This document shows, one piece after another, positions 1 to 64,000 of a stretch of 64,000 bases of DNA. Positions within the stretch are counted from its first letter, which is position 1. Each line of letters opens with the position of its first letter. The stretch spans positions 1 through 64,000 of the forward strand of contig JABMJD010000009.1 of assembly GCA_013201395.1 (NCBI GenBank), read 5' to 3'. The position numbers and the translations under genes were made by a program. Below the pieces are notes generated by a model, which saw only the letters and a program-made list of their open reading frames with translations, did not search any database and was not told the origin of the DNA. This stretch comes from Candidatus Syntrophopropionicum ammoniitolerans. Lineage in GTDB: Bacteria; Bacillota; Desulfotomaculia; Desulfotomaculales; Pelotomaculaceae.

Positions 1-37
1 GAAATACTAAGAAATACAAAGCTATCAAGAGAAAACC

Positions 38-514
38 TTAGGTTATAGAGGGAGGCTTCAACCAACTTAGGAAAGAACCAAACAAGTTCTCCAGGAGAAG
101 CGCCGGCATCTGGGTCAAGCGCAGCATGGCAAAATCAGCATTTTTCCTCCCCCTGTCCACGAATCCCGATGATTTGTAAAAACTGCTCACCCGTCTGTGG
201 ATAATATTCCCTAACGCCAGGGACCTATCGCCGGCGTTAACGTGGACAAAGCTTTCAAAACCGGTCCCACCCCCGGCATTAATATGAATTGAAAGGCAGT
301 AAGCGGCGCCCAACCTATTAGCTAAAGCAGCCCGCTGGGCCAGTTCCATATCCACATCGGTATCTCTGGTCATGTAAACATCAGCTGCATAAGGACGAAG
401 CACATCACATGTCTTAGCGGCAATATCCAGGGTTAGATCCTTTTCCCTGAGACCATATCCTACTGCCCCGGGATCTGAACCACCATGGCCCGGATCTATC
501 ACAATAACGGCCAA
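38..514 (-). pseudogene. N-acetylmuramoyl-L-alanine amidase (Amidase_3, CwlD-like), 3'-truncated
   Basis: Zinc amidase that cleaves the bond between N-acetylmuramic acid and L-Ala in peptidoglycan. The 158-residue product shows the family landmarks: the start motif IDPGHGG (zinc His), SIHINAG (second zinc His) and LLLENLF with the catalytic Glu. There is no signal peptide. Right after LLLENLF the sequence switches to an unrelated tail (GSFLSWLKPPSIT) and stops, whereas family members normally continue about 30-40 residues with a final helix. The break lies near positions 85-95, by AT-rich DNA with short repeats (AACCTTAGG and AACTTAGG), so an insertion or rearrangement is possible but the window edge hides it. 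I call it a likely pseudogene; a functional short form cannot be excluded. Confidence 0.6.
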
Positions 515-603
515 TATATTTAACCCCCTTTAGATACAAAATACAGGCTACCTGTTTCCTAAATTATGCAGTTGCACCATAAAATGACCCTTCATCAGAG
601 CCA

Positions 604-921
604 TTATTTCCCTCTTGGGTGAAAACGGCTACAGGCCTGGTGATGATCACCTGGCCTAGCCAGGACCCGTTCCAGGCCACCTTTGCCCACCAATTTTAAT
701 ATATCCGCCACGCTTAGTTTTTCTGGTACCCGCTTCGCCAGGCAAGCATACTGAGGTATAGGTGCGGCGCAACCTCCTTTAGCCCCATTTTTCCCGACAA
801 CCAGGATATAAAATTTGCACTGGGAACAGGTGCAGGCAACCCTATCCCTCAATTCCGGCAACATCATTCGGTGACCTTCATACAGGAAATTTTTCCGATA
901 ATAATCATGGATATTAGCCAC
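604..921 (-). CDS. Small Cys-rich conserved hypothetical protein coupled to dinB
   Basis: A protein of about 105 residues if translation begins at the GTG at 921-919, which overlaps the dinB stop by 8 nt and has AGGGGCG upstream. The longer open frame into dinB is an out-of-frame read of dinB. Visible features are a CTCSQC cluster, further cysteines (GGCAAP, QYACLAK), and a C-terminal HHQACSRFHPRG segment rich in His and Cys, suggesting metal binding or a redox role. I do not recognise a named family. The overlap with dinB puts it in the same SOS-type transcript, so a role linked to DNA damage is possible but unproven. Confidence 0.65.
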   Translation of the reverse strand: MANIHDYYRKNFLYEGHRMMLPELRDRVACTCSQCKFYILVVGKNGAKGGCAAPIPQYACLAKRVPEKLSVADILKLVGKGGLERVLARPGDHHQACSRFHPRGK

Positions 922-2122
922 AATTATCGCCCCTGTTTTTATTGCGGCACACACCATCAGGGGTAAAGGACACTGCTCTTGAAATGCTTTGTTCACCAAA
1001 ACGGTCCTTAATCTGGTCACAGACAGTATGTAGGAGATGGGCCTTCTCCACCTCCCCAAACAGATCCGGCTGCTCGGAGGTCATTTTAACCAGCCCGGCT
1101 AGGGATACCCCCACCATCCGCACCGGCTTCCATGCCGGCCAATGCCGGTGCAGCAGTGCTGTCGCTACCCTATAGATATCATTGGTAAAAGCAGTCGGTA
1201 GACCTACGCTCTGGGAACGGGATACCCATAAAAAATCAGCACCTTTTAGGGTCAGGTTAATTGTCCGGCCCACAAAACCACCTAAACGCACCCGCCTGCA
1301 CACAATTTCACACAACTCCAGGAGCACTACTTCTATCTGGCGGTAGCCCCGGTAATCCCTGGGCAGGGTAAGTTGATGCCCAATGGATTTGACCTTTTCC
1401 AAGGAGTGTGGATCCACCGGGCTATAGTCGATACCATTGGCCGATAGGTACAACACATGGCCAATAAGGCCGAACCTTTTCCGCAGCACCGACAGAGGAT
1501 AGTGGGCCAGTTCCCCGATGGTGTGAATGTTCAGGTCATTCAGCCTTTTTTCCAGGCGCGGGCCCACTCCAAAAAGCTCTTTGATGGGAAGAGGCCACAT
1601 TTTACCTGGCACATCGCCAAAATTCAGGACAGTAAGCCCGTCCGGCTTCTGCATGCCGGCGGCCATTTTCGCCAGCAATTTGTTGGGGCCAACCCCAACA
1701 CTGCACATCAAGCCGGTTTCCTCCTTGATCCTTCTTTTCAGCTCTAGGGAAGCAGTCAAGGAAGAATCAAAGAAATGATCGCAGCCGGAGAGGTCCAAAA
1801 ATGCTTCATCAATAGAAAATGGTTCTACCAGTGGGGTAAAGTCCTTCATAATTCTAATCACCCGGGCAGAGAAAGCGACGTAATAGCTGTATCTAGGCTT
1901 TAGGAAAATGCCATTGGGACAAAGGCTGCGCGCCTCCCACACAGCCATGCCCGTTTTTACCCCACAGGCCTTGGCTTCGTAGGAGGCAGCCAGGACTATA
2001 CCCTGGCGTTTAGCCGGGTCACCACCAACGGCAACCGGTTTCCCCTGGAGCCGGGGCTCCATAGCCTGGTGTACACTGGCAAAAAAAGAATTCATATCTG
2101 CTAACAAGATTGGACAACGCAA
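914..2122 (-). CDS. dinB: DNA polymerase IV (Y-family translesion polymerase)
   Basis: Error-prone Y-family polymerase that extends past damaged template bases. With the TTG start at 2122-2120 the protein is about 402 residues; this start has GGTAGGTGG six bases upstream, while the GTG three codons earlier lies on top of that site. Landmarks: catalytic Asp in LLADMNSFFAS (near residue 9), the SIDEAFLDLSG motif (Asp/Glu near 105-106), the VGPNKLLAKMA helix, the HhH segment FGVGPRLEKRLNDLNI, and a C-terminal little-finger domain. It ends without an obvious QxxLF clamp motif, but QPDLFGE near residue 360 could serve. Two LexA-type boxes lie just upstream, so SOS induction is likely. Confidence 0.95.
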   Translation of the reverse strand: MRCPILLADMNSFFASVHQAMEPRLQGKPVAVGGDPAKRQGIVLAASYEAKACGVKTGMAVWEARSLCPNGIFLKPRYSYYVAFSARVIRIMKDFTPLVEPFSIDEAFLDLSGCDHFFDSSLTASLELKRRIKEETGLMCSVGVGPNKLLAKMAAGMQKPDGLTVLNFGDVPGKMWPLPIKELFGVGPRLEKRLNDLNIHTIGELAHYPLSVLRKRFGLIGHVLYLSANGIDYSPVDPHSLEKVKSIGHQLTLPRDYRGYRQIEVVLLELCEIVCRRVRLGGFVGRTINLTLKGADFLWVSRSQSVGLPTAFTNDIYRVATALLHRHWPAWKPVRMVGVSLAGLVKMTSEQPDLFGEVEKAHLLHTVCDQIKDRFGEQSISRAVSFTPDGVCRNKNRGDNCG

Positions 2123-2137
2123 AAAAACCACCTACCA

Positions 2138-2177
2138 AACGCATGTTCTAGATACAGTATATCAAGAACATGCGTTC
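2138..2177 (-). promoter_or_regulatory. Pair of LexA/DinR (SOS) boxes upstream of dinB
   Basis: Two copies of the Gram-positive SOS operator core GAAC-N4-GTTC. The copy at 2166-2177 is perfect (GAACATGCGTTC). The copy at 2138-2149 reads AGAACATGCGTT on the minus strand, sharing the same ATGC centre with one mismatched edge base. They sit 16-55 bp before the dinB start, one directly against the ribosome binding site, which fits LexA repression of the dinB/Cys-rich gene pair. Confidence 0.8.
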
Positions 2178-2334
2178 CTGGTAAAGTGGTTGTTTCTGGT
2201 AGCGTGAAAATGGGGGGCACCTCTGTTTCTCGACACCCCCATACGAACCCCGGCCTGGAGAACCACCACACTGAGAACGTCAGCGGTATACATGCGGGGT
2301 GTAACTACTACTGCACATTAATCCGCAATCCACT

Positions 2335-2955
2335 CTACCCAATGGTGATTACCCGGTATGGCCCGGTAAGCCAGGTGTTGACCTCCAGCATATTAGATAC
2401 AGTGCCCATTGCATTTTTCCCCTCTAGTTTATAGTATTTAAGACAGGTACCGCAGACCAAAACTTTAGTACCCTTATGGGCCAGATCCGTTAACTGCTCC
2501 CAAACAGGGGAACCTTCAATAGCTAAATATACACCGGCGTTGAGAAATAATAGCGCTACCGGGGGATCCTGCTGCGTAAGTGTGACCATCAGACTCTTCA
2601 TTAAAACATCGCCCAGATCTGTAGAACCCTGACCAAGGCTGTTGGTAGTAATAAAATATACATTTCCGGCCATTGACTCTGCCTCTATGTTCTTGCCCCT
2701 GGGCGAAGATTCCGTTTCCTTTACTTTACTATCCGGCAGGGTGATTTCCAGGTGATGATGGCCATCTTTTTCAGTAACATCAACCCTACAACCCCCATTG
2801 GCAGCAAAACGGGAGACATTTTCACAAGCGGCATTGTTATCCACAATAATTAGAATGCTCTGATCACCACCTGCTTCAATAGCCTTTTTTGTTTCTATAA
2901 CCGGCAATGGACAAGCCAATCCCCTGCAGTCTATCAGTTTACTGCTCACAAGCAT
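2335..2955 (-). CDS. yedF: YedF family protein (TusA-like domain plus DsrE-like domain)
   Basis: 206 residues. The first about 75 residues form a TusA/SirA-like fold with the hallmark DCRGLACPLPVI motif, whose Cys-Pro carries sulfur or selenium in the family. The second half, from about residue 95, is DsrE/DsrF-like with a VCGTCLKYY motif holding a conserved CxxC. This two-domain layout matches the YedF proteins associated with selenium metabolism. The ATG start follows GGAAGGGAAG. No selD, selA or selenoprotein gene is visible here, so the selenium link rests on family knowledge only. It lies between dinB and hslO on the same strand, probably as its own unit. Confidence 0.85.
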   Translation of the reverse strand: MLVSSKLIDCRGLACPLPVIETKKAIEAGGDQSILIIVDNNAACENVSRFAANGGCRVDVTEKDGHHHLEITLPDSKVKETESSPRGKNIEAESMAGNVYFITTNSLGQGSTDLGDVLMKSLMVTLTQQDPPVALLFLNAGVYLAIEGSPVWEQLTDLAHKGTKVLVCGTCLKYYKLEGKNAMGTVSNMLEVNTWLTGPYRVITIG

Positions 2956-3062
2956 CTTCCCTTCCTTGTTTATCTACTGCTGTTTTATTCAAATAGATAT
3001 AAATATCCTTCATGTTGCTGATAGAATTTTTTTATCACAATGAGGGTGTAAACAAGGATTTA

Positions 3063-3935
3063 TTATAATTGCTTGATTATATTTTCTAATTCCGGGCCGG
3101 TAAAGGTATACAGTTCCCCGCAAAAATGGCAGTGCACCTCTGCTTTCTCCTGTTCCCGGTATATTTTCTCTATTTCCTCTTTTCCCAGGGCCGCCAGGAT
3201 ATCCTTGATCCTCTCTCGAGAACAACCACATTTAAATCTAACCGGTATTTTTTCTAGAAAATGCACCTCCAACCCCCCTACTGCGGGGGACACAATTTCT
3301 TCCGCTGTCATGCCCCGGCTTACAAGGCTGCTTACAGGTGCCATTTTTTCCAGGCTCTCCTCTATGTGGGCCAGTACCTCTTCCGAGGCGTTAGGCAGCA
3401 TTTGAATTATAATGCCCCCAGATGCCGCTACACGGCAATCAGGACCCACTAGAACCCCCAGGGCAACTGCGGAGGGAGTCTGCTCCGACATTAGCAGATA
3501 GCGGGCTACATCTTCACCTATTTCCCCTGATGCCAGTTCAACACTACCCGTAAATGGTTCTTTTAACCCCATGTCTTTGGTCACAGACAGAAAACCCTGA
3601 CCTACTGCATCGCCAACGGGCAGCTTGCCTGCTACCCGGCTGGGAAGATCAACATGGGGTTCCTGGATATACCCTTTTACCTCCCCTGATGCATTAGCGG
3701 TTACCACAATGGCACCTACCGGCCCATCTCCTAATATTCGCAAGGTCAGAAGATCGGTGCCTTTTAGATTGGCACCCAGCAGCAGCCCCGCTGTCAATGT
3801 TCGCCCCAGAGCGGCACTGGCCACCGGCCAGGTATCATGCCGACGTCTTGCCTCCTCAACAAGTTCAGTGGTGATGGCGGCAAAAACACGGAACTGTTTA
3901 TTTGCCCCCACACCCCTTATTAAATAATCACCCAC
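3063..3935 (-). CDS. hslO: Hsp33 redox-regulated chaperone
   Basis: Cytoplasmic holdase activated by oxidation, protecting unfolding proteins during oxidative and heat stress. The 290-residue protein starts MGDYLIRGVG at a GTG with AAAGGAG nine bases upstream. The C-terminal zinc/redox switch is present: FKCGCSRER and CHFCGE give the CxC...CxxC cysteines (about residues 237-272). Length and domain order are normal. Possible minus-strand -10 (TATAAT) at 3968-3973. It is divergent from the hydrolase gene. Confidence 0.95.
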   Translation of the reverse strand: MGDYLIRGVGANKQFRVFAAITTELVEEARRRHDTWPVASAALGRTLTAGLLLGANLKGTDLLTLRILGDGPVGAIVVTANASGEVKGYIQEPHVDLPSRVAGKLPVGDAVGQGFLSVTKDMGLKEPFTGSVELASGEIGEDVARYLLMSEQTPSAVALGVLVGPDCRVAASGGIIIQMLPNASEEVLAHIEESLEKMAPVSSLVSRGMTAEEIVSPAVGGLEVHFLEKIPVRFKCGCSRERIKDILAALGKEEIEKIYREQEKAEVHCHFCGELYTFTGPELENIIKQL

Positions 3936-4049
3936 TTAAAAAAACTCCTTTGTTTTGTTCTTCTATCATTATAAACCAGGCTGAAACCTAATAAACCATA
4001 AAGAAGGCAAGTAGTCTGCTCTTCATCTGGTGGAAAAGCATACTAATAC

Positions 4050-4078
4050 TTGCGGATACTACACCACTTCCGTATAAT
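4050..4078 (+). promoter_or_regulatory. Sigma-A-type promoter for the alpha/beta hydrolase
   Basis: TTGCGG at 4050-4055, 17-bp spacer, TATAAT at 4073-4078, about 105 bp before the hydrolase start. A second TATAAT on the opposite strand at 3968-3973 probably serves hslO, making this 247-bp gap a divergent promoter region. Confidence 0.6.
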
Positions 4079-4182
4079 TTGACTAGGATTCAATATTTTG
4101 CCACCGTGCTGTGGTTTTCACAACATATTCTAACATCCTTTGCAAAAAAACATTATCTAAATTATTTAATGGGGGTAATTAG

Positions 4183-4950
4183 ATGAACAAGACATACAAA
4201 TGGAGTAAATTTTCCTTCCCTAATAACAGAGGTTTGGACCTGGCCGCCTTGTTGTATACAGGCCCCGATCAGGACAGGATAGTTATAGTCTGCCACGGCT
4301 TTACCGGCAGTAAGGAAGGTGGCGGTAAAGCCCTGGCTATGGCTGAGGAAATTGGAAAGAGAGGCTATTCAACCTTTCTTTTTGACTTCAGCGGCTGCGG
4401 TGAAAGTACGGGCACCTTTGCCGATATTAGCCTTTCCGGCCATGTTAACGATCTGAAATGTGCTGTTGACTACTGCTACAATCTTGGGTTTAAAACTATT
4501 ATTACCGTAGGCAGAAGTTTTGGTGGAACCACTGTTTTGTGCCATTGCGGCATCGATAAATGTGTAGCCGGGGTAAGCTGCTGGTCGGCACCGGCAGAAC
4601 CATACCAGCTTTTCTCGCTGCGTACACCAAATAAACCTGCTGCTAAAAATGATCTAGTGCCATTATCAGGACAGGGTGGCACTGTTTTAGTAAAAAACAA
4701 ATTTTTTGCCGACTTAAAAAGTCATAATGTGATTCATAATGCGTCATTGATTGCCCCCCGACCATTACTTGTTGTCCACGGGGAAAAAGACGATGTTGTT
4801 CCCCAGGCAAATGCGGAAAACATTTATCAGGCTGCCGGTGAACCCAAATCCATTAGAATCATTGCTAACGCCGATCACCAGTTTACTGGGCATTATCAGG
4901 AGGTATGGCAGGTCTTTTTCCACTGGTTGGATAAAAATTTTCCTGTATAA
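4183..4950 (+). CDS. Alpha/beta hydrolase family protein
   Basis: 255-residue cytosolic serine hydrolase of the BAAT/YqiA-like alpha/beta type; substrate unknown. Visible triad: nucleophile Ser112 in GRSFGG, acid in HGEKDDVVP (Asp203 or Asp204), and His232 in ADHQFTG. The oxyanion-hole motif is CHGFTGSKEGG near residue 38. RBS GGGGG lies seven bases before the ATG. It is monocistronic, between its own promoter at 4050-4078 and a terminator at 5108-5134. Confidence 0.85.
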   Translation: MNKTYKWSKFSFPNNRGLDLAALLYTGPDQDRIVIVCHGFTGSKEGGGKALAMAEEIGKRGYSTFLFDFSGCGESTGTFADISLSGHVNDLKCAVDYCYNLGFKTIITVGRSFGGTTVLCHCGIDKCVAGVSCWSAPAEPYQLFSLRTPNKPAAKNDLVPLSGQGGTVLVKNKFFADLKSHNVIHNASLIAPRPLLVVHGEKDDVVPQANAENIYQAAGEPKSIRIIANADHQFTGHYQEVWQVFFHWLDKNFPV

Positions 4951-5107
4951 AAAAATGAGCAATTACAACCTGCATATACCTGACTGCTACACTGCGCGTT
5001 ACCCTGTGGGGATTCCCATACCTTCTTTGTCGGCTGCAGCAGAATGAATCCCGCCTACTGCTAACGAGTCTTGGCCCACACCCTGAATATATTCATTATT
5101 TATCAGA

Positions 5108-5134
5108 TCACATCGGCTAGATGTGGTTTTTTTT
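5108..5134 (+). terminator. Rho-independent terminator before the ger operon
   Basis: Stem TCACATC/GATGTGG (7 pairs with one U-G), loop GGCTA, followed by eight T residues. It lies 158 bp after the hydrolase stop and about 70 bp before the ger operon start. It either ends the hydrolase message or insulates the ger operon. Confidence 0.7.
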
Positions 5135-5204
5135 GAGTAAATTTTCATTTACGGGGAAAATATAGTTGTTAGGGATAAAACCACCATAAAGGGGGGCGCA
5201 ACCA

Positions 5205-6836
5205 GTGCTCCATTTTTTGAGAAGCATAAACAGCAAAGCAAAAAAAATTGAGTCTTCGGGTCCGAAAGAAGTCCCCCCACCCCATGATTTCAAAGGAATT
5301 AGCAGCAACCTGGCTGACAATGAGGCTGACCTGAGGCAGGAATTTGCCAATATTTCTGACATTGTTTTTAAACAATTTTATGCGGGGGAGGTTAAAATTC
5401 TAGCAGTCTGGTTTGATGGCTTGATCAACAATCGGGTCAGTCAGGATGTTTTTCGCGCCCTGATGTTGGATATTCCAGAAAAACAACTGTTGGAGGTACC
5501 AAAGGAAGAGCGCACCGATTTGATCAACCAGCATATTTTGCCCTTTTATGAAACCCAGCAGGTAAAGGATCTAGCCGAGATCAAACGTTGGATATTAAGG
5601 TCAAAAATGATCCTACTGGTTGACGGCTGTTCTTCTAGCTTGATGATTGATGCTGAAAGCAGGCCCCAGCGTTCTATTTCAGAACCGGTGGTTGAACCTA
5701 CCGTACTGGGTCCCCACGATGGTTTTATAGAAAATATTGGGGTAAACACTGCCCTGATCCGCAGCCGGTTAGGTGATGCCATGCTCCAGTCGGAAGACTA
5801 CATCATTGGGCGACGCACCAACACCCAGGTCACCTTAATGTATGTGGCCGATATCGCCAACCCCAAGATTATTGAAGAAGTACGAAAAAGGCTCACTAGA
5901 ATAGACATAGACGGCATCCTGGACAGCTCCTACATTAAAGAACTGATCCAGGACCGCACCCTGACTATTTTTCCTTTGATGAAGAGCACTGAAAGACCTG
6001 ATGCTGCAGTAGCCGACCTATTGGAGGGACGATTTGCCCTGGTTGTGGACGGCAGTCCCCAGGTACTTACCGCACCTTCTGTTTTCATTGAGTTTATGCA
6101 GGCCACAGATGATTATTATATGAGCCCCACTGTGGTCTGGTTTATCCGGGCCTTGAGATACTTGTCAATTTTTGTGGCCACCAATTTGCCCGGCATCTAT
6201 GTAGGGCTAATTACCTTCCACCAGGAAATGATTCCTATACCACTTGTTTTTACCATTGCCGGCACCAGGGAAGTGGTACCTTTCCCTGCTATTGTTGATG
6301 CCCTCTTTCTTTTAATTGTTTTTGAGATACTATGGGAATCCAGCATCAGGCTGCCCAGGGTTGTGGGTGCAGCCATAAACATTGTTGGCGCCTTGATCCT
6401 GGGCGAGGCGGCGGTACAATCCAGCCTGGTATCGCCTACCCTGGTTATTGTCATCGCCGTATCTGCAGTGGCTAACTTTGCCCTTGGCTCGCGCTATGAT
6501 CTGGCCCAGGCAGTAAGGGTGATCCGGTTGGCTATTTTGGTGGCCGGCGGCATGATGGGCTTTTACGGAATTGCTCTGGTATCCCTATTTTTTTTGCTCC
6601 ATATGGCCAGCCTGCGTTCCTTCGGTGTACCCTATTTCGAACCACTGGCGCCACTGATTACAAGAGAACTAAAAGATAGTTTTTACCGTGCACCGCTCTG
6701 GAGTTTCAAGAAAAGGCCGGTACTGATCGCCGGAAGGGATACTACCCGTATTGATACACCTCCCCCATCCCCACCGGATGAACATTGCACTGCTGGTGCA
6801 GACAGTAAAAAACGTCGTCAAAAGGGAGGAAAATAA
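5205..6836 (+). CDS. Spore germination protein, GerA family (receptor A subunit)
   Basis: A subunit of a nutrient germinant receptor in the spore inner membrane. 543 residues from a GTG start with AAGGGGGG nine bases upstream. The N-terminal soluble domain carries family motifs such as FKQFYAGEVKILAVWFDGL and YIIGRRTNTQVTLMY. A C-terminal hydrophobic block (about residues 300-480) has several membrane helices, including the YVGLITFHQEMIP and LFLLIVFEILWESSIRLP signatures. First gene of an ABC-type ger operon; B follows immediately. Expression is expected in the forespore (sigma G), but I could not place a convincing promoter. Confidence 0.93.
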   Translation: MLHFLRSINSKAKKIESSGPKEVPPPHDFKGISSNLADNEADLRQEFANISDIVFKQFYAGEVKILAVWFDGLINNRVSQDVFRALMLDIPEKQLLEVPKEERTDLINQHILPFYETQQVKDLAEIKRWILRSKMILLVDGCSSSLMIDAESRPQRSISEPVVEPTVLGPHDGFIENIGVNTALIRSRLGDAMLQSEDYIIGRRTNTQVTLMYVADIANPKIIEEVRKRLTRIDIDGILDSSYIKELIQDRTLTIFPLMKSTERPDAAVADLLEGRFALVVDGSPQVLTAPSVFIEFMQATDDYYMSPTVVWFIRALRYLSIFVATNLPGIYVGLITFHQEMIPIPLVFTIAGTREVVPFPAIVDALFLLIVFEILWESSIRLPRVVGAAINIVGALILGEAAVQSSLVSPTLVIVIAVSAVANFALGSRYDLAQAVRVIRLAILVAGGMMGFYGIALVSLFFLLHMASLRSFGVPYFEPLAPLITRELKDSFYRAPLWSFKKRPVLIAGRDTTRIDTPPPSPPDEHCTAGADSKKRRQKGGK

Positions 6837-7934
6837 ATGGAACCAGGTAAAATTTCTGAGCGGCAACTGGCCTTTTTAATCACCGCTATGCTTGTTAACA
6901 CAGTAATACTCTTGATGCCCCAGTTGGGAGCCCGTGCCGTGGAGCAGGATGCCTGGCTTACCGCCCTCCTTGGTTCTGTCTGGGGAATTTTTATGGTTCT
7001 GGTGATCATCGCCCTGGCCAGGCGCTACCCCGGCCGCACACCAATTGAATACCTCCCCCTAATCCTGGGCAAACCCTTGGGGAAAATCCTTGGGGCCATA
7101 TATGTGTTTTGGTTTTTATCAGTGGGGGCGGTAATAGTATTTGAATTCATTAGCTTTCTAAAAATCACCATCATGCCTAAAACCCCCCTGGCGGTTTTTA
7201 TGGTGACGATCATGGTGCTGGCCTACTACGCCCTGCGCAGCGGTCTGGAATCATGGGCCAGGGTAAATGAAATCCTTCTATTTGTTGTACTGGTGGCCAT
7301 AGCAGCAGTGATTATTTTACCCTATCACAATTTGGATTTCAGCCGCCTGCTGCCCCTGGCTGAACACCCACCCGGCCTGTTAATTGCTTCGTCCATGGTT
7401 TCTGGGTCCTGGCGTGGTGAGGTCATTTTGGCCGGAATGCTGATCCCGGCCCTGGCCAGGAATAAACACACATCACGCAATCTAATTATTGTGGTTGTCC
7501 TGGTTGGTCTTTTCCTGGCAGCAATGGAAATTTCCACTGTTGCTGCCTTTGGTGGAGTGCCGGCCGGTCAGAAGGAATTCCCTTTTTTCAGTCTGGCCAG
7601 AATGATTAGTATTGCTAAAATTTTTGACCGGTTGGAGGTATTGATAGTTATTGCCCTGGTGCTGGGAACTTTTTTTAAGATCTGTGCTTTTCTCTACTGC
7701 TCCACCCTGGGTACAGCCCAGATTTTTGGTTTTAAAAGGTTTCAATTTTTACTACTGCCGTTAACCGTTTTAATGATTGGCCTGGCACTAAATTCCTTTA
7801 AAGGAATGCCTGAATTGACAGATTTCGCGGCAAATGTTTGGCCGGGTTATGCGCTGTTATCCTTTGAACTGGTTATCCCACTGCTGCTCTACCTGATTGT
7901 ATTATTTCGTTCCAGGCAGGTGAGAAAATCATGA
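6837..7934 (+). CDS. Endospore germination permease, GerAB family (receptor B subunit)
   Basis: 365-residue polytopic protein related to amino acid/polyamine transporters, with about ten hydrophobic segments; in the family it forms the ligand-sensing part of the receptor. It begins right after the A-subunit stop, using GGGAGG inside the end of that gene, and its own end overlaps the C-subunit start. Family landmarks include the opening ISERQLAFLITAMLVNT and VEQDAWLTALLGSVWG. Confidence 0.92.
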   Translation: MEPGKISERQLAFLITAMLVNTVILLMPQLGARAVEQDAWLTALLGSVWGIFMVLVIIALARRYPGRTPIEYLPLILGKPLGKILGAIYVFWFLSVGAVIVFEFISFLKITIMPKTPLAVFMVTIMVLAYYALRSGLESWARVNEILLFVVLVAIAAVIILPYHNLDFSRLLPLAEHPPGLLIASSMVSGSWRGEVILAGMLIPALARNKHTSRNLIIVVVLVGLFLAAMEISTVAAFGGVPAGQKEFPFFSLARMISIAKIFDRLEVLIVIALVLGTFFKICAFLYCSTLGTAQIFGFKRFQFLLLPLTVLMIGLALNSFKGMPELTDFAANVWPGYALLSFELVIPLLLYLIVLFRSRQVRKS

Positions 7935-9187
7935 ACAGGATAGTATTTGTCTTTCTTCTAGTGACAATGTCAGCACTATTTTGTGGCTGCTGGGACCGTG
8001 TGGAAATAGACGACCTGGAACTTGTAATTGGTGATGCCCATGATCTGGCAGACTATGCGGGGAAGACAGGTGTCCAAACGACATTTCAGATTGCCAACCC
8101 CCAGGCAATGGTCTCTGGTCTTGGGGCCTCCGCAGGAGGTGGAGCCGGAGGGGAAGGAGGAGGAAATGGTGGTGGAACCTTCTGGGTTGTAAGCGAAAGG
8201 GGGGAAACGATCAGGGATTCTGTGTCCAAAATGAACAACCGCATCCCCAAGCAGCTTTTTTTGGGCCATGAAAGGGTGGCAGTTTTTGGGGAAAAGGCCG
8301 CACGTAGTGGGTTGACCCCCTTCTTTGACCGTTTAACCCGTAGCCGTGAAAGTCGTGACACTAAATTTATAGCTGTGTCCAAAGGAAACGCCGGTAGGAT
8401 ACTTGAACTGGAATCACCAGTTTCCCAGTCTACTACCCAGGCCTTAAATACTATTTTTGAAGACAAAGACGGCTGGGAGGGTATCCTGTCAGTCAATATG
8501 GCTGATTTTTTGTATCGCCTGAGTACAGGAATTACCAGCCCGGTGGCACCCCTTGTGGAAGTTGTCCCCCAAACCAGTATGACTACCAAGGAAAAAAAGG
8601 AGGGCATGGTAAATACTATTGCCTTAACAGGGCTAGCTATTTTCGACACACAGGCCAAGCTAGTAGACACCTTTAACGAAAGGGAAACAATGGGGCTAAT
8701 GTGGGTAATAAACAGGGCCAAAAACCGTGTATTAACCATTCCCCATGTTGCCGGAGGAAAGGCAGAACCGATAAGTCTTAACCTGACCATAGCGAAAAGT
8801 AAAATCAAGGTAGATATTGAGGATAATGGACTGCCGGTATTTGAAATAAAAATGCAAATAGAATTTGATCTATTGGAGCATTTTAGTAAACACCAGGAAG
8901 TGATCGGTGTTGGTTTAATTGCCGACCTGGAAAAGACAGCTAGCACCCAGGTAATTAACGAAATAGAAGCAGTGCTAAAAAAATCCCAGGAGCTGGGTAC
9001 CGATGTTTTTGGTTTTGGTGAAGAGGTAAGAAGGCAACAGCACCGGGATTGGCCCCAATATAAGGAGCATTGGCAGGATATTTTCCCTATTGTGAATGTG
9101 GCCATCCAGTGCGAAACCCAGATCCACAATCGGGAATTATCCGTGGAACCACCGGGCTCCCGTACAGAGGGGGAATGGCACCAGTGA
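7931..9187 (+). CDS. Spore germination lipoprotein, Ger(x)C family (receptor C subunit)
   Basis: 418-residue lipoprotein. The N-terminal signal ends in a lipobox around SALFCGC, so the mature protein starts at a lipidated Cys and continues WDRVEIDDL, typical of GerAC proteins. A Gly-rich loop (about residues 64-80) follows the first conserved strand and is unusual in length. The start overlaps the permease gene by 4 nt (ATGA), indicating translational coupling. The 3' end overlaps a small downstream membrane-protein gene. Confidence 0.92.
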   Translation: MNRIVFVFLLVTMSALFCGCWDRVEIDDLELVIGDAHDLADYAGKTGVQTTFQIANPQAMVSGLGASAGGGAGGEGGGNGGGTFWVVSERGETIRDSVSKMNNRIPKQLFLGHERVAVFGEKAARSGLTPFFDRLTRSRESRDTKFIAVSKGNAGRILELESPVSQSTTQALNTIFEDKDGWEGILSVNMADFLYRLSTGITSPVAPLVEVVPQTSMTTKEKKEGMVNTIALTGLAIFDTQAKLVDTFNERETMGLMWVINRAKNRVLTIPHVAGGKAEPISLNLTIAKSKIKVDIEDNGLPVFEIKMQIEFDLLEHFSKHQEVIGVGLIADLEKTASTQVINEIEAVLKKSQELGTDVFGFGEEVRRQQHRDWPQYKEHWQDIFPIVNVAIQCETQIHNRELSVEPPGSRTEGEWHQ

Positions 9188-9417
9188 TCTATCTTTACAT
9201 TCTAACCATCCTTATACTGGCGGGTATAGAAGGTAAACCCTTAATTAGTGATCAAAGGTGGGCCGAACTGGCCATTTTCTCCGGTTTAATAGTTAGCGGA
9301 GTAGTAATAATTGCCGTGGATACCCTTGCTTTCGATCCCCCGCGTATTTCAGCCCTAATAGATATTATCTTCCGACCTTATACCCGTTTTGTTAATAACC
9401 TATTGACAGGTTTTTAG
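9175..9417 (+). CDS. Small membrane protein, fourth gene of the ger operon
   Basis: About 80 residues if the ATG at 9175 is used (AGAGGGGG just upstream); the GTG at 9184 would give 77 residues with better spacing. Two hydrophobic helices are visible (residues 3-16 and about 33-52). It overlaps the end of the C-subunit gene by 13 nt, so it is probably co-translated with the receptor. It resembles in position the small two-helix D-type subunits of some ger operons, but I see no clear family motif. Confidence 0.65.
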   Translation: MAPVIYLYILTILILAGIEGKPLISDQRWAELAIFSGLIVSGVVIIAVDTLAFDPPRISALIDIIFRPYTRFVNNLLTGF

Positions 9418-9429
9418 CCCGGCCGATGA

Positions 9430-10851
9430 TCAATCTTTTCCCTTGATCACAGCCAGCGGTTCCAGCTTGGCCACCTTGCAGGTCAGATCAATTGCCGCCA
9501 GGGTTTCCACAACCTGATCAATATCCTTGTACGCACCGGGTGCTTCATCCAGTAGCTCCCTATAGTTCCTGGTATTATAGAGTGTACCTGACATACTGAG
9601 CTCAAATTGCTCTTTTGATATTTCCTTTTTTGCCGCTGTCCTCGATAGTACCCGGCCGGCCCCATGGTTAGCGGAAAAAAAGGACTCCGCAGCCTTTTCC
9701 ATGCCGGTGACTACGTAGGAAGCAGTGCCCATGCTGCCCGGTATTAGAACCGGGTGACCCGTATGTCTGTATATAGATGGGTTTCCCATGTGGCCGGAGG
9801 GTAAGGCACGTGTGGCCCCTTTGCGATGTATCAGCAGTCTTTGTCCCCCATGTTCTTCCCACTTGGCTATATTGTGGGCGATATCATACACGAGATTAAT
9901 ACCCAGATTGTATCTTCCTTTACCTAACACATCCACAAAGGCTTTGCGGATTTCATGGGTAATTAGATGACGATTAGCGAAGGCATAGTTAACTGCACAG
10001 GCCATTGCGGCATAATAGTTTTTCCCTTCTTGTGAATCAATCGGGGCACAGGCCAGCCCACGATCAGGTACTTCAATACCATATTCCCCAGCCGCTGCCA
10101 GCAAGATTTTGCTGTAATCAACACAGATCTGGTGACCGAAACCACGGCTGCCTGTGTGTACCATCACTGTCAGGGCACCGGGGCAAAGTCCAAACGCATC
10201 CGCCGTCTGCCGATCATACAGTTCACTGATTACCTGTAGTTCAATAAAATGATTACCCCCACCAAGGGTACCCAGTTGCACTGCACCCCGCTCACATGCC
10301 CTACTGCTAACGGCGCCTAGATCAGCCCCGGGCAGGCAGCCTCCTTCCTCAATTTTATTCAGATCAGCCGGCAAACCATAGCCCCTTTTCACCAGGCCCA
10401 GCGGACCAATATGAACTGCCTCTTCAAAAATATCCCTGGTAATGCCCCTATTCCTACCTTTTCTCCCCACACCTGTGGGCACGTATCTTTCAATACGATT
10501 GATTAACTTGCGCAAAATGGGCGGATCTAACTCATCTGCGGGGACTTCCGTCACCAGCAGGCGAACCCCACAGTTAATGTCCATACCCACGGCACCTGCA
10601 GATATAACGCCATCTGGGGCACAGGCCATCACCCCACCAATAGGAAGACCAAATCCTTCGTGCATATCCGGCATGCCGCACACCGGACCCACAACACCGG
10701 GCAGGCCGGCGGCATCGGCCAGTTGTTGCAGTGACTTATCAGTTGCAATTAGGGGCAATAGATAATCATTGGCATAGACAAGCCCTTCTACCAGCATTTT
10801 CCCCTGCCGTTTAAGGCGATATCTATTCTCCCCGCTCCTTACCAGTTTCAT
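9430..10851 (-). CDS. rtcB: RNA-splicing ligase RtcB (3'-phosphate/5'-OH RNA ligase)
   Basis: GTP- and Mn-dependent enzyme that joins 2',3'-cyclic phosphate or 3'-phosphate ends to 5'-OH RNA ends. Landmarks: metal-binding GMDINCGVRLL, GGNHFIELQ, HTGSRGFGHQI, HNIAKWEEH and the guanylate-accepting His in HRKGATRALP. The ATG at 10851 (MKLVRSGENRY) has AAGGTG nine bases upstream; the GTG six codons earlier has no RBS. About 473 residues. No archease or rtcA is nearby, so its RNA substrate here is unknown. It is convergent with the ger operon, 12 bp apart. Confidence 0.95.
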   Translation of the reverse strand: MKLVRSGENRYRLKRQGKMLVEGLVYANDYLLPLIATDKSLQQLADAAGLPGVVGPVCGMPDMHEGFGLPIGGVMACAPDGVISAGAVGMDINCGVRLLVTEVPADELDPPILRKLINRIERYVPTGVGRKGRNRGITRDIFEEAVHIGPLGLVKRGYGLPADLNKIEEGGCLPGADLGAVSSRACERGAVQLGTLGGGNHFIELQVISELYDRQTADAFGLCPGALTVMVHTGSRGFGHQICVDYSKILLAAAGEYGIEVPDRGLACAPIDSQEGKNYYAAMACAVNYAFANRHLITHEIRKAFVDVLGKGRYNLGINLVYDIAHNIAKWEEHGGQRLLIHRKGATRALPSGHMGNPSIYRHTGHPVLIPGSMGTASYVVTGMEKAAESFFSANHGAGRVLSRTAAKKEISKEQFELSMSGTLYNTRNYRELLDEAPGAYKDIDQVVETLAAIDLTCKVAKLEPLAVIKGKD

Positions 10852-10898
10852 CCCATAACACACCTTCACAATTTTTAAAATTTAAACCATATGAAAGA

Positions 10899-10923
10899 GG
10901 CAAAGCCCAAATACAGCTTTGCC
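10899..10923 (-). terminator. 8-bp perfect hairpin between rubredoxin fusion gene and rtcB
   Basis: GGCAAAGC (10899-10906) pairs perfectly with GCTTTGCC (10916-10923) around a 9-nt loop. On the minus strand it is followed by CTCTTTC, a weak U tract. It lies 100 bp after the rubredoxin-fusion stop and 48 bp before rtcB, so it may partially terminate that transcript. Confidence 0.5.
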
Positions 10924-11022
10924 CGGGTTTTGCTAAAGCCTACATGGTGTCGAGCCTACCTGGTTCAGGCACCACGGGCCTTGTTAAATTAACTAACAGC
11001 AACTTCTTGCAGAACGAACCCT

Positions 11023-11706
11023 TTAATCCTGTTTTTCAAAGTCATCCTTACCTACACCGCATAGAGGGCATACCCAGTCATCAGGAACATCCGCAAAGGC
11101 TGTCCCCGGTGCTATGCCGCTATCCGGGTCACCTATCGCCGGATCATACACATAACCGCATACCTTGCATACATATTTATCGTTCATAGTGTCTCCCCCT
11201 GTATTTTTAGTAAAGGCCGGCGCCGCCGGTGGGATACTGCCTCTTTTCACCTGCTGGTAATAGGCATAGGTCATGGGTACACCAGTACCAAGGGTATCAG
11301 CCTCCGTTACCTCGCCAACAAAGACTGTGTGTGTATTAGCATCAAATTCCTGGATTACTTTGGCCTCGATACAGGATAGCATATTTTCAGTTAAATATGG
11401 TGCGCCGTTGTGACCCACCCGGTAGTCAATTCCCTCGAACTTGTTGATCACCCGGCCGGACTGAAAACCAAACCAACTGATTAGATCCAAAGGCACGTCC
11501 TGTGAAAGAATTGACACAGAAAATATTTTGCTGTTTTTGATATATTCATGTGTCAGGTTATTTTTGTTGATGCTTACTGCAATGGTTACCGGGTCGTTGG
11601 AAATCTGAAATACAGTGTTACCAATCTGGCCGTTTACCTGTTCCCCTTTCTTGGATGTAATTACATAAAGACCATAGCTGATGTTGAATAAGGCTTTTGG
11701 ATTCAA
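11023..11706 (-). CDS. Flavin reductase-rubredoxin fusion (high-molecular-weight rubredoxin type)
   Basis: 227 residues. Residues 1 to about 160 form a flavin reductase-like FMN domain (start [18 protein letters not shown]). The last 55 residues are a complete rubredoxin with [10 protein letters not shown] and CPLCGVGK holding one Fe. This layout matches the Hrb proteins of acetogens, which shuttle electrons from NADH to A-type flavoproteins that reduce O2 or NO. No flavodiiron protein gene is adjacent. The TTG start has GGGGGTG upstream. Fits an anaerobe that tolerates occasional oxidative stress. Confidence 0.9.
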
Positions 11707-11800
11707 CCTGGGGCACCCCCTTTTTTGTAGTCAATCAGTATTATCCTGTAATAATATTAACAATTCCTAATTATTTTCTTATTATTCCCTTATTATATAA

Positions 11801-11827
11801 AAGTAAAGGCGCTTTGTAAAAGCGCCT
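11801..11827 (-). terminator. Terminator after the stalk-domain gene
   Basis: Stem of nine perfect pairs, AGGCGCTTT (11807-11815) with AAAGCGCCT (11819-11827), around a 3-nt loop. On the minus strand it runs into TTACTTTT. It lies 59 bp after the stop of the secreted stalk-like protein. Confidence 0.75.
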
Positions 11828-11885
11828 GGTAAGTCTTCTGTATACCTGTAGGGCCGGGACCCAAATAATTGCCCAGAATTGACCC

Positions 11886-13523
11886 CTAGTGTGAATAAAT
11901 AACCACGGTGTTGGAATCTCCATCATATTGGACAGAGCAACCCAGTTCCTCCGCGACAAATCTCAATGGAACCATGATTCTATCGTTTTTGATTGTCGGT
12001 GGCGCATCAAGTTGTCTTTCTTCACTGTCTACCAAATATACTGTCCTGTTGACAAACATGTTCATAATTTTGTCACCGTACACAATATTAACCTGATCAG
12101 GGGCAACCCATTCCACCTCATATCCAAGGGATTCAGCAAGGGTTCTAAGAGGAACCAGTAACCTACCACCGTTTTCCACCTGGATCATGTCGGGCTCCAC
12201 ATCAAATATGATTGGGGAACCATTCAATATTACGGTTGGGTATGCCGCAGTGTTTGCAGTTATTTCATTGCCAACTAAGGCTATCTCCATCAAATCCATG
12301 CTGTTGGTCGGGGTTATTATGGGGATATCAACCTGCACATTTTTATCCACCACAGCATCCCCATGACCTTCAATTAATAGATCCAGCATAGTGGTCCCTG
12401 TACTGTAGTCCTGTACATTCACTTCAATCGTACCGTTTGACTGAGAGGATTGGCCGGTCTGGTTGAATTTACCCTCCATTACAACTATTATACCCTGGTT
12501 TTGCTCACCTTCATCTATATTTATTTTGGCATCCACAGTGTAGGTACCGTCCAATACTTCTTTACCGCTGGTGAAGTCCGATTTGATCACAAATTGGCTG
12601 CTGAACTCGGGCCCGCCGCCCAAATCCAGGGTCATGGTAAAATTGTGCTGTCCCGGTAAAATAATCGGGGCTTCATATTTTAGTTCTTTTAATGTGATCA
12701 TACCAGCCATTATATTTTCCACATCTGCAGCCGTGTTTGGATAACTACCGTCGTTGATACTTTGCTCAATACTGCCAAGTATTTCTTCTCTAATCATATC
12801 AATGGCTTCCTGTTGTCCCCCGGAGTAGGCAATATAATCAGCTACCAGGGTCGCAAATCTTTCTTTTTCCCCGGCCACCTTGTTCAATATAGCCAGGGTC
12901 ACATCTTCCAAACCTTTTTGATCCAACGCAAAACTAACCCGCTGGCTAGTTAACGATACTTTGAAATACTGATCAGGTATAGCCTCGGCACAGAAAAGCA
13001 TCAGTTCCTTTAATCCCGGTGGTAAATATTGTCCATTGTTCATATTTTCCCACATATCTACAAAGGAAGGGTTGTCCATATAAAGATAGGTTGGTGGATC
13101 CGCAGGCATGATCCCCTCTTGGATGTTATTAAGTAAAGATAAAATTTCGTTTGTAAAAATACATCTGCTGCCATCCATAAACATACCGCCGGAATATTTG
13201 CCGTCAGCATAATTGAGGAGATAATTCATGGCCATCTTGTTCCCTGGGGAATCAAGTTCATAGTCCAATAGCAAATCTGCCCCGGCCAACTTTGCTACTG
13301 GTTCAATTGTTGTAGCCAGAGCGCCGCTGATAGCCTTTACCTCATAAGAAGCACTGCCGGAAGATGTTTTGTTAATGTCTCCTATGGGGATTAGATCAGC
13401 ATCTTGTAGTCTATCAATCATCATTTGCTTGGCCGTCAATTTGCCGGCTGCGCTGGCAGTGAACACTACACCCAAACACAAGACCAGGGTTAGTGCCAAA
13501 AAGATATATCTGGTTCTCTTCAT
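11886..13523 (-). CDS. Secreted protein with C-terminal copper amine oxidase N-terminal-like (stalk) domain
   Basis: About 545 residues from the ATG six bases after GGAGGG; an ATG two codons earlier overlaps the RBS. Signal peptide: MKRTRYIFLALTLVLC then GVVFTASAAG. The central 350 residues are not a family I recognise. The last about 115 residues hold two copies of the motif seen in surface proteins of clostridia: RLLVPLRTLAESLGYEVEW and RIMVPLRFVAEELGCSVQY, with QVNIVYGDK and NTVVIYSH strands. Despite the domain name no copper enzyme is implied; it probably acts at the cell surface. Single gene with its own terminator. Confidence 0.8.
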   Translation of the reverse strand: MKRTRYIFLALTLVLCLGVVFTASAAGKLTAKQMMIDRLQDADLIPIGDINKTSSGSASYEVKAISGALATTIEPVAKLAGADLLLDYELDSPGNKMAMNYLLNYADGKYSGGMFMDGSRCIFTNEILSLLNNIQEGIMPADPPTYLYMDNPSFVDMWENMNNGQYLPPGLKELMLFCAEAIPDQYFKVSLTSQRVSFALDQKGLEDVTLAILNKVAGEKERFATLVADYIAYSGGQQEAIDMIREEILGSIEQSINDGSYPNTAADVENIMAGMITLKELKYEAPIILPGQHNFTMTLDLGGGPEFSSQFVIKSDFTSGKEVLDGTYTVDAKINIDEGEQNQGIIVVMEGKFNQTGQSSQSNGTIEVNVQDYSTGTTMLDLLIEGHGDAVVDKNVQVDIPIITPTNSMDLMEIALVGNEITANTAAYPTVILNGSPIIFDVEPDMIQVENGGRLLVPLRTLAESLGYEVEWVAPDQVNIVYGDKIMNMFVNRTVYLVDSEERQLDAPPTIKNDRIMVPLRFVAEELGCSVQYDGDSNTVVIYSH

Positions 13524-13739
13524 TCCCATCCCTCCTGGTAATATTTAATCAGTTAACCTAGAAATCAGTTGCCTATGGAAACAGGCACACCTCCTTTATT
13601 CGATATATATACACTTTAACATAAATTAACCATGTTAAAAAAGGTATTATCAGGAAACAGGCTGCCCCATTGCGGGTATATCCTGCCGGGTGAACCTGGC
13701 CGCACACAAATATGACCTTAATCGCCAAAAAGCTTATTG

Positions 13740-14063
13740 TCACCTAATGGGCACCTCAATACTTAAAAGGGGCGCATGCTGCTGGGCCCCATAAATATCG
13801 CCATCGCCGGCACAACCAGATACTATCGGGCGAACAATTGTGGCCTTAATAGCATTGGCTGGGGCAAATTCAATGACGCCAATCACTTGATCTGTTTTAA
13901 TGCTATACAGTGATGCAAAAAATTTTTCTGTAAAAATACCCGATCTCCTGGCCAGCTCGAAGCTTTCCCGATCCTTAAAAATAATATCTAATGTTAACTC
14001 ATAGGGTCCGGAATTTTTACTGCGGAGCACCCTGGCCATTTCAGTAAGCCTGATATTTTTCAA
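13740..14063 (-). CDS. DUF4387 family protein
   Basis: 107 residues from a TTG start behind GGGGGGCG. Recognisable segments are the N-terminal LRSKNSGPYELTLDIIFKDRE and a central GVIEFAPANAIKATIVRP. This family almost always sits directly after an AtuA-like (DUF1446) gene, as here with 34 bp between them, and probably forms a subunit with it. Exact reaction unknown. Confidence 0.8.
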   Translation of the reverse strand: MKNIRLTEMARVLRSKNSGPYELTLDIIFKDRESFELARRSGIFTEKFFASLYSIKTDQVIGVIEFAPANAIKATIVRPIVSGCAGDGDIYGAQQHAPLLSIEVPIR

Positions 14064-14097
14064 TACTCTTCGCCCCCCACCTTAAAGGTTGATCACC

Positions 14098-15453
14098 CTA
14101 AACGTTAATTATCTCCATGGGGAATAGCTCAAAAGGATCCTCTACCTCCATAAGATGGTAAATATTACAATTAAACACCTCACCTCCTTTAAATTCAGTT
14201 GGAGAAAATGGAAAGGCCAGGTTGCCTGCCGTTGCTTTACGGCCCGGATAGCTGCTGTGCAGCATAGCCGAACGGGCAAAACCACAGATTGTATCCGCCG
14301 TTTCCTGGGTTTTCCCTATAGCCTCAATAACAATACCAATCTCATGGGGAATGATGTTTTTTACTGGTTCCAAAACCCCCATCACCCCATTTTTACCATA
14401 GATTTTAAAACCTAAAGAATAATTCCCCATTGTACCGGAAAAATTGTCCCTTGTTCTTTCCCGCACAACCTCAATAACATGATCAATTTCCCTGATCATC
14501 ACCGGATCCCGACAGCCTGCAATGGCTACCGTCCTGAAGCCGACTTTTTTAACGCCTTCCAGTTTCACCGTATATTTTTGGGCCGGGACAAACTTGCTGC
14601 CCGTCACCTTGACCCTATTTTTGGCAACCTGCTCAAATCTAGTCTCTTTTAGGTCCAGGTGGCCACCGGGAAATGGTAGGTGCAGCGGATCCGATTTTTC
14701 ATACAATGTGTGGGCAGCCACAGAAGTCACTGTACAAACCCGGGCCGGGTTCAATGTTTCCACCTCAAAGTACCCCTGGCCTATACGTCCCAGCAGGCAG
14801 TCGCTACCACTACCGGGTGTAGAAGCAATGGCACCGCATTCCAAAATTTTGCCCATATGGATGGCTGGGCCAGTTTTACAACCTGATTTACAGGCCGGGG
14901 CAGCAAAAACAGCCGGGTCGTAGGCACGTCCGGCAACAATTACCTGGGCTCCTATTTCCAGCGCTCCGATCAAAGGCTCAATGCCCATCTGCCCAACAAT
15001 CCTCACCGCCTCATCAAGATCACTTTCCTGCAAAGGTGGTACAGGCCCCAATGGCTTCACTTTTCCCTGCCGCAACGAATCCCTGACCTGTTCCCGATCA
15101 ACCTCAGCATGTATTACCGCTATTTTAAAATGCAGATCCTTTTGCCCCGCTATTTCTATTATCAGCTCAACGTCTCTTTTCAAATGTGGTTCCCCACCGC
15201 TGCCTCCGGCGCTGCCGATTAACAAAGGTATACTGTTGGCTGCAGCGGCACTAAGCAGGTAACCAAGATCCCTTTTTACAGCATCTCTACAGGTAAATGG
15301 CACCCCCGCGCCTAGATAATAGGGCCCCGGGTCAGTTGATCCCGCATCCACAGCAATAGCATGGGGCCGGTGGTTTAAACCCTCTTTTAAAGAACTCAAG
15401 GGAAATCCATAACCCAGTATGGCTGTGGGAGATAAAACCAGGAATTCTTTCAT
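14098..15453 (-). CDS. AtuA-like acyclic terpene utilization family protein (DUF1446)
   Basis: 451 residues, ATG start with GGGGGATG upstream. Family signatures: an N-terminal LSPTAILGYGFPLSSL segment, AIAVDAGSTDPGPYYLGAG, LIGSAGGSGGEPHL and a VIVAGRAYDPAVFAAP motif. AtuA was named from acyclic terpene catabolism in pseudomonads, but most members, including the anaerobe versions paired with DUF4387, have no shown substrate. The pair is a two-gene operon here. No CoA-ligase or acyl-CoA dehydrogenase gene is next to it, so I infer only a carboxylic- or hydroxy-acid-type substrate, with low certainty. Confidence 0.8.
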   Translation of the reverse strand: MKEFLVLSPTAILGYGFPLSSLKEGLNHRPHAIAVDAGSTDPGPYYLGAGVPFTCRDAVKRDLGYLLSAAAANSIPLLIGSAGGSGGEPHLKRDVELIIEIAGQKDLHFKIAVIHAEVDREQVRDSLRQGKVKPLGPVPPLQESDLDEAVRIVGQMGIEPLIGALEIGAQVIVAGRAYDPAVFAAPACKSGCKTGPAIHMGKILECGAIASTPGSGSDCLLGRIGQGYFEVETLNPARVCTVTSVAAHTLYEKSDPLHLPFPGGHLDLKETRFEQVAKNRVKVTGSKFVPAQKYTVKLEGVKKVGFRTVAIAGCRDPVMIREIDHVIEVVRERTRDNFSGTMGNYSLGFKIYGKNGVMGVLEPVKNIIPHEIGIVIEAIGKTQETADTICGFARSAMLHSSYPGRKATAGNLAFPFSPTEFKGGEVFNCNIYHLMEVEDPFELFPMEIINV

Positions 15454-15619
15454 GGGACATCCCCCTTATTTTGAAACCATGATGAGAAGTTTGGGTAAGA
15501 ATAGGCTAATCTATCTTTGATGCCGGGTATAGTGGCTACAGCTTTTTGGCAAAATATGCAGGATTCTTCTCTTAACAGGAGAATACCATTTTTAAACCAT
15601 TAAATAAAGGGAGAATAAT

Positions 15620-16828
15620 ATGAAGTATTTGATTTTACTTGGCGATGGCATGGCTGATCTCAAACTCGGGGAGCTAGACAATAGAACACCCCTTCAATTT
15701 GCCGGCACTCCACACATGGATATGCTGGCCGCGAAAGGTGTTTTAGGGCTTGCCTATACTGTCCCCAAAGGTTATCCCCCGGGCAGCGATGTGGCCAATC
15801 TCTCGGTCATGGGCTATGATCCGGCCGAATATTATACCGGGCGCTCCCCGCTGGAGGCAGTAAGTATGGGTGTAGAACTGGAACCCAATGACGTTGCCTT
15901 TCGCTGCAACCTGGTAACACTTTCCACTGATAGCTCCTACGAAAACAAAACTATGATCGACTATAGCGCCGATGAGGTCACAACACCCGAATCCAAGGAG
16001 CTGATTCAGCTCGTAGATGAAAAATTAGGTACCGAAGACATAAAATTTCACCCCGGTTTCCGCTTCAGACATCTTATGGTCTGGCAAGACGGACCGGCAG
16101 GATGCCGGCTAACACCGCCCCATGATATATCCGGGCGGTCAATAGCTGAATACCTGCCCCACGATGAAGGCAGCGCCACCCTGGGGAAACTAATGAAAGA
16201 AAGCTACGATATATTGTCAAACCATCCCGTAAATAAAAAGAGAGCTGCCCAGGGCCTGCGCCCTGCTAATTCAGTCTGGTTCTGGGGCCAGGGGAAAAAA
16301 CCTTCCCTGACAAGCTTCCATGAAAAATACGGCCTCCAGGGATCGGTAATTTCAGCAGTGGACTTGATTAAAGGCATCGGCATATGTGCCGGGTTGGATA
16401 TTGTTGCTGTGGAAAATATCACCGGCACGGTAGAAACCAATTACAGAGGCAAAGTGACGGCTGCCCTGGAGGATCTGGCCCAGGGCCGGGATTTTGTCTA
16501 CCTCCATGTGGAAGCACCCGACGCAGCATCCCACCGGGGGGAAACAACAACAAAAATCAAATCCATTGAAATGGTGGATGAAATGCTGGGCCTACTGCTG
16601 GAAGGGATGCAGCAGTTCGGTGACTACAAGATAATGGTCCTGCCGGACCATCCAACGCCCCTGAGCATCATGACCCATACAGACGGACCCGTACCTTTTG
16701 TTATCTATACCAGCGGGCAGGATAATAAGAATGACCACTATGTATATGATGAGGAAACTGCTGCTAAAACAGGTTTGGTCTTTCCCCAGGGGCACAAGCT
16801 GATGAGTTATTTCATCCGGGGCCGTTAA
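15620..16828 (+). CDS. apgM: Archaeal-type cofactor-independent phosphoglycerate mutase family protein (possible homoserine kinase)
   Basis: 402-residue member of the alkaline-phosphatase-like superfamily. Opening motif MKYLILLGDGMADL (metal Asp), then GSDVANLSVMGYDP with the phospho-acceptor Ser, YLHVEAPDAASHRG and MVLPDHPTP for metal binding. This family contains both 2,3-bisphosphoglycerate-independent mutases and a subgroup proposed as homoserine kinases. The gene is convergent with lysC and near hom and thrB, so either role is possible. RBS AAAGGGAG precedes the ATG. A shared bidirectional terminator follows. Confidence 0.85.
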   Translation: MKYLILLGDGMADLKLGELDNRTPLQFAGTPHMDMLAAKGVLGLAYTVPKGYPPGSDVANLSVMGYDPAEYYTGRSPLEAVSMGVELEPNDVAFRCNLVTLSTDSSYENKTMIDYSADEVTTPESKELIQLVDEKLGTEDIKFHPGFRFRHLMVWQDGPAGCRLTPPHDISGRSIAEYLPHDEGSATLGKLMKESYDILSNHPVNKKRAAQGLRPANSVWFWGQGKKPSLTSFHEKYGLQGSVISAVDLIKGIGICAGLDIVAVENITGTVETNYRGKVTAALEDLAQGRDFVYLHVEAPDAASHRGETTTKIKSIEMVDEMLGLLLEGMQQFGDYKIMVLPDHPTPLSIMTHTDGPVPFVIYTSGQDNKNDHYVYDEETAAKTGLVFPQGHKLMSYFIRGR

Positions 16829-16833
16829 ATATA

Positions 16834-16866
16834 AAAAAGAGGTCCTTGTAAAAAGGGCCTCTTTCT
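16834..16866. terminator. Bidirectional terminator between apgM and lysC
   Basis: Stem AAAGAGGTCCTT/AAGGGCCTCTTT with one U-G pair and a short A-rich loop. The plus side ends in TTTCTTG and the minus side in TCTTTTTTATA, so it can stop both convergent transcripts. Confidence 0.8.
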
Positions 16867-16899
16867 TGTATGGTTCACCGGTAAGGGCATACTTTTATT

Positions 16900-18111
16900 T
16901 TAGGCCAGATTAAACTCTTTATGCAGGGCCTTGACAGCATTTTCCGCATCCTTATCCCTGATTACGCAGGAGATTCTGATTTCAGAGGTGCTGATCATCT
17001 CCAGGTTTATCCCTTCCCCATAAAGAGATTCGAACATTTGAGCCGCCACACCAGGGTTGCTAATCATACCGGCACCGACAATAGACACCTTGGCTACACC
17101 ATCGCTATGGGTATAGCCATCAGCACCGATAACCGCCTGCAGCCCGTCCACAACAGCAAGGGCTTTTTTCAAATCTCCCTGGGAACAGGTAAAGGATATG
17201 TCATTCCTGCCATCCCGCATGGCGCTTTGGATGATCATATCCACATTTATTTTTTCTTCAGCCAGGGCTTTAAATATCCTAAAAGCAATACCGGGCTTGT
17301 CTATAACATTAAAGAGTCCTATTTTTGCCACGTCATGATCACACACAACGCCGGTTACATAGAGTGCTTTTTCCATGTTTTCTACCTCCTTCACCAGTGT
17401 TCCCGAATTTGTATTAAAGCTGGAACGGACATGGAGCGGCATTTTATAGTTCATGGCCATCTCCACAGCACGGGGATGCAGGACCCCCGCACCCAGGTTG
17501 GCCAGTTCCAGCATCTCCTCATAGGATATGGCATTAAGCTTGCGTGCTTCCGGCACTATACGCGGGTCTGTAGTGTAAACCCCATCAACATCAGTATAAA
17601 TTTCACACAAATCGGCCTGGAGCGCCACCGCCAGGGCTACGGCAGTAGTGTCGGAACCACCCCGCCCCAGGGTAGTAGTATCATTGCCGACCTTTTCAAT
17701 ACCCTGAAAACCAGCCACCACAACAATATTTCCCTGTGCGAGCTCTTCCCCCAGCCGTCTTGTATCGATATTTAATATCCTTGCTTTAGTGTGGACATCG
17801 TCAGTGATAATCCCCGCCTGGGAGCCCGTTAAAGAGATAACGGGGCTGCCGCGCTCCTTGATAGCCATTGCCAGCAGCGCAATAGAAACTTGTTCGCCGG
17901 TGGATAAGAGCATATCCATTTCCCTGTCTGAGGGTGTATCTGTTATTTTATTAACAAGACTAATTAATTCATCTGTGGTGTCACCCATAGCTGAAACAAC
18001 TACCACTATGTCATGGCCCTCTTCCTGTACGGCGGCAATTCTTCCGGCCACACGGTGGATCCGTTCGGGGTCAGCAACAGAGCTGCCCCCATATTTTTGC
18101 ACTACTAGCAT
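16900..18111 (-). CDS. lysC: Aspartate kinase
   Basis: First step of lysine, threonine and methionine synthesis: phosphorylates L-aspartate. 403 residues from the ATG that follows AAAGGAGATAATC; a longer frame lacks this RBS. The N-terminal kinase domain has the hallmark [16 protein letters not shown] and [27 protein letters not shown]. Two C-terminal ACT domains (from about residue 265) imply feedback inhibition by end-product amino acids. Third gene after hom and thrB, separated from thrB by about 107 bp. Confidence 0.96.
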
Positions 18112-18218
18112 GATTATCTCCTTTGTTATGACCTGGAACAATGTTTTTTACATGTATAATAATAAATTTTATTATTTAATCAGTCAAGTCATCAAATCGC
18201 AAAATCACCATATCCTGT

Positions 18219-19121
18219 TTATTTAATTTCAAGGGCCCGGGCCCCAATTGGACTTGGTTTCAGCACCAGAACCTTTGGCATAACGCCATTCTGACGAAAG
18301 GTATCGCCCATAACCCGGGCAATTAGTTCAAAATTGGCATCTGCAAAAGCTATTACCGAGGGCCCTGATCCGCTTAATGTCACCCCTCGAGCTCCCGCCA
18401 GTTTAGCTGCTGCAAGAACCTTTTTTAACCCCGGAATAAGGGGTGAACGAAAGGTTTGATGCAGCCGGTCCTCCATGGCCACGCTGAGCATACTCAAATC
18501 CCCCTGGTGTAAGGCTGCCACGAGCAGCGCCACCCGCCCCACATTAAACACGGCATCCTGGAACGGTATCTGGGAAGGGATTAACTCTCTTGATGCTTTA
18601 GTGACCAGGTTAAAGTCTGGTATGGCCACAACACCCCTTAATCTACTGGGCGGCTCTATTTTTAAATATCTTATTTCACCGCTGTCGTTAACTGAAACCA
18701 CAATGCCGCCTAGTATCGCCGGACTCACATTATCGGGATGTCCCTCGATAGAGCTGGCCAATGTAATCATATCCCGAAGGGACAATTTTCTGCCGGTGAG
18801 CATGTTGGCGGCAATTATACCACCGACAATTGCTGCCGTGCTGCTACCCAACCCACGTGCTATAGGGATCTGATTGAACAGTCTAATTTTTAGCCCTGCT
18901 ATAGAGCAGCCCGCCTGGTTAAAAACATGCCTGGCAGATCGATACACCAGGTTGTTTTCATCCTTTGGTATGGTTGAAGCACCTTCCCCAAACACTTCTA
19001 TTGACATGCCACGGGAAATAGGGGTCATTTCGACCACATTGTGAAGCTCCAGGGCCATACCGATACAATCAAAACCAGGCCCTAAATTTGCTGTTGTAGC
19101 CGGCACCTGCACTCGGATCAT
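18219..19121 (-). CDS. thrB: Homoserine kinase (GHMP family)
   Basis: Phosphorylates L-homoserine for threonine synthesis. The ATG at 19121 (MIRVQVPATTANLGPG) follows GGAGGG by 9 nt; the 11-codon extension upstream lacks an RBS. 300 residues. GHMP motifs: ATTANLGPGFDCIGMAL, the ATP loop PIARGLGSSTAAIVGGI, and the C-terminal GVTLSGSGPSVIAF. It starts 19 bp after the hom stop, so the two are co-transcribed. Confidence 0.96.
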   Translation of the reverse strand: MIRVQVPATTANLGPGFDCIGMALELHNVVEMTPISRGMSIEVFGEGASTIPKDENNLVYRSARHVFNQAGCSIAGLKIRLFNQIPIARGLGSSTAAIVGGIIAANMLTGRKLSLRDMITLASSIEGHPDNVSPAILGGIVVSVNDSGEIRYLKIEPPSRLRGVVAIPDFNLVTKASRELIPSQIPFQDAVFNVGRVALLVAALHQGDLSMLSVAMEDRLHQTFRSPLIPGLKKVLAAAKLAGARGVTLSGSGPSVIAFADANFELIARVMGDTFRQNGVMPKVLVLKPSPIGARALEIK

Positions 19122-19140
19122 TACAGGCAACCCTCCTGCA

Positions 19141-20433
19141 TCAGTGTTCCTCAACCCTGATCACATTTGATACCTCATTAACCACTGATAGTTCCTTGAT
19201 CCCTTTTAGCGCGTCCTGCAGATTTTTTTCCCGCACTTCGTGGGTGATCAAAATGAGTTCAGCCGCCTTACCGGAGCTATGCTGGATTACTGAGGCCAGG
19301 CTGACATCATTTTTACCAAAAACATAGGCGATACTGGCCAAAACACCTGGTTTATCAGCCACACCAAGGCGTATATAATACTTGGTTGATGTGAGCCCCA
19401 TGGATTTTACCATTTTGTCGGCAAAACATGTGCACCCGATCATCCCCGTACAGGTGTGTAGCAGGTTGCGGGCTGCTTTCATCACATCGGCGGTTACTGC
19501 GCTGGCTGTGGGCAATTCACCGGCCCCCCGACCATAAAACATCACATCCCCTACTGCGTCACCAGTAACAAATATGGCGTTAAATACATCTTTTACAGAT
19601 GCCAGGGGATGGGTTTTGGGCAGTAAGGCCGGGTGGACCCTGACTTCAATGCCGTTCCTGCTATCTCTGGCGATGCCCAGGAGTTTGATTACATAATCCA
19701 GGTTGGCAGCGTAGGTAATATCCTCAGCGGTAATCCGGGTTATTCCTTCAACATATACCTGATCCAGGGAAATCCTGGTATTAAAAGCAATAGAAGCCAG
19801 AATGGCCAGTTTCCGCGCCGCATCATAACCTTCCACATCTGCGCTGGGATCCGCCTCGGCATAACCAAGGGATTGGGCTTCCTCAAGGGCTTGAGCAAAG
19901 CCTAGTCCTTCCTCGTTCATTCTGGTCAGCATATAATTAGTAGTCCCGTTAATTATCCCAATCAACTGGGTGATGCGGTTGGCGGCCAAGCACTCCTTCA
20001 ATGGTCTGATAATTGGTATACCACCGGCGACACTGGCTTCAAAAAACAGGTCCCGTTTACCAGCCTCCGCCGCCGCAAACAGCTCCTTACCATGGAGGGC
20101 AATCATGTCCTTGTTGGCTGTGACTACACTTTTACCTTTCCCCAGGGTTTCCAGTGCATATTCCAAGGCCGGGTTTATCCCGCCCAGCACCTCCACAACA
20201 ATGTCTATTTCAGGATCATTAAGTATGTCGCTAACATTTGTGGTCAGCAAATTACTGCTTATTTCTAAGCCGCGGTCTTTCGAAACATCCCGTACCAGTA
20301 TTTTTTTGACCACAATTGGCGCCCCGATTTTTTGTTCAATATCACCTTTGTTGTCATTCAGAATACGATAGACACCGCGCCCGACGGTGCCCATGCCTAA
20401 TAAACCAATACCAATTTCGTTTTTGGCCGTCAA
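19141..20433 (-). CDS. hom: Homoserine dehydrogenase with C-terminal ACT domain
   Basis: NAD(P)-dependent reduction of aspartate semialdehyde to homoserine. 430 residues from a TTG start with AAGGAGG eight bases upstream. Rossmann motif GLLGMGTVGRGVYR at the N-terminus, catalytic segment around GIINGTTNYMLTRM and SLGYAEADPSADVEGYDAARKLAILAS, and an ACT domain from about residue 350 (LGVADKPGVLASIAYVF) for allosteric control. First gene of hom-thrB-lysC, with a good promoter upstream. Confidence 0.97.
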   Translation of the reverse strand: MTAKNEIGIGLLGMGTVGRGVYRILNDNKGDIEQKIGAPIVVKKILVRDVSKDRGLEISSNLLTTNVSDILNDPEIDIVVEVLGGINPALEYALETLGKGKSVVTANKDMIALHGKELFAAAEAGKRDLFFEASVAGGIPIIRPLKECLAANRITQLIGIINGTTNYMLTRMNEEGLGFAQALEEAQSLGYAEADPSADVEGYDAARKLAILASIAFNTRISLDQVYVEGITRITAEDITYAANLDYVIKLLGIARDSRNGIEVRVHPALLPKTHPLASVKDVFNAIFVTGDAVGDVMFYGRGAGELPTASAVTADVMKAARNLLHTCTGMIGCTCFADKMVKSMGLTSTKYYIRLGVADKPGVLASIAYVFGKNDVSLASVIQHSSGKAAELILITHEVREKNLQDALKGIKELSVVNEVSNVIRVEEH

Positions 20434-20501
20434 TAGCTTTCCTCCTTTATGTAAAACCCCACTACAGGCTATATATAGTTATTTTAGGCCCTCTGCTTGA
20501 C

Positions 20502-20530
20502 ATTATAGCATTGGCGTCCCATGGGGGCAA
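20502..20530 (-). promoter_or_regulatory. Promoter of hom-thrB(-lysC)
   Basis: On the minus strand TTGCCC (20525-20530), 17-bp spacer, TATAAT (20502-20507). The predicted transcript starts near 20495 and has a leader of about 60 nt before hom, too short for a lysine riboswitch or T-box; no conserved T-box sequence is present. Confidence 0.7.
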
Positions 20531-20610
20531 CGCAAAAATACAGACCGGGCGGGTGTGTCGTCTCCAGTTAAACCCACAAATTATCTTTAATATTTGGATG
20601 TTTGTTGGGC

Positions 20611-21093
20611 TCACACGGGAGATTTTTCGGCCAGTAAAAACATAAACGTCAGACCAAGCCCCACTCCAATCACCATAAGAATAATCGGCAGCCAGATGGG
20701 CCCCAGTAATGTCCCCATAAATTCAAAACTAGCCGAGTAAATAACGCCAATGGTGCCCAGATAGGCGGCAAAAACAAGAGGCAGGTAGGCAAACGGGCGC
20801 CTCCTCTCACCGGCAGCATCCCTATAAGCATCCCAAACAGCATATGTGAATAAACAGGGATAAAACATCAGCCATTGAAAATCCACTGTTGTCATAGAGG
20901 CAGCAACATCCCCTCTGAAGCTGAAAACTATGGCCAGGTTTAGATTTGATTTAACATTAACCAGGAACTCTAAAGCAAGTAAAATTACGCCTTTAAAATA
21001 TTGTCTGTTTAAAAACTGTCCCAATCCGGGAAAGGCAAAACTCCATAAAACAACCTCAATCCTTTTATCATTCAACTGATCCTTGCCGGTCAT
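20611..21093 (-). CDS. Hypothetical multi-pass membrane protein
   Basis: 160 residues with about four hydrophobic segments. An N-terminal SFAFPGLGQFLNRQYFKG motif resembles the PGLGQ-type motif of small TM2-like and DUF5683-like membrane proteins. Function unknown. The ATG has only a weak RBS. It lies upstream of hom on the same strand but is separated by the hom promoter. Confidence 0.6.
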   Translation of the reverse strand: MTGKDQLNDKRIEVVLWSFAFPGLGQFLNRQYFKGVILLALEFLVNVKSNLNLAIVFSFRGDVAASMTTVDFQWLMFYPCLFTYAVWDAYRDAAGERRRPFAYLPLVFAAYLGTIGVIYSASFEFMGTLLGPIWLPIILMVIGVGLGLTFMFLLAEKSPV

Positions 21094-21248
21094 TTTGCTA
21101 TCTCTTTTCGTAAAATATTTGTACCAGTATTATAATGCCATTGAAATGGAAAATTATAATGATTTGTATTGATTTTTAAGAGCATAATAATAATGCCCGG
21201 AACGAATTAACCGGCAGACTTCTACAATGATACCCAGGAGCTAAAAAA

Positions 21249-21779
21249 GTGGATTTAAATGTGGAACTGATTGTATCTATCACTGCAGCATTAGTGGCTT
21301 TACTGGCCCTGATATTTATTGTTGACTGGCGCTACTTCCGGGACTGGGTAGTAGTGTTCCTGTACAAATGTGTGCTTGACAGCCTGTGGGGCAGCGCAGT
21401 TGTAGAAACAGGAAAATTAGAATACCCCTTTCGGATGTTGCCCCGGTGCTATGATAACAGTCTGCTTTTTGAATACTGGGTTTTTCCCATCTTATGCATA
21501 TTGTACAACCAGGTTACCAGAGAACGGGGCATTTGGCCGATCCTGTACTATGCCCTGCTGTTCAGCGCCGGTATAACGGCCATCGAATACCCCCTGGAGT
21601 TGTATACCGATCTAATCCAATACCACCACTGGAGCTGGTTTACCACCCTTTACACCTTGACACTGACCTTTCTATCTTCCAGAGCTTTTATCGCCTTCTA
21701 TCGCTGGGGCTGTGATCATGTCCGCCCCAAAGGCCCCCTATACAAAAGTAAAAACCGGCCAGCAGACCGGTTAAAGTAG
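21249..21779 (+). CDS. CBO0543-like membrane protein
   Basis: 176 residues with about four to five hydrophobic segments, including VSITAALVALLALIFIVDW near the start and a Trp/Tyr-rich loop (HHWSWFTTLYTL). Resembles the CBO0543 family seen widely in spore-forming Firmicutes; function unknown. GTG start with AGGAG ten bases upstream. It is convergent with spoIVA, with only 5 bp between stops. Confidence 0.65.
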   Translation: MDLNVELIVSITAALVALLALIFIVDWRYFRDWVVVFLYKCVLDSLWGSAVVETGKLEYPFRMLPRCYDNSLLFEYWVFPILCILYNQVTRERGIWPILYYALLFSAGITAIEYPLELYTDLIQYHHWSWFTTLYTLTLTFLSSRAFIAFYRWGCDHVRPKGPLYKSKNRPADRLK

Positions 21780-21784
21780 TCGAT

Positions 21785-23263
21785 TTAGATGATTATACAA
21801 ATCAGGCCGCCTGAACCCTCATTGACAATCCGTTGCAGGGTTTCCTGCAGCTTATCCTGGGCATTTTCCGGCATGCGGTGCAATTTGTTCTGGATACCTT
21901 CCCGAACTAGATCATGCACAGATTTGCCAAAAATTTCTGAGTTCCAGATTTTTTGTGGGTTATCTTCAAATTCCCTCAACATGTACTGTACAAGCTCCTC
22001 ACATTGCTTTTCCGTGCCAATGATAGGGGTAATTTCGGCAGTAATATCCGCCCTGATCATATGCAGTGATGGAGCACTGGCCTTAAGCTTGATCCCGAAG
22101 CGGCTGCCCTGGCGGATCAACTCCGGTTCTTCCAGAACCAGCTCATCAAGGGTCGGAGTAACAACACCGTAGCCGTTTTCCCTTACTTCACTAAGGCCAT
22201 CGGACACCTTATCATACTCTCTTTTAGCTATACTCAGATCCTTCACAATGCGAAATAGCTCTTTTTCCCCTTCAATATCAAAACCGGACTGCTCGCTTAA
22301 CACCTCATAGAACAGGGATGGGCTGGATGTTATGCTGATGTCGGCTGATCCGGTACCGGCATCAATGCCGTGCAGCATAACCTGATCAACAAAATCATAG
22401 TCAGCCAGTGATTCTACTGCATTATCAACATCTCTTAAACGCAGAATGCCTTTTATGGTTTCCTGAATTGAGTCTTCAAATTTCTCACGCAGCCAATGCT
22501 TTAAGTCCAATTCTTCCACCCAGGGTGGTAGATTAATATTAACTTCGTTTACGGGGAATTCATATAGCAGTTTTCCTAATATATTTAGTATGTCTGCTTG
22601 AACCATTTGGGCACAGTCAACGGGAAGCACCGGGATATCATATTTTTCACTTAATTCGGCGGCCAGGTCAACAGCCTCCTGCCCCGCAGCATTTATACTA
22701 TTAAGAAGCACCAGGAAAGGCCGATTAATGCTTTTTAACTCTTCAACAACCCTTTCTTCCGCCTCTATATAGTTATCTCGATCAATATCAGTAATCGACC
22801 CGTCGGTGGTAATTACCAGGCCCATAGTTGAGTGCTCGGAAATAACCTTTCTGGTACCTAACTCGGCCGCTTCTTGGAAAGGAATCGGCTCATCAAACCA
22901 GGGTGTTGAAACCATACGAGGTCCGTTTTCCTCGTCGTAGCCAAGTGCTCCTTCCACACGATAACCTACACAATCAACTAGGCGTATTTTTATATTTAAA
23001 TTCTCTGTTACCTGAACTTCAACGGCTTCATTGGGAATAAACTTCGGCTCAGTAGTCATTATTGTCCGCCCGGCAGCACTCTGGGGCAGTTCATCTATGG
23101 CCCGTTCTCGGTCGTAAACATCTTGTATGTTGGGGAGTACCATTAGTTCCATAAAACGCTTGATAAAGGTTGATTTGCCGGTGCGTACGCCGCCGACCAC
23201 ACCGAGATACAGATCCCCCCCAGTACGCTCCGCAATATCGCGGAAAAGCTCGTTCGATTCCAT
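21785..23263 (-). CDS. spoIVA: Stage IV sporulation protein A (spore coat morphogenetic ATPase)
   Basis: Polymerising ATPase that forms the basement layer of the spore coat around the forespore. 492 residues, normal for the family. Walker A is GGVRTGKSTFIKRF near residue 25, followed by TMTTEPKFIPNEAVEV and VDCVGYRVEGALGYDEENGPRMV. The C-terminus ends GGLICIII, matching the conserved membrane-targeting tail. RBS GGAGGGAG precedes the ATG. In Bacillus it is made in the mother cell under sigma E; no sigma E promoter could be placed with confidence. Confidence 0.97.
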   Translation of the reverse strand: MESNELFRDIAERTGGDLYLGVVGGVRTGKSTFIKRFMELMVLPNIQDVYDRERAIDELPQSAAGRTIMTTEPKFIPNEAVEVQVTENLNIKIRLVDCVGYRVEGALGYDEENGPRMVSTPWFDEPIPFQEAAELGTRKVISEHSTMGLVITTDGSITDIDRDNYIEAEERVVEELKSINRPFLVLLNSINAAGQEAVDLAAELSEKYDIPVLPVDCAQMVQADILNILGKLLYEFPVNEVNINLPPWVEELDLKHWLREKFEDSIQETIKGILRLRDVDNAVESLADYDFVDQVMLHGIDAGTGSADISITSSPSLFYEVLSEQSGFDIEGEKELFRIVKDLSIAKREYDKVSDGLSEVRENGYGVVTPTLDELVLEEPELIRQGSRFGIKLKASAPSLHMIRADITAEITPIIGTEKQCEELVQYMLREFEDNPQKIWNSEIFGKSVHDLVREGIQNKLHRMPENAQDKLQETLQRIVNEGSGGLICIII

Positions 23264-23354
23264 ATTTACACTCCCTCCTTAAAAATTTGCGAGGTGATCT
23301 ATATGAAGATTGCATCCCTCCCCCGTATACAAAATCTTAATATCCTAATTCCTC

Positions 23355-23371
23355 CGTGAACTACGTTCACG
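23355..23371. repeat. Perfect palindrome upstream of spoIVA
   Basis: CGTGAAC-TAC-GTTCACG, seven-base arms and a 3-nt centre, about 92-108 bp before the spoIVA start. On the plus strand it is followed by TTATTTTTTT, so it could act as a terminator, but no plus-strand gene precedes it. It could instead be an operator for spoIVA. Confidence 0.55.
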
Positions 23372-23444
23372 TTATTTTTTTCCAGTGATATACAATAACA
23401 TTATATATATATGAGCTTGTCGGATGAATATTCCCTAGTAAAAC

Positions 23445-23477
23445 AAAAAACCTAGGTAATAACCATTATTTACCTAG
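23445..23477 (-). terminator. Terminator downstream of gpsA
   Basis: CTAGGTAA (23452-23459) pairs with TTACCTAG (23470-23477) around a 10-nt loop. On the minus strand the stem runs into GTTTTTTGTTTTA. It lies about 145 bp after gpsA. The motif CCTAGTAAAA occurs on both sides, so the hairpin is partly flanked by direct repeats. The 358-bp gap at 23264-23621 holds this hairpin, the palindrome at 23355-23371 and no gene that I can see. Confidence 0.6.
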
Positions 23478-23621
23478 TAAAATAAAATTTAGTTCCCCGG
23501 GGCCGGGCTACCCTATTTATATTGTGAGCACCTGTGCCTTATGTATATTATTCCCATAACGGCTAAAGTTCTGGAGGCTTGACGGGACTTCTAAAAATCT
23601 TTCATAAGCTAGTTCACCATT

Positions 23622-24626
23622 TCACATCTCACGGGTCTTTACCCTGGTCATCAGCCTGTTTACAGCAACAGCAGGGGATAATCCGGCAAAGAGCACCTGG
23701 TTTATCTGTTCAGTAATGGGCATCTCTACTGATAGGGTCTGAGCAAGTTTCCTGGCGGCCCGTGTGGTGCGTACACCTTCCACCACCATTTTTACCTCGG
23801 TGAGGGCATCATCAAGTGACTTTCCTCGGCCTAACGCTATCCCGGCACGGCGGTTGCGACTGTGCATACTGGTACAGGTCACAATCAAATCGCCTACTCC
23901 GGCCAACCCGGCAAATGTTAGCGGGCTGGCTCCCATGGCCATACCCATGCGTGATATTTCAGTGAGCCCCCTGGTCATTAGAGCCGCTTTGGTGTTGTCA
24001 CCATAACCAAGACCATCAGCAATACCCGTCCCCAAGGCAATAATGTTTTTTAGGGCGCCGCCCAGTTCAACCCCAGCAACATCGGGGCTGGTATATACCC
24101 TGAAAAAATCGCACATAAACAAATCCTGGACATATTCTGCATTTTCCATGCAGGAGGATGCCGCAACCACTGCTGTCGGCACCATCAGACCTACCTCTTC
24201 TGCGTGGCTGGGACCCGATAGCACAACATAGCGCCAGCCTGCTCCCGCGCCTACTTCCTGGGTAAAAACCTGTGACATACGGCAAAGACTTTCCTCTTCA
24301 ATGCCCTTGGCCAGGTTAATCAGTATGGATTCCCCCGGCAGATATGGTAACGCCTGGCGGACAACCCCACGGAAGGCATGGGATGGGACACCAAAAACAA
24401 TGGCTTCGGCATCTCTGATCACCTGCTCCAGGTTATCCATAGCCACGATGTTCTCAGGAATTGTTATGCCGGGTAAATAGGATTGGTTCCTCCTATTTAC
24501 ATTTATTTCGTTAATCTGTTCCGGTACGATTGACCATATCTTTACCTTATAGCCTTTTTGAGCTAGAAGCAGGGAAACCGCTGTGGCCCAGCTACCGGCA
24601 CCTAAAACTCCTATTTTCTTTCCCAT
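23622..24626 (-). CDS. gpsA: Glycerol-3-phosphate dehydrogenase [NAD(P)+]
   Basis: Reduces dihydroxyacetone phosphate to sn-glycerol-3-phosphate for phospholipid synthesis. About 334 residues from the ATG of [16 protein letters not shown]; the upstream eight codons contain AAAGGAG, which is probably its RBS. Nucleotide-binding motif [17 protein letters not shown], active-site region around [25 protein letters not shown]. It follows plsY by 28 bp, so substrate supply and acyl transfer are encoded together. Confidence 0.96.
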
Positions 24627-24654
24627 CTGCAGATCAATCTCCTTTAGCACTTTT

Positions 24655-25248
24655 TTAACCCTTTTTAAAAACTATTCTAGGCTCTGTCCCGGCCAAAAGC
24701 CGTTTAATGTTCGGGATATGTTTATATACGGCAAAAATAGCGGCAAGGACACCCAGGGCTAAAAACGCTGGTTCCAATCTGAAGACAAACATCACAAATG
24801 GTATAGAGGCAATTGCTATAATAGATCCCACAGATACATACCTGGTCACACCTGTTACGAGAATCCAGGTGAGCATGGCAATAACACCAACAGGCGGTGA
24901 TATAGCAATGATCACTCCCACACTGGTAGCAACCAGTTTGCCCCCCTTGAACCCAAGAAAAATAGGCCAGCTATGACCGGCCAGTACAGCTACCCCCGCT
25001 AGTGCCACTACCAGGTCATTACTACCAAACATACGGGCCAACCATACCGCCAGCATACCCTTGCCCAGGTCAAGTACCAGTGCAGTTATTCCTGCTGCCG
25101 GTCCGGCATTGCGCCAGACGTTGGTCATGCCTACATTGCCGCTGCCGCATCTGCGGATATCAACCCCCGCCCATAAACGGCCCACAATATAACTAAACGG
25201 TAAAGATCCAATCAGATAGCCGACAACAATCAGCAAAAAGTTCAACAT
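24655..25248 (-). CDS. plsY: Glycerol-3-phosphate acyltransferase PlsY
   Basis: Membrane enzyme that moves acyl groups from acyl-phosphate to glycerol-3-phosphate. About 197 residues from [25 protein letters not shown] lies six bases upstream. Family motifs: [50 protein letters not shown]. The usual GGKGVAT motif reads GGKLVAT, a Gly-Val to Leu-Val change in a conserved loop. Five membrane helices expected. Operon with gpsA. Confidence 0.95.
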
Positions 25249-25359
25249 ATCCTTCCCCTCAGCTTGCACATAAAGTCAGTTCCTATATCCCTCATATGAG
25301 GTACAGCACACTCACCCCACATCCTTCCATATATCAAACCAAATGTGTGCTGATTTTTT

Positions 25360-26685
25360 TTACACCATGTCCCTGGCCCTTTTGCGCAAAGTAAATCGGA
25401 TTGGGGTGCCCTCAAAACCGTATGCAGACCGCACCTGGTTTTCCAGATAACGCAGGTAGGAAAAATGCATCAGTTTCGGATCATTGACAAATATTATAAA
25501 CCTTGGCGGCTTTACTCCCCCCTGAACCACATAAAGAATTTTCAACCGCCGGGTCTTATCAGTTGGTGGCGGGGACTGCATAATTGCTTCCTTGAAAAGA
25601 TTATTTAAATCCCTGGTAGCAATGCGCGCCGCATGCTGCTCCGCAACAAACTCTACTAACTCCAGCACCTTTGGCACACGCCTGCCCGTCAAAGCAGATA
25701 TAAAAATTACCGGTGCATACTTCATAAAGCCCAGTTCCCGGCGAATTTTTTCCGTGTAACTGTTCATGGTACGGTCGTCCTTTTCTACCAGGTCCCATTT
25801 ATTAACCACCAGTACCACTGCTCTTCCCGCCTCATGGGCATAGCCCGCAATGCGTTTATCCTGTTCTGTTACTCCTACAGGGGCATCAAGCATCATCAAC
25901 ACCACATCACATTTGTCCACAGCCCGTAGGGCACGGATTACACTGTATCTCTCCGTAGACATTTCTATTCTACTCCTACGCCTGATCCCCGCCGTGTCAA
26001 TAATCACATAGTGTTTTGCGTCTAATTGAAAGGGTGTATCCACAGCGTCCCTGGTCGTTCCGGGAATATCACTCACAATGACTCTCTCTTCACCGAGAAT
26101 GGCATTGACAATAGATGATTTTCCTACGTTAGGACGGCCAATAACAGCAATTCGGATTACGTCGGGTGGATATTCTACGTCGTTATTATCCGGCAGCAGG
26201 GCCACAACCCTGTCCAGTAGATCCCCTGTATTAAGACCTTCCGCTGCTGAAATAGGTATTGGATCACCAAGACCAAGCCGATAGAAATCAAAGGCGTCTG
26301 TTTTATAGTCAAAATTTTCAACCTTATTGGCCACAATTATAGCTGGTTTACCGGAACGTCTGATAACAGTGGCTATCTCAGCATCATTTGGATTAAGACC
26401 GGCACGAGCATCTACTACGAAGAGAATTACATCTGATTCGGTGATAGCTTGTTCTGCCTGGCGGTGGATCCCATCTATAATCGTACCGCTTTCCTGAAAA
26501 TCCAAACCACCAGTGTCAACAAGTACAAAACTACGGCCTGCCCATTCTGCATCCTGATAAAGACGATCCCTGGTCACGCCCGGCCGGCTTTCCACTATCG
26601 CCACCCGGCCTCCTACTATACGGTTAAAAAGAGTGGATTTGCCTACATTTGGTCTACCCACTATTGCCACTACCGGCTTAGCCAA
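25360..26685 (-). CDS. der: Ribosome-associated GTPase Der (EngA)
   Basis: Tandem-domain GTPase needed for 50S ribosomal subunit assembly. 441 residues, TTG start with AGGGGATG upstream. First G domain: GRPNVGKSTLFNRI and DTGGLDFQE; second: GRPNVGKSSIVNAI, DTAGIRRRSRIE and NKWDLVEKDD. A C-terminal KH-like domain ends RFTLRKRARDMV. The 262-bp gap upstream (26686-26947) is AT-rich and I see no gene or clear regulatory site in it. Confidence 0.97.
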   Translation of the reverse strand: MAKPVVAIVGRPNVGKSTLFNRIVGGRVAIVESRPGVTRDRLYQDAEWAGRSFVLVDTGGLDFQESGTIIDGIHRQAEQAITESDVILFVVDARAGLNPNDAEIATVIRRSGKPAIIVANKVENFDYKTDAFDFYRLGLGDPIPISAAEGLNTGDLLDRVVALLPDNNDVEYPPDVIRIAVIGRPNVGKSSIVNAILGEERVIVSDIPGTTRDAVDTPFQLDAKHYVIIDTAGIRRRSRIEMSTERYSVIRALRAVDKCDVVLMMLDAPVGVTEQDKRIAGYAHEAGRAVVLVVNKWDLVEKDDRTMNSYTEKIRRELGFMKYAPVIFISALTGRRVPKVLELVEFVAEQHAARIATRDLNNLFKEAIMQSPPPTDKTRRLKILYVVQGGVKPPRFIIFVNDPKLMHFSYLRYLENQVRSAYGFEGTPIRFTLRKRARDMV

Positions 26686-26947
26686 AACACTTCATCCCCT
26701 AAAAACATTCCGTGATTAACAAACAGCAACATTTACAGAACATAAATTTTGAAATAATAATATTTTATCAACACCAAGCATATCAAAGTATATCTTTTGC
26801 CATTTAAAATTGCAATTAATATCCTGGGAATTGCGGTGCAGGTATCAAGGAATAGGAATGACCGGTATCACAAAACTTTTTGATCCCATCAACCTATTAA
26901 TTGTTATTCATGCCGTTATATATATTTTACCCCAAATTCATGGTAAA

Positions 26948-28291
26948 TTAACTATGCCAATCTATAAACACCTCGGCTTTAGCCGGGTTGTTTACGATTG
27001 TATCAACCAGTTGGCTTGGTCCTGTAACAGCAGCCACTGCTATTTTCAATTTTTCTGCCAGTTCTTGCAAGATGATACCATCCAAAAACGCCTGCTGATC
27101 TTCCTTTAACATTATTGTCGGAAGCACCAGTAGGTCGACGCTATTATCAAGGGACACCTGGGCCAAAATGTCACTCCCGGTGACTAGACCTGTTGCCGTA
27201 ACCAGCCTGCCGAAAAAAACGTTTTCTATTACCTTAATTATCACTTCCAGCCCGGCGATCTCGTTTAGCCTGGTCGCCACCGGTTCCAGTATTTTATACC
27301 CCAGAACACCTGTCACCAGGACAATTTTTTGTTGTTGTTCAACCATGTTGGGCAGGCCGCAGGCCACCGAAGCCCATTCATCTATAAAAAGCCGGGTTAA
27401 ACCAACCCCATTTTCAAGTTGGGGAAAACCATCATATTTTTCTGCTGCCGGGACCGGTTCTTCAGCCAACAGGTAAAATTCATCCGCAGCAAAAATAAAG
27501 GGGTGTCCACAGCAGGTTATATTTTTTTCCTGCCTGTCATGAACCCAGTGTACTAATAAACGGGCTTTCCCCGGGGTAAACACCTTCAGGGGGTACAGGT
27601 TATCTCTAAAACGGGTCAGCCCGACAGGAACCACTGCCAGTGATCTCACAGCCGGCCAAAAAGAAGCCAGATCCCGCGCTGTTTTCTCTAGTTCTACCCC
27701 ATCATTTAGACCTGGACATAGCACTACCTGGGTATGCATTTCAATACCTGCTTCAGCCAGAAAACCCAGCTGCTCCATAATAGAACCAGCCCTGGGATTT
27801 CCCAGCATTCTTTCCCTTAAAGCGGAGTTTGTAGTGTGAACAGAAATGTATAGTGGGCTTAGTCTTTGCCGGGCGATTCTTTCCAGGGTGTTTTTACTGA
27901 GGTTGGTAAGGGTTATAAAATTACCGTTCCAAAAGGAAAGACGATAATCATCATCCTTGACATAGAGGGTCTTTCTCATCCCCGACGGCATTTGATCAAC
28001 GAAACAAAAAAAACATTTATTAGCACATTTTATCACCGGTCCAAAACCATCGGCACCAAAATCAAGGCCCAAATTCTCATCAGGGTCCTTTTCTACCTCC
28101 AGCACCCATTCCTCGCCATTTTCTTTTGTTATATCAATATTGAGTATTTCATCAGCTATTAAGTAGCGATAATCGATTAAATCACGTACCAGTGACTCAT
28201 TAATAGCCGTGACCCGGTCTCCAGGAGCTACACCAAGTTCGGCAGCAATACTGCCGGCTTCCACCATATGTATTTTCAACCCTTGCCCCAC
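26948..28291 (-). CDS. PDZ-like, radical SAM, DUF512 family protein
   Basis: 447 residues from a GTG with GGGAGG eight bases upstream. N-terminal PDZ-like part (MVEAGSIAAELGVAPGDRVTAINE), then an iron-sulfur motif CANKCFFCFVDQ (C-x3-C-x2-C, radical SAM-like), YRLSFWNGNFITLTNL, and a C-terminal DUF512 domain (CCGHPFIFAADEFYLLA). Such proteins are widespread in Clostridia and cyanobacteria and usually annotated only as iron-sulfur oxidoreductases. In this window it neighbours der, plsY and gpsA. Biochemical role unknown. Confidence 0.85.
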   Translation of the reverse strand: MGQGLKIHMVEAGSIAAELGVAPGDRVTAINESLVRDLIDYRYLIADEILNIDITKENGEEWVLEVEKDPDENLGLDFGADGFGPVIKCANKCFFCFVDQMPSGMRKTLYVKDDDYRLSFWNGNFITLTNLSKNTLERIARQRLSPLYISVHTTNSALRERMLGNPRAGSIMEQLGFLAEAGIEMHTQVVLCPGLNDGVELEKTARDLASFWPAVRSLAVVPVGLTRFRDNLYPLKVFTPGKARLLVHWVHDRQEKNITCCGHPFIFAADEFYLLAEEPVPAAEKYDGFPQLENGVGLTRLFIDEWASVACGLPNMVEQQQKIVLVTGVLGYKILEPVATRLNEIAGLEVIIKVIENVFFGRLVTATGLVTGSDILAQVSLDNSVDLLVLPTIMLKEDQQAFLDGIILQELAEKLKIAVAAVTGPSQLVDTIVNNPAKAEVFIDWHS

Positions 28292-28343
28292 TTCATGAAC
28301 CTCCCCCCTGCCTTTATCCCTAACAAATTATCTATAATTTCCA

Positions 28344-28811
28344 TTATATAGTCAAGGATGATTTGTAGCTGCCTCTTTTTACTGCCAGTGCCCAATCCCC
28401 CAGTTCACTATATATTTTCTTCATGCCGATCCTGGATAGTAGGTAGCCCACTGTAGCCAGGGGTGCAAAGCGGAATAATAGCTTACCCAGTTGGAGAAAT
28501 ATATTGTCCTGTAATGCACTATCAACCATTTTCACTTCAGCCTCCTGTATATTATAGATGCGCAGGAAGCTCCCCATAAGACGGTGGATCATGTCCTGTT
28601 GGCCTTTAATAGAAAGGGCATAGACCTTATTTCCGGCATCGTCCTTCCCCAGGAAAATTAGTTCCCCTTCCTGGCCTTTGATATCCAAACACAATAGGTC
28701 CCCTAACTGATTCCTTCCCGGCAGTTCTTCCCTTGACAGCCTGCCTGTGTGAATTGCTCCCGCCAGGACCGCCAGTGGGAACATAGTGCCGCTTAAATAT
28801 AGAATTTTCAT
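28344..28811 (-). CDS. DUF3189 family protein, copy 2
   Basis: 155 residues, start MKILYLSGTMFPLAVLAGAIHTGRL, ATG preceded by GAGAGGAG. It aligns by eye along its length with the upstream neighbour (MKIIYHCYGG, then HLGLLPVDQVPGRE matching HTGRLSREELPGRN), so the two are paralogues. This copy has lost the HCYGG motif, so it may be a structural partner or specialised. DUF3189 proteins are found in spore formers; function unknown. Confidence 0.8.
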   Translation of the reverse strand: MKILYLSGTMFPLAVLAGAIHTGRLSREELPGRNQLGDLLCLDIKGQEGELIFLGKDDAGNKVYALSIKGQQDMIHRLMGSFLRIYNIQEAEVKMVDSALQDNIFLQLGKLLFRFAPLATVGYLLSRIGMKKIYSELGDWALAVKRGSYKSSLTI

Positions 28812-29274
28812 GATACTCCTCTCTTACTAAGCCCTTAACCTTTTGGACAAGGTGTACCAAACGAAAATAGGCGATCTGTGTCCCAATTGTTACAATCGGT
28901 CGGCCTAAGCTGACAAGCCCCCAACGGCGAGATAGAAATCCGCCAAATTTCATCAGTAAATTAACACTATGCATAGCATTGACCAACATATAGTCCTGCC
29001 GGGGAAGAGCAAAAATTTCCGTCAGGCCGGCAAAAACATTTTCTAATATTTGCGGCTTGTTACGGCGTGCCGTCAGGTAGATATCATGGCCATGTTCATC
29101 TACACCCATAAAATAAATATGCCCCTGCTGATCGGCCTCCTGGCGGTCAAAAAGCGGTAGGTTCCAGAACATTTCCCGACCGGGAACCTGATCCACAGGC
29201 AGCAGCCCCAAATGGATGGAGGCAGCAGTTACAGACGAATGGCTACCGCCATAGCAATGGTAAATAATTTTCAT
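28627..29274 (-). CDS. DUF3189 family protein, copy 1, with run-on C-terminus
   Basis: Start MKIIYHCYGGSHSSVTAASIHLG (ATG, GAGGT seven bases upstream). The DUF3189 core ends near residue 149, but the frame continues 66 residues through the next gene in another frame, giving 215 residues and an overlap of 185 nt. Shifted by one base, the sequence at the expected end reads TAG TAA immediately. A one-base indel near 28830-28860 is therefore likely, either real or a sequence error. The run-on tail (Gly/Arg-rich, PGGSNSHRQ) resembles no domain. Operon with copy 2 and the capping subunit gene. Confidence 0.7.
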   Translation of the reverse strand: MKIIYHCYGGSHSSVTAASIHLGLLPVDQVPGREMFWNLPLFDRQEADQQGHIYFMGVDEHGHDIYLTARRNKPQILENVFAGLTEIFALPRQDYMLVNAMHSVNLLMKFGGFLSRRWGLVSLGRPIVTIGTQIAYFRLVHLVQKVKGLVREEYHENSIFKRHYVPTGGPGGSNSHRQAVKGRTAGKESVRGPIVFGYQRPGRGTNFPGEGRCRK

Positions 29275-29303
29275 CCAACCGACCTCAATATGATCATTAT
29301 ATC

Positions 29304-29492
29304 TCAATGTCTCACCACAACATAAGTACCGTTATCCAGGTCATGTACCATAGCTTTAAGGATTTTTGACAGGTACAGGGCCAGTCTTTCCAATTCCTGC
29401 TCATCCCGGGCAAAAAAAATAGGTGCCCCCCCGTCTACCAGCTCCTTATTTAGAGTGATTACTGCCAGAATACTTCCTGCTTCATGTTCCAT
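29304..29492 (-). CDS. Small partner of YIEGIA (capping complex subunit-like)
   Basis: 62 residues, MEHEAGSILAVITLNKELVDGG, predicted alpha/beta with no membrane helix. It begins 4 bp after the YIEGIA gene, matching the family annotated as 'capping complex subunit for YIEGIA' in spore formers. Position and size agree; the name itself comes from memory of that family and the function is unknown. Confidence 0.7.
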   Translation of the reverse strand: MEHEAGSILAVITLNKELVDGGAPIFFARDEQELERLALYLSKILKAMVHDLDNGTYVVVRH

Positions 29493-29496
29493 GGCC

Positions 29497-30411
29497 TTAA
29501 CCCATCCTCTTTTTATCTTTTCCAGATGGAAGACCGGCTAACAGTGGTTTACTGCTGGCACTTTCCAAAACAGGGGTGAGTTTGACAGCTGCAATCAGCC
29601 TATCCAAATCCTTTTCCATAGGCATGATATACAAGCCCACCTCACCTGTTTCAGGATTCTTACGCACCAGAGGTGTATATTCCGGTATATTCACATCTTT
29701 TTTGGTACCGAGAAGAACAGCCGCCGTAAAGGCAATGGCTTGCCGTTGGCCCATGTCATGAATGGTGGATCGGGCGTTTCCATCCCTTGGTTTTATTCTT
29801 ACAGCCAGGCCATTTTCTAATATTTTTTCACGTCTTTCCTTTAAACCAACATTAACCATATTTATTTCATCAACCATTAAAATTGGGCCCTGAAAACTTA
29901 GTCTGGCCGGTACAACATCGCAGATGTTTTCCAATATATCACCAGACATTAGTACACGGCTCAGCAGAATCATAATAATTGCCGTCAGCCCCCCTGTAGA
30001 TAAACCACCAAACTGGGTCGCTAGACTAGTGGCAAAAGCAGTAGCCATCACCAGATAATTTCGGGCCTCAAAGGTGCGGGCTATCCCCTCAATGTAATCC
30101 AACCCCCTTTTAACCAGTTCCGTTCTTTCCAAGCTTTCCAGGGTGCGACGTTCCATGTTTCTAATTTCGCGAAACTGTTGAGCTGCCAGAGCTAAAAAAG
30201 TCACTGCAGTATATTCCGGGGCCATCACAGCCGGGATGGCCACCGCACCCAAGGCGGAGGCAATAAAGCCCAGGAGAAGGTGGGATATATAGCTGTGGGG
30301 ATAGCCTGGATACTGCCTGTAATCTATTCTCAGCAGGACGATACGAGACAAAGTGCCGGCAAGGATGCCGGCTGCGATCACAATAAGGTATTCAGGCATA
30401 GCAGTTGGCAT
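29497..30411 (-). CDS. YIEGIA family membrane protein
   Basis: 304 residues. Contains the diagnostic RGLDYIEGIARTFEARNYLVM segment. The N-terminal half is hydrophobic (about residues 5-75 and 125-160), and a soluble C-terminal part has TKKDVNIPEYTPLVRKNPETGEVGLYIMP. Both candidate starts (ATG at 30411 and five codons in at 30399) lie awkwardly relative to GGGGAGG. It follows spoIIP by 18 bp and precedes the small partner, forming an operon that looks sporulation-linked. Confidence 0.8.
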   Translation of the reverse strand: MPTAMPEYLIVIAAGILAGTLSRIVLLRIDYRQYPGYPHSYISHLLLGFIASALGAVAIPAVMAPEYTAVTFLALAAQQFREIRNMERRTLESLERTELVKRGLDYIEGIARTFEARNYLVMATAFATSLATQFGGLSTGGLTAIIMILLSRVLMSGDILENICDVVPARLSFQGPILMVDEINMVNVGLKERREKILENGLAVRIKPRDGNARSTIHDMGQRQAIAFTAAVLLGTKKDVNIPEYTPLVRKNPETGEVGLYIMPMEKDLDRLIAAVKLTPVLESASSKPLLAGLPSGKDKKRMG

Positions 30412-30429
30412 CCTCCCCTTGAAAGAAAG

Positions 30430-31644
30430 CTATTCTTCCTTTTCCTGATCATTATCCTCCATGCCGGGTTTCCGTGCAGCACCGCGTGGAAATAAGCCAC
30501 TAATCTCCCTGACAAAACCCAGTATATTATCCCTTGCTTTATCTACACTGCCCTCATTTATCAGAACAAAACCCAGACCAAGGGCCAGGGTAATCCCCAA
30601 TATCCATCCTACTGCCTTCCATCCACCGCCGGCACCTGTCGCCTGACCCGGCTGCTGGGTTGTGGGACCGGCAGCCGGTGCACCACCACCCATGCCCAAT
30701 GCGACCGGAACGGCATCTGTGAAAAGGGCCATTCCTCTCTCAGCCTGTTCCCTGCTGTTGGTGTGGGTGCCGGCTTCAATCAACAATGCGGTGGTAGATA
30801 GATCCTGATTATAGTCCCCCTTGCCCACAAATATTTCCTTTACTACCTGGGGGTGCATATTATTAGCCGCCGTCATCATCCGCCGGGCGAAATCCATATT
30901 GGCCTCCATACGCGGATTTCCTTTACCGACAACTAAACGTAGCCTGGCTACATCCTTACCATTGATTTCTGCCCGGTAATAAGCAGGGTCCGGGACACCG
31001 TCACGGTGTATATCAAAAATGGCTATGGGTTTGTTTTTCATCAGGTTTGCTGCAGTCCTTCTAGAGCGGACATAGGCGTTATTATCATGGGGGTCATGGG
31101 CTGTCTGATCGTAATTCACAGTGATTCCACGGCCATGCAGTTTATCCACCATGGTTTTGCCCACTTGATAAATACCGCCCTTAAAAGGTATGGTCTCCGT
31201 ACCGTCCGTAGGAACATAAGATTCATCTGTATGAGAATGATAAATCGCAATATTCCCTTTTTTCTGAGCCATATTTGTAACGGCCGGTATCTCCTGGGCA
31301 GAGAAAAAATCATTATAAGAAACTATCTGGGAGTCCAGCCCCGTAAATATCGCCTCTGCCTTGTCATCCATTACCTTGCTTATCCTGTAACCCTTACCTT
31401 CAGCAGTATACAATTCGTCACCCACATAGATACTGCGGGACATCATGCTGAGCATTTCTCCTTGTTCATCCAGGATTGTGGTAAAGGTACCTGCTATATG
31501 ATCTGGTGTTTCGTTATTGAAGAGTCCTGCAGTATTTATAACCGGTAAGAACCGTGTATCCCTGTTTACGCTGTAAACCAAAAGAGCTAGAACCACTAGC
31601 AGGGCAGCGGCATATAAAGTAAGTCTTCGACTGCCATTTTTCAT
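30430..31644 (-). CDS. spoIIP: Stage II sporulation protein P
   Basis: Cell-wall amidase/endopeptidase that with SpoIID and SpoIIM drives engulfment. 404 residues: N-terminal membrane anchor (LYAALLVVLALLVYSVNRD), then the SpoIIP domain with IYHSHTDESYVPTDG, FDIHRDGVPDP and LLIEAGTHTNSREQAERG. A second hydrophobic segment lies near the C-terminus (VGWILGITLALGLGFVLIN), so both ends may touch the membrane. Overlaps the upstream DUF1614 gene by 4 nt. Confidence 0.95.
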   Translation of the reverse strand: MKNGSRRLTLYAAALLVVLALLVYSVNRDTRFLPVINTAGLFNNETPDHIAGTFTTILDEQGEMLSMMSRSIYVGDELYTAEGKGYRISKVMDDKAEAIFTGLDSQIVSYNDFFSAQEIPAVTNMAQKKGNIAIYHSHTDESYVPTDGTETIPFKGGIYQVGKTMVDKLHGRGITVNYDQTAHDPHDNNAYVRSRRTAANLMKNKPIAIFDIHRDGVPDPAYYRAEINGKDVARLRLVVGKGNPRMEANMDFARRMMTAANNMHPQVVKEIFVGKGDYNQDLSTTALLIEAGTHTNSREQAERGMALFTDAVPVALGMGGGAPAAGPTTQQPGQATGAGGGWKAVGWILGITLALGLGFVLINEGSVDKARDNILGFVREISGLFPRGAARKPGMEDNDQEKEE

Positions 31645-32411
31645 TTGGTTTCATCCTCCTTTTCTTTATCCCCCTGAAGCCTTTCAACCTTACCACCAAT
31701 TTCTGTAGGGATACTGGGTTCGGGTTTTTTGAGACCTTTTACCAGTTCCGGCGGCCGACCATCTACCTTGGGACCACCAGAAATTCTTTCCAGGCATTCC
31801 CCTACCAATTCAGCAAGAATGACAGCGAATATACCCGCAAGCACAATGGCATCAAAAGCACCGGCTCCACCAATCATCATGGCGTAGCTGGCAGGTGCAC
31901 CCTGGTTTATGAGCCAGGCAAACTGAAACACATCCACCAGGAGAACACCTAATGTGGCAGAAATAAATGCTCCCCGTCTGGACCTGCCAAAAAGATAAGC
32001 AACTATGCCGCCGACAAGAGGATAAAGATAAATAGCATCAATAATTGCCCAGCGACCGGCAGGCTCCATTGTGGAACCGGAGTTAATCAGGGAACCTACT
32101 ACATATACAATAACGGCCGTAGCAACAGTTCCGACCAGGGCCCTGACCCATTCTTTTCTTGTACCCGCTCTAACCAACAGGTAAATGGCCAAACCGACTG
32201 GGACCAGTGCTCCCCCCACATTTAGTGATGTGTTGAAGGGTAGAAACGGCAGTGGAATGTTAATGAATCCACCCAGTATTATTAAACCAATCACCAGTAA
32301 TGCGCCCCGGTCCGATAGTCTCATCCGGTCCAGAACCCTGTGAGCCAGCCCGAGATAGATGAGTATTGATATGGCAATTAAAACTATGATTCCAATGGCG
32401 TTTTGATCCAA
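31641..32411 (-). CDS. DUF1614 family membrane protein
   Basis: 256 residues from a TTG start with AAGGGGG upstream. Seven or so hydrophobic segments, including an AGAFDAIVLAGIFAVILAEL motif typical of DUF1614. Function unknown; in many Clostridia this gene neighbours spoIIP, as it does here with translational coupling. C-terminal tail about 50 residues is soluble and charged. Confidence 0.8.
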   Translation of the reverse strand: MDQNAIGIIVLIAISILIYLGLAHRVLDRMRLSDRGALLVIGLIILGGFINIPLPFLPFNTSLNVGGALVPVGLAIYLLVRAGTRKEWVRALVGTVATAVIVYVVGSLINSGSTMEPAGRWAIIDAIYLYPLVGGIVAYLFGRSRRGAFISATLGVLLVDVFQFAWLINQGAPASYAMMIGGAGAFDAIVLAGIFAVILAELVGECLERISGGPKVDGRPPELVKGLKKPEPSIPTEIGGKVERLQGDKEKEDETK

Positions 32412-32473
32412 AACCTTGCCCCCTTATTCATGAAAATTTCATAAATAGGCTGTCCAATCCAACTAAAAATATG

Positions 32474-32500
32474 CAAAAAAAGAGCGGTAATTAACCGCTC
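32474..32500 (-). terminator. Terminator after ispH-rpsA
   Basis: GAGCGGT (32482-32488) pairs with ACCGCTC (32494-32500) around AATTA; on the minus strand it is followed by seven T residues. It ends the long aromatic/core operon, 182 bp beyond the ispH-rpsA stop, and separates it from DUF1614. No further gene is seen in 32412-32682. Confidence 0.85.
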
Positions 32501-32682
32501 CTTGTTTATAAATATATAGTTTGTTTTGGCAGTCAAAACCTGGCAAAGAGGTAAAATGATCAAAGCTGCTTGAATAAAACCATCTACCTGGTATAAAAAC
32601 GACAATAAATTTCAAACCTGAATTTGGTTTGTCACGCCAAATAAATGCTCGGGGCGCCGGGCATCAATGATCGTTTTTTAAC

Positions 32683-34797
32683 CTAGTCTTGTTCCTTTTT
32701 TTTCTCAAAAAGGTCTCCAACCATGTCGCCTATTGTTACAACATCTGAGGATTCTTGCACCTGGAGGGAAGTATTCTCCCGGAATTCACGCTGCTGTTTA
32801 CCCCGATCCACCTCCCGGATGGAAAGGCGAATGCGTTTTTCGGCGGTGTTAATATTTAAAACCTTAACATTGACCTCTTCCCCTTCGGTAACCACTTCGT
32901 CCGGCTTGGCAATATGACGGTCCGCCAGGTGTGATATATGGACCAATCCCTCTACACCGGGCTCCAGTTGCACAAAAGCACCAAAAGGCGCCAACCGGAC
33001 AACCTTGGCCGTGATAATAGAATCTACCGGATACTTTTCCTCCACCGTATCCCAGGGGTTTGGCAAAACCTGTTTTAGTCCCAGTGATATCTTTTCCTGT
33101 TCCCTGTCAATCCGTAAAACCATAACCTCGATTTCATCATTGACCTTGACTACCTCTGAGGGGTGGTTAATCCGATGCCAGGACATCTCTGAAATGTGCA
33201 AGAGTCCGTCTACACCGCCGATGTCCACAAAGGCGCCAAAATTGGTTAACCGTCGCACAATCCCTTTAACAATCTCATCTTCCTGCAAATTCTCCAAAAC
33301 TTCTTTACGCAGCTGGGCATATTCTTCCTCCAACAGCGCCTTGCGGGAAAGGATTACCTTTTTCCTGCCCCTATTCATTTCTATAACCCTACAGGCAATC
33401 TCCTTTTCGAGATATTTTGTCAGGTCCTCAACATAGCCCCTTTCTACCAGAGAAGCAGGCAAAAAGGCCCTGACCCCTACATCTACAATCAGTCCGCCTT
33501 TAACAACATCCCTGACGAGACCCTCAACGGAAGCTTCTGTTTCCATTGCTTCCTCCAACCCAACCCAGGATTTTTCATTGTCTGCCCTTTCTTTGGAGAG
33601 GATTGGTCTGCCTTCATTGTCTTCAGCTTTTAATACATAGACTTCTATCTCATCCCCAACTTTTACAACATCCTGGGGTGAATTAACATCACGGTTAGAA
33701 AGCTCTCTAATTGGTATGATGCCTTCCGATTTAGCCCCAATATCCACCATCACTTCATCAGGGCTAACATGGACAACCATACCCCTTACAATTTCGCCAG
33801 GACGAACAGCTTTCACCTCAACCGTGTCCTTCATTTCTTCTTCTTGTTCTTCTTGCTCTTCTTGCTCTACTTGTTCTTCTTGTTCTACCTGCTCTTCTTG
33901 TTTTACTTGTTCTTCTTGTCCCTGTTCTTCCTGTTCCTGTTCTTCTTCCTGGCCGTTCAAATCTTCAAATTCGCCCATTCGTCTCCTTACCTCCTCTATA
34001 ATCCAGTCGGGTGTGGATGCCCCCGCTGTCAACCCCGCTCTAGCAACTCCTTGCAACCAAACCGGATCAAGTTCATCCGCTGTTTCAATGAGATGCGTAG
34101 CAGTACCGGACTTGTGGCAAATGGCAGCCAGTTTCCCTGTATTGGCGCTATTCGCACCACCGACTACAATCATCACATCCACATCGCCGGCAAGTTCCCT
34201 AGCAGCTGCCTGCCTTTGGTTTGTAGCATTGCAAATTGTATTATAAATCTTGCAATCAATACCCTTTTTCTTGATAATCTCAATAATTGTGTTAAAATTC
34301 TCCTGCGTCTGAGTTGTTTGGGCTATAATCCCCAATTCAGCTTTACTATCTAAAAAAGCCGCTTCCTCCGGATTCTCTACAACCAGGGCTTTGCCGCCTG
34401 TCCAACCAACAATCCCCTGTACCTCCGGGTGCCCTCTATCACCCACAACCACAACCTGGTAACCTTGCTCCACAAGTTCACCGGCCAACTCCTGTGCTCT
34501 ACGCACATTTGGGCATGTAGCGTCAACAATGTTTATACCCCTTTCCTTGGCTTGATCCAAAACATCAGGACTCACTCCATGGGCTCTAATCACCAGAGTA
34601 CCTTCCTCTATGTTTTGAACACTGTTAACTTCATGTATGCCCTTTTCCGCCAGGGAGGCCACAAGCTGTGGGTTGTGAACTAATGGTCCCAAGGTAAAAA
34701 CAGGACCCTTGTTGTCTTTTAGGGTGTCCATGGCTAGATCTAAAGCCCTCTTTACCCCAGAACAGAAACCGGCCTTAGAAGCCACCTTTATCTCCAT
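32683..34797 (-). CDS. ispH-rpsA: Bifunctional HMBPP reductase (IspH)-ribosomal protein S1 fusion
   Basis: 704 residues. Residues 1 to about 280 are IspH, the last step of the methylerythritol phosphate pathway, with the three cluster cysteines C12 (GFCSGVKRA), C95 (DATCPNVRR) and C189 (NTICNATNQRQ). A Glu/Gln-rich linker of about 40 residues follows. The C-terminal part has four S1 RNA-binding repeats, starting at about residues 330, 405, 500 and 585 (for example VRPGEIVRGMVVHVSP and FGAFVDIGGVDGLLHISEMSW). This fusion is a recognised feature of clostridial lineages. It is the last gene of the aromatic/cmk/plsC run. Confidence 0.96.
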   Translation of the reverse strand: MEIKVASKAGFCSGVKRALDLAMDTLKDNKGPVFTLGPLVHNPQLVASLAEKGIHEVNSVQNIEEGTLVIRAHGVSPDVLDQAKERGINIVDATCPNVRRAQELAGELVEQGYQVVVVGDRGHPEVQGIVGWTGGKALVVENPEEAAFLDSKAELGIIAQTTQTQENFNTIIEIIKKKGIDCKIYNTICNATNQRQAAARELAGDVDVMIVVGGANSANTGKLAAICHKSGTATHLIETADELDPVWLQGVARAGLTAGASTPDWIIEEVRRRMGEFEDLNGQEEEQEQEEQGQEEQVKQEEQVEQEEQVEQEEQEEQEEEMKDTVEVKAVRPGEIVRGMVVHVSPDEVMVDIGAKSEGIIPIRELSNRDVNSPQDVVKVGDEIEVYVLKAEDNEGRPILSKERADNEKSWVGLEEAMETEASVEGLVRDVVKGGLIVDVGVRAFLPASLVERGYVEDLTKYLEKEIACRVIEMNRGRKKVILSRKALLEEEYAQLRKEVLENLQEDEIVKGIVRRLTNFGAFVDIGGVDGLLHISEMSWHRINHPSEVVKVNDEIEVMVLRIDREQEKISLGLKQVLPNPWDTVEEKYPVDSIITAKVVRLAPFGAFVQLEPGVEGLVHISHLADRHIAKPDEVVTEGEEVNVKVLNINTAEKRIRLSIREVDRGKQQREFRENTSLQVQESSDVVTIGDMVGDLFEKKKEQD
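33834..33950 (-). repeat. Low-complexity Glu/Gln codon repeat in the IspH-S1 linker
   Basis: About 117 bp of near-repeating units of GAA/GAG/CAA/CAG encode linker residues about 283-321 (EEQ, QEEQV and EQEE repeats). The reverse strand reads as Ser/Cys-rich ORFs that are artefacts. Repeats of this kind can change length by slippage, so linker length may vary between strains. Confidence 0.8.
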
Positions 34798-34914
34798 AGC
34801 ATCACCGTTTTTATTGTTATCAGAAAAGAATTCGCCTAATAACTTATATTTTCCTTCTTATGTATTACTTAATTCCCCACGTTATTTTATATTTTATCAT
34901 TAATTTGTCGTATT

Positions 34915-35493
34915 CTAACAGTTTTCGATCATAGAAGCTATCTGGCCCATTACCAGATCACTGTTTTTTTCCAGATCTTCCTTAGTAATTTTACCTGATC
35001 CCTCCCTGATAATGGGGGTGCCGATGACCATTCTCACCCGACCAAAAACACCTCTGGTCCCAATCAAGGCCACAGGAACCATAGGAACATTTGCCTTGCC
35101 GGCCAGCATTGCCGCACCAAGATGGGGCCTGAGCAGGTTCCCTGTATGGCTTCTGGTACCTTCCGGGAAAACACCCACCATTTCCCCCTCTTTCAAGAGC
35201 CTCAGAGCGGTCCGGATGGCCCGACGGTCTGATTTATCCCGACGCACAGGAAATGCACCGGAAATTCTTAAAACATATCCGATAACCGGTATTTTAAAAA
35301 GTTCTGCTTTAGCCATATAATGCACTTTTCTCTTGAACGCGCATATTACAACAACCGGATCCCAGTAGCTAACGTGATTCGCCACCAGGATAAATCCACC
35401 GCCGGTGGGCAAGTTTTCCTTACCCTGCACATCCCAGCGCCTTACCACTGCCAATATAACGGTCGCTAAAAATTTAAGCAGCCTGTAAATCAT
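34915..35493 (-). CDS. plsC: 1-acyl-sn-glycerol-3-phosphate acyltransferase
   Basis: Adds the second acyl chain to make phosphatidic acid. 192 residues with the acyltransferase motifs NHVSYWDP (HX4D) and FPEGTRSHTG. An N-terminal hydrophobic helix suggests membrane attachment. The start overlaps the cmk stop by 4 nt, indicating translational coupling. It complements plsY at 25 kb. Confidence 0.93.
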   Translation of the reverse strand: MIYRLLKFLATVILAVVRRWDVQGKENLPTGGGFILVANHVSYWDPVVVICAFKRKVHYMAKAELFKIPVIGYVLRISGAFPVRRDKSDRRAIRTALRLLKEGEMVGVFPEGTRSHTGNLLRPHLGAAMLAGKANVPMVPVALIGTRGVFGRVRMVIGTPIIREGSGKITKEDLEKNSDLVMGQIASMIENC

Positions 35494-36173
35494 GACTGCC
35501 CCTCTCTTTTTTTAATACATGCTACAATCATACCCACCACTTCATTTATGGAACAGGTTGTGCTGTCGATTAGTACTGCATCAGCAGCCCGGGTAAGGGG
35601 ATCAACCTTACGCGTTGAGTCAATGAGATCCCTGGCCATTATTTCCTTTTCCATCTGTTCCTGGGTAATGATGTTACCTTTAGCAGCTAATTCCCCCCTG
35701 CGTCTCCTGGCTCTTTCCTGATTTGATGCAGTCAAAAATATCTTGATGGGGGCCTGGGGCAGCACCACCGTACCGATATCTCGTCCTTCCATTACTACCC
35801 CACCCCGGGAGGCCATGGCCCGTTGCAACATAACAAGGTGTTTACGAACACCAGGTACCGCAGCTACCTGGGAAACATTTTGCGATACCTGGGGGCTACG
35901 GATATCGTCCGATACATCATCACCATTAAGATACACCCTGGGCCCGCCATTGTAATCAGGGAAAAGTTCAATTGATACGGCCTGGGCCAGTTGATTTAAG
36001 GATTCCTGACTCCTTAAATCTACCCCTTCCCGCAGCGCCATCAATGTCACGGCGCGATACATAGCTCCGGTGTCAATATAAATATAGCCAAGCCTTTTTG
36101 CTAACATTCTGGCCACAGTACTCTTGCCGGCACCGGCCGGCCCATCTATAGCAATGTACGGTTTTACAGTCAT
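35490..36173 (-). CDS. cmk: Cytidylate kinase
   Basis: Phosphorylates CMP and dCMP. 227 residues; P-loop AIDGPAGAGKSTVARMLAKRLGY, YIDTGAMYRAVTL, and the late MEGRDIGTVVLPQAPIKIFLTA motif. Normal length. It sits between aroA and plsC; the 215-bp gap to aroA (36174-36388) holds no gene, so it may have an internal promoter. Confidence 0.96.
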   Translation of the reverse strand: MTVKPYIAIDGPAGAGKSTVARMLAKRLGYIYIDTGAMYRAVTLMALREGVDLRSQESLNQLAQAVSIELFPDYNGGPRVYLNGDDVSDDIRSPQVSQNVSQVAAVPGVRKHLVMLQRAMASRGGVVMEGRDIGTVVLPQAPIKIFLTASNQERARRRRGELAAKGNIITQEQMEKEIMARDLIDSTRKVDPLTRAADAVLIDSTTCSINEVVGMIVACIKKREGQS

Positions 36174-36388
36174 TTGAATCTTAATTCCCCATACCTTTTT
36201 TTCTCTCTGTTAGTTTACTTACCCTCGACTTACATAAGTTCGACAAAATATTTTACATTCCTTTATTCTTATTAGTGTAAGACAAATAAGGTACATCCCT
36301 TATTTTATCCGCCTTGTTGGTGATCAAACCCTCATGTGGGGGCACCATTTATCAATCAGTAATTTTTCAATTTAGTATAACCCTATTG

Positions 36389-37681
36389 CTATTTACTAGC
36401 AAGGCCTCGCAGCAATTCACCAAACCCCGGAAAGGAAATATCTATGCATTCCGCACCGTGCACCATGGTTTTGCCGCCGGCTATCAATCCGGCCACCACC
36501 CCGGCCATGGCTATACGGTGATCCCCCTGGCTGTCACAAAAACATCCCTTCAGCACCGGGCGTCCTTTAATCATTAGCCCATCTCCCAATTCAGCAACAT
36601 CGGCTCCTAATGCTGTAAGCAGCCCGGCCACTGCGGTAATGCGGTTACTCTCCTTAACCTTTAATTCGGCCGCATCATGGATCACTGTCTTTCCTTCTGC
36701 CGTTGCAGCGGCAACTGCCAGCACCGGTATTTCATCTATTAGGCGGGGGATTATTTCCCCCCCGACATCTATTCCTCGTAGTCTTCCCGCATAACGCACC
36801 CTGATATCCGCAACTGGTTCCCCACCATTTTGCCTTAAGTTAAATTTCCTGATATCAGCACCCATCATTTCCAGGGCATCAATAACGCCGCTCCGGGTCG
36901 GGTTTACACCCAGGCCCCTGATAGTTAAATCAGAGCCGGGCACCAGGGCAGCAGCTGCTAGCAAAAATGCTGCCGAAGATATATCCCCGGCAACACTAAT
37001 TTTTTTTCCTCTTAACACCGGGCGCCCGGTAATACGAACCGTATTTCCTTCAATATTTAGGAAAGCTCCAAAAGAATCCAACATCAACTCCGTATGATCT
37101 CTAGAACGATATGGTTCCGTAATAGAAGTTTGACCATCGGCAAAAAGGCCGGCCAGCAGTATCGCAGATTTCACCTGGGCGCTTGCTACCGGTGAAATAT
37201 TGGCAGTCGCTTTAAGGGAACCCCCGTGTATCGCCAGAGGTGCACAACCAGCGTCTTTCTTCCCTAAAATAACAGCCCCCATCTTTTTTAATGGCTCCGT
37301 CACCCTTTTCATGGGGCGGCTTCGCAGGGATTTATCACCAGTAATCACGCTAAAAAATGGCTGCCCGGCCAGAACCCCCAGAGAAAGCCTCATTGTGGTA
37401 CCGGAATTACCCACATCTAATATATCCTCCGGCTCCCTGAGACCCTCTAAGCCCCGTCCGCTAATCCTTACCACACCCTCATGGGGACCGCTAATTTCAA
37501 TACCCAACTTTTTATAACAATTAATCGTGGAGAGACAATCTCTGCCTGTAGAAAAATTTTCAATTACGGTTTCACCAGTGGCAAGGGCACCGATTATCAC
37601 CGCCCGGTGGGAGATAGATTTATCACCCGGGACATTAATATCACCCTGCAGGCTACCCCCCTGTTCAACATACAACTGCAT
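36389..37681 (-). CDS. aroA: 3-phosphoshikimate 1-carboxyvinyltransferase (EPSP synthase)
   Basis: Sixth shikimate pathway step, joining PEP and shikimate-3-phosphate. The ATG of MQLYVEQGGSLQG follows AAAGGATG with suitable spacing; the ATG three codons earlier overlaps that RBS. 430 residues with VPGDKSISHRAVIIGALA, GNSGTTMRLSLGVLA and LKVKESNRITAVAGLLTALGA. Follows tyrA by 35 bp. Confidence 0.96.
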   Translation of the reverse strand: MQLYVEQGGSLQGDINVPGDKSISHRAVIIGALATGETVIENFSTGRDCLSTINCYKKLGIEISGPHEGVVRISGRGLEGLREPEDILDVGNSGTTMRLSLGVLAGQPFFSVITGDKSLRSRPMKRVTEPLKKMGAVILGKKDAGCAPLAIHGGSLKATANISPVASAQVKSAILLAGLFADGQTSITEPYRSRDHTELMLDSFGAFLNIEGNTVRITGRPVLRGKKISVAGDISSAAFLLAAAALVPGSDLTIRGLGVNPTRSGVIDALEMMGADIRKFNLRQNGGEPVADIRVRYAGRLRGIDVGGEIIPRLIDEIPVLAVAAATAEGKTVIHDAAELKVKESNRITAVAGLLTALGADVAELGDGLMIKGRPVLKGCFCDSQGDHRIAMAGVVAGLIAGGKTMVHGAECIDISFPGFGELLRGLASK

Positions 37682-37716
37682 ATAAATCATCCTTTTTTTA
37701 AAATCTTACCCCGCCG

Positions 37717-38823
37717 TTAGAATGCTTTTCTCACGGTATAGCCTCTCTTCCCGAGAACCTGGATCGCACTTTCCTGATCCTGCTCAGTGGCAAACCCGAC
37801 CCGGATTGTACCGCCTTCTCCCTCACGTACCCTGAGGATTTCGATGTCAGTGATATTAATTCCGCCTCCAGCCAAACAGGTTGTAAAACCGGCAATAATG
37901 CCCGGCCGATCCGGGACAGTTAGTATGATATCAAAAATTACCGGTAGATAGTCTTTAACATTTCCCTGTAAGGTAACGCGCACGGCCCTGGCAGCCGCCA
38001 ATTTGGAGAAAATTGTCTCCATATTTCCCTCCTGCAACAGCCCTGTGAAAAGAGTAAGTTCATCCCTAAAATCGCTAATCATTTTGAGGATTTGTCGGCA
38101 ATTTGTATAAAAAATATCCCTCCACATGGCCGGACAACCGGCGGCTATCCGGGTGGTGTCCCGGAAGCCACCGGCAGCAAGGGGTAAAATAGATTCACTT
38201 TCCGGCAGGCTCACCACAGTATTAACCAGGGAGGCCGCCAACAGATGAGGCAGGTGACTGACGGCGGCCACGGCCAGATCATGCTTTTCCGGTTTAATCT
38301 CGACCACCTTTGCACCGATCCCCGCAACCAGTCTTTTGACCTTTTTTAGCGCCACTGGTTTACTATTGGTTGTGGGGGTAATTAGATAAAAAGCATTTTC
38401 AAATAAATAGGGATCGGCTCCCTTAATCCCATTATGCTCGGAACCGGCCATGGGGTGGCCGCCTACAAAACTAATCCCGGGAGGCAGCAGATTCTCCGCC
38501 TCCTGCACCACCTTAGTCTTGGTACTCCCAACATCGGTAACTACCGCCCCCGAAGCTAGATGGGGCCATATTTCATGCAGTATCGGAATTGTGGCCCCCA
38601 CCGGTGTAGCAATAATAACCAGATCTGCCCCGGCTACCCCTGCGGCAGGAGAAGCTGTATATCGATCTACTGCACCCAACTCTACTGCCAGATGCAAATT
38701 ATCCACACAGGAATCCACCCCAACTACCTCATTTACCAGCTTACTCCTGCGCAGGGACATGCCGAGGGAACCGCCGATAAGACCAACACCTATGATGGTC
38801 ACCCGGTTAAAATCAGGATTCAA
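37717..38823 (-). CDS. tyrA: Prephenate dehydrogenase with C-terminal ACT domain
   Basis: NAD-dependent oxidative decarboxylation of prephenate to 4-hydroxyphenylpyruvate for tyrosine. 368 residues, TTG start overlapping the aroF stop by 4 nt, RBS GGGGAGG upstream. Rossmann motif VTIIGVGLIGGSLGMSLRRS; FVGGHPMAGSEHNG; an ACT domain from about residue 295 (ILTVPDRPGIIAGFTTCLA), giving probable tyrosine feedback inhibition. Confidence 0.95.
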   Translation of the reverse strand: MNPDFNRVTIIGVGLIGGSLGMSLRRSKLVNEVVGVDSCVDNLHLAVELGAVDRYTASPAAGVAGADLVIIATPVGATIPILHEIWPHLASGAVVTDVGSTKTKVVQEAENLLPPGISFVGGHPMAGSEHNGIKGADPYLFENAFYLITPTTNSKPVALKKVKRLVAGIGAKVVEIKPEKHDLAVAAVSHLPHLLAASLVNTVVSLPESESILPLAAGGFRDTTRIAAGCPAMWRDIFYTNCRQILKMISDFRDELTLFTGLLQEGNMETIFSKLAAARAVRVTLQGNVKDYLPVIFDIILTVPDRPGIIAGFTTCLAGGGINITDIEILRVREGEGGTIRVGFATEQDQESAIQVLGKRGYTVRKAF

Positions 38824-39842
38824 GGCATTTTCCTCCCCATAAAACCGGCGATTTTTTTCAAATCATCCATCATCAATTTAAAACCCTTTGGGGTAAGAGA
38901 TTGCTGTCCATCACAAAGGGCTTCCTCCGGATGAGGATGCATTTCCACAATTAGCCCGTCCGCGCCGGCAGCAATGGCCGCCCGGGCCATGGGCGGCACA
39001 AAACGCCATTTACCGATAGCGTGGCTGGGATCAACGATTACCGGCAGGTGCGATAGATGCTTGACCACCGGTACCGCGGTTAGATCCAGAGTATTCCTGG
39101 TATAGTTCTCAAAACTGCGGATGCCCCGCTCACATAGGATCACCTTATAGTTACCGCCGGACATAATGTATTCAGCCGCCATCAACCATTCTTCTATTGT
39201 GCAGGACGGCCCCCTTTTTAAGACAACTGGCTTATCAATCCCCGCTACCTCACGCAAGAGATAGTAATTTTGCATATTGCGGGCACCTATCTGTAAGATG
39301 TCAGCATAATGGGCCACCAGGGGTACATCACGCACATCCATCACCTCTGTGACAATTAAAAGGCCTGTTTCCTCACGCGCTTCTGCTAGAAACTCCAATC
39401 CCTCCTCCGCCAAACCCTGGAAGGAATAAGGGGAGGTTCTAGGTTTAAAGGCCCCACCCCGTAAAATTGCCCCACCGGCATCGCGGACGGACCTGGCGGC
39501 CTGTATCAGCTGCTCTTTGCTTTCTACGGCACAAGGGCCGGCCATAACATGGAGTGTGTCACCACCAATTTCCAGGCCGCCAACCTTAATTATGGTATTA
39601 TCCTCCTGGAAAGTCCGACTGGCCAGCTTATAAGGATGCAGGATAGGTACCACTTTTTCCACACCAGGCATAGATTCCAGATTCACATCACACAAAATAT
39701 TTCTATCCCCAACGGCCCCGATTATAGTACGTTCTATCCCGTGGGAAAGGTGGGTCTGAAATCCAATTTTCCGAAGACGTTCCAAAACCTGTTCTATTTC
39801 ACCATCACCGGCGTGATGATCCATAACCACTATCACATTCAT
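38820..39842 (-). CDS. aroF: 3-deoxy-7-phosphoheptulonate synthase (DAHP synthase)
   Basis: First shikimate pathway step. The true start is the ATG of MNVIVVMDHHAGDGEIEQ with AGGGAGGG just upstream; the 31 codons before it cover the leader terminator. 340 residues: an N-terminal ferredoxin-like regulatory domain (about 70 residues), then the type I DAHP barrel with VMAGPCAVESKEQL, RGGAFKPRTSPYSFQG and the late IVDPSHAIGKW. First gene after the attenuator-like leader; leads tyrA-aroA and onward. Confidence 0.95.
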   Translation of the reverse strand: MNVIVVMDHHAGDGEIEQVLERLRKIGFQTHLSHGIERTIIGAVGDRNILCDVNLESMPGVEKVVPILHPYKLASRTFQEDNTIIKVGGLEIGGDTLHVMAGPCAVESKEQLIQAARSVRDAGGAILRGGAFKPRTSPYSFQGLAEEGLEFLAEAREETGLLIVTEVMDVRDVPLVAHYADILQIGARNMQNYYLLREVAGIDKPVVLKRGPSCTIEEWLMAAEYIMSGGNYKVILCERGIRSFENYTRNTLDLTAVPVVKHLSHLPVIVDPSHAIGKWRFVPPMARAAIAAGADGLIVEMHPHPEEALCDGQQSLTPKGFKLMMDDLKKIAGFMGRKMP

Positions 39843-39892
39843 ACCCTCCCTAATTATGCAAGTCACATTGATATTAATTTTACCATTAAAAA

Positions 39893-39917
39893 CAAAAAAA
39901 CACCCCTGAGGAGTGCT
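39893..39917 (-). terminator. Terminator at the end of the aroF leader
   Basis: On the minus strand AGCACTCC-TCA-GGGGTGTT forms eight pairs including two G-U wobbles, followed by a run of T. The pairs that need G-U exist only in minus-strand RNA, so it is directional. It lies about 50 bp before the aroF ATG and makes the leader a candidate attenuator. Confidence 0.8.
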
Positions 39918-39956
39918 AAATAAGATCACAGGCACATAATCATAATTATCGCCCCC

Positions 39957-40102
39957 CTACCATGCTGCCGTTCTTCAACTGTTTTGTCCTACCTGGTAAT
40001 GCAGGACCTTTTCCCAGGCCCGGCGTCCATCCTACCATACTAACCGTACAATCCCTTGTGCTGCAGCCCCTCCGGGCCGGCAGCACAGCTACCATCTACC
40101 AT
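39957..40102 (-). promoter_or_regulatory. Four ATGGTAG repeats (NAG-triplet motif) in the aroF leader
   Basis: Exact copies at 39957-39963, 40032-40038, 40089-40095 and 40096-40102. The last two are directly tandem, giving UAG-N4-UAG; other copies have UAG-N5-UAG and CAG-N5-UAG spacing. HutP of Bacillus subtilis is known to bind NAG triplets separated by 4 nt. One copy abuts the 3' arm and two abut the 5' arm of the alternative long-range helix. Confidence 0.65.
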
Positions 40103-40111
40103 AGTTTTTTT

Positions 40112-40141
40112 ATTTTAGCATACCCCGCCGCCCACTGGCAA
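40112..40141 (-). promoter_or_regulatory. Promoter of the aroF leader
   Basis: On the minus strand TTGCCA (40136-40141), 18-bp spacer, TAAAAT (40112-40117), with a TG one base before the -10 (extended -10). It lies just after the aroH stop and feeds the leader RNA. Confidence 0.7.
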
Positions 40142-40153
40142 TGGACAGCTGCC

Positions 40154-40522
40154 CTATTTGATGTCTTCCCGCAAGCAGGCAGCCTTTTTTAGGTAAATAT
40201 GTTTTATTTCTCTTTGTGACTTGTCAGTGTTAATATGGATCAATATCCTGATACATCTGGGGAGGCTGCCGGGAACATCCAATTCCCGGGCATCAAGAAG
40301 CGGCACATATTTCAAACCTCTATCCCGGGCCGCCCGGGCTGGAAAACAGGCATCCAGGTCCTCCGTCATGGTAAAAATAATGCTGGCCATGTCACCAGCC
40401 TCAATATCGTTTTCCTTAATTATAGTATCCAATAGTTCCCCAGTGGCGGCCAGGATTTCTTCCGCCGAATTCCGTTCCACCGTAATGGCGCCGCGGATCC
40501 CTCTAAGAACTGTTTCACCCAA
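40154..40522 (-). CDS. aroH: Chorismate mutase, AroH type
   Basis: Converts chorismate to prephenate, the branch to Phe and Tyr. The TTG at 40522 (read as Met, then GETVLRGIRGAITVERN) is preceded seven bases upstream by GGGAGGA; a TTG five codons earlier lies inside that RBS. About 122 residues; the GIRGAITVERNSAEEILAAT opening and DLDACFPARAARD motif are typical of the monofunctional trimeric enzyme. Ends 12 bp before the aroF-leader promoter region; follows the hutP-like gene. Confidence 0.93.
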   Translation of the reverse strand: MGETVLRGIRGAITVERNSAEEILAATGELLDTIIKENDIEAGDMASIIFTMTEDLDACFPARAARDRGLKYVPLLDARELDVPGSLPRCIRILIHINTDKSQREIKHIYLKKAACLREDIK

Positions 40523-40603
40523 ACTGCTTCCTCCCAATGCATAATTGAAACCAAAAGGCTAAAAGGCAAAGCCGCAGCCCATGGAGCGGTTCCCATCATG
40601 TTA

Positions 40604-41026
40604 TCAACCGGACTGAACAGCCCTATGGCCCAACCCAATCGCTACCTCATCCAAATGTAATAATCCTACACCAAAAAAAATTGCTACACTGATATGATCC
40701 TCTTTCCGGGCGATACCTATTTTACCGCCAACATTAAAACCCAGGGCTTTTAACATTATTTGTGATAAGGCTTCCCTTGTTGCTCCGGCCACGGCTCCCT
40801 CGTCGGCATGCTGCTCTTTGATAACACCTTCCCTCTTTGAGGCCACCACAGCACGCTCAATGATTCTATTAACAGACGAAATAAAGTCACCGCCGTAATC
40901 TACCGCCGCTGTCCTAAAACCTTCTCTAGCAAAACGCTGTTTATACTCCCTCTCTTGTTCCCTACTGCTGGTCAGGGCCATCTCTATAGCTACGCTTGCC
41001 GTTCTGCGGCTGCCATATAGTGTCAT
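40604..41026 (-). CDS. hutP: HutP-family RNA-binding antiterminator-like protein
   Basis: 140 residues. HutP in Bacillus is a hexameric, Mg- and L-histidine-dependent RNA-binding protein that prevents termination in the hut operon. Family-like segments here: REGFRTAAVDYGGDFISSVNRIIERAVVA in short pieces, KEQHADEGAVAGATREALSQI (contains the His-Glu metal/ligand region) and DHISVAIFFGVGLLHLDEVAIGLGHRAV. No hut genes are present; instead aroH and aroF follow. It may respond to a different ligand, such as an aromatic amino acid, but this is inference. Own promoter at 41088-41116. Confidence 0.75.
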   Translation of the reverse strand: MTLYGSRRTASVAIEMALTSSREQEREYKQRFAREGFRTAAVDYGGDFISSVNRIIERAVVASKREGVIKEQHADEGAVAGATREALSQIMLKALGFNVGGKIGIARKEDHISVAIFFGVGLLHLDEVAIGLGHRAVQSG

Positions 41027-41087
41027 TATTATATACCACCTTGCCTCTAACAGGAGTGCAGGCGTTGTCCCGGCGCCTACTAAAAAT

Positions 41088-41116
41088 ATTATACTTTACA
41101 GATGTTTGAAAAGCAA
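41088..41116 (-). promoter_or_regulatory. Promoter of hutP-aroH
   Basis: On the minus strand TTGCTT (41111-41116), 17-bp spacer, TATAAT (41088-41093). The transcript leader is about 55 nt and contains a TAGTAG and another TAG, so autoregulation by the hutP-like protein is conceivable. Confidence 0.65.
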
Positions 41117-41189
41117 ACCAACCCTGATCTGGGACAACCTGGGGCATAACATTTGGTACCCTCACCATCAATCCAAATTCCACAGTGCC

Positions 41190-41660
41190 CTATTTTGATA
41201 AGCGTACCAATGCAATATTCCCCAGGCTCTCATTCACGGTAATAGTAAGCCCGGGTTGTGGTTCGGCTACCTCTCGGCTTACGTCCAATACCTCAATTTT
41301 AAAGGGTCTTTCATACCGGGTCCCATCAACCTGTAAAACATCTCCTTCGGCAACGGAAACTGTCACATAGCGGCCGTTAAAAACCCCGGCCACCTCGCCA
41401 CTTACCAGCACCCGTGCCTGTGGCAGCGAGACAAACTCCTTTAATCTCAGGGTTACAACTGGTTTGTTCAGGTCCCTGCCGGCGGCTGCCTGTTGGGGTC
41501 CCATATAGCTGCCGCCCATTACTGGTTCCGCATTTTGGCCGTACTGATCACCGCCCAAAAATACCTGTGTCCCCAGCACCAGCAAAGCTATAATAATTAC
41601 TGCTCTGATTAGGACGGTCTCTAGTATGTTATCCCAAGATCTACCTGGTGGTATTCTCAT
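41190..41660 (-). CDS. Hypothetical membrane-anchored protein
   Basis: 156 residues, ATG with GGGGGAC upstream. One N-terminal membrane helix (LIRAVIIIALLVLGTQVFL), then an exposed beta-rich domain of about 105 residues ending VNESLGNIALVRLSK. I do not recognise the family. It is followed on the same strand by the hutP-like gene and preceded by another uncharacterised gene. Confidence 0.65.
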   Translation of the reverse strand: MRIPPGRSWDNILETVLIRAVIIIALLVLGTQVFLGGDQYGQNAEPVMGGSYMGPQQAAAGRDLNKPVVTLRLKEFVSLPQARVLVSGEVAGVFNGRYVTVSVAEGDVLQVDGTRYERPFKIEVLDVSREVAEPQPGLTITVNESLGNIALVRLSK

Positions 41661-41745
41661 TTTTTGTCCCCCATAAAAAAATTTACCAGTAAAATTGTAT
41701 GAATAATACTGGCAGGATATTCCTATAGGGAAATGGTCTTTAATT

Positions 41746-42294
41746 TTACCCCAGGTTGTATTTTCTTTCCAACCGGGACCTTGATTCTTTCATCTCCTGG
41801 TGAACCTTAAAAAGCAGTCTCTCAATTTCTGCATGGTTCAATGAAATATAAGCCGGATCCAGTATTTCTATCTTCCTGAAGTCGTCCCGGGCCAGAAAAC
41901 GGATTATATTTTCCAAGGCATCCGCCTTAACCGTAAGTATTAATGGGGCATAGGCAGTATCACTGTTATTTATATCGTCATATACAGTATACACATCCCC
42001 GGAAACGTCGATATCAATAATCTGCATGCCCTGCAGCGGCACGTTGCGAAATATGGTAATCTGCTGTTCCCGCGCCTCTTCAGCCGCTTTGTCCGTGGGT
42101 TTGCCGCCAAACAAAAAGCGCCCCGGCTTACCGGTGCCGCTAAAGTCAAGGCGAATTTTAAATAGAATGCCATCTCTATCAGTTATGTTGTCTGTGGCCT
42201 GGCTATTTGACAACAGAATCCCTCCCACATCTTTGGGTGCTATTTTATCGTATAATTCTCTTCGGCTTAAGGAATTCCTTCTTGACTTGGCCAA
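41746..42294 (-). CDS. Hypothetical conserved soluble protein
   Basis: 182 residues, basic N-terminus (AKSRRNSLSRRELYDK), middle region ILFKIRLDFSGTGKPGRFLFGGKP and an acidic/helical C-terminus (HAEIERLLFKVHQEMKESRSRLE). TTG start has a poor RBS, so the true start is uncertain. Family not recognised. Sits between rluB and the membrane protein gene. Confidence 0.6.
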   Translation of the reverse strand: MAKSRRNSLSRRELYDKIAPKDVGGILLSNSQATDNITDRDGILFKIRLDFSGTGKPGRFLFGGKPTDKAAEEAREQQITIFRNVPLQGMQIIDIDVSGDVYTVYDDINNSDTAYAPLILTVKADALENIIRFLARDDFRKIEILDPAYISLNHAEIERLLFKVHQEMKESRSRLERKYNLG

Positions 42295-42324
42295 TGGATC
42301 TTATTTGCACTATGCCCAGGATGA

Positions 42325-43071
42325 TCATTTATTATTTCCCAGCCCGCATTTGCGCCGCAACATTCTTAACTCAACCCCCGTCAGGTGGCGGTACTGACCG
42401 GGCTTAAGATCAGCAATATCCAACCCCCCCAGGCTGGTTCTTTTAAGGCGCATTACAGGATACCCAATATGTGCGCACATCCGTTTAACCTGGTGTTTAC
42501 GGCCTTCGTGAATAGTGATCTCCAAAAGGGCATTGCCGTTTTTTTCGCTCTTGAACCGGACTTTGGCGGGAGCAGTAGGGCCGTCTGCAAGCAGTAATCC
42601 CTTTTCCATCTGTTTCAGCCCAATCTTATCGGGCACACCCGCCACCCGTACCTGATAGGTCTTGGGGATCTGGTGCCTGGGGTGAGTGAGGGCATGGGTC
42701 AGGTCTCCATCATTGGTCAGTAGGAGCAGCCCCTCACTATCATAATCCAGCCTGCCTACAGGGTAGACCCGGCCGTCATTAGCATTATCCTTTAAAAGAT
42801 CGGGGACCTTCCGGCGACCTTTTTCATCACTCATAGTCGTTATGTAGCCTCTGGGTTTATACATTAGAATATACTGCCGGGCCGGTGATAGATTGATACC
42901 TTCTCCCTCAACCAGGATCCTGTCTGCGGCCGGATCAACCTTTACACCCGGTTCCTGGACAACCTTGCCGTTTACCTTTACCAGGCCGGCTGCAATCAAT
43001 TCTTCACAGCGCCGTCGTGAAGCCACCCCCGCCCTGGCCATAACCTTTTGCAACCGTTCCATCTGTCCCAT
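42325..43071 (-). CDS. rluB: 23S rRNA pseudouridine synthase, RluB/RsuA family
   Basis: Isomerises uridine in 23S rRNA. 248 residues: N-terminal S4 RNA-binding domain (RLQKVMARAGVASRRRCEELI) and a catalytic domain with VGRLDYDSEGLLLLTNDG (catalytic Asp) and the late EGRKHQVKRMCAHIGYPVMRLKR. RBS GGGGGG before the ATG. Normal length for the RluB type. Confidence 0.93.
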   Translation of the reverse strand: MGQMERLQKVMARAGVASRRRCEELIAAGLVKVNGKVVQEPGVKVDPAADRILVEGEGINLSPARQYILMYKPRGYITTMSDEKGRRKVPDLLKDNANDGRVYPVGRLDYDSEGLLLLTNDGDLTHALTHPRHQIPKTYQVRVAGVPDKIGLKQMEKGLLLADGPTAPAKVRFKSEKNGNALLEITIHEGRKHQVKRMCAHIGYPVMRLKRTSLGGLDIADLKPGQYRHLTGVELRMLRRKCGLGNNK

Positions 43072-43231
43072 CTTTACCCCCCGGGGTTAACCTGATTACA
43101 ACACTAGTTATTACCATCTAAGGGCCATATAATTACAAATGCCCTCTTTGCTTTCTACAGACTATATTTTCACCTAATACCGCATTTTAAGCTATTCTAC
43201 CACCAGTAGTAGGAACATTTCAAGAAAGATT

Positions 43232-43765
43232 CTATTGAAATACCATCCTCACGATTATTACTGATGCTATCAGGGTGGTAAAATCAGCAACCAGCCCCAA
43301 CAAAACTGAGTAACGATATTTCCTAATGCCTACGGAGCCGAAATATAATGTCAAAATGTAGAAGGTCGTGTCACAGCTCCCCTGCATTGTGGACACGAGA
43401 CGGCCCAAAAAACTGTCCGGTCCGTAGGTTTTAACTACATCAGAAGCGATTCCCAGGGCTGCCCCGCCGGAGAGGGGACGCATTACAGCATGAGGCAACA
43501 CCTCTGCCGGAAGACCGATATAGTTTAACACCGGTGAAAGAACAACTACCAGCACCTCCATGGCCCCTGAAGCCCTGAATATGCTGATAGCCACCAACAT
43601 CGCCACCAGGTAGGGGATCGTCTTTATGGCGGTAGCAAACCCGGCTTCAGCCCCCTCAACAAAGGTCTCATATACCTTCACACCGCGCAGCATAGCCACC
43701 ACCGGAACAATTAGCAGGATAACGGGGATAGCCCAGCGGGACAGTTCAGCAATTACAGCAAACAT
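43232..43765 (-). CDS. spmB: Spore maturation protein B
   Basis: 177-residue nucleoside-recognition/gate-type membrane protein needed with SpmA for full spore core dehydration. Motifs: LSRWAIPVILLIVPVVAMLRGV, LVAMLVAISIFRASGAM and QGSCDTTFYILTLYFGSVG. GAGGGG precedes the ATG. Follows spmA by 7 bp. Confidence 0.94.
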   Translation of the reverse strand: MFAVIAELSRWAIPVILLIVPVVAMLRGVKVYETFVEGAEAGFATAIKTIPYLVAMLVAISIFRASGAMEVLVVVLSPVLNYIGLPAEVLPHAVMRPLSGGAALGIASDVVKTYGPDSFLGRLVSTMQGSCDTTFYILTLYFGSVGIRKYRYSVLLGLVADFTTLIASVIIVRMVFQ

Positions 43766-43772
43766 GCACCCC

Positions 43773-44360
43773 TCACCTCCTGCCTGAATAAATCAGGCGC
43801 AGCAGCCTGTCCACCATAATGGCCACAAACATACTGGTGGCAGTAGCCATGATGGTAGGCCCAACAATTTCAGTGGGGTCAGCCGAGCCATACAATAAAC
43901 GTATACCGATTATCGTCGTGGGAATTAAGGTAATACAGGATGTATTTAAACCAAGGAAGGTACACATAGCCTCTGAAGCGGTGTCACTATTTCTGTTTAG
44001 TGTCTGTAATTCACGCATGGCGATCAGTCCCATTGGTGTGGCCGCATTGCCCAGTCCCAGGATATTGGCGCTAAGGTTCATCACTATGGCCCCCATAGCC
44101 GGGTGATCCCTGGGTACACTGGGAAAAAGAAACCGCATCAAAGGGCGCACCAGCCAGGCCAGCGCCCGCACCAAACCAGCCGCTTCAGCCAATTTCATAA
44201 TACCCAGCCAGAATGTAATGATGGCAATAAGACTAAGTGATATTTTCACCGCATCATTGGCACCTTCCAAAGCTGCTTTGGTAATGATTTCAATGTTGCC
44301 GTTTGCGGCAGCGACTAAGATGCTAAAAACCACCATCACCAGCCAGACAATATTCACCAT
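43773..44360 (-). CDS. spmA: Spore maturation protein A
   Basis: About 195 residues, ATG of MVNIVWLVMVVFSILVAAANG with GGGGGTAGG upstream. Gate-domain membrane protein; motif GNAATPMGLIAMRELQTLN and NTSCITLIPTTIIGIR. Partner of SpmB. In many spore formers dacF precedes spmA; here an FAD oxidoreductase gene lies upstream instead. Confidence 0.94.
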   Translation of the reverse strand: MVNIVWLVMVVFSILVAAANGNIEIITKAALEGANDAVKISLSLIAIITFWLGIMKLAEAAGLVRALAWLVRPLMRFLFPSVPRDHPAMGAIVMNLSANILGLGNAATPMGLIAMRELQTLNRNSDTASEAMCTFLGLNTSCITLIPTTIIGIRLLYGSADPTEIVGPTIMATATSMFVAIMVDRLLRLIYSGRR

Positions 44361-44477
44361 ATTTCCTACCCCCATACATAGGGTTGTCCTATGTTACCTT
44401 ATGACCAGCAGTAAACAAATAGTACAAAATATGGTAAACGGGCGATCGTCCTCGGGCACCGGCCTGGAACCACCCGG

Positions 44478-45755
44478 CTATAACATCCTTTGCTTGAAAA
44501 TGTCTGTTAACCCTATTTTATCTACCCTTTCTTTTATTCTTGCAATATCAGTTGTATACAACCCTAGTTCCCCCATCCGTTCAAAATATACCGAACCGGA
44601 AAAGGTATACTTTTTACCCAACCCTGCTGTTTTTTTCATTTCCCGATGCATAAAGGAAATAATATCACCGCAGGCTAGTTCATCAGGCAGTACCAGAGGT
44701 TCACGACCGCTTATAAGCCTTACGGCATTATGCCCCGCTAAAAACCCAGTGGCAATCGCCTCCGTATGCCCCACCAGTAATCCCGTTTTTTCTCCTGCAC
44801 AAAACAGATTCTGCACACCCAAAACCCGCAATGCCGCATCACAGGGTGCCATGGCCATAAACCGCACCGAGTTGCCTTTCCCCCCCGAATAGGGATCCGC
44901 ATAGCGGGCATCCTGAAAACCGTCCAGGGTGCGCAGAATTTCCAGGGGGAAATAGGGGGTCATCAATTTAGCATGGCCGGTGTCCAGGATGATCAGATTT
45001 TTGGCAAAGTCGTTTAATGCATACTGCTGACATGCTTTCTTTTGCAACTGTTCGGACTTGTGCAGATGATGGGGCAGCGGCACTACCAGCACACCCTCAT
45101 GTTCCAGCTTCCGTATCAGATCAGGCCTAATGGATTTTTTCTCTAACTTACAAGAACCGCTCATGGCTTCAAAATGAGGGAAACCCTCACCTGCCCTTAT
45201 CTCGGCCACACCGGCCCGATCAGTCAGGCTTACTCGCGGCCCAAAAGTAGGGCAGCGTAGAATACACATGGCGCACCCGGCACCGTAGCGCAGGCAGTTC
45301 CCAGCCGGTCCGGCAGTACCCGTACAGTCAATATATACGTCACCCTTGATTTCTTCACCATCTGCGGTCAACAAACTGGCAATAGCGTCTCCATTTCTGG
45401 AAACCCTGGTCACCCTTTTCTGTAACTCCAGCCGGACCCCACCAAGTAATAGCAATGACCTTATAGCCGGCTCGATCCTGGTCACGTCGTAAAGCATGGC
45501 GTGTAAATGCCCGGGGAAATTCACATCACGGTGGGTAACCACTGTCTCTATTACCGCAAGCAGTTCACCACCACCCATAGCCACGATTTCCTCATGGGCG
45601 GTAAACCGGCCGTTATTGCGCATAATGCCGCCTACAAGCCCTGTTCCGAGCAGCATATCCGTCTTTTCCACTAAAATGGCTTTGGCCCCTGCCGCCTGCA
45701 CTGAAAAAGCGGCCGCACAGCCGGCCCAGCCACCACCCACTATTACAACGTGCAT
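44478..45755 (-). CDS. FAD-dependent oxidoreductase
   Basis: 425 residues. FAD-binding Rossmann motif VVIVGGGWAGCAAAFSVQAAGAKAILVE in short form at the N-terminus, GTGLVGGIMRNNGRF, and a DCTGTAGPAGNC segment for the second FAD contact. A CAMCILRCP cysteine cluster near residue 145 is unusual and could bind an iron-sulfur cluster or act as a redox site. The ending FCAGEKTGLLVGHTEAIATGFLAGHNA resembles MnmG/GidA-like or fumarate-reductase-like flavoproteins. Substrate unknown. RBS GGGGAGG before the ATG. Confidence 0.8.
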   Translation of the reverse strand: MHVVIVGGGWAGCAAAFSVQAAGAKAILVEKTDMLLGTGLVGGIMRNNGRFTAHEEIVAMGGGELLAVIETVVTHRDVNFPGHLHAMLYDVTRIEPAIRSLLLLGGVRLELQKRVTRVSRNGDAIASLLTADGEEIKGDVYIDCTGTAGPAGNCLRYGAGCAMCILRCPTFGPRVSLTDRAGVAEIRAGEGFPHFEAMSGSCKLEKKSIRPDLIRKLEHEGVLVVPLPHHLHKSEQLQKKACQQYALNDFAKNLIILDTGHAKLMTPYFPLEILRTLDGFQDARYADPYSGGKGNSVRFMAMAPCDAALRVLGVQNLFCAGEKTGLLVGHTEAIATGFLAGHNAVRLISGREPLVLPDELACGDIISFMHREMKKTAGLGKKYTFSGSVYFERMGELGLYTTDIARIKERVDKIGLTDIFKQRML

Positions 45756-45824
45756 AAAAAATCCTCCCCTTTGTCTACTATATTCAGGAAGGATCCTAAA
45801 AGCTTATATAATTCCATAAAAAGG

Positions 45825-47249
45825 TTATATAAGAATTTTTCTTGCTCCCTTACCCCCGTCGTAAGAAAATAGAACAGGCTTATTATCCAGCACTGTTTCC
45901 AGATGTACCGGGCGGCCCCACAGGGTGTGCACATGGGGCAGGGTCTTTTCCAGATAGACAACATCCAGCTCTATATCCTCATATTCATGCTTCAAATACA
46001 GCTCGCCCCTTTTGTTATAGTCCCCGTCCTGCACTACTATGCAGGGGTAACCACAGTTTGTCAGGCTGTTTACTATGGCATCCCGTATCCTTTCCCATTC
46101 CTTTTCGGTTATTTTCCAATCATAGCCGGTCTTCTTATACAAATAAAGATCCATATCTTCTACCAGATCTTTGGTAAGATAATTGCGCAGAAAGGAAACG
46201 TCATTTTCCGTTGCTCGCACCGCAAAAATTTTCTCCCGGCCCTGCCCCCCGGGACGACCATATTTCTCCCTTTCCTCTCGGGTGGGTTGGTCCCATCTCT
46301 TTTCAATGTCTTCAAATATTTTCAGGCCCAGCGTATATGGGTTGAGCCGGGTTCTTGATGTCTGTATTATCTCTGAGTGCATTTTGGCAAACTCTACCGC
46401 CTCAGCCTCAGCAAGCTCCATCTCCCGCATAATCCTCAAATGCCAGTAGGAAGCCCAACCTTCGTTCATGATTTTTGTTTCCATCTGGGGCCAAAAATAG
46501 AGCATTTCCTGGCGGATAACCGACATAATGTCCCGCTGCCATTCCTCCAACTCCTTGCTGTATTGAGCAATAAATAGCATCAGATCCCTCTCCGGCTTCC
46601 GGGGGAATGTTCTTTTCCCGACACAGTCCTCCGTAGCGGCCTCCACATTTTTACCGATGGACCATAGATCGTCATAAGGAGTTGTGGAGCGCTTTTTGTA
46701 ACCAGGTTTTCCCGAACCGGGCCCGGCGGCTTTCCTTTTTCTCTTGAGACCTTCAGGCTCAACATGCACCTGTATTGCCATAGCAGCATCTATGAAGGAT
46801 TCCACCCCGGCCTGACCATATTTAAACTCGTAATCTCGAAAACGTTCCGCTGCCACAGCCATTGACTCTACCATTTGCCTGGATGTTTTTTGGAAATGAA
46901 CATTGTTTTTAAAAAAATCGCAGTGAGCCAGCACATGGGCCATAACCAGTTTGTTCTGGATCAGGGTGTTCCCTTCCAATAAAAAAGCATAGCAGGGATC
47001 CGAATTGATCACCATTTCATAAATCCGCCCCAGGTTATAATCATATTGTGTTTTCATTTTGTGGTAAGCCTTGCCGAAGGTCCAATGGGAGTAACGGGTG
47101 GGCATGCTGTAGGCACCAAAGGTATAGATAATATCGGCCGGGCAGATTTCAAAAAACATGTCATAAAAATCAAGATTGAATTTCCTGGCTTTTGCTGAAA
47201 TGAGCAGCAGGGCCTTCTCCAGTTGTTTTTTTTCTTCATGTACCTTCAT
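45825..47249 (-). CDS. spoVR: SpoVR family protein
   Basis: 474 residues, ATG with GGGGG upstream. SpoVR is linked to spore cortex formation. Recognisable motifs: YDMFFEICPADIIYTFGAYSMPTRYSHWTFGK in part, EGNTLIQNKLVMAHVLAHCDFFKNN, and MNEGWASYWHLRIMREMEL. Function is not established biochemically. It follows yhbH and prkA in an arrangement conserved as ycgB-yeaH-yeaG in enterics. Confidence 0.95.
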   Translation of the reverse strand: MKVHEEKKQLEKALLLISAKARKFNLDFYDMFFEICPADIIYTFGAYSMPTRYSHWTFGKAYHKMKTQYDYNLGRIYEMVINSDPCYAFLLEGNTLIQNKLVMAHVLAHCDFFKNNVHFQKTSRQMVESMAVAAERFRDYEFKYGQAGVESFIDAAMAIQVHVEPEGLKRKRKAAGPGSGKPGYKKRSTTPYDDLWSIGKNVEAATEDCVGKRTFPRKPERDLMLFIAQYSKELEEWQRDIMSVIRQEMLYFWPQMETKIMNEGWASYWHLRIMREMELAEAEAVEFAKMHSEIIQTSRTRLNPYTLGLKIFEDIEKRWDQPTREEREKYGRPGGQGREKIFAVRATENDVSFLRNYLTKDLVEDMDLYLYKKTGYDWKITEKEWERIRDAIVNSLTNCGYPCIVVQDGDYNKRGELYLKHEYEDIELDVVYLEKTLPHVHTLWGRPVHLETVLDNKPVLFSYDGGKGARKILI

Positions 47250-47300
47250 TGGCCATTCCCCCTGTTAACACAATATAAAAACCCACCACATAAGGAGTAA

Positions 47301-48464
47301 CTATTCAAACTTTTTTCCCATCTGAGCCGGTGACAAACTAAAAAATTTTTTTAGCGCCGGGTATACGCCCCCTTTATCTTTGACCGTCACACAGGTGAAC
47401 TTATCATTTTGTATTTTTTTAAAGGCGTTGCGCAGGGTGGAGGTATAATAATAAGGTCCTTCTATCTCCCCGTAGCCGACCATATTGCATACCGCCAGTA
47501 GTTCGTTAATCAGCCTGATACAGTACTTGTTGTCGGAGGACAGGTTATCACCGTCTGAAAAATGGAAGGCATAAATATTATAGTCGCCGGGGTCATAACG
47601 TTTCTCAATCACTTCCAGAGCCAGCTTGTAAACAGAAGAACAGCGGGTACCGCCGCTGGCTCCTTTAGTGAAGAACTCCTCCTCAGTGGTTTCTTTGGCC
47701 TCCGTGTGGTGGGCCAGGAATACAATCTGTACATTGTTGTACCTGGTGCGCAGAAAGCGGACCATCCAGAAGAAAAAACTACGGGCAATGTATTTTTCAA
47801 AGGGCCCCATAGACCCGGAGGTATCCATCATCGCTATGACTACCGCATTGGACTCATATTTGTAGGTCACTTCCCAGGTTTTAAAGCGTAAATCTTCCGG
47901 CATAATGGCCAGGGTCCCACCGGCCCCTTTTAACATATTGCGCTTAATTGCTTCCATAATGGTCCGCTGACGATCAATATTACTGGAAATACCCTTTTTA
48001 CGAATATCCCTGAACTCCAGGGCGTCGGAGGCCAGTTCCGGCTTCTTTTTTCGTTCCAGGTTGGGCAGTCCCAGGTCCTCAAAAATCATTTCCGCCAGCT
48101 CATCCACCGTAATATCCGCCTCATAGTAGTCCACGCCTGGTTCACTGCCGGCTCCCTGACCCTGGCCCTGGCCAAACCTGGGTTCAGAAAACACTATATC
48201 CCCCTGTTTGCTGCTGCCGTCTCCCTGACCGGCATGTTTTTGCCTGTTGTGGTCAAAGCGAAAATGGTATTCATGTAAGGAGCGGATGGGCACCCGGACA
48301 GTCTTGCGGCCGTCATGCATGATGATGCTTTCCTCACTAACAATATCCGCCAGGTTCTTTTTAATGGCTTCCCGTACCTTTTCCCGGTGGCGCTGCCGGT
48401 CTATTTCCCCCTTGCGGTGCAGGGACCAGTCCTCACGAGTAATGACCAGATTCGGTTCTTTCAT
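47301..48464 (-). CDS. yhbH: Sporulation protein YhbH (DUF444)
   Basis: 387 residues, ATG with AGGGGG upstream. DUF444/YeaH-like. C-terminal von Willebrand A-like fold with VIAMMDTSGSMGPFEKYIARSFFFW, a complete metal-dependent adhesion motif. The middle carries a Gln/Gly linker (GQGQGQGAG). Encoded between spoVR and prkA, it probably works with the PrkA kinase. Confidence 0.94.
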   Translation of the reverse strand: MKEPNLVITREDWSLHRKGEIDRQRHREKVREAIKKNLADIVSEESIIMHDGRKTVRVPIRSLHEYHFRFDHNRQKHAGQGDGSSKQGDIVFSEPRFGQGQGQGAGSEPGVDYYEADITVDELAEMIFEDLGLPNLERKKKPELASDALEFRDIRKKGISSNIDRQRTIMEAIKRNMLKGAGGTLAIMPEDLRFKTWEVTYKYESNAVVIAMMDTSGSMGPFEKYIARSFFFWMVRFLRTRYNNVQIVFLAHHTEAKETTEEEFFTKGASGGTRCSSVYKLALEVIEKRYDPGDYNIYAFHFSDGDNLSSDNKYCIRLINELLAVCNMVGYGEIEGPYYYTSTLRNAFKKIQNDKFTCVTVKDKGGVYPALKKFFSLSPAQMGKKFE

Positions 48465-48475
48465 GTTATAACCCC

Positions 48476-50371
48476 CTAGCGGTTGAGCAAACTGCCGATG
48501 TACCGCAGCAGTTCGTTGGCACAGTTGGGACAGTAACCATGATCCGAAATTAAACGGGCGCTGACCTGGTTGATTCTTTTGAGCTGGTCCGCATCCGGGG
48601 TCTTGGTGGAGGTAGTGATTTTAACCACATCTTTCAGGTCGGCGAATAATTTTTTTTCGATTGCTTCCCGTAACCGTTCATGGGAGTTGTAGTCAAAGCG
48701 CTTGTTTTTGCGGGCGTAGCTGGAGAGCCTGATTAATATTTCCTCTCGGAAGGCTTTTTTAGCGCTTTCGGCGATGCCAATCTGCTCCTCTATAGAACGC
48801 ATCAGTTTTTCATCAGGTTCCAGCTCCTCATCGGTAATTGGATCTTTGAGCCGGGCACCGTTGCAGAAGGCCTCTACATTATCCAGATAGTTTTCAAATA
48901 ATGTTTTGGCTGATTCCTCATAGGAATAGACAAAGGCCTTTTGCACTTCCTTTTTGGCCATTTCATCATATTCCTGACGGGCAATGGAAATGAAGTTCAA
49001 CAGGTTGTCACGTTCTTCCCTGGTGATGGATGGATGCTGATCTAGGCCTTCTTTTAAGGCGCGCAGGACGTCGAGGGGGTTGATACAACGGGTGGAGGTG
49101 CGAATCAGGGCCGATGACAGGCGGTTGATCACGTAACGGGGGTCGACACCGCTCATGCCCTCGTCCACCCCTTCTTTCTGCAGTTCCTGGAGATCCTTTT
49201 GCTTGAATCCCTCCACATCTTCCCCATCGTACAGCTTCATTTTTTTTACCAGGTCCATACCCTGTTTTTTAGATTCTGTGAGCCGGGATAAAACTGAGAA
49301 TATACTGGCCACCCGCATGGCGTGGGGGGCAATATGGATGCTGCGCAGGTCGCTCTCCTTGATTAGCTTTTCATAAATCTTAACCTCATCCGTTACCCTG
49401 AGGTTGTATGGTATTTTGATCACTATAATCCGTGATTGGAGGGCTTCATTTTTTTTGTTGCTGATAAAACTCTTGTACTCGTTCTCATTGGTATGGGCTA
49501 CAATCATCTCATCGGCGTAGATCAAGGCAAAACGGCCGGCCTTGAAATTGCCTTCCTGGGATAGGCTGAGCAGATTCCAGAGGAATTTTTCATCACACTT
49601 GAGCATTTCCTGAAATTCCATCAACCCCCGGTTGGCAATATTCAGCTCGCCGTCAAAACGATAAGCCCGGGGGTCGGATTCCGACCCATATTCTGTGATG
49701 GTGGAAAAGTCCATGCTGCCGGTGAGGTCGGCAATATCTTGAGACTTGGGATCGGAAGGAGTAAAGGTGCCAATGCCCGACCGGTGATCCTCAGATAAAA
49801 ACACCCTTTCCACAGGCATCTGCTCGATGTTGCCGGCGTATTTCGTTTCCAACATCATGCGGCAGGAAGGGCATAGTTCTCCTTCGATGTAAACATTATA
49901 AACATCTTGAAATTCTTTTCTCAATTCCCTGGGAATCAAGTGCAGGGGCTCTTCGTGCATGGGGCAGCCTTTAATACCATAGAAGGCACCTTCATCTGTA
50001 CGGCTGTATTTTTCCAGGCCCCTTTTCAGCATGGCCACCAGGGTTGATTTACCGCCGCTTACCGGACCCATAAGCAGTAGAATCCGTTTGCGCACATCCA
50101 GCCGGCGGGCGGCGGGGTGAAAATATTCCTCCACCAGTGTTTCCAGGGTTTTTTCTAAACCAAAGAGCTCCGCGGCGAAAAAGTGATAACTTCTTAGATC
50201 GCCTTTTTCCTCCATCCCGGCGCTCTTGATCATATTATAAATCCTGGCATGGGCTAATTGACATACAGATGGTTTTACTTTGACTATATCAAGGTAGTCT
50301 TTAAAGGTTCCCTCCCAGGCAAGCTGTTTTTCCACCGTACGATGTTTCTCTATCAATCTCAGGAAGTCCAT
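48476..50371 (-). CDS. prkA: PrkA serine protein kinase
   Basis: 631 residues, ATG with GGAGAG upstream. AAA+ N-terminal part with Walker A GPVSGGKSTLVAMLKRGLEKY and a C-terminal kinase-like domain. Bacillus homologue is produced in the mother cell and affects sporulation and membrane-associated stress. A CPSCRMMLETKY and a terminal CPNCANELLRYIGSLL zinc-type motif are visible. First gene of prkA-yhbH-spoVR. Confidence 0.95.
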   Translation of the reverse strand: MDFLRLIEKHRTVEKQLAWEGTFKDYLDIVKVKPSVCQLAHARIYNMIKSAGMEEKGDLRSYHFFAAELFGLEKTLETLVEEYFHPAARRLDVRKRILLLMGPVSGGKSTLVAMLKRGLEKYSRTDEGAFYGIKGCPMHEEPLHLIPRELRKEFQDVYNVYIEGELCPSCRMMLETKYAGNIEQMPVERVFLSEDHRSGIGTFTPSDPKSQDIADLTGSMDFSTITEYGSESDPRAYRFDGELNIANRGLMEFQEMLKCDEKFLWNLLSLSQEGNFKAGRFALIYADEMIVAHTNENEYKSFISNKKNEALQSRIIVIKIPYNLRVTDEVKIYEKLIKESDLRSIHIAPHAMRVASIFSVLSRLTESKKQGMDLVKKMKLYDGEDVEGFKQKDLQELQKEGVDEGMSGVDPRYVINRLSSALIRTSTRCINPLDVLRALKEGLDQHPSITREERDNLLNFISIARQEYDEMAKKEVQKAFVYSYEESAKTLFENYLDNVEAFCNGARLKDPITDEELEPDEKLMRSIEEQIGIAESAKKAFREEILIRLSSYARKNKRFDYNSHERLREAIEKKLFADLKDVVKITTSTKTPDADQLKRINQVSARLISDHGYCPNCANELLRYIGSLLNR

Positions 50372-50554
50372 AGTATCCTTCTCTCCTTCCCCTTTTGCTT
50401 TCTAACCTTTCTGTTTTCGCCAAAGCCAGGCAAACAAGCGGAGATGAATATTACATTATATGCAATATTAGTAAAAAGAAGAATAATCCCTACCCCTGAT
50501 AAATCCATATATTACAACATAATGTAGAAATTTCTGGTTGACGGATCCAGGGAC

Positions 50555-50599
50555 AAAAAAAGGCCCCGGCAAAATCCTCCGGTAGGATAACCAGGGTCC
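50555..50599 (-). terminator. Second terminator between the GerMN gene and prkA
   Basis: Minus strand: stem GGACCC/GGGGCC with one mismatch and an inner ATCCT/AGGAT hairpin, then seven T residues. With the hairpin at 50615-50648 it forms a tandem pair. The 332-bp gap 50372-50703 holds these two and no gene; the prkA promoter must lie in 50372-50550 but I cannot place it confidently. Confidence 0.55.
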
Positions 50600-50614
50600 G
50601 GATCACTTTCAAAC

Positions 50615-50648
50615 AAAAAAGGGACAGGCCTTTTTAGATGCTTGTCCC
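50615..50648 (-). terminator. Terminator downstream of the GerMN gene
   Basis: Minus strand GGGACAAG pairs with CCTGTCCC (one A-C mismatch), around a loop of about 13 nt, followed by six T residues. Starts 56 bp past the GerMN stop. Confidence 0.7.
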
Positions 50649-50703
50649 TCAACCAGCTAAATATCTTCAAACTAAAATGCAACTAACCAGGTAATCAATA
50701 TGT

Positions 50704-51588
50704 TTACCATGTTACGGGGATTGAAATTTTGTCCAGTTCCTGCCCATCTCTGGGGCTCACCCAGAAAACCTCCAATTCTCCCTGTCCGGGGGCAGCAGCT
50801 TGCAAGTCCAGTTCATATTTAAAGTCACCCCGGCCGGGGGCCCCTTCATTAGCTGTGGTAAAGCCTTCCGCCAGGATTTCACCATGATCATCGACTAGTC
50901 GTATATTTACTCCAGCTTCAAACACCCTCGCACTGCCGGACACTCCCAGGGGTGAACCCACCTTCTCCCCGGGCCGGGGGCTATTCACCCAGATGGACGG
51001 TTCGTTAACCTGGGAGAGATCCCGGCTGAAAGGCTGCTGGTAGAGACCCACATGCCCCCACCAGTCCATAGCTGTTTCTACTTCCCCTTCCACCGTGAAA
51101 GACACCTTTTTGATTTCCGGGAATTCCGTCAAGGTATTGACGATACTTTGAATACCCAGGGCTTCCCCGGAAGCCCCCACATTAGCATGGAGAACTTCTT
51201 GAGAAAAATCTACTGTGGCCAGGCCATCTTCAATATCGATGCTATTAACCTTCGTCGCCGCCGGCAGCACCCGGGCTGCCCCCGGAATAGCAGGGTTAAC
51301 CTCGATCAGTTCTTCCAGGGCGGCCAGGGCGGCACTGGAAACAGCATCCGTCTCCAGAGACACCTGGTGCGTTTCCCGCACCAGATAGGAATCATTTTCA
51401 GTAGTTTTTACATAGTACAGCGCTAAATCCAATTTTTGATCAGGTTCCTCCGCACCCTGTTGGACACCTGGTGTGGGGCCAGGATCTTCCTTTTCCTCTA
51501 GCGTATTGCAGCCGGCGAAGGTGAAGGAAACCAGTAGAAACACTATGAACACTGGCAGCAGAACACTTCTTTTTTTATACCAGGACAT
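50704..51588 (-). CDS. GerMN/Gmad2 domain lipoprotein
   Basis: About 294 residues from the ATG of MSWYKKRSVLLPVFIVF, with AAAGGAGG eight bases upstream; the 17 extra codons lack an RBS. Lipobox FTFAGC followed by an acidic/Pro linker. A GerMN domain spans about residues 55-165 (SLETDAVSSAALAALEELI, GLATVDFSQEVL) and a Gmad2 immunoglobulin-like domain follows (PSIWVNSPRPGEKVGSPLGVSG). Exported lipoprotein associated with spore germination or envelope; precise role unknown. Confidence 0.9.
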   Translation of the reverse strand: MSWYKKRSVLLPVFIVFLLVSFTFAGCNTLEEKEDPGPTPGVQQGAEEPDQKLDLALYYVKTTENDSYLVRETHQVSLETDAVSSAALAALEELIEVNPAIPGAARVLPAATKVNSIDIEDGLATVDFSQEVLHANVGASGEALGIQSIVNTLTEFPEIKKVSFTVEGEVETAMDWWGHVGLYQQPFSRDLSQVNEPSIWVNSPRPGEKVGSPLGVSGSARVFEAGVNIRLVDDHGEILAEGFTTANEGAPGRGDFKYELDLQAAAPGQGELEVFWVSPRDGQELDKISIPVTW

Positions 51589-51666
51589 AATCGAAACCTC
51601 CTTTGCACCAGAAATAATTATATTGTTCCACACAAACAATAATTAACCTTCATTTTTTTTATTCAG

Positions 51667-52398
51667 TTAATTTACCTTTAAACCCAGCCTATCTAATAGA
51701 GCTGTATGGGCACGCTGCTCAAAAGCATCATCAAGGGGTTTGAGGTATGGGTCCAGGCCGCGCTTTTTTAAAGCCAGTCTAATTAACTTATCTGTGAGGG
51801 CAGCATTTTTCGGCAGCAGTGGCCCATGTAAATAGGAACAAAAAACATTTTTGTACCTGGCGCCTTCCAAACCATCTTTGCCGTTGTTGCCCTGACCAAG
51901 CAATACCTTTCCCAGCGGCGCAATGCCATCTAAAAAAGTTCGGCCCTGGTGGTTTTCAAAACCTACAACCCTGGTGGGAACTCCAGCCAATTTCATTTCT
52001 ATTACAGCATTACCCACCAACCTTTTGCCCCCTGCTTCGGTGTACAGGTTAAGGATAGCCAGCCCCGGTGTATGTTTGCCGTCCCCAGTTTCATAGTGCC
52101 GGCCGAACAATTGGTAGCCCCCGGAGATGGCCAAAACAACAAGGCCGTTTTCTATTGCCTTTTGCAGCCGATCCCGGCTTTTCATTAAATCAGAAGCAGC
52201 AAGTTTTTGTTCCCGATCCGAACCGCCCCCCAAAAACACAAAATCATAGGCACTAAAGTCCTTCGTGTCGGTGAGGCTTCTATTTATTATTTGCAGGGGA
52301 ATATTGCGCCATCGGCAGCGTTTTTGGAAGGCGATCATGTTTCCCCCGTCACCATAAAGATTTAGTAAGTCAGGATACAGATGGCATGCCCTGATCAC
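51667..52398 (-). CDS. gatD: Lipid II isoglutaminyl synthase, glutaminase subunit (GatD)
   Basis: Class I glutamine amidotransferase that supplies ammonia to MurT for amidation of D-Glu in lipid II. About 243 residues from the GTG with GGGGG six bases upstream, overlapping murT by 29 nt. Motifs: LGGGSDREQKLAAS, VLAISGGYQLFGRHYET (the expected nucleophile Cys position reads Ser in AISGGYQ, see findings), CSYLHGPLLPKN. Type CobB/CobQ-like. If the change is real, glutaminase activity would need another explanation. Confidence 0.8.
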   Translation of the reverse strand: MIRACHLYPDLLNLYGDGGNMIAFQKRCRWRNIPLQIINRSLTDTKDFSAYDFVFLGGGSDREQKLAASDLMKSRDRLQKAIENGLVVLAISGGYQLFGRHYETGDGKHTPGLAILNLYTEAGGKRLVGNAVIEMKLAGVPTRVVGFENHQGRTFLDGIAPLGKVLLGQGNNGKDGLEGARYKNVFCSYLHGPLLPKNAALTDKLIRLALKKRGLDPYLKPLDDAFEQRAHTALLDRLGLKVN

Positions 52399-53770
52399 TT
52401 TTATCCCCCTTTTCAACCAGGGATTCTATAATCTTGTGCACCGGCCGCAGGGCGGTGTAGGTAGAAAAAATGTAGGTTGACCTCCTATTACTTCTTAATA
52501 CTGCCTTAACAGCCTGGTTCATGCTTGTATTTGTCACTATTTTTCCTGTGGGGATACCGGCATATTTCAAACGAAGGGCCATCTCTTCCCCACGTAATCC
52601 TGAACATATAAAGCATCCCAGGCGTTTTTGCCGGACGGTTAACATTTCAAAATTCACATCCCAAATCCAGGATATATCCCGGCTGTCGGCAAAGTTGTCA
52701 TTAAGAACGATCAGTACATCCCCGCCCCCCCTGTCTTCACAAAGGGTTTCCAGCCCCTGGTTGAACCCGGTGGAGTTTTTGACCAAATTGAGATAGACCT
52801 GTTTATTACCATATCTAAACTTCTCCATGCGGCCGATAGCCGGCCGGTATTTTCTCAGGCCAACCAGGATCGTCTGCAAATTAACACCTAACAAAATGCT
52901 TACGGAAAAGGCCGCCAGAGCATTATACACGTTATGCAGTCCCTGGGTCTGCATTTCTAACGCTATTGAGGGAACCGGAGCCCCGGGATAGGTCAGGTTA
53001 TAGCCCCCCTCTGCCCCAGCCTCCATGGCCTCAACCTGAGGCCTGGGCCTTGTAAAACCGCAGTCCGGGCAGCTGTATGCACCAAGCTGACCATAATGAC
53101 AATAATTATAAACAAGTGGGGAGCCGCAAAAGGGGCATAAGCTGGTTTCCCTGGCCGCGGGATCTCTTTTGCCCGGGTTTTTATCTCCAGCCAGCCCAAA
53201 ATAATATGCCGGTAAGCCGGTCGTCCGCTGAAACTGGGCCACAAGTGGATCATCCGCATTTAATACCAGGGTGGCCTGTTTTTGCCCCAGCAGAGAGTCC
53301 CGGATAATGCCAATAACCTGGCCCAACTCCCAGTATCTGTCAAGTTGATCCTGAAAAAAATTTGTCACCACTACCAGCCTGGGGGATAAATTGTTCAGCA
53401 CTTCCGGGATGGAGGCCTCATCCACCTCAATGACGGCATAGTCGCAGTCGATTTTTCCTGAGGCGATGGAATTCATGATAAAACTAGTGGTAATACCACT
53501 AATCATGTTGGCACCCTCACGATTGGAAATGGTCTTAAAACCAGCTTCCTGCAGCACCCCGGTGATCATATTGGCAGTTGTAGTCTTGCCGTTGGTGCCG
53601 GTGACCACGATAATCCCCTTACGCACCTGGGCCGCCAGTTTTTTTAGAGCCCCGGGATAAAAAAGGCGAGCCAGCAGGCCCGGGAAGGAAGAGCCGCCAT
53701 AGCCACAAACCCGGCTAAGTTTTGCTGCCAGCTTACCGGTTAATATCGCCGAAGATAATCGCAGCTTCAA
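52370..53770 (-). CDS. murT: Lipid II isoglutaminyl synthase, MurT subunit
   Basis: Mur-ligase-like ATP enzyme that amidates D-iso-glutamate. About 466 residues from a TTG with GGAGAG six bases upstream; the longer frame lacks an RBS. P-loop GIIVVTGTNGKTTTANMITGVLQ, the Mur-like EVDEASIPEVLNNLSPRLVV, and a Cys4 zinc ribbon, CPFCGSPLVYNYCHYG...CPDCGF, typical of MurT. A DUF1727 C-terminal domain follows (GFNQGLETLCEDRGG, VLNDNFADSRDISWIWD). Forms a complex with GatD. Confidence 0.92.
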   Translation of the reverse strand: MKLRLSSAILTGKLAAKLSRVCGYGGSSFPGLLARLFYPGALKKLAAQVRKGIIVVTGTNGKTTTANMITGVLQEAGFKTISNREGANMISGITTSFIMNSIASGKIDCDYAVIEVDEASIPEVLNNLSPRLVVVTNFFQDQLDRYWELGQVIGIIRDSLLGQKQATLVLNADDPLVAQFQRTTGLPAYYFGLAGDKNPGKRDPAARETSLCPFCGSPLVYNYCHYGQLGAYSCPDCGFTRPRPQVEAMEAGAEGGYNLTYPGAPVPSIALEMQTQGLHNVYNALAAFSVSILLGVNLQTILVGLRKYRPAIGRMEKFRYGNKQVYLNLVKNSTGFNQGLETLCEDRGGGDVLIVLNDNFADSRDISWIWDVNFEMLTVRQKRLGCFICSGLRGEEMALRLKYAGIPTGKIVTNTSMNQAVKAVLRSNRRSTYIFSTYTALRPVHKIIESLVEKGDKSDQGMPSVS

Positions 53771-53840
53771 TTTATCTCTCCTACATATATGACGTATGGG
53801 AGCGCTCTCCGGTTCTTGGACAACACCCCCGATGTTTTGG

Positions 53841-54812
53841 TTATTTACTTTCTTGTACATCCCTATAATATATTGCTGTTCCTTCCTGCCTCTCCCTGGT
53901 AATTCTACCCGTTTCCTGCAGGTAATCCAGGTGGGCAAATACCTCAGAAATACCAAGAAATGCTTGGAACCCTTTAATTTTTGGATACAGTTGGCGCATT
54001 AGCTGGTAGGCGTTCATTTTTTTTCTCACCAGCATATTTTGCAGCACTGCCAGGCGCTGCCTGTGGTGTTCCAGACACCTTTCCACCAGCGACCGGCAGT
54101 CATCTATATTTTCACCATGACCTGGTAAACATATCCTTACATCCATGTTTGCAATCCTTTTCAGGCTGGCCAGATACTGCTTTAAGGCCAGGTTCCGCCT
54201 GCTAAAATCGGGATAATCCGCTTCCATAACCGGGTTCGGTGTAATGTGTTTGAGTAAAGAATCACCGGCAAACAGTTCCCGGCCCACAGGATTATACAAG
54301 CAAATATGACCGCTGGTATGCCCCGGCATGTGCAGCACCTGGAGGGAGCCGCCACCTGCAAAATGCAGCACCTCTCCTCCGACTGCAGCATCGATAAATG
54401 ATGGCGGCAGCACTGGCTTTACAACTGGATCAACATCCTGCAAAATTTCCTCTAATTCCCTTGCCGGTAGCCCACTTTCAATCAGAAAGGGGAACCTTTC
54501 CTGGTAATAACTATAGTTGGGAGTCAGCTTCCTGATTTCCAGTTTATGTATGACCACCCTTGCCTGTGCCTCCTTCGTTAGCCAGGCGGCCAAACCACTA
54601 TGATCAGAATGATAGTGGGTCACCACAACCCTCTCAATGTCCTTTACCGCAACATCAAGGGAAGACAGCCCATCCTGAAGGCTGCTCAGGGCTTCCGCCG
54701 TTTCCGGCCCCGGATCTATCAGGGTCAGAGGCCGGTTTTTGATCAAGTAGGCATTGACGGGGCCAGCCTTATAGGGCGTGGGCACCTCAATTTTGTTTAT
54801 GTTTAACATCAT
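53841..54812 (-). CDS. MBL-fold metallo-hydrolase
   Basis: Metallo-beta-lactamase superfamily hydrolase, about 323 residues. The zinc motif is THYHSDHSG (HxHxDH), with further His in HMPGHTSGHICLYN and CLPGHGE. An ATG at 54812 (or the next codon) follows GGGTGGTAGG. The C-terminal winged-helix-like region (about residues 265-320) is common in the glyoxalase II-like/MBLAC2-like group. Substrate unknown. Ten bp after the acylphosphatase stop, so co-transcribed. Confidence 0.85.
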   Translation of the reverse strand: MMLNINKIEVPTPYKAGPVNAYLIKNRPLTLIDPGPETAEALSSLQDGLSSLDVAVKDIERVVVTHYHSDHSGLAAWLTKEAQARVVIHKLEIRKLTPNYSYYQERFPFLIESGLPARELEEILQDVDPVVKPVLPPSFIDAAVGGEVLHFAGGGSLQVLHMPGHTSGHICLYNPVGRELFAGDSLLKHITPNPVMEADYPDFSRRNLALKQYLASLKRIANMDVRICLPGHGENIDDCRSLVERCLEHHRQRLAVLQNMLVRKKMNAYQLMRQLYPKIKGFQAFLGISEVFAHLDYLQETGRITRERQEGTAIYYRDVQESK

Positions 54813-54822
54813 ACCTACCACC

Positions 54823-55098
54823 CTAACTAATTGCAAATTTAGCAAACTCACCGGTGTAATGTTCCCAGTTCACAGCAGCGCCTGTTACTTCAGCCATCGG
54901 TGGTCCCAGGCGGCACCAGGCAATTAACTTCTCAATATCCTTCCTGTAGCCTTCAGCTACAATTTCTACGGTGCCGTCGGGTTTGTTTCTGACCCAGCCG
55001 GTCAAACCCAGGGCTGCGGCCTGCTCACGGGTTTCCAATCGAAAAAACACACCCTGTACCCTGCCCTTGATAACAAGATGTGCACGTACCTTTACCAC
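54823..55098 (-). CDS. acyP: Acylphosphatase
   Basis: 91 residues, hydrolyses acyl phosphates such as acetyl phosphate. The conserved active-site Arg sits in GRVQGVFFRLE and Asn in GLTGWVRNKPDG. GGGGGG upstream of the start. First gene of a two-gene unit with the MBL hydrolase. Confidence 0.95.
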   Translation of the reverse strand: MVKVRAHLVIKGRVQGVFFRLETREQAAALGLTGWVRNKPDGTVEIVAEGYRKDIEKLIAWCRLGPPMAEVTGAAVNWEHYTGEFAKFAIS

Positions 55099-55274
55099 TT
55101 GTTTCCCCCCCCATCATTTTTACAAAACATTATTTTTATTATAACAAAAAAATATTAATTTTTTTTGAAGCGACACAAACTCACCGGTTATCCAATTTTT
55201 TTATCCCACTACTGAGGAGCCGGTCGTATTCATAATATATAGTACGATAACAATTCTTAAATGGGGGACGTGTT

Positions 55275-56222
55275 TTGGTTAGAAAACCTGCTGCCCTTGA
55301 ACCGGGAGCAACCCTGGGAATAATTTCCCCGGCAAGTCCGGCCCACGACCTGGAGCATTTATCTGCAGGGATAACAGTCGTTGAAAAACTTGGTTTCAAG
55401 GTTTCCCTGAGTAAAAACGTACTGGGTTATAATAAATACCTGGCCGGGACGGAAAAAGAGCGCCTGGAGGATCTGCACAGGGCATTTCTTGATCCGGCTA
55501 TAAAGGGCATTATATGTCTACGTGGCGGCTATGGTAGTATGAGGCTGCTGCCCGGCATCAACTACCGTATTGTACGCCGCAACCCCAAAATATTCATCGG
55601 TTACAGCGATATAACCGCCCTGCAGTTGGCTCTTTGGAAAAAAACCGGCCTGGTAACCTTTTCCGGTCCCATGCTGGCATCGGATCTGGGAAATGAGCCC
55701 AGCGCACTAACCCTTAAACATCTCTATAATGCACTAACGGAAAGGCACCCTCTTGGCGCTATCCCCTGTGCACCCGATGCCCCAAAAACTATTCTGGCCC
55801 CCGGCAGGGCCAGCGGGCACCTGCTTGGGGGTAACCTGACCATGGTTGCCGCTACCCTGGGCACCCCTTACGAAATAGACACCAGGGGCGCTATTCTATT
55901 CCTCGAGGATATTGATGAAGAGCCTTATCGGGTCGACCGCATGCTCCAGCAACTGCACCTGGCCGGGAAATTTGACCGGTCCGCCGGGATAGTCTTTGGT
56001 GAATTTGTTAACTGTGAAGCTGATGATAAAAATAGTTCACTAACCTTGTTAGAGGTTATTCAGGCGGCTGTTGCCAATCTAGGTGTGCCATCCTTCTATG
56101 GCCTTTGCGCCGGCCATGGCGCGCACAAGGTCACCCTGCCTCTGGGGGTGCAGGCAGAAATAAATGCGGATGAATGCCTGCTGAAAATTATCGAACCGGC
56201 CACTATTTCGACAATAAAATAA
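55275..56222 (+). CDS. LD-carboxypeptidase (peptidase S66 family)
   Basis: Cleaves L,D-peptide bonds in murein tetrapeptides during recycling. 315 residues, TTG start with GGGGG upstream. Peptidase S66 motifs: LGIISPASPAHDLEHL, RGGYGSMRLLPGINY, FIGYSDITALQLAL (the Ser nucleophile region), GHLLGGNLTMVAATLGTPYEID, and a late His in YGLCAGHGAHKVTLPLG. Cytosolic; divergent from acyP. RBS and size normal. Confidence 0.92.
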   Translation: MVRKPAALEPGATLGIISPASPAHDLEHLSAGITVVEKLGFKVSLSKNVLGYNKYLAGTEKERLEDLHRAFLDPAIKGIICLRGGYGSMRLLPGINYRIVRRNPKIFIGYSDITALQLALWKKTGLVTFSGPMLASDLGNEPSALTLKHLYNALTERHPLGAIPCAPDAPKTILAPGRASGHLLGGNLTMVAATLGTPYEIDTRGAILFLEDIDEEPYRVDRMLQQLHLAGKFDRSAGIVFGEFVNCEADDKNSSLTLLEVIQAAVANLGVPSFYGLCAGHGAHKVTLPLGVQAEINADECLLKIIEPATISTIK

Positions 56223-56231
56223 ATATTATAG

Positions 56232-56317
56232 ACTTATAAAGATAACTTTCGGTTACATTCCAGGTTCTATTATTACTTATAAAGATAACTTTCGGTTACA
56301 TTCCAGGTTCTATTATG
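56232..56317 (+). repeat. Two tandem copies of a 43-bp repeat before iorA
   Basis: ACTTATAAAGATAAC...GGTTCTATTAT is repeated head to tail: copy 1 at 56232-56274, copy 2 at 56275-56317, identical over about 42 bases. The second copy ends at the -10 element of the iorA promoter, so the repeat carries the -35 element. Looks like a recent local duplication. Confidence 0.95.
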
Positions 56318-56324
56318 ATAAAAT
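56295..56324 (+). promoter_or_regulatory. Promoter of the iorA leader
   Basis: GTTACA (56295-56300), 18-bp spacer, TAAAAT (56319-56324) with a TG one base before the -10. The -35 lies in the second copy of the tandem repeat. Transcription would start near 56331, 208 bp before the iorA TTG, leaving a leader with a triplet array and terminator. Confidence 0.6.
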
Positions 56325-56355
56325 ATACTTTAGTTGATTAAGAATTGAATATTGT

Positions 56356-56399
56356 GAGGTTAGTTGAGTTAGAGATGAGCTTAGGTAAGACTGGTTGAG
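56356..56399 (+). promoter_or_regulatory. TRAP-like binding site: array of NAG triplets
   Basis: Ordered triplets GAG (56356), UAG (56361), GAG (56366), GAG (56372), GAG (56377), UAG (56382), AAG (56387), GAG (56397). Spacers are 2, 2, 3, 2, 2, 2 and 7 nt. TRAP (MtrB), an 11-mer, binds about 9-11 (G/U)AG triplets spaced 2-3 nt. The match to that rule is close though the site is short. The mtrB gene is not in this window. Confidence 0.6.
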
Positions 56400-56418
56400 G
56401 TGTTTTTTTGTTTTTTTT

Positions 56419-56443
56419 AAAACTGGGCTCTGCCCGGTTTTTT
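56419..56443 (+). terminator. Terminator in the iorA leader
   Basis: AAAACTGGGC (56419-56428), loop TCT, GCCCGGTTTT (56432-56441), ten pairs with one G-U, followed by more T. It lies 20 bp after the NAG-triplet array and about 95 bp before iorA, so it could attenuate the operon. A clear antiterminator involving the triplet array was not found. The 316-bp gap 56223-56538 thus holds the repeat, promoter, triplet array and this hairpin. Confidence 0.7.
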
Positions 56444-56538
56444 ACGTTTTCGAAGCATTTTGCAGCCCTTGTGCAGAAAAACATCAGACGGCAGGGTTAC
56501 ATGCACTCTATAGCAGAAAATCAATTGGGGGTTTAAAA

Positions 56539-58335
56539 TTGGTTATCAAACTATTAATGGGAAACGAAGCCATCGCCCATGGCGCAGTGGAAGCCGGTGT
56601 AAAGGTTGCCGCTGCTTATCCGGGTACCCCATCATCAGAAATTTTGGAGACCCTGGCGGCTATGGCTGGTGAACATGGTTTTTATACAGAGTGGTCTGTT
56701 AACGAAAAGGCAGCCCTGGAAACTGCCATTGGCGCCTCATTTACAGGCGCCCGTTCCCTGGCAGCCATGAAGCAGGTTGGACTCAATGTGGCTGCCGACC
56801 CCTTGATGAGCCTAGCCTACATCGGCATTAAGGGGGGCCTGGTACTGGTGGTAGCCGACGACCCCGGCCCCCACAGTTCACAAACTGAACAGGACACACG
56901 CAAGTTTGCCCAATTTGCCAAACTGCCGGTACTTGATCCGGCAAATCCTGCTGAAGCCAGGGAAATGGCAAAATATGCCTTTGAACTATCGGAACAACTG
57001 CTGTTGCCGGTCATTCTCCGGCCGACCACGCGTACCTGCCACGCCTGCCAGGATATCGACCTGCCTGAGGATATAAGAAAGAACCCGCCGCCGGCTGGTT
57101 TTGAGAAAGACCCTAATTGGGTTATTTTCCCCAGTTTATCCGCCCGCAAGCATATCTGGCTCAACAAACAGCAGGAAAGAACAGGGAACATCCTCGGGTT
57201 GTCGCCCTTCAATCGCCTTGAAATAGATGGGGACACCCGGGTGGGCATTGTTGCCTGTGGGTTAAGTTATAACTATGTCCGGGAGGCATTGCAATTGACC
57301 GGTCTTCGGGCTTCCGTTCTTAAGGTAGGAACACCCTATCCCCTCCCGGCGGCACCGGTTATGGAACTATTTAAACATGTGGACCGGATCCTGGTTATAG
57401 AGGAACAGGAGCCTGTGGTTGAAGACCAGCTCATTTCCCTGGCCTGGCAGCAGGGTTTAACAGCCCCCATTTCCGGTAAACACGACCGCCTGGTAGCCAG
57501 AGAAGGGGAATTCGATGTAGACAAGGTAAAAGCAATCATTGAGAAATTTTATGGTTTACAGCCGGAGTCAGGACAGGAAACACCCCTGCCCGAACTGCCC
57601 CTGCGGCCGCCGGTTCTTTGCGCCGGCTGCCCCCACCGGGCCTCCTTCTATATTTTTAAAGAAGCAGCCCGGGGCACAGAGGCAGTGTTTACCGGAGACA
57701 TCGGCTGCTATACCCTGGGGGCCATACCACCCCTTAACGCATTGGACACCTGCCTGTGTATGGGGGCCGGCGTCACTATGGCTGCGGGACTACACCGGGT
57801 TGAACCGGGCCGTAAGCAGGTAGCCTTCCTGGGGGACTCCACCTTTTTCCACTCCGGCGTGACAGGGCTAATCAACGCAGTTTATAACCGGGCTGACATC
57901 ACTGTAGTCATCCTGGACAACCGTACCACCGCCATGACCGGCCACCAGCCTCACCCCGGTATAGGGAATACTGGCACTGATGGGCAGGGCACAACCGTGG
58001 ACATAGCCGGGTTGGCCCGGGCCTGCGGTGTTGATTTCGTACGTGAAGTAGACCCTTACGACCTGACGGCAGGGATTAAGGCAGCCGGTGAAGCCATGAA
58101 CCACAATGGTCCGGCGGTGGTAATCATGAAGCGTGAATGTACGGCCCTGGTAGAAAAGGACCGGCCCTACACCATCGACAGAAAGGACTGTATAGATTGC
58201 GGCGCCTGTGTGGAAAATTTGGGATGCCCGGCTATCGGCAGGCAGGATGGCCTGCCGGCTATAAACGCCAACTGTACGGGCTGCGGCGTCTGCGCACAAA
58301 TTTGCCCGGTCCAGGCCATTAGGAGGAAATTATGA
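56539..58335 (+). CDS. iorA: Indolepyruvate ferredoxin oxidoreductase, alpha subunit
   Basis: With IorB converts indolepyruvate and other aryl pyruvates to aryl-acetyl-CoA, reducing ferredoxin (reversible in anaerobes). The TTG at 56539 has GGGGG upstream; the 48 codons before it overlap the leader terminator. 598 residues: N-terminal pyruvate-ferredoxin-like domain (GNEAIAHGAVEAGVKVAAAYPGTPSSEI), a TPP domain with GDIGCYTLGAIPPLN and LGDSTFFHSGVTGL, and two C-terminal 4Fe-4S sites (CIDCGACVENLGCP, CTGCGVCAQICP). Overlaps iorB by 4 nt. Confidence 0.95.
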   Translation: MVIKLLMGNEAIAHGAVEAGVKVAAAYPGTPSSEILETLAAMAGEHGFYTEWSVNEKAALETAIGASFTGARSLAAMKQVGLNVAADPLMSLAYIGIKGGLVLVVADDPGPHSSQTEQDTRKFAQFAKLPVLDPANPAEAREMAKYAFELSEQLLLPVILRPTTRTCHACQDIDLPEDIRKNPPPAGFEKDPNWVIFPSLSARKHIWLNKQQERTGNILGLSPFNRLEIDGDTRVGIVACGLSYNYVREALQLTGLRASVLKVGTPYPLPAAPVMELFKHVDRILVIEEQEPVVEDQLISLAWQQGLTAPISGKHDRLVAREGEFDVDKVKAIIEKFYGLQPESGQETPLPELPLRPPVLCAGCPHRASFYIFKEAARGTEAVFTGDIGCYTLGAIPPLNALDTCLCMGAGVTMAAGLHRVEPGRKQVAFLGDSTFFHSGVTGLINAVYNRADITVVILDNRTTAMTGHQPHPGIGNTGTDGQGTTVDIAGLARACGVDFVREVDPYDLTAGIKAAGEAMNHNGPAVVIMKRECTALVEKDRPYTIDRKDCIDCGACVENLGCPAIGRQDGLPAINANCTGCGVCAQICPVQAIRRKL

Positions 58336-58922
58336 AATCTGACATTGTAATCAGTGGGGTAGGCGGGCAGGGTTCCATACTGGCTTCCCGGGCCCTGGCC
58401 GGGGCCGCAATAGCAAAGGGGCTAAATGTACTGACCTCCGAGGTGATTGGCATGGCCCAGCGGGAAGGGCCGGTGACCAGCCATATCAGGATTGGAAACA
58501 ATCTATCCGGTGCCTTAATCCCGGACTATGCAGCCGATTATTTGATTAGTCTGGAGCTTTCTGAAACCGTACGCAACCTGAACAAACTAAGGCCGGGGGG
58601 CACGGTGATTACCAGTAAAACAGCAATCATACCGACCTCAGTTCAGCTGGGTCTCTCTAAATATGATGATGAAATATATGTACAGTACATCAAAGAGCAG
58701 GCTGAAAAGGCAATTTTCCTTGATCTGGAGAGCCTGTCTCTCCAGGCCGGGACCCCCCGGGCCGGCAATGTAGTGATCATGGGAGCCTTTTCCACATGCC
58801 CGGGGCTGCCGCTGCAGGGGGAACAAATTTTACAGGCAATTTTGCAGTTAGTCCCCGAAAGGTACAGAAACATCAATACCCACGCCTTTGAACTAGGGCG
58901 TCAGGCTATGGAGGAATTTTAA
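58332..58922 (+). CDS. iorB: Indolepyruvate ferredoxin oxidoreductase, beta subunit
   Basis: 196-residue catalytic partner, gamma-type domain: IVISGVGGQGSILASRALAGAA at the start and EVIGMAQREGPVTSHIRIG. Start overlaps iorA by 4 nt (ATGA), RBS AGGAGG inside iorA. Ends 1 bp before paaK. Confidence 0.95.
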   Translation: MKSDIVISGVGGQGSILASRALAGAAIAKGLNVLTSEVIGMAQREGPVTSHIRIGNNLSGALIPDYAADYLISLELSETVRNLNKLRPGGTVITSKTAIIPTSVQLGLSKYDDEIYVQYIKEQAEKAIFLDLESLSLQAGTPRAGNVVIMGAFSTCPGLPLQGEQILQAILQLVPERYRNINTHAFELGRQAMEEF

Positions 58923-58923
58923 A

Positions 58924-60201
58924 ATGTCATTAGCAGCGAAAAAAGAATGCGCAAGTCTGGAACAAGTCTTCCTTTATCAGGAAAGAAAGCTGCAGGAGCT
59001 GGTTCCTCGCCTCTACGCAAATTCACCTTTTTACCGCCGGAAACTGGATCAGGCCGGCATTGATCCCCGCAGCGTTAAGACCTGGACGGACCTGGGCCGG
59101 CTGCCCTTCACCACCAAAGAAGAACTACGGATTGGCTACCCCCTGGGATTAATGGCCGTCCCAGAGGAACAGATCGTTAGAATCCACTCCTCATCGGGCA
59201 CCACAGGCAAGCCGATAGTTGTGCCCTATACCGCCGGAGACGTGGCCACATGGGCCGAAATGATGGCCCGCTGCATGGCCATGACCGGTGTAACAAACAG
59301 GGATCGGGTCCAGGTAACCCCGGGCTACGGCCTGTGGACTGCCGGCATCGGCTTTCAAGCTGGTGTGGAGCGGCTTGGTGCTATGGCTATCCCCACCGGT
59401 CCAGGCAATACGGAAAAGCAGATGGAAATGATGTGCGACCTGAAAACAACTGTTCTCTGTTCTACGTCCTCCTATGCGCTGCTGATCGCTGAAGAAATAC
59501 ATAAACGAAGCCTGTTAAATCAAATCAAACTGCGCCTGGGCATTATCGGCTCGGAACGCTGGGGGGAGAAAATGCGGGCCAGGATAGAGGAATTGCTGGG
59601 TATCGAAACCTTTGATATTTACGGACTGACTGAAATATACGGTCCCGGCACCTCAATCGATTGTCCTTTGCACTATGGCCTCCATTACTGGTACGAACAC
59701 CTGTTGTTTGAAATAATAGACCCTGTTTCCGGCCGGCAGTTGCCCCCCGGGCAGGAAGGTGAACTAGTGGTAACAACGCTGACCAAGGAAGGCATGCCCC
59801 TGCTGCGCTACCGCACTCGTGACATCACCAGCATTATCCCGGAGATGTGTCCCTGCGGCAGCCCCTACCCCATGCACGCGCGCATACTGGGGCGCACAGA
59901 CGATATGATCAAAATTAAAGGCGTGAACATTTATCCGGGCCAAATTGAACACGTACTCAAAATCACCCGGGGAGCGGGCAGTGAGTACCAGATTATTGTT
60001 ACCAGAAAACAGGGCAAGGACAGCATCCTGGTCAAGGTGGAATGCCTGGAAGGAGCCCCCATTGAACATGTGGCCGGGCAGCTGCGCAAGAATATAAAAA
60101 CCCGCATCGGCATTTTGACGGAGACAGAGGCTGTCCTTCCCGGCACCCTGCCCCGCAGTGAGAAAAAAAGTAAGCGGGTTTTTGACTATAGAAACCAGTA
60201 A
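58924..60201 (+). CDS. paaK: Phenylacetate-CoA ligase family protein
   Basis: AMP-forming adenylate ligase making aryl-acetyl-CoA. 425 residues: ATP site IHSSSGTTGKPIVVPYT, FDIYGLTEIYGPG, RYRTRDI, and the late LGRTDDMIKIKGVNIYPGQIEHV. A C-terminal lid ends RSEKKSKRVFDYRNQ. Coupled to iorAB: the trio can convert aryl acetates to aryl pyruvates (amino acid precursors) or the reverse; direction unknown. Confidence 0.93.
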   Translation: MSLAAKKECASLEQVFLYQERKLQELVPRLYANSPFYRRKLDQAGIDPRSVKTWTDLGRLPFTTKEELRIGYPLGLMAVPEEQIVRIHSSSGTTGKPIVVPYTAGDVATWAEMMARCMAMTGVTNRDRVQVTPGYGLWTAGIGFQAGVERLGAMAIPTGPGNTEKQMEMMCDLKTTVLCSTSSYALLIAEEIHKRSLLNQIKLRLGIIGSERWGEKMRARIEELLGIETFDIYGLTEIYGPGTSIDCPLHYGLHYWYEHLLFEIIDPVSGRQLPPGQEGELVVTTLTKEGMPLLRYRTRDITSIIPEMCPCGSPYPMHARILGRTDDMIKIKGVNIYPGQIEHVLKITRGAGSEYQIIVTRKQGKDSILVKVECLEGAPIEHVAGQLRKNIKTRIGILTETEAVLPGTLPRSEKKSKRVFDYRNQ

Positions 60202-60256
60202 ATAATAAGAAGGTGTGGATACCAGCCGGTAAAATCCACACCTTCTTATTATTTAC
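60198..60256 (+). repeat. 23-bp perfect inverted repeat over the paaK stop
   Basis: GTAAATAATAAGAAG... (60198-60220) pairs base for base with its complement at 60234-60256, around a 13-nt loop (ACCAGCCGGTAAA). The paaK stop TAA is inside the 5' arm. As RNA it would be a very stable hairpin. It lacks a pure U tail (3' arm ends TTATTATTTAC), so it may be a terminator, an mRNA-stabilising structure, or a remnant of a small element. Confidence 0.9.
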
Positions 60257-60458
60257 CCAACCTTATTCAGCTAGAGTCATATACAAACACAGACTCGATC
60301 ACCTTGTAATCTTCAGGATCATTGTACTCTCATTTCTTAAACCCGCCACTAACCTTTCCACTATGGTATAATTTTACTGACCACTAACTGAGCAGTCACC
60401 CAACTGAAAATTCAGGTCCAAATCGGCTGCTGCTCATAGTATACAAGGAGGGTTCCCA

Positions 60459-60971
60459 ATGAAATATCCTTTGCTCCATGATAAAAACCGTGAATACCTG
60501 ATCTCTTTACTGGAGGACATGGCTAAAAGGTGGCTGGCCCACGACGGGTTGTGGTTTCAGGCCGTTGAGAGAGAACTGGGCATGGAACAGGCCATCAAAA
60601 TAGATGGGGCGGCCTGGGAAAAATTCACGCAAATTGAGGCCCAAAGAATCAAATCACTGCTCCAGTTGCCTGATAACGGTGGTCTAGCAGCGTTGAAGCA
60701 GGCCCTGGGACTGCGCCTTTATGCCTTTGTGAATAAACAGGAGATTATTGACATAGACAAAAATAGAATAATTTTCAGAATGAACGATTGTCGGGTGCAA
60801 TCAGCGCGGAGAAGAAAGGGTTTGCCTGATTTCCCCTGTAAAAGTGTGGGGATAGTGGAATACTCTTTTTTTGCCAAGACAATTGACCCCCGGATAAAAA
60901 CCAGGTGTCTGACCTGTCCCCCCGATGAACACCCGGATGAGTATTTCTGCGCCTGGGAGTTCTGGATTTAA
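60459..60971 (+). CDS. DUF6125 family protein
   Basis: 170 residues, ATG with GGAGGG upstream. N-terminal helical part (LLEDMAKRWLAHDGLWFQAVERELG), C-terminal Cys-rich end: NDCRVQSARRRKG, DFPCKSVGIVEYSFF, and RCLTCPPDEHPDEYFCAWEF. This matches the small family of DUF6125-type proteins of anaerobes, in which the cysteines may bind metal. Function unknown; own unit. The 257-bp upstream gap holds the end of the paaK hairpin and no other gene. Confidence 0.75.
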   Translation: MKYPLLHDKNREYLISLLEDMAKRWLAHDGLWFQAVERELGMEQAIKIDGAAWEKFTQIEAQRIKSLLQLPDNGGLAALKQALGLRLYAFVNKQEIIDIDKNRIIFRMNDCRVQSARRRKGLPDFPCKSVGIVEYSFFAKTIDPRIKTRCLTCPPDEHPDEYFCAWEFWI

Positions 60972-61029
60972 TCCCCGGCCAGATCAAACAGCACAGGCCA
61001 TACAAGCCCTCTAGACCTTTATCTGAAAA

Positions 61030-62637
61030 CTATTTAAGATATTCAGTAATTCTGTGTCGCGCCCGGGCCCTTTCCAAACTGTCACCCGGCCTGCCGGCCA
61101 CCTTGTCGGCCCGCTGCTGCTGGATCAGCAGATATTCCTGCAGCTCTAACCCCAGTGTGGGGTCACTGTTTTGTTCATATACCTGTAAGGCCGCATGAAC
61201 ACCAGCGGGACCCGATCGATATAAGATTTCCATATCAAAATTCTCCAGGGTACCGGCTAGATAACGGTGCCCATTGTATTTGGCTACCAGGCTGTCGGGA
61301 TTTATTATGCACAATGTACAGAACATCAATATGCCCGCCCCAACTGCCAGGCCCATGATGGAAAAGGACCATTTCTGCAGCGCTATGACTCCTCCACATA
61401 TAATAGCCATAAAGATCATAAAGACACAGGGCAGCAGCCGGCGCATGGATAAACCATATGCCCCAATGTAAAGAGCCATTTTGCTGAAGGCAGTGGCGAT
61501 GAGCACCAGTGTGAGCATCGCCAGCACTGCGTTGAGTATTCTTAGTAACATACTATCCCTGTTATGCTGTTGACTGATGATATTTGCTGCTATCAATACC
61601 AACAGGTTTATGACTGCAATACGGCACAGCTCAAAAAACCCGCTGCGGGCATATGACGAATAAACCTGCCACTCCTCCGGCCGTTGGCCGACAAAGGCAG
61701 AAAAAAAATAAGGAGCCTGGCTGCCGATAAATAGGATATAAAGTGAACATAAGAGGCCGATGAAGATATAAACTGTAGTCATGGGTAGTATCCGCAAACC
61801 TGAAAGTTTCTGCAGGGTAATGTCTTTTTCAAACAGGTCGGTACCCCTTTTGTGAGCACTACCGGCAACTAGACCAAAGATATAGGCAGCAATGGGAATA
61901 GCAAGCAGAAGCTGCCAACACGTTTCCCAAAATTTATCGCTGAACCCTCGGAATCCATCTAATATCCCCTGGATCAGTTTGGCGAAACCACCGCTGTCGG
62001 CTGCCATCAGCAAGGGTAAAACCATAACCGTCACAATCAAGGCCAAAAACAAACCCAACGCAATGGGGAAAATTTGTTTCCCCCACCCAACCCTATTGTT
62101 AACCAGAAGAGCCAGGCCCTTATACTGGCAACCGAAATTGCTAAATGGGATAACCAGCAAGGCATTATAGCCGTCCAACGGCAGTAGGTTAGTGGTTTTG
62201 CCCAGAATAAGCCCTCCGGTGGCACATAGGATCCAATACACGGCGCTGAAAAACAACAGCAAAGCGGGCCAGGGGGCTAAGCCGTTGTTATCCCATAAAC
62301 TGTAGCTCAGGCCTATTAATATCACTACCACCAGCCAGAACCAGCTGGATTTGGGAATGGGCAATCCTTTTTTCAGCAGATACAAGGTTACCAAACCGCA
62401 AAATACCAGGGTGAACAAAGTCACTCCCCAGCCCTGCCAGGAAAGCAATACCCAACGAACAAAAAGAAAACCCAGGAGAAAAGCAAACAAGGCCAAATAG
62501 CTGTCCCAGCGGTCAGGAACAAAAGGGGCTTTCTTTCTCCATAGCCGGGTTTCTGCCAGACTTTCCCCGGGCTCACCCCAATCGAGGGCCCCCGACGGCC
62601 AGGCCGTTTCATTTTTGTTCATTTCAGGCTTATCCAT
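61030..62637 (-). CDS. DUF4173 family polytopic membrane protein
   Basis: 535 residues with about ten to twelve hydrophobic helices and the DUF4173-like motif QVYSSYARSGFFELCRIAVINL. N- and C-terminal tails are soluble (the C-tail about 75 residues, charged). Function unknown; the family is common in Firmicutes. It sits at the 3' end of an operon with the small regulator and DUF2975 genes. Confidence 0.75.
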   Translation of the reverse strand: MDKPEMNKNETAWPSGALDWGEPGESLAETRLWRKKAPFVPDRWDSYLALFAFLLGFLFVRWVLLSWQGWGVTLFTLVFCGLVTLYLLKKGLPIPKSSWFWLVVVILIGLSYSLWDNNGLAPWPALLLFFSAVYWILCATGGLILGKTTNLLPLDGYNALLVIPFSNFGCQYKGLALLVNNRVGWGKQIFPIALGLFLALIVTVMVLPLLMAADSGGFAKLIQGILDGFRGFSDKFWETCWQLLLAIPIAAYIFGLVAGSAHKRGTDLFEKDITLQKLSGLRILPMTTVYIFIGLLCSLYILFIGSQAPYFFSAFVGQRPEEWQVYSSYARSGFFELCRIAVINLLVLIAANIISQQHNRDSMLLRILNAVLAMLTLVLIATAFSKMALYIGAYGLSMRRLLPCVFMIFMAIICGGVIALQKWSFSIMGLAVGAGILMFCTLCIINPDSLVAKYNGHRYLAGTLENFDMEILYRSGPAGVHAALQVYEQNSDPTLGLELQEYLLIQQQRADKVAGRPGDSLERARARHRITEYLK

Positions 62638-62652
62638 CTACCTAAACCCTCC

Positions 62653-62871
62653 TCAGTCTTGGTCAGGTTTGTATTCCAGTATGTCTCCGGGCTGACAATC
62701 CAGTGCTTTACAAATCGCCTCCATAGTGGAAAAACGAATCGCCCTTGCCTTACCGGTTTTAAGAATGGAGAGATTGGTTTGATTGATGCCTATCTTTTCA
62801 GCCAGTTCGACAGATGACATTTTTCGTTTGGCCATCATTACATCCAAATTTACCACGATGGGCACGATCAC
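62653..62871 (-). CDS. Small HTH Xre-family regulator (YozG-like)
   Basis: 72 residues, nearly all a helix-turn-helix domain: VNLDVMMAKRKMSSVELAEKIGINQTNLSILKTGKARAI in parts, and CKALDCQPGDILEY. Typical of the YozG-type regulators that sit beside DUF2975 genes, as here (12 bp apart). Probably controls the operon with the membrane protein. Confidence 0.85.
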   Translation of the reverse strand: MIVPIVVNLDVMMAKRKMSSVELAEKIGINQTNLSILKTGKARAIRFSTMEAICKALDCQPGDILEYKPDQD

Positions 62872-62883
62872 TCTCTCCCTTCC

Positions 62884-63333
62884 CTAGACTGTGTAATCAG
62901 CTTCATTTTTTAGTTCCACTGCCTGGGCCACAACATTTTTTACTACACGCACAATCAAACCCATAAAAGCAGCGGCTACCGCCACAAAGAACCACGGATA
63001 ATAGTAAAACTGGGAAGCCAGAGCTATTCCTGCCCCGGCAAAACAACTCCAGGAAATTCGCCGTAGATATTCTACGTTTTGGATTGTAAATACCTGGCCG
63101 GCCTCAATTCCGCGCAGCAGTTTTAACAGGCTATAGAGCAGATAAGCGGCGGGAACAAATCCGACATAAATGGTGATCATAAAATAGACGGCTTCATCTT
63201 CCAGCCCGGCCTGGGAAAACCCCACAAACCAGTGGGTCAACCAGGGTGCGGCTACCACTGCAACCAATAATAGACCCATAAAAAACAAAACGCACAGCCT
63301 GCTTAACAGAATGGACCTTTCTTCACTCCCCAT
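62884..63333 (-). CDS. DUF2975 family membrane protein
   Basis: About 149 residues from the ATG of MGSEERSILLSRLCVLFF, AGAAAGGG upstream; an upstream 26-codon extension lacks an RBS. Four hydrophobic segments with the EAGQVFTIQNVEYLRRISWSCF part shared by DUF2975. Gene order DUF2975-Xre-membrane protein suggests a regulated membrane unit; function unknown. Confidence 0.85.
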   Translation of the reverse strand: MGSEERSILLSRLCVLFFMGLLLVAVVAAPWLTHWFVGFSQAGLEDEAVYFMITIYVGFVPAAYLLYSLLKLLRGIEAGQVFTIQNVEYLRRISWSCFAGAGIALASQFYYYPWFFVAVAAAFMGLIVRVVKNVVAQAVELKNEADYTV

Positions 63334-63480
63334 GGTTTTTTCCCTTTCTAAATGGGTGAAACCACCCTTTATTTGCAATTGTAGTATAGCAAAAACATCC
63401 ACGTAAGGCAATAAGTTTTTATTGATAAACGATAATAACTATTCGTTTATCGCCTTTGCCCTTGGGAATTGCGGCATAAG

Positions 63481-63512
63481 AAAAGGCATGACAGTCAAAT
63501 GACCACCATGCC
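63481..63512 (-). terminator. Terminator after addA
   Basis: Minus strand: GGCATG-GTG-GTCA and TGAC-TGT-CATGCC form 13 pairs (three G-U) around a 2-nt loop, then TTTTCTT. Sixteen bp after the addA stop. Confidence 0.65.
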
Positions 63513-63527
63513 AGGCCCGTTACCTTA

Positions 63528-64000
63528 TTAGATGCACTTAAGGGCCAGATCCAGGGAAAAGAGATATATTTGTTTTTCTTTGACCGGACGGGCCAGGATT
63601 TCTTCTGCTGCCCGGGCATATAGCGTTAACTGTCCCCGGTAGCGTTCCACTACCCCGGCCGCCCCTCCGGCTGCTGGTTTGTCTGTTTTATAATCCAACA
63701 GCAGGTAACCGTCCCCTTCATCCACCAGACAGTCCACCACCCCCTGGACAATAACCTTTTCCTCAGTATTGTCCGCCAGATACGGGTAGATTTCCCGGGC
63801 AGGCAGGGCCAGGGTAAAGGGCAATTCCCGCAGCACCTCTCGGCCGGCCAGCATCCTTTTCCCCAGGGGCCCGGCAAAAAAAACAGCTATTTTTTCCACC
63901 GGCACTGCAGCCGCCTGTGCCGCCGTTAAAATTTCCCGCCTCACCAAATCGGCTATTTCCTTTTCTATATCCCCAGGGGCCAGCGGCCCCCCTAAATCAA
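63528..64000 (-). CDS. addA: AddA helicase-nuclease, C-terminal part (runs off the window)
   Basis: Partial: the frame is open to the right edge, so only the last about 157 residues are seen. These are the PD-(D/E)XK nuclease of AddA-type recombination helicases: VIVQGVVDCLVDEGDGYLLLDYKTDK (nuclease metal Asp, and Asp-x-Lys) and ERYRGQLTLYARAAEEIL (QxxxY motif). AddAB processes DNA double-strand ends. The addB gene should lie outside the window. Confidence 0.85.
   Translation of the reverse strand, partial: DLGGPLAPGDIEKEIADLVRREILTAAQAAAVPVEKIAVFFAGPLGKRMLAGREVLRELPFTLALPAREIYPYLADNTEEKVIVQGVVDCLVDEGDGYLLLDYKTDKPAAGGAAGVVERYRGQLTLYARAAEEILARPVKEKQIYLFSLDLALKCI

Follow-up and report, generated by a model that had tools for sequence, protein, structure and literature searches.

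What might explain why a HutP-like gene lies two genes upstream of aroF in Candidatus Syntrophopropionicum ammoniitolerans, when HutP is the histidine antiterminator of Bacillus-type hut operons (PMC7430163)? In the window, the whole 64,000-nucleotide stretch of DNA that was analysed, the gene order on the minus strand is HutP-like gene, aroH-type chorismate mutase, leader, aroF and tyrA, the leader being placed between the chorismate mutase gene and aroF. In the direction of transcription, the features of the locus are:

40604-41026, minus strand: HutP-like gene (140 aa; PF09021, 170 bits), the proposed regulator
40154-40537, minus strand: chorismate mutase, aroH-type (PF07736), separating the HutP-like gene from the leader
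40112-40141, minus strand: sigma-70-type promoter with extended -10 (TG), TTGCCA-18-TAAAAT, 10/12 consensus matches
40089-40102, minus strand: tandem ATGGTAGATGGTAG (UAG-N4-UAG), window-specific and absent from relatives' leaders
40024-40042, minus strand: cluster I, UAG-UAUGG-UAG-GAUGG-ACG, a degenerate first NAG array with one mismatch to the array pattern
39957-39975, minus strand: cluster II, AAG-AACGG-CAG-CAUGG-UAG, the conserved triple-NAG array and proposed HutP-like site, an exact pattern match
39951-39956, minus strand: GGGGGG, 5' strand of the proposed antiterminator, pairing with CUCCUC at 39913-39908
39893-39917, minus strand: intrinsic terminator and T-run, its 5' arm containing CUCCUC (39913-39908), the antiterminator partner
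38820-39842, minus strand: aroF, DAHP synthase I-beta (PF00793 and PF18152), the proposed regulated gene

The aroF leader transcript would start near 40104. Promoter (40141-40112) and terminator (39917-39899) lie where a preliminary description of this DNA had placed them, and the four copies of ATGGTAG that it reported are present on the minus strand (39957-39963, 40032-40038, 40089-40095 and 40096-40102). The window holds eight copies of ATGGTAG in total against 8.4 by chance; four within 146 nt on one strand form a cluster that chance would produce about 1e-6 times per window. Elsewhere in the window (32683-34797, minus strand), a 704-aa ORF, judged by eye from its translation, appears to carry an IspH-type N-terminus and repeats like those of ribosomal protein S1, with a low-complexity EEQEEQ linker between the two.

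Which part of the leader is conserved? The HutP gene is present in 23 of the 25 genomes of the window's family, where aroF or trpE comes after it, often separated from it by aroH or a DedA-like gene (trpE and DedA were identified by eye). In the alignment of the family's aroF leaders, the 5' half is variable and the 3' half, consisting of an array of NAG triplets, a G-run, the hairpin GGCGAUAAG...CUUAUGGUC and the terminator, is strongly conserved. The conserved element is NAG-NAYGG-NAG-NAYGG-NAG, with constant 5-nt spacers, and after it comes a G-run whose complement lies in the 5' arm of the terminator. In the window leader, cluster II is complete and is covered by the covariance model match (39893-39980, 75.7 bits), and cluster I is degenerate, resembling the AGTAYGGYAGGAYGG carried by sister leaders. 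The UAG-N4-UAG tandem, which had been put forward as the binding site, is not the conserved unit, whose spacers are of 5 nt. A covariance-model search, one of the checks that had been proposed, found the element in 79 of the 113 genomes of the order, with most strong matches directly upstream of aroF; outside the family the hairpin fades and the array, G-run and terminator persist. There are 79 distinct aroF leaders with the array, followed by a terminator in 78, and within the order the exact pattern AGNAYGGNAGNAYGGNAGG matches about 75 times, its reversed version about 5 times. Judged from this sequence comparison, the aroF leader array is a genuine RNA regulatory element with wide conservation. 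The suggestion that the leader belongs to no described RNA form is supported as far as Rfam goes: its covariance models gave nothing at gathering scores and a chance-level match only (E 4.7), and a T-box or known Rfam leader was rejected on this ground. A general second cluster was not upheld, as upstream units numbered 18 versus 10 in the control, a weak excess; downstream units, mostly near the aroF start, did better (13 versus 1). Syntrophomonas-type aroF leaders (L243, L251, L258, L279) carry the array with a different terminator arm (CCAUUGG), and there the AUGGU of the array can pair with ACCAU, apparently an independent antiterminator solution.

The HutP-like protein matches the PF09021 profile at 170 bits, against a curated cut-off of 25. 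Sequence searches of the PDB with the window protein did not recover HutP; a fold search with its AlphaFold2 model (pLDDT 91.6) did, the ten best PDB matches (TM 0.71-0.79) all being HutP, including the RNA-bound form, and the protein presumably forms a HutP-type hexamer. Across 19 diverse members, five residues do not vary: H73, H111, H124, D126 and H134 (window numbering). However, the B. subtilis HutP metal ligands H73 and H77, at the L-histidine site, align to glycine in 27/27 members when the B. subtilis sequence, checked against the PDB, is used for the alignment. Because these metal ligands are replaced, the ligand of the HutP-like protein is likely to differ from that of B. subtilis HutP. 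PF09021 occurs in 257 of 399 sampled Bacillota genomes; our literature search, with most subscription journals outside its coverage, found no description of HutP-like proteins outside hut and no account of the role of PF09021 in anaerobic Bacillota.

Does the array follow the protein? In the order, the HutP gene and the element are either both there or both missing in 103 of 113 genomes (both in 74, neither in 29), and five genomes are discordant in each direction, a sub-threshold 21-bit match in G096 being scored absent. By genus, 35 have both, 15 neither, three HutP only and two the element only (p 8e-9), so that the element is found in 35/38 HutP-positive versus 2/17 HutP-negative genera. 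Across the phylum (399 genomes, presence lists compared by hand) the strict pattern occurs in 84/257 HutP-positive genomes, only a third of them, versus 8/142 HutP-negative genomes (p 7e-11), and the reversed-pattern control in 19/257 versus 4/142 (p 0.07). All of these tests count genomes and genera as independent, ignoring phylogeny. Near 80 named HutP loci, from organisms that include Pelotomaculum sp., Desulfofundulus thermosubterraneus and Desulfotruncus arcticus, all 18 arrays precede aroF (16) or hutP (2); the reversed control gave two. The co-occurrence of array and gene, a comparison that the preliminary description had called for, supports its proposal that the nearby HutP-like protein would control aroF through NAG triplets, probably in connection with an aromatic amino acid. 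Five HutP-positive genomes of the order have no model match. Of the five genomes with the element only, G015 and G018 are incomplete genomes from genera that do carry HutP, and the model match in G096 is only a weak one; genus g25 (G053, G054), which keeps arrays without a detectable HutP, is a true exception. Its arrays precede aroF, a LivK-type gene and a symporter (L129 in G054; L091 and L135 in G053). A divergent HutP missed in G053, G054, G095 and G096 was ruled out as the cause of these exceptions, since a profile search at E 10 found none, and in g25 another protein may therefore read the arrays.

The array is not confined to aroF. It also precedes DctP-type transporters (one of them, L076, in the genome that the window comes from), LivK-type transporters and a sodium:solute symporter whose gene is itself downstream of one for an aminotransferase. 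Further targets are tyrA, an OYE-family gene, a PaaK-like phenylacetate-CoA ligase, a tyrosine phenol-lyase/tryptophanase-like gene and a gene with distant similarity to beta-RFAP synthase. Where it precedes the symporter, and likewise an acyl-CoA ligase of the window's own genome, the array shares bases with the ribosome-binding site or start codon. With up to one mismatch allowed, this genome has eight array matches and the control a single one; both aroF leader arrays are among the eight, and some others are intragenic and chance-like. A lactate-permease-family gene has array-like repeats at its start both in the same genome (G000:C86, L087) and in a distant one (L171). Directly upstream of the hutP-like gene itself, arrays are found at L276:9849 and L278:9844, and this adjacency suggests autoregulation.

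How could such an array act? The explanation that we consider likely is that the aroF leader is an attenuator, in which the HutP-like protein binds the 5-nt-spaced NAG triplets, frees the terminator and represses aroF. The protein encoded two genes upstream would recognise NAG triplets in groups of three; the antiterminator strand would consist of the final triplet and the G-run behind it, pairing with the 5' arm of the aroF terminator, as GGGGGG (39956-39951) can with CUCCUC in the window, and protein on the array would release the terminator and turn aroF off. At targets where the array lies over the ribosome-binding site, the protein would instead block translation. The array end and next bases pair with the terminator 5' arm and loop at a mean of -10.3 kcal/mol; the value is -7.0 when the arms are shuffled and -9.7 when leaders are swapped (permutation p ~0.007), so that the covariation signal of the swap test is modest. 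Direct binding by the HutP-like protein and repression as the regulatory sign are what we infer from this arrangement: an array that abuts or forms the antiterminator strand should favour termination when bound, and one over a ribosome-binding site should block translation. Repression would make sense for a biosynthetic gene and uptake systems under end-product control; the catabolic-looking targets (tyrosine phenol-lyase-like, PaaK) fit simple end-product repression less well. Our guess for the effector is an end product of the aromatic pathway; Phe or Tyr seems likeliest, since TRAP is there as well and its known ligand is Trp.

It is rather unlikely that the HutP-like protein binds the arrays and activates, as in hut, by disrupting the terminator or stabilising the antiterminator. 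The co-occurrence would serve this reading equally, the known HutP is an antiterminator (PMC7430163), and catabolic-looking targets would suit it. Yet the aroF-leader array is on the antiterminator side, outside the terminator stem, and elsewhere arrays cover ribosome-binding sites, where binding should block; the HutP-style antitermination implied by the preliminary description thus gives way to repression.

Quite unlikely, too, is that TRAP (MtrB) or some protein other than HutP binds the arrays. TRAP binds NAG-type triplets and is found in 105 of the 113 genomes of the order, and the arrays persist in HutP-less g25. However, TRAP is present in array-less genomes as well, including every one of the HutP-less, array-less families f2, f8 and f16, and therefore it is not the explanation for where the array occurs. 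TRAP sites have about 11 repeats spaced 2-3 nt (PMC7430163), unlike these arrays of three triplets with 5-nt spacers, and separate TRAP-like leaders already sit before trpE in relatives. On distribution and spacing, TRAP was rejected as the binder. G/UAG-rich leaders of relatives, lying between the HutP-like gene and trpE, are as expected for TRAP sites; leaders before trpE-like genes or aroF with many close G/UAG triplets and a terminator were seen at L003, L014, L018, L020, L021 and L016, the last with an apparent trpE remnant upstream of aroF.

A metabolite-sensing riboswitch that needs no protein is very improbable. The leader is conserved and has a terminator, and in the family the pairs of the hairpin and terminator are kept in 92% of cells, a higher share than in shuffles or slid controls, in an alignment that was itself fitted to the structure. 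The hairpin is, however, family-specific, the short array stands at ribosome-binding sites without any conserved structure, and a riboswitch would not track a protein gene. Leader-peptide attenuation was excluded because the 8-nt period puts the triplets in all three frames; ORFs with Shine-Dalgarno sites occur in 43 of the 79 leaders, a count that says little because the arrays themselves look like such sites. The mutually exclusive long-range helices that had been proposed as the core are genuine complementarities in the window, where TGTGCTGCCG (40087-40078) can pair with GCAGCACA (40064-40057) or, alternatively, CGGCAGCAT (39968-39960), and GGCCCGG (40078-40072) with CCGGGCC (40023-40017). 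That they form a regulatory core is scarcely credible and was dropped, for although the window's long-range helix is strong (-22.7 versus -13.9 +/- 2.5 kcal/mol for shuffles), relatives' leaders generally form none stronger than shuffles and the 5' half of the leader cannot be aligned among them.

The predicted repression by a HutP-like protein is reminiscent of two known systems. With B. subtilis HutP it shares the protein family and fold, terminator-based control and sites made of three NAG triplets (PMC7430163), of which the window leader has two clusters. Unlike hut, its targets are aroF and other aromatic or transport genes, none of them hut, and it is predicted to repress rather than antiterminate. 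The B. subtilis HutP-type spacer is 4 nt, not the 5 nt of the conserved arrays. With TRAP and trp attenuation it shares NAG-like arrays that abut or form the antiterminator or lie over ribosome-binding sites, and the predicted outcomes of termination and translation block, although the protein is another one. The uORFC-13-1 motif of Acholeplasma, a phenylalanine uORF attenuator, is likewise a leader with a terminator upstream of aroF, but its description mentions no NAG array (PMC8632094).

The HutP family is common in anaerobic Bacillota as PF09021, and it now has a predicted RNA site, regulon and regulatory sign. Because the array precedes related genes across many HutP-bearing Bacillota, this little-studied HutP-like family probably acts as an RNA-level switch for the synthesis and uptake of aromatic amino acids. 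The arrangement described here appears to be a NAG-cluster system of the HutP family whose targets and spacing are new and whose predicted logic is TRAP-like rather than hut-like, probably with a new ligand. We give roughly even chances to the broader proposal that there is, among the HutP-like proteins of Bacillota, a general repressor that works post-transcriptionally on the synthesis, uptake and breakdown of aromatic amino acids. It would sense a non-tryptophan aromatic metabolite and act both at attenuators and at ribosome-binding sites, as a Phe/Tyr counterpart to TRAP with the HutP fold. The findings suggest a second NAG-binding protein beside TRAP, with control of the aromatic amino acids shared out between them, and a case of a protein family that has changed its ligand and regulatory sign and retained its RNA code.
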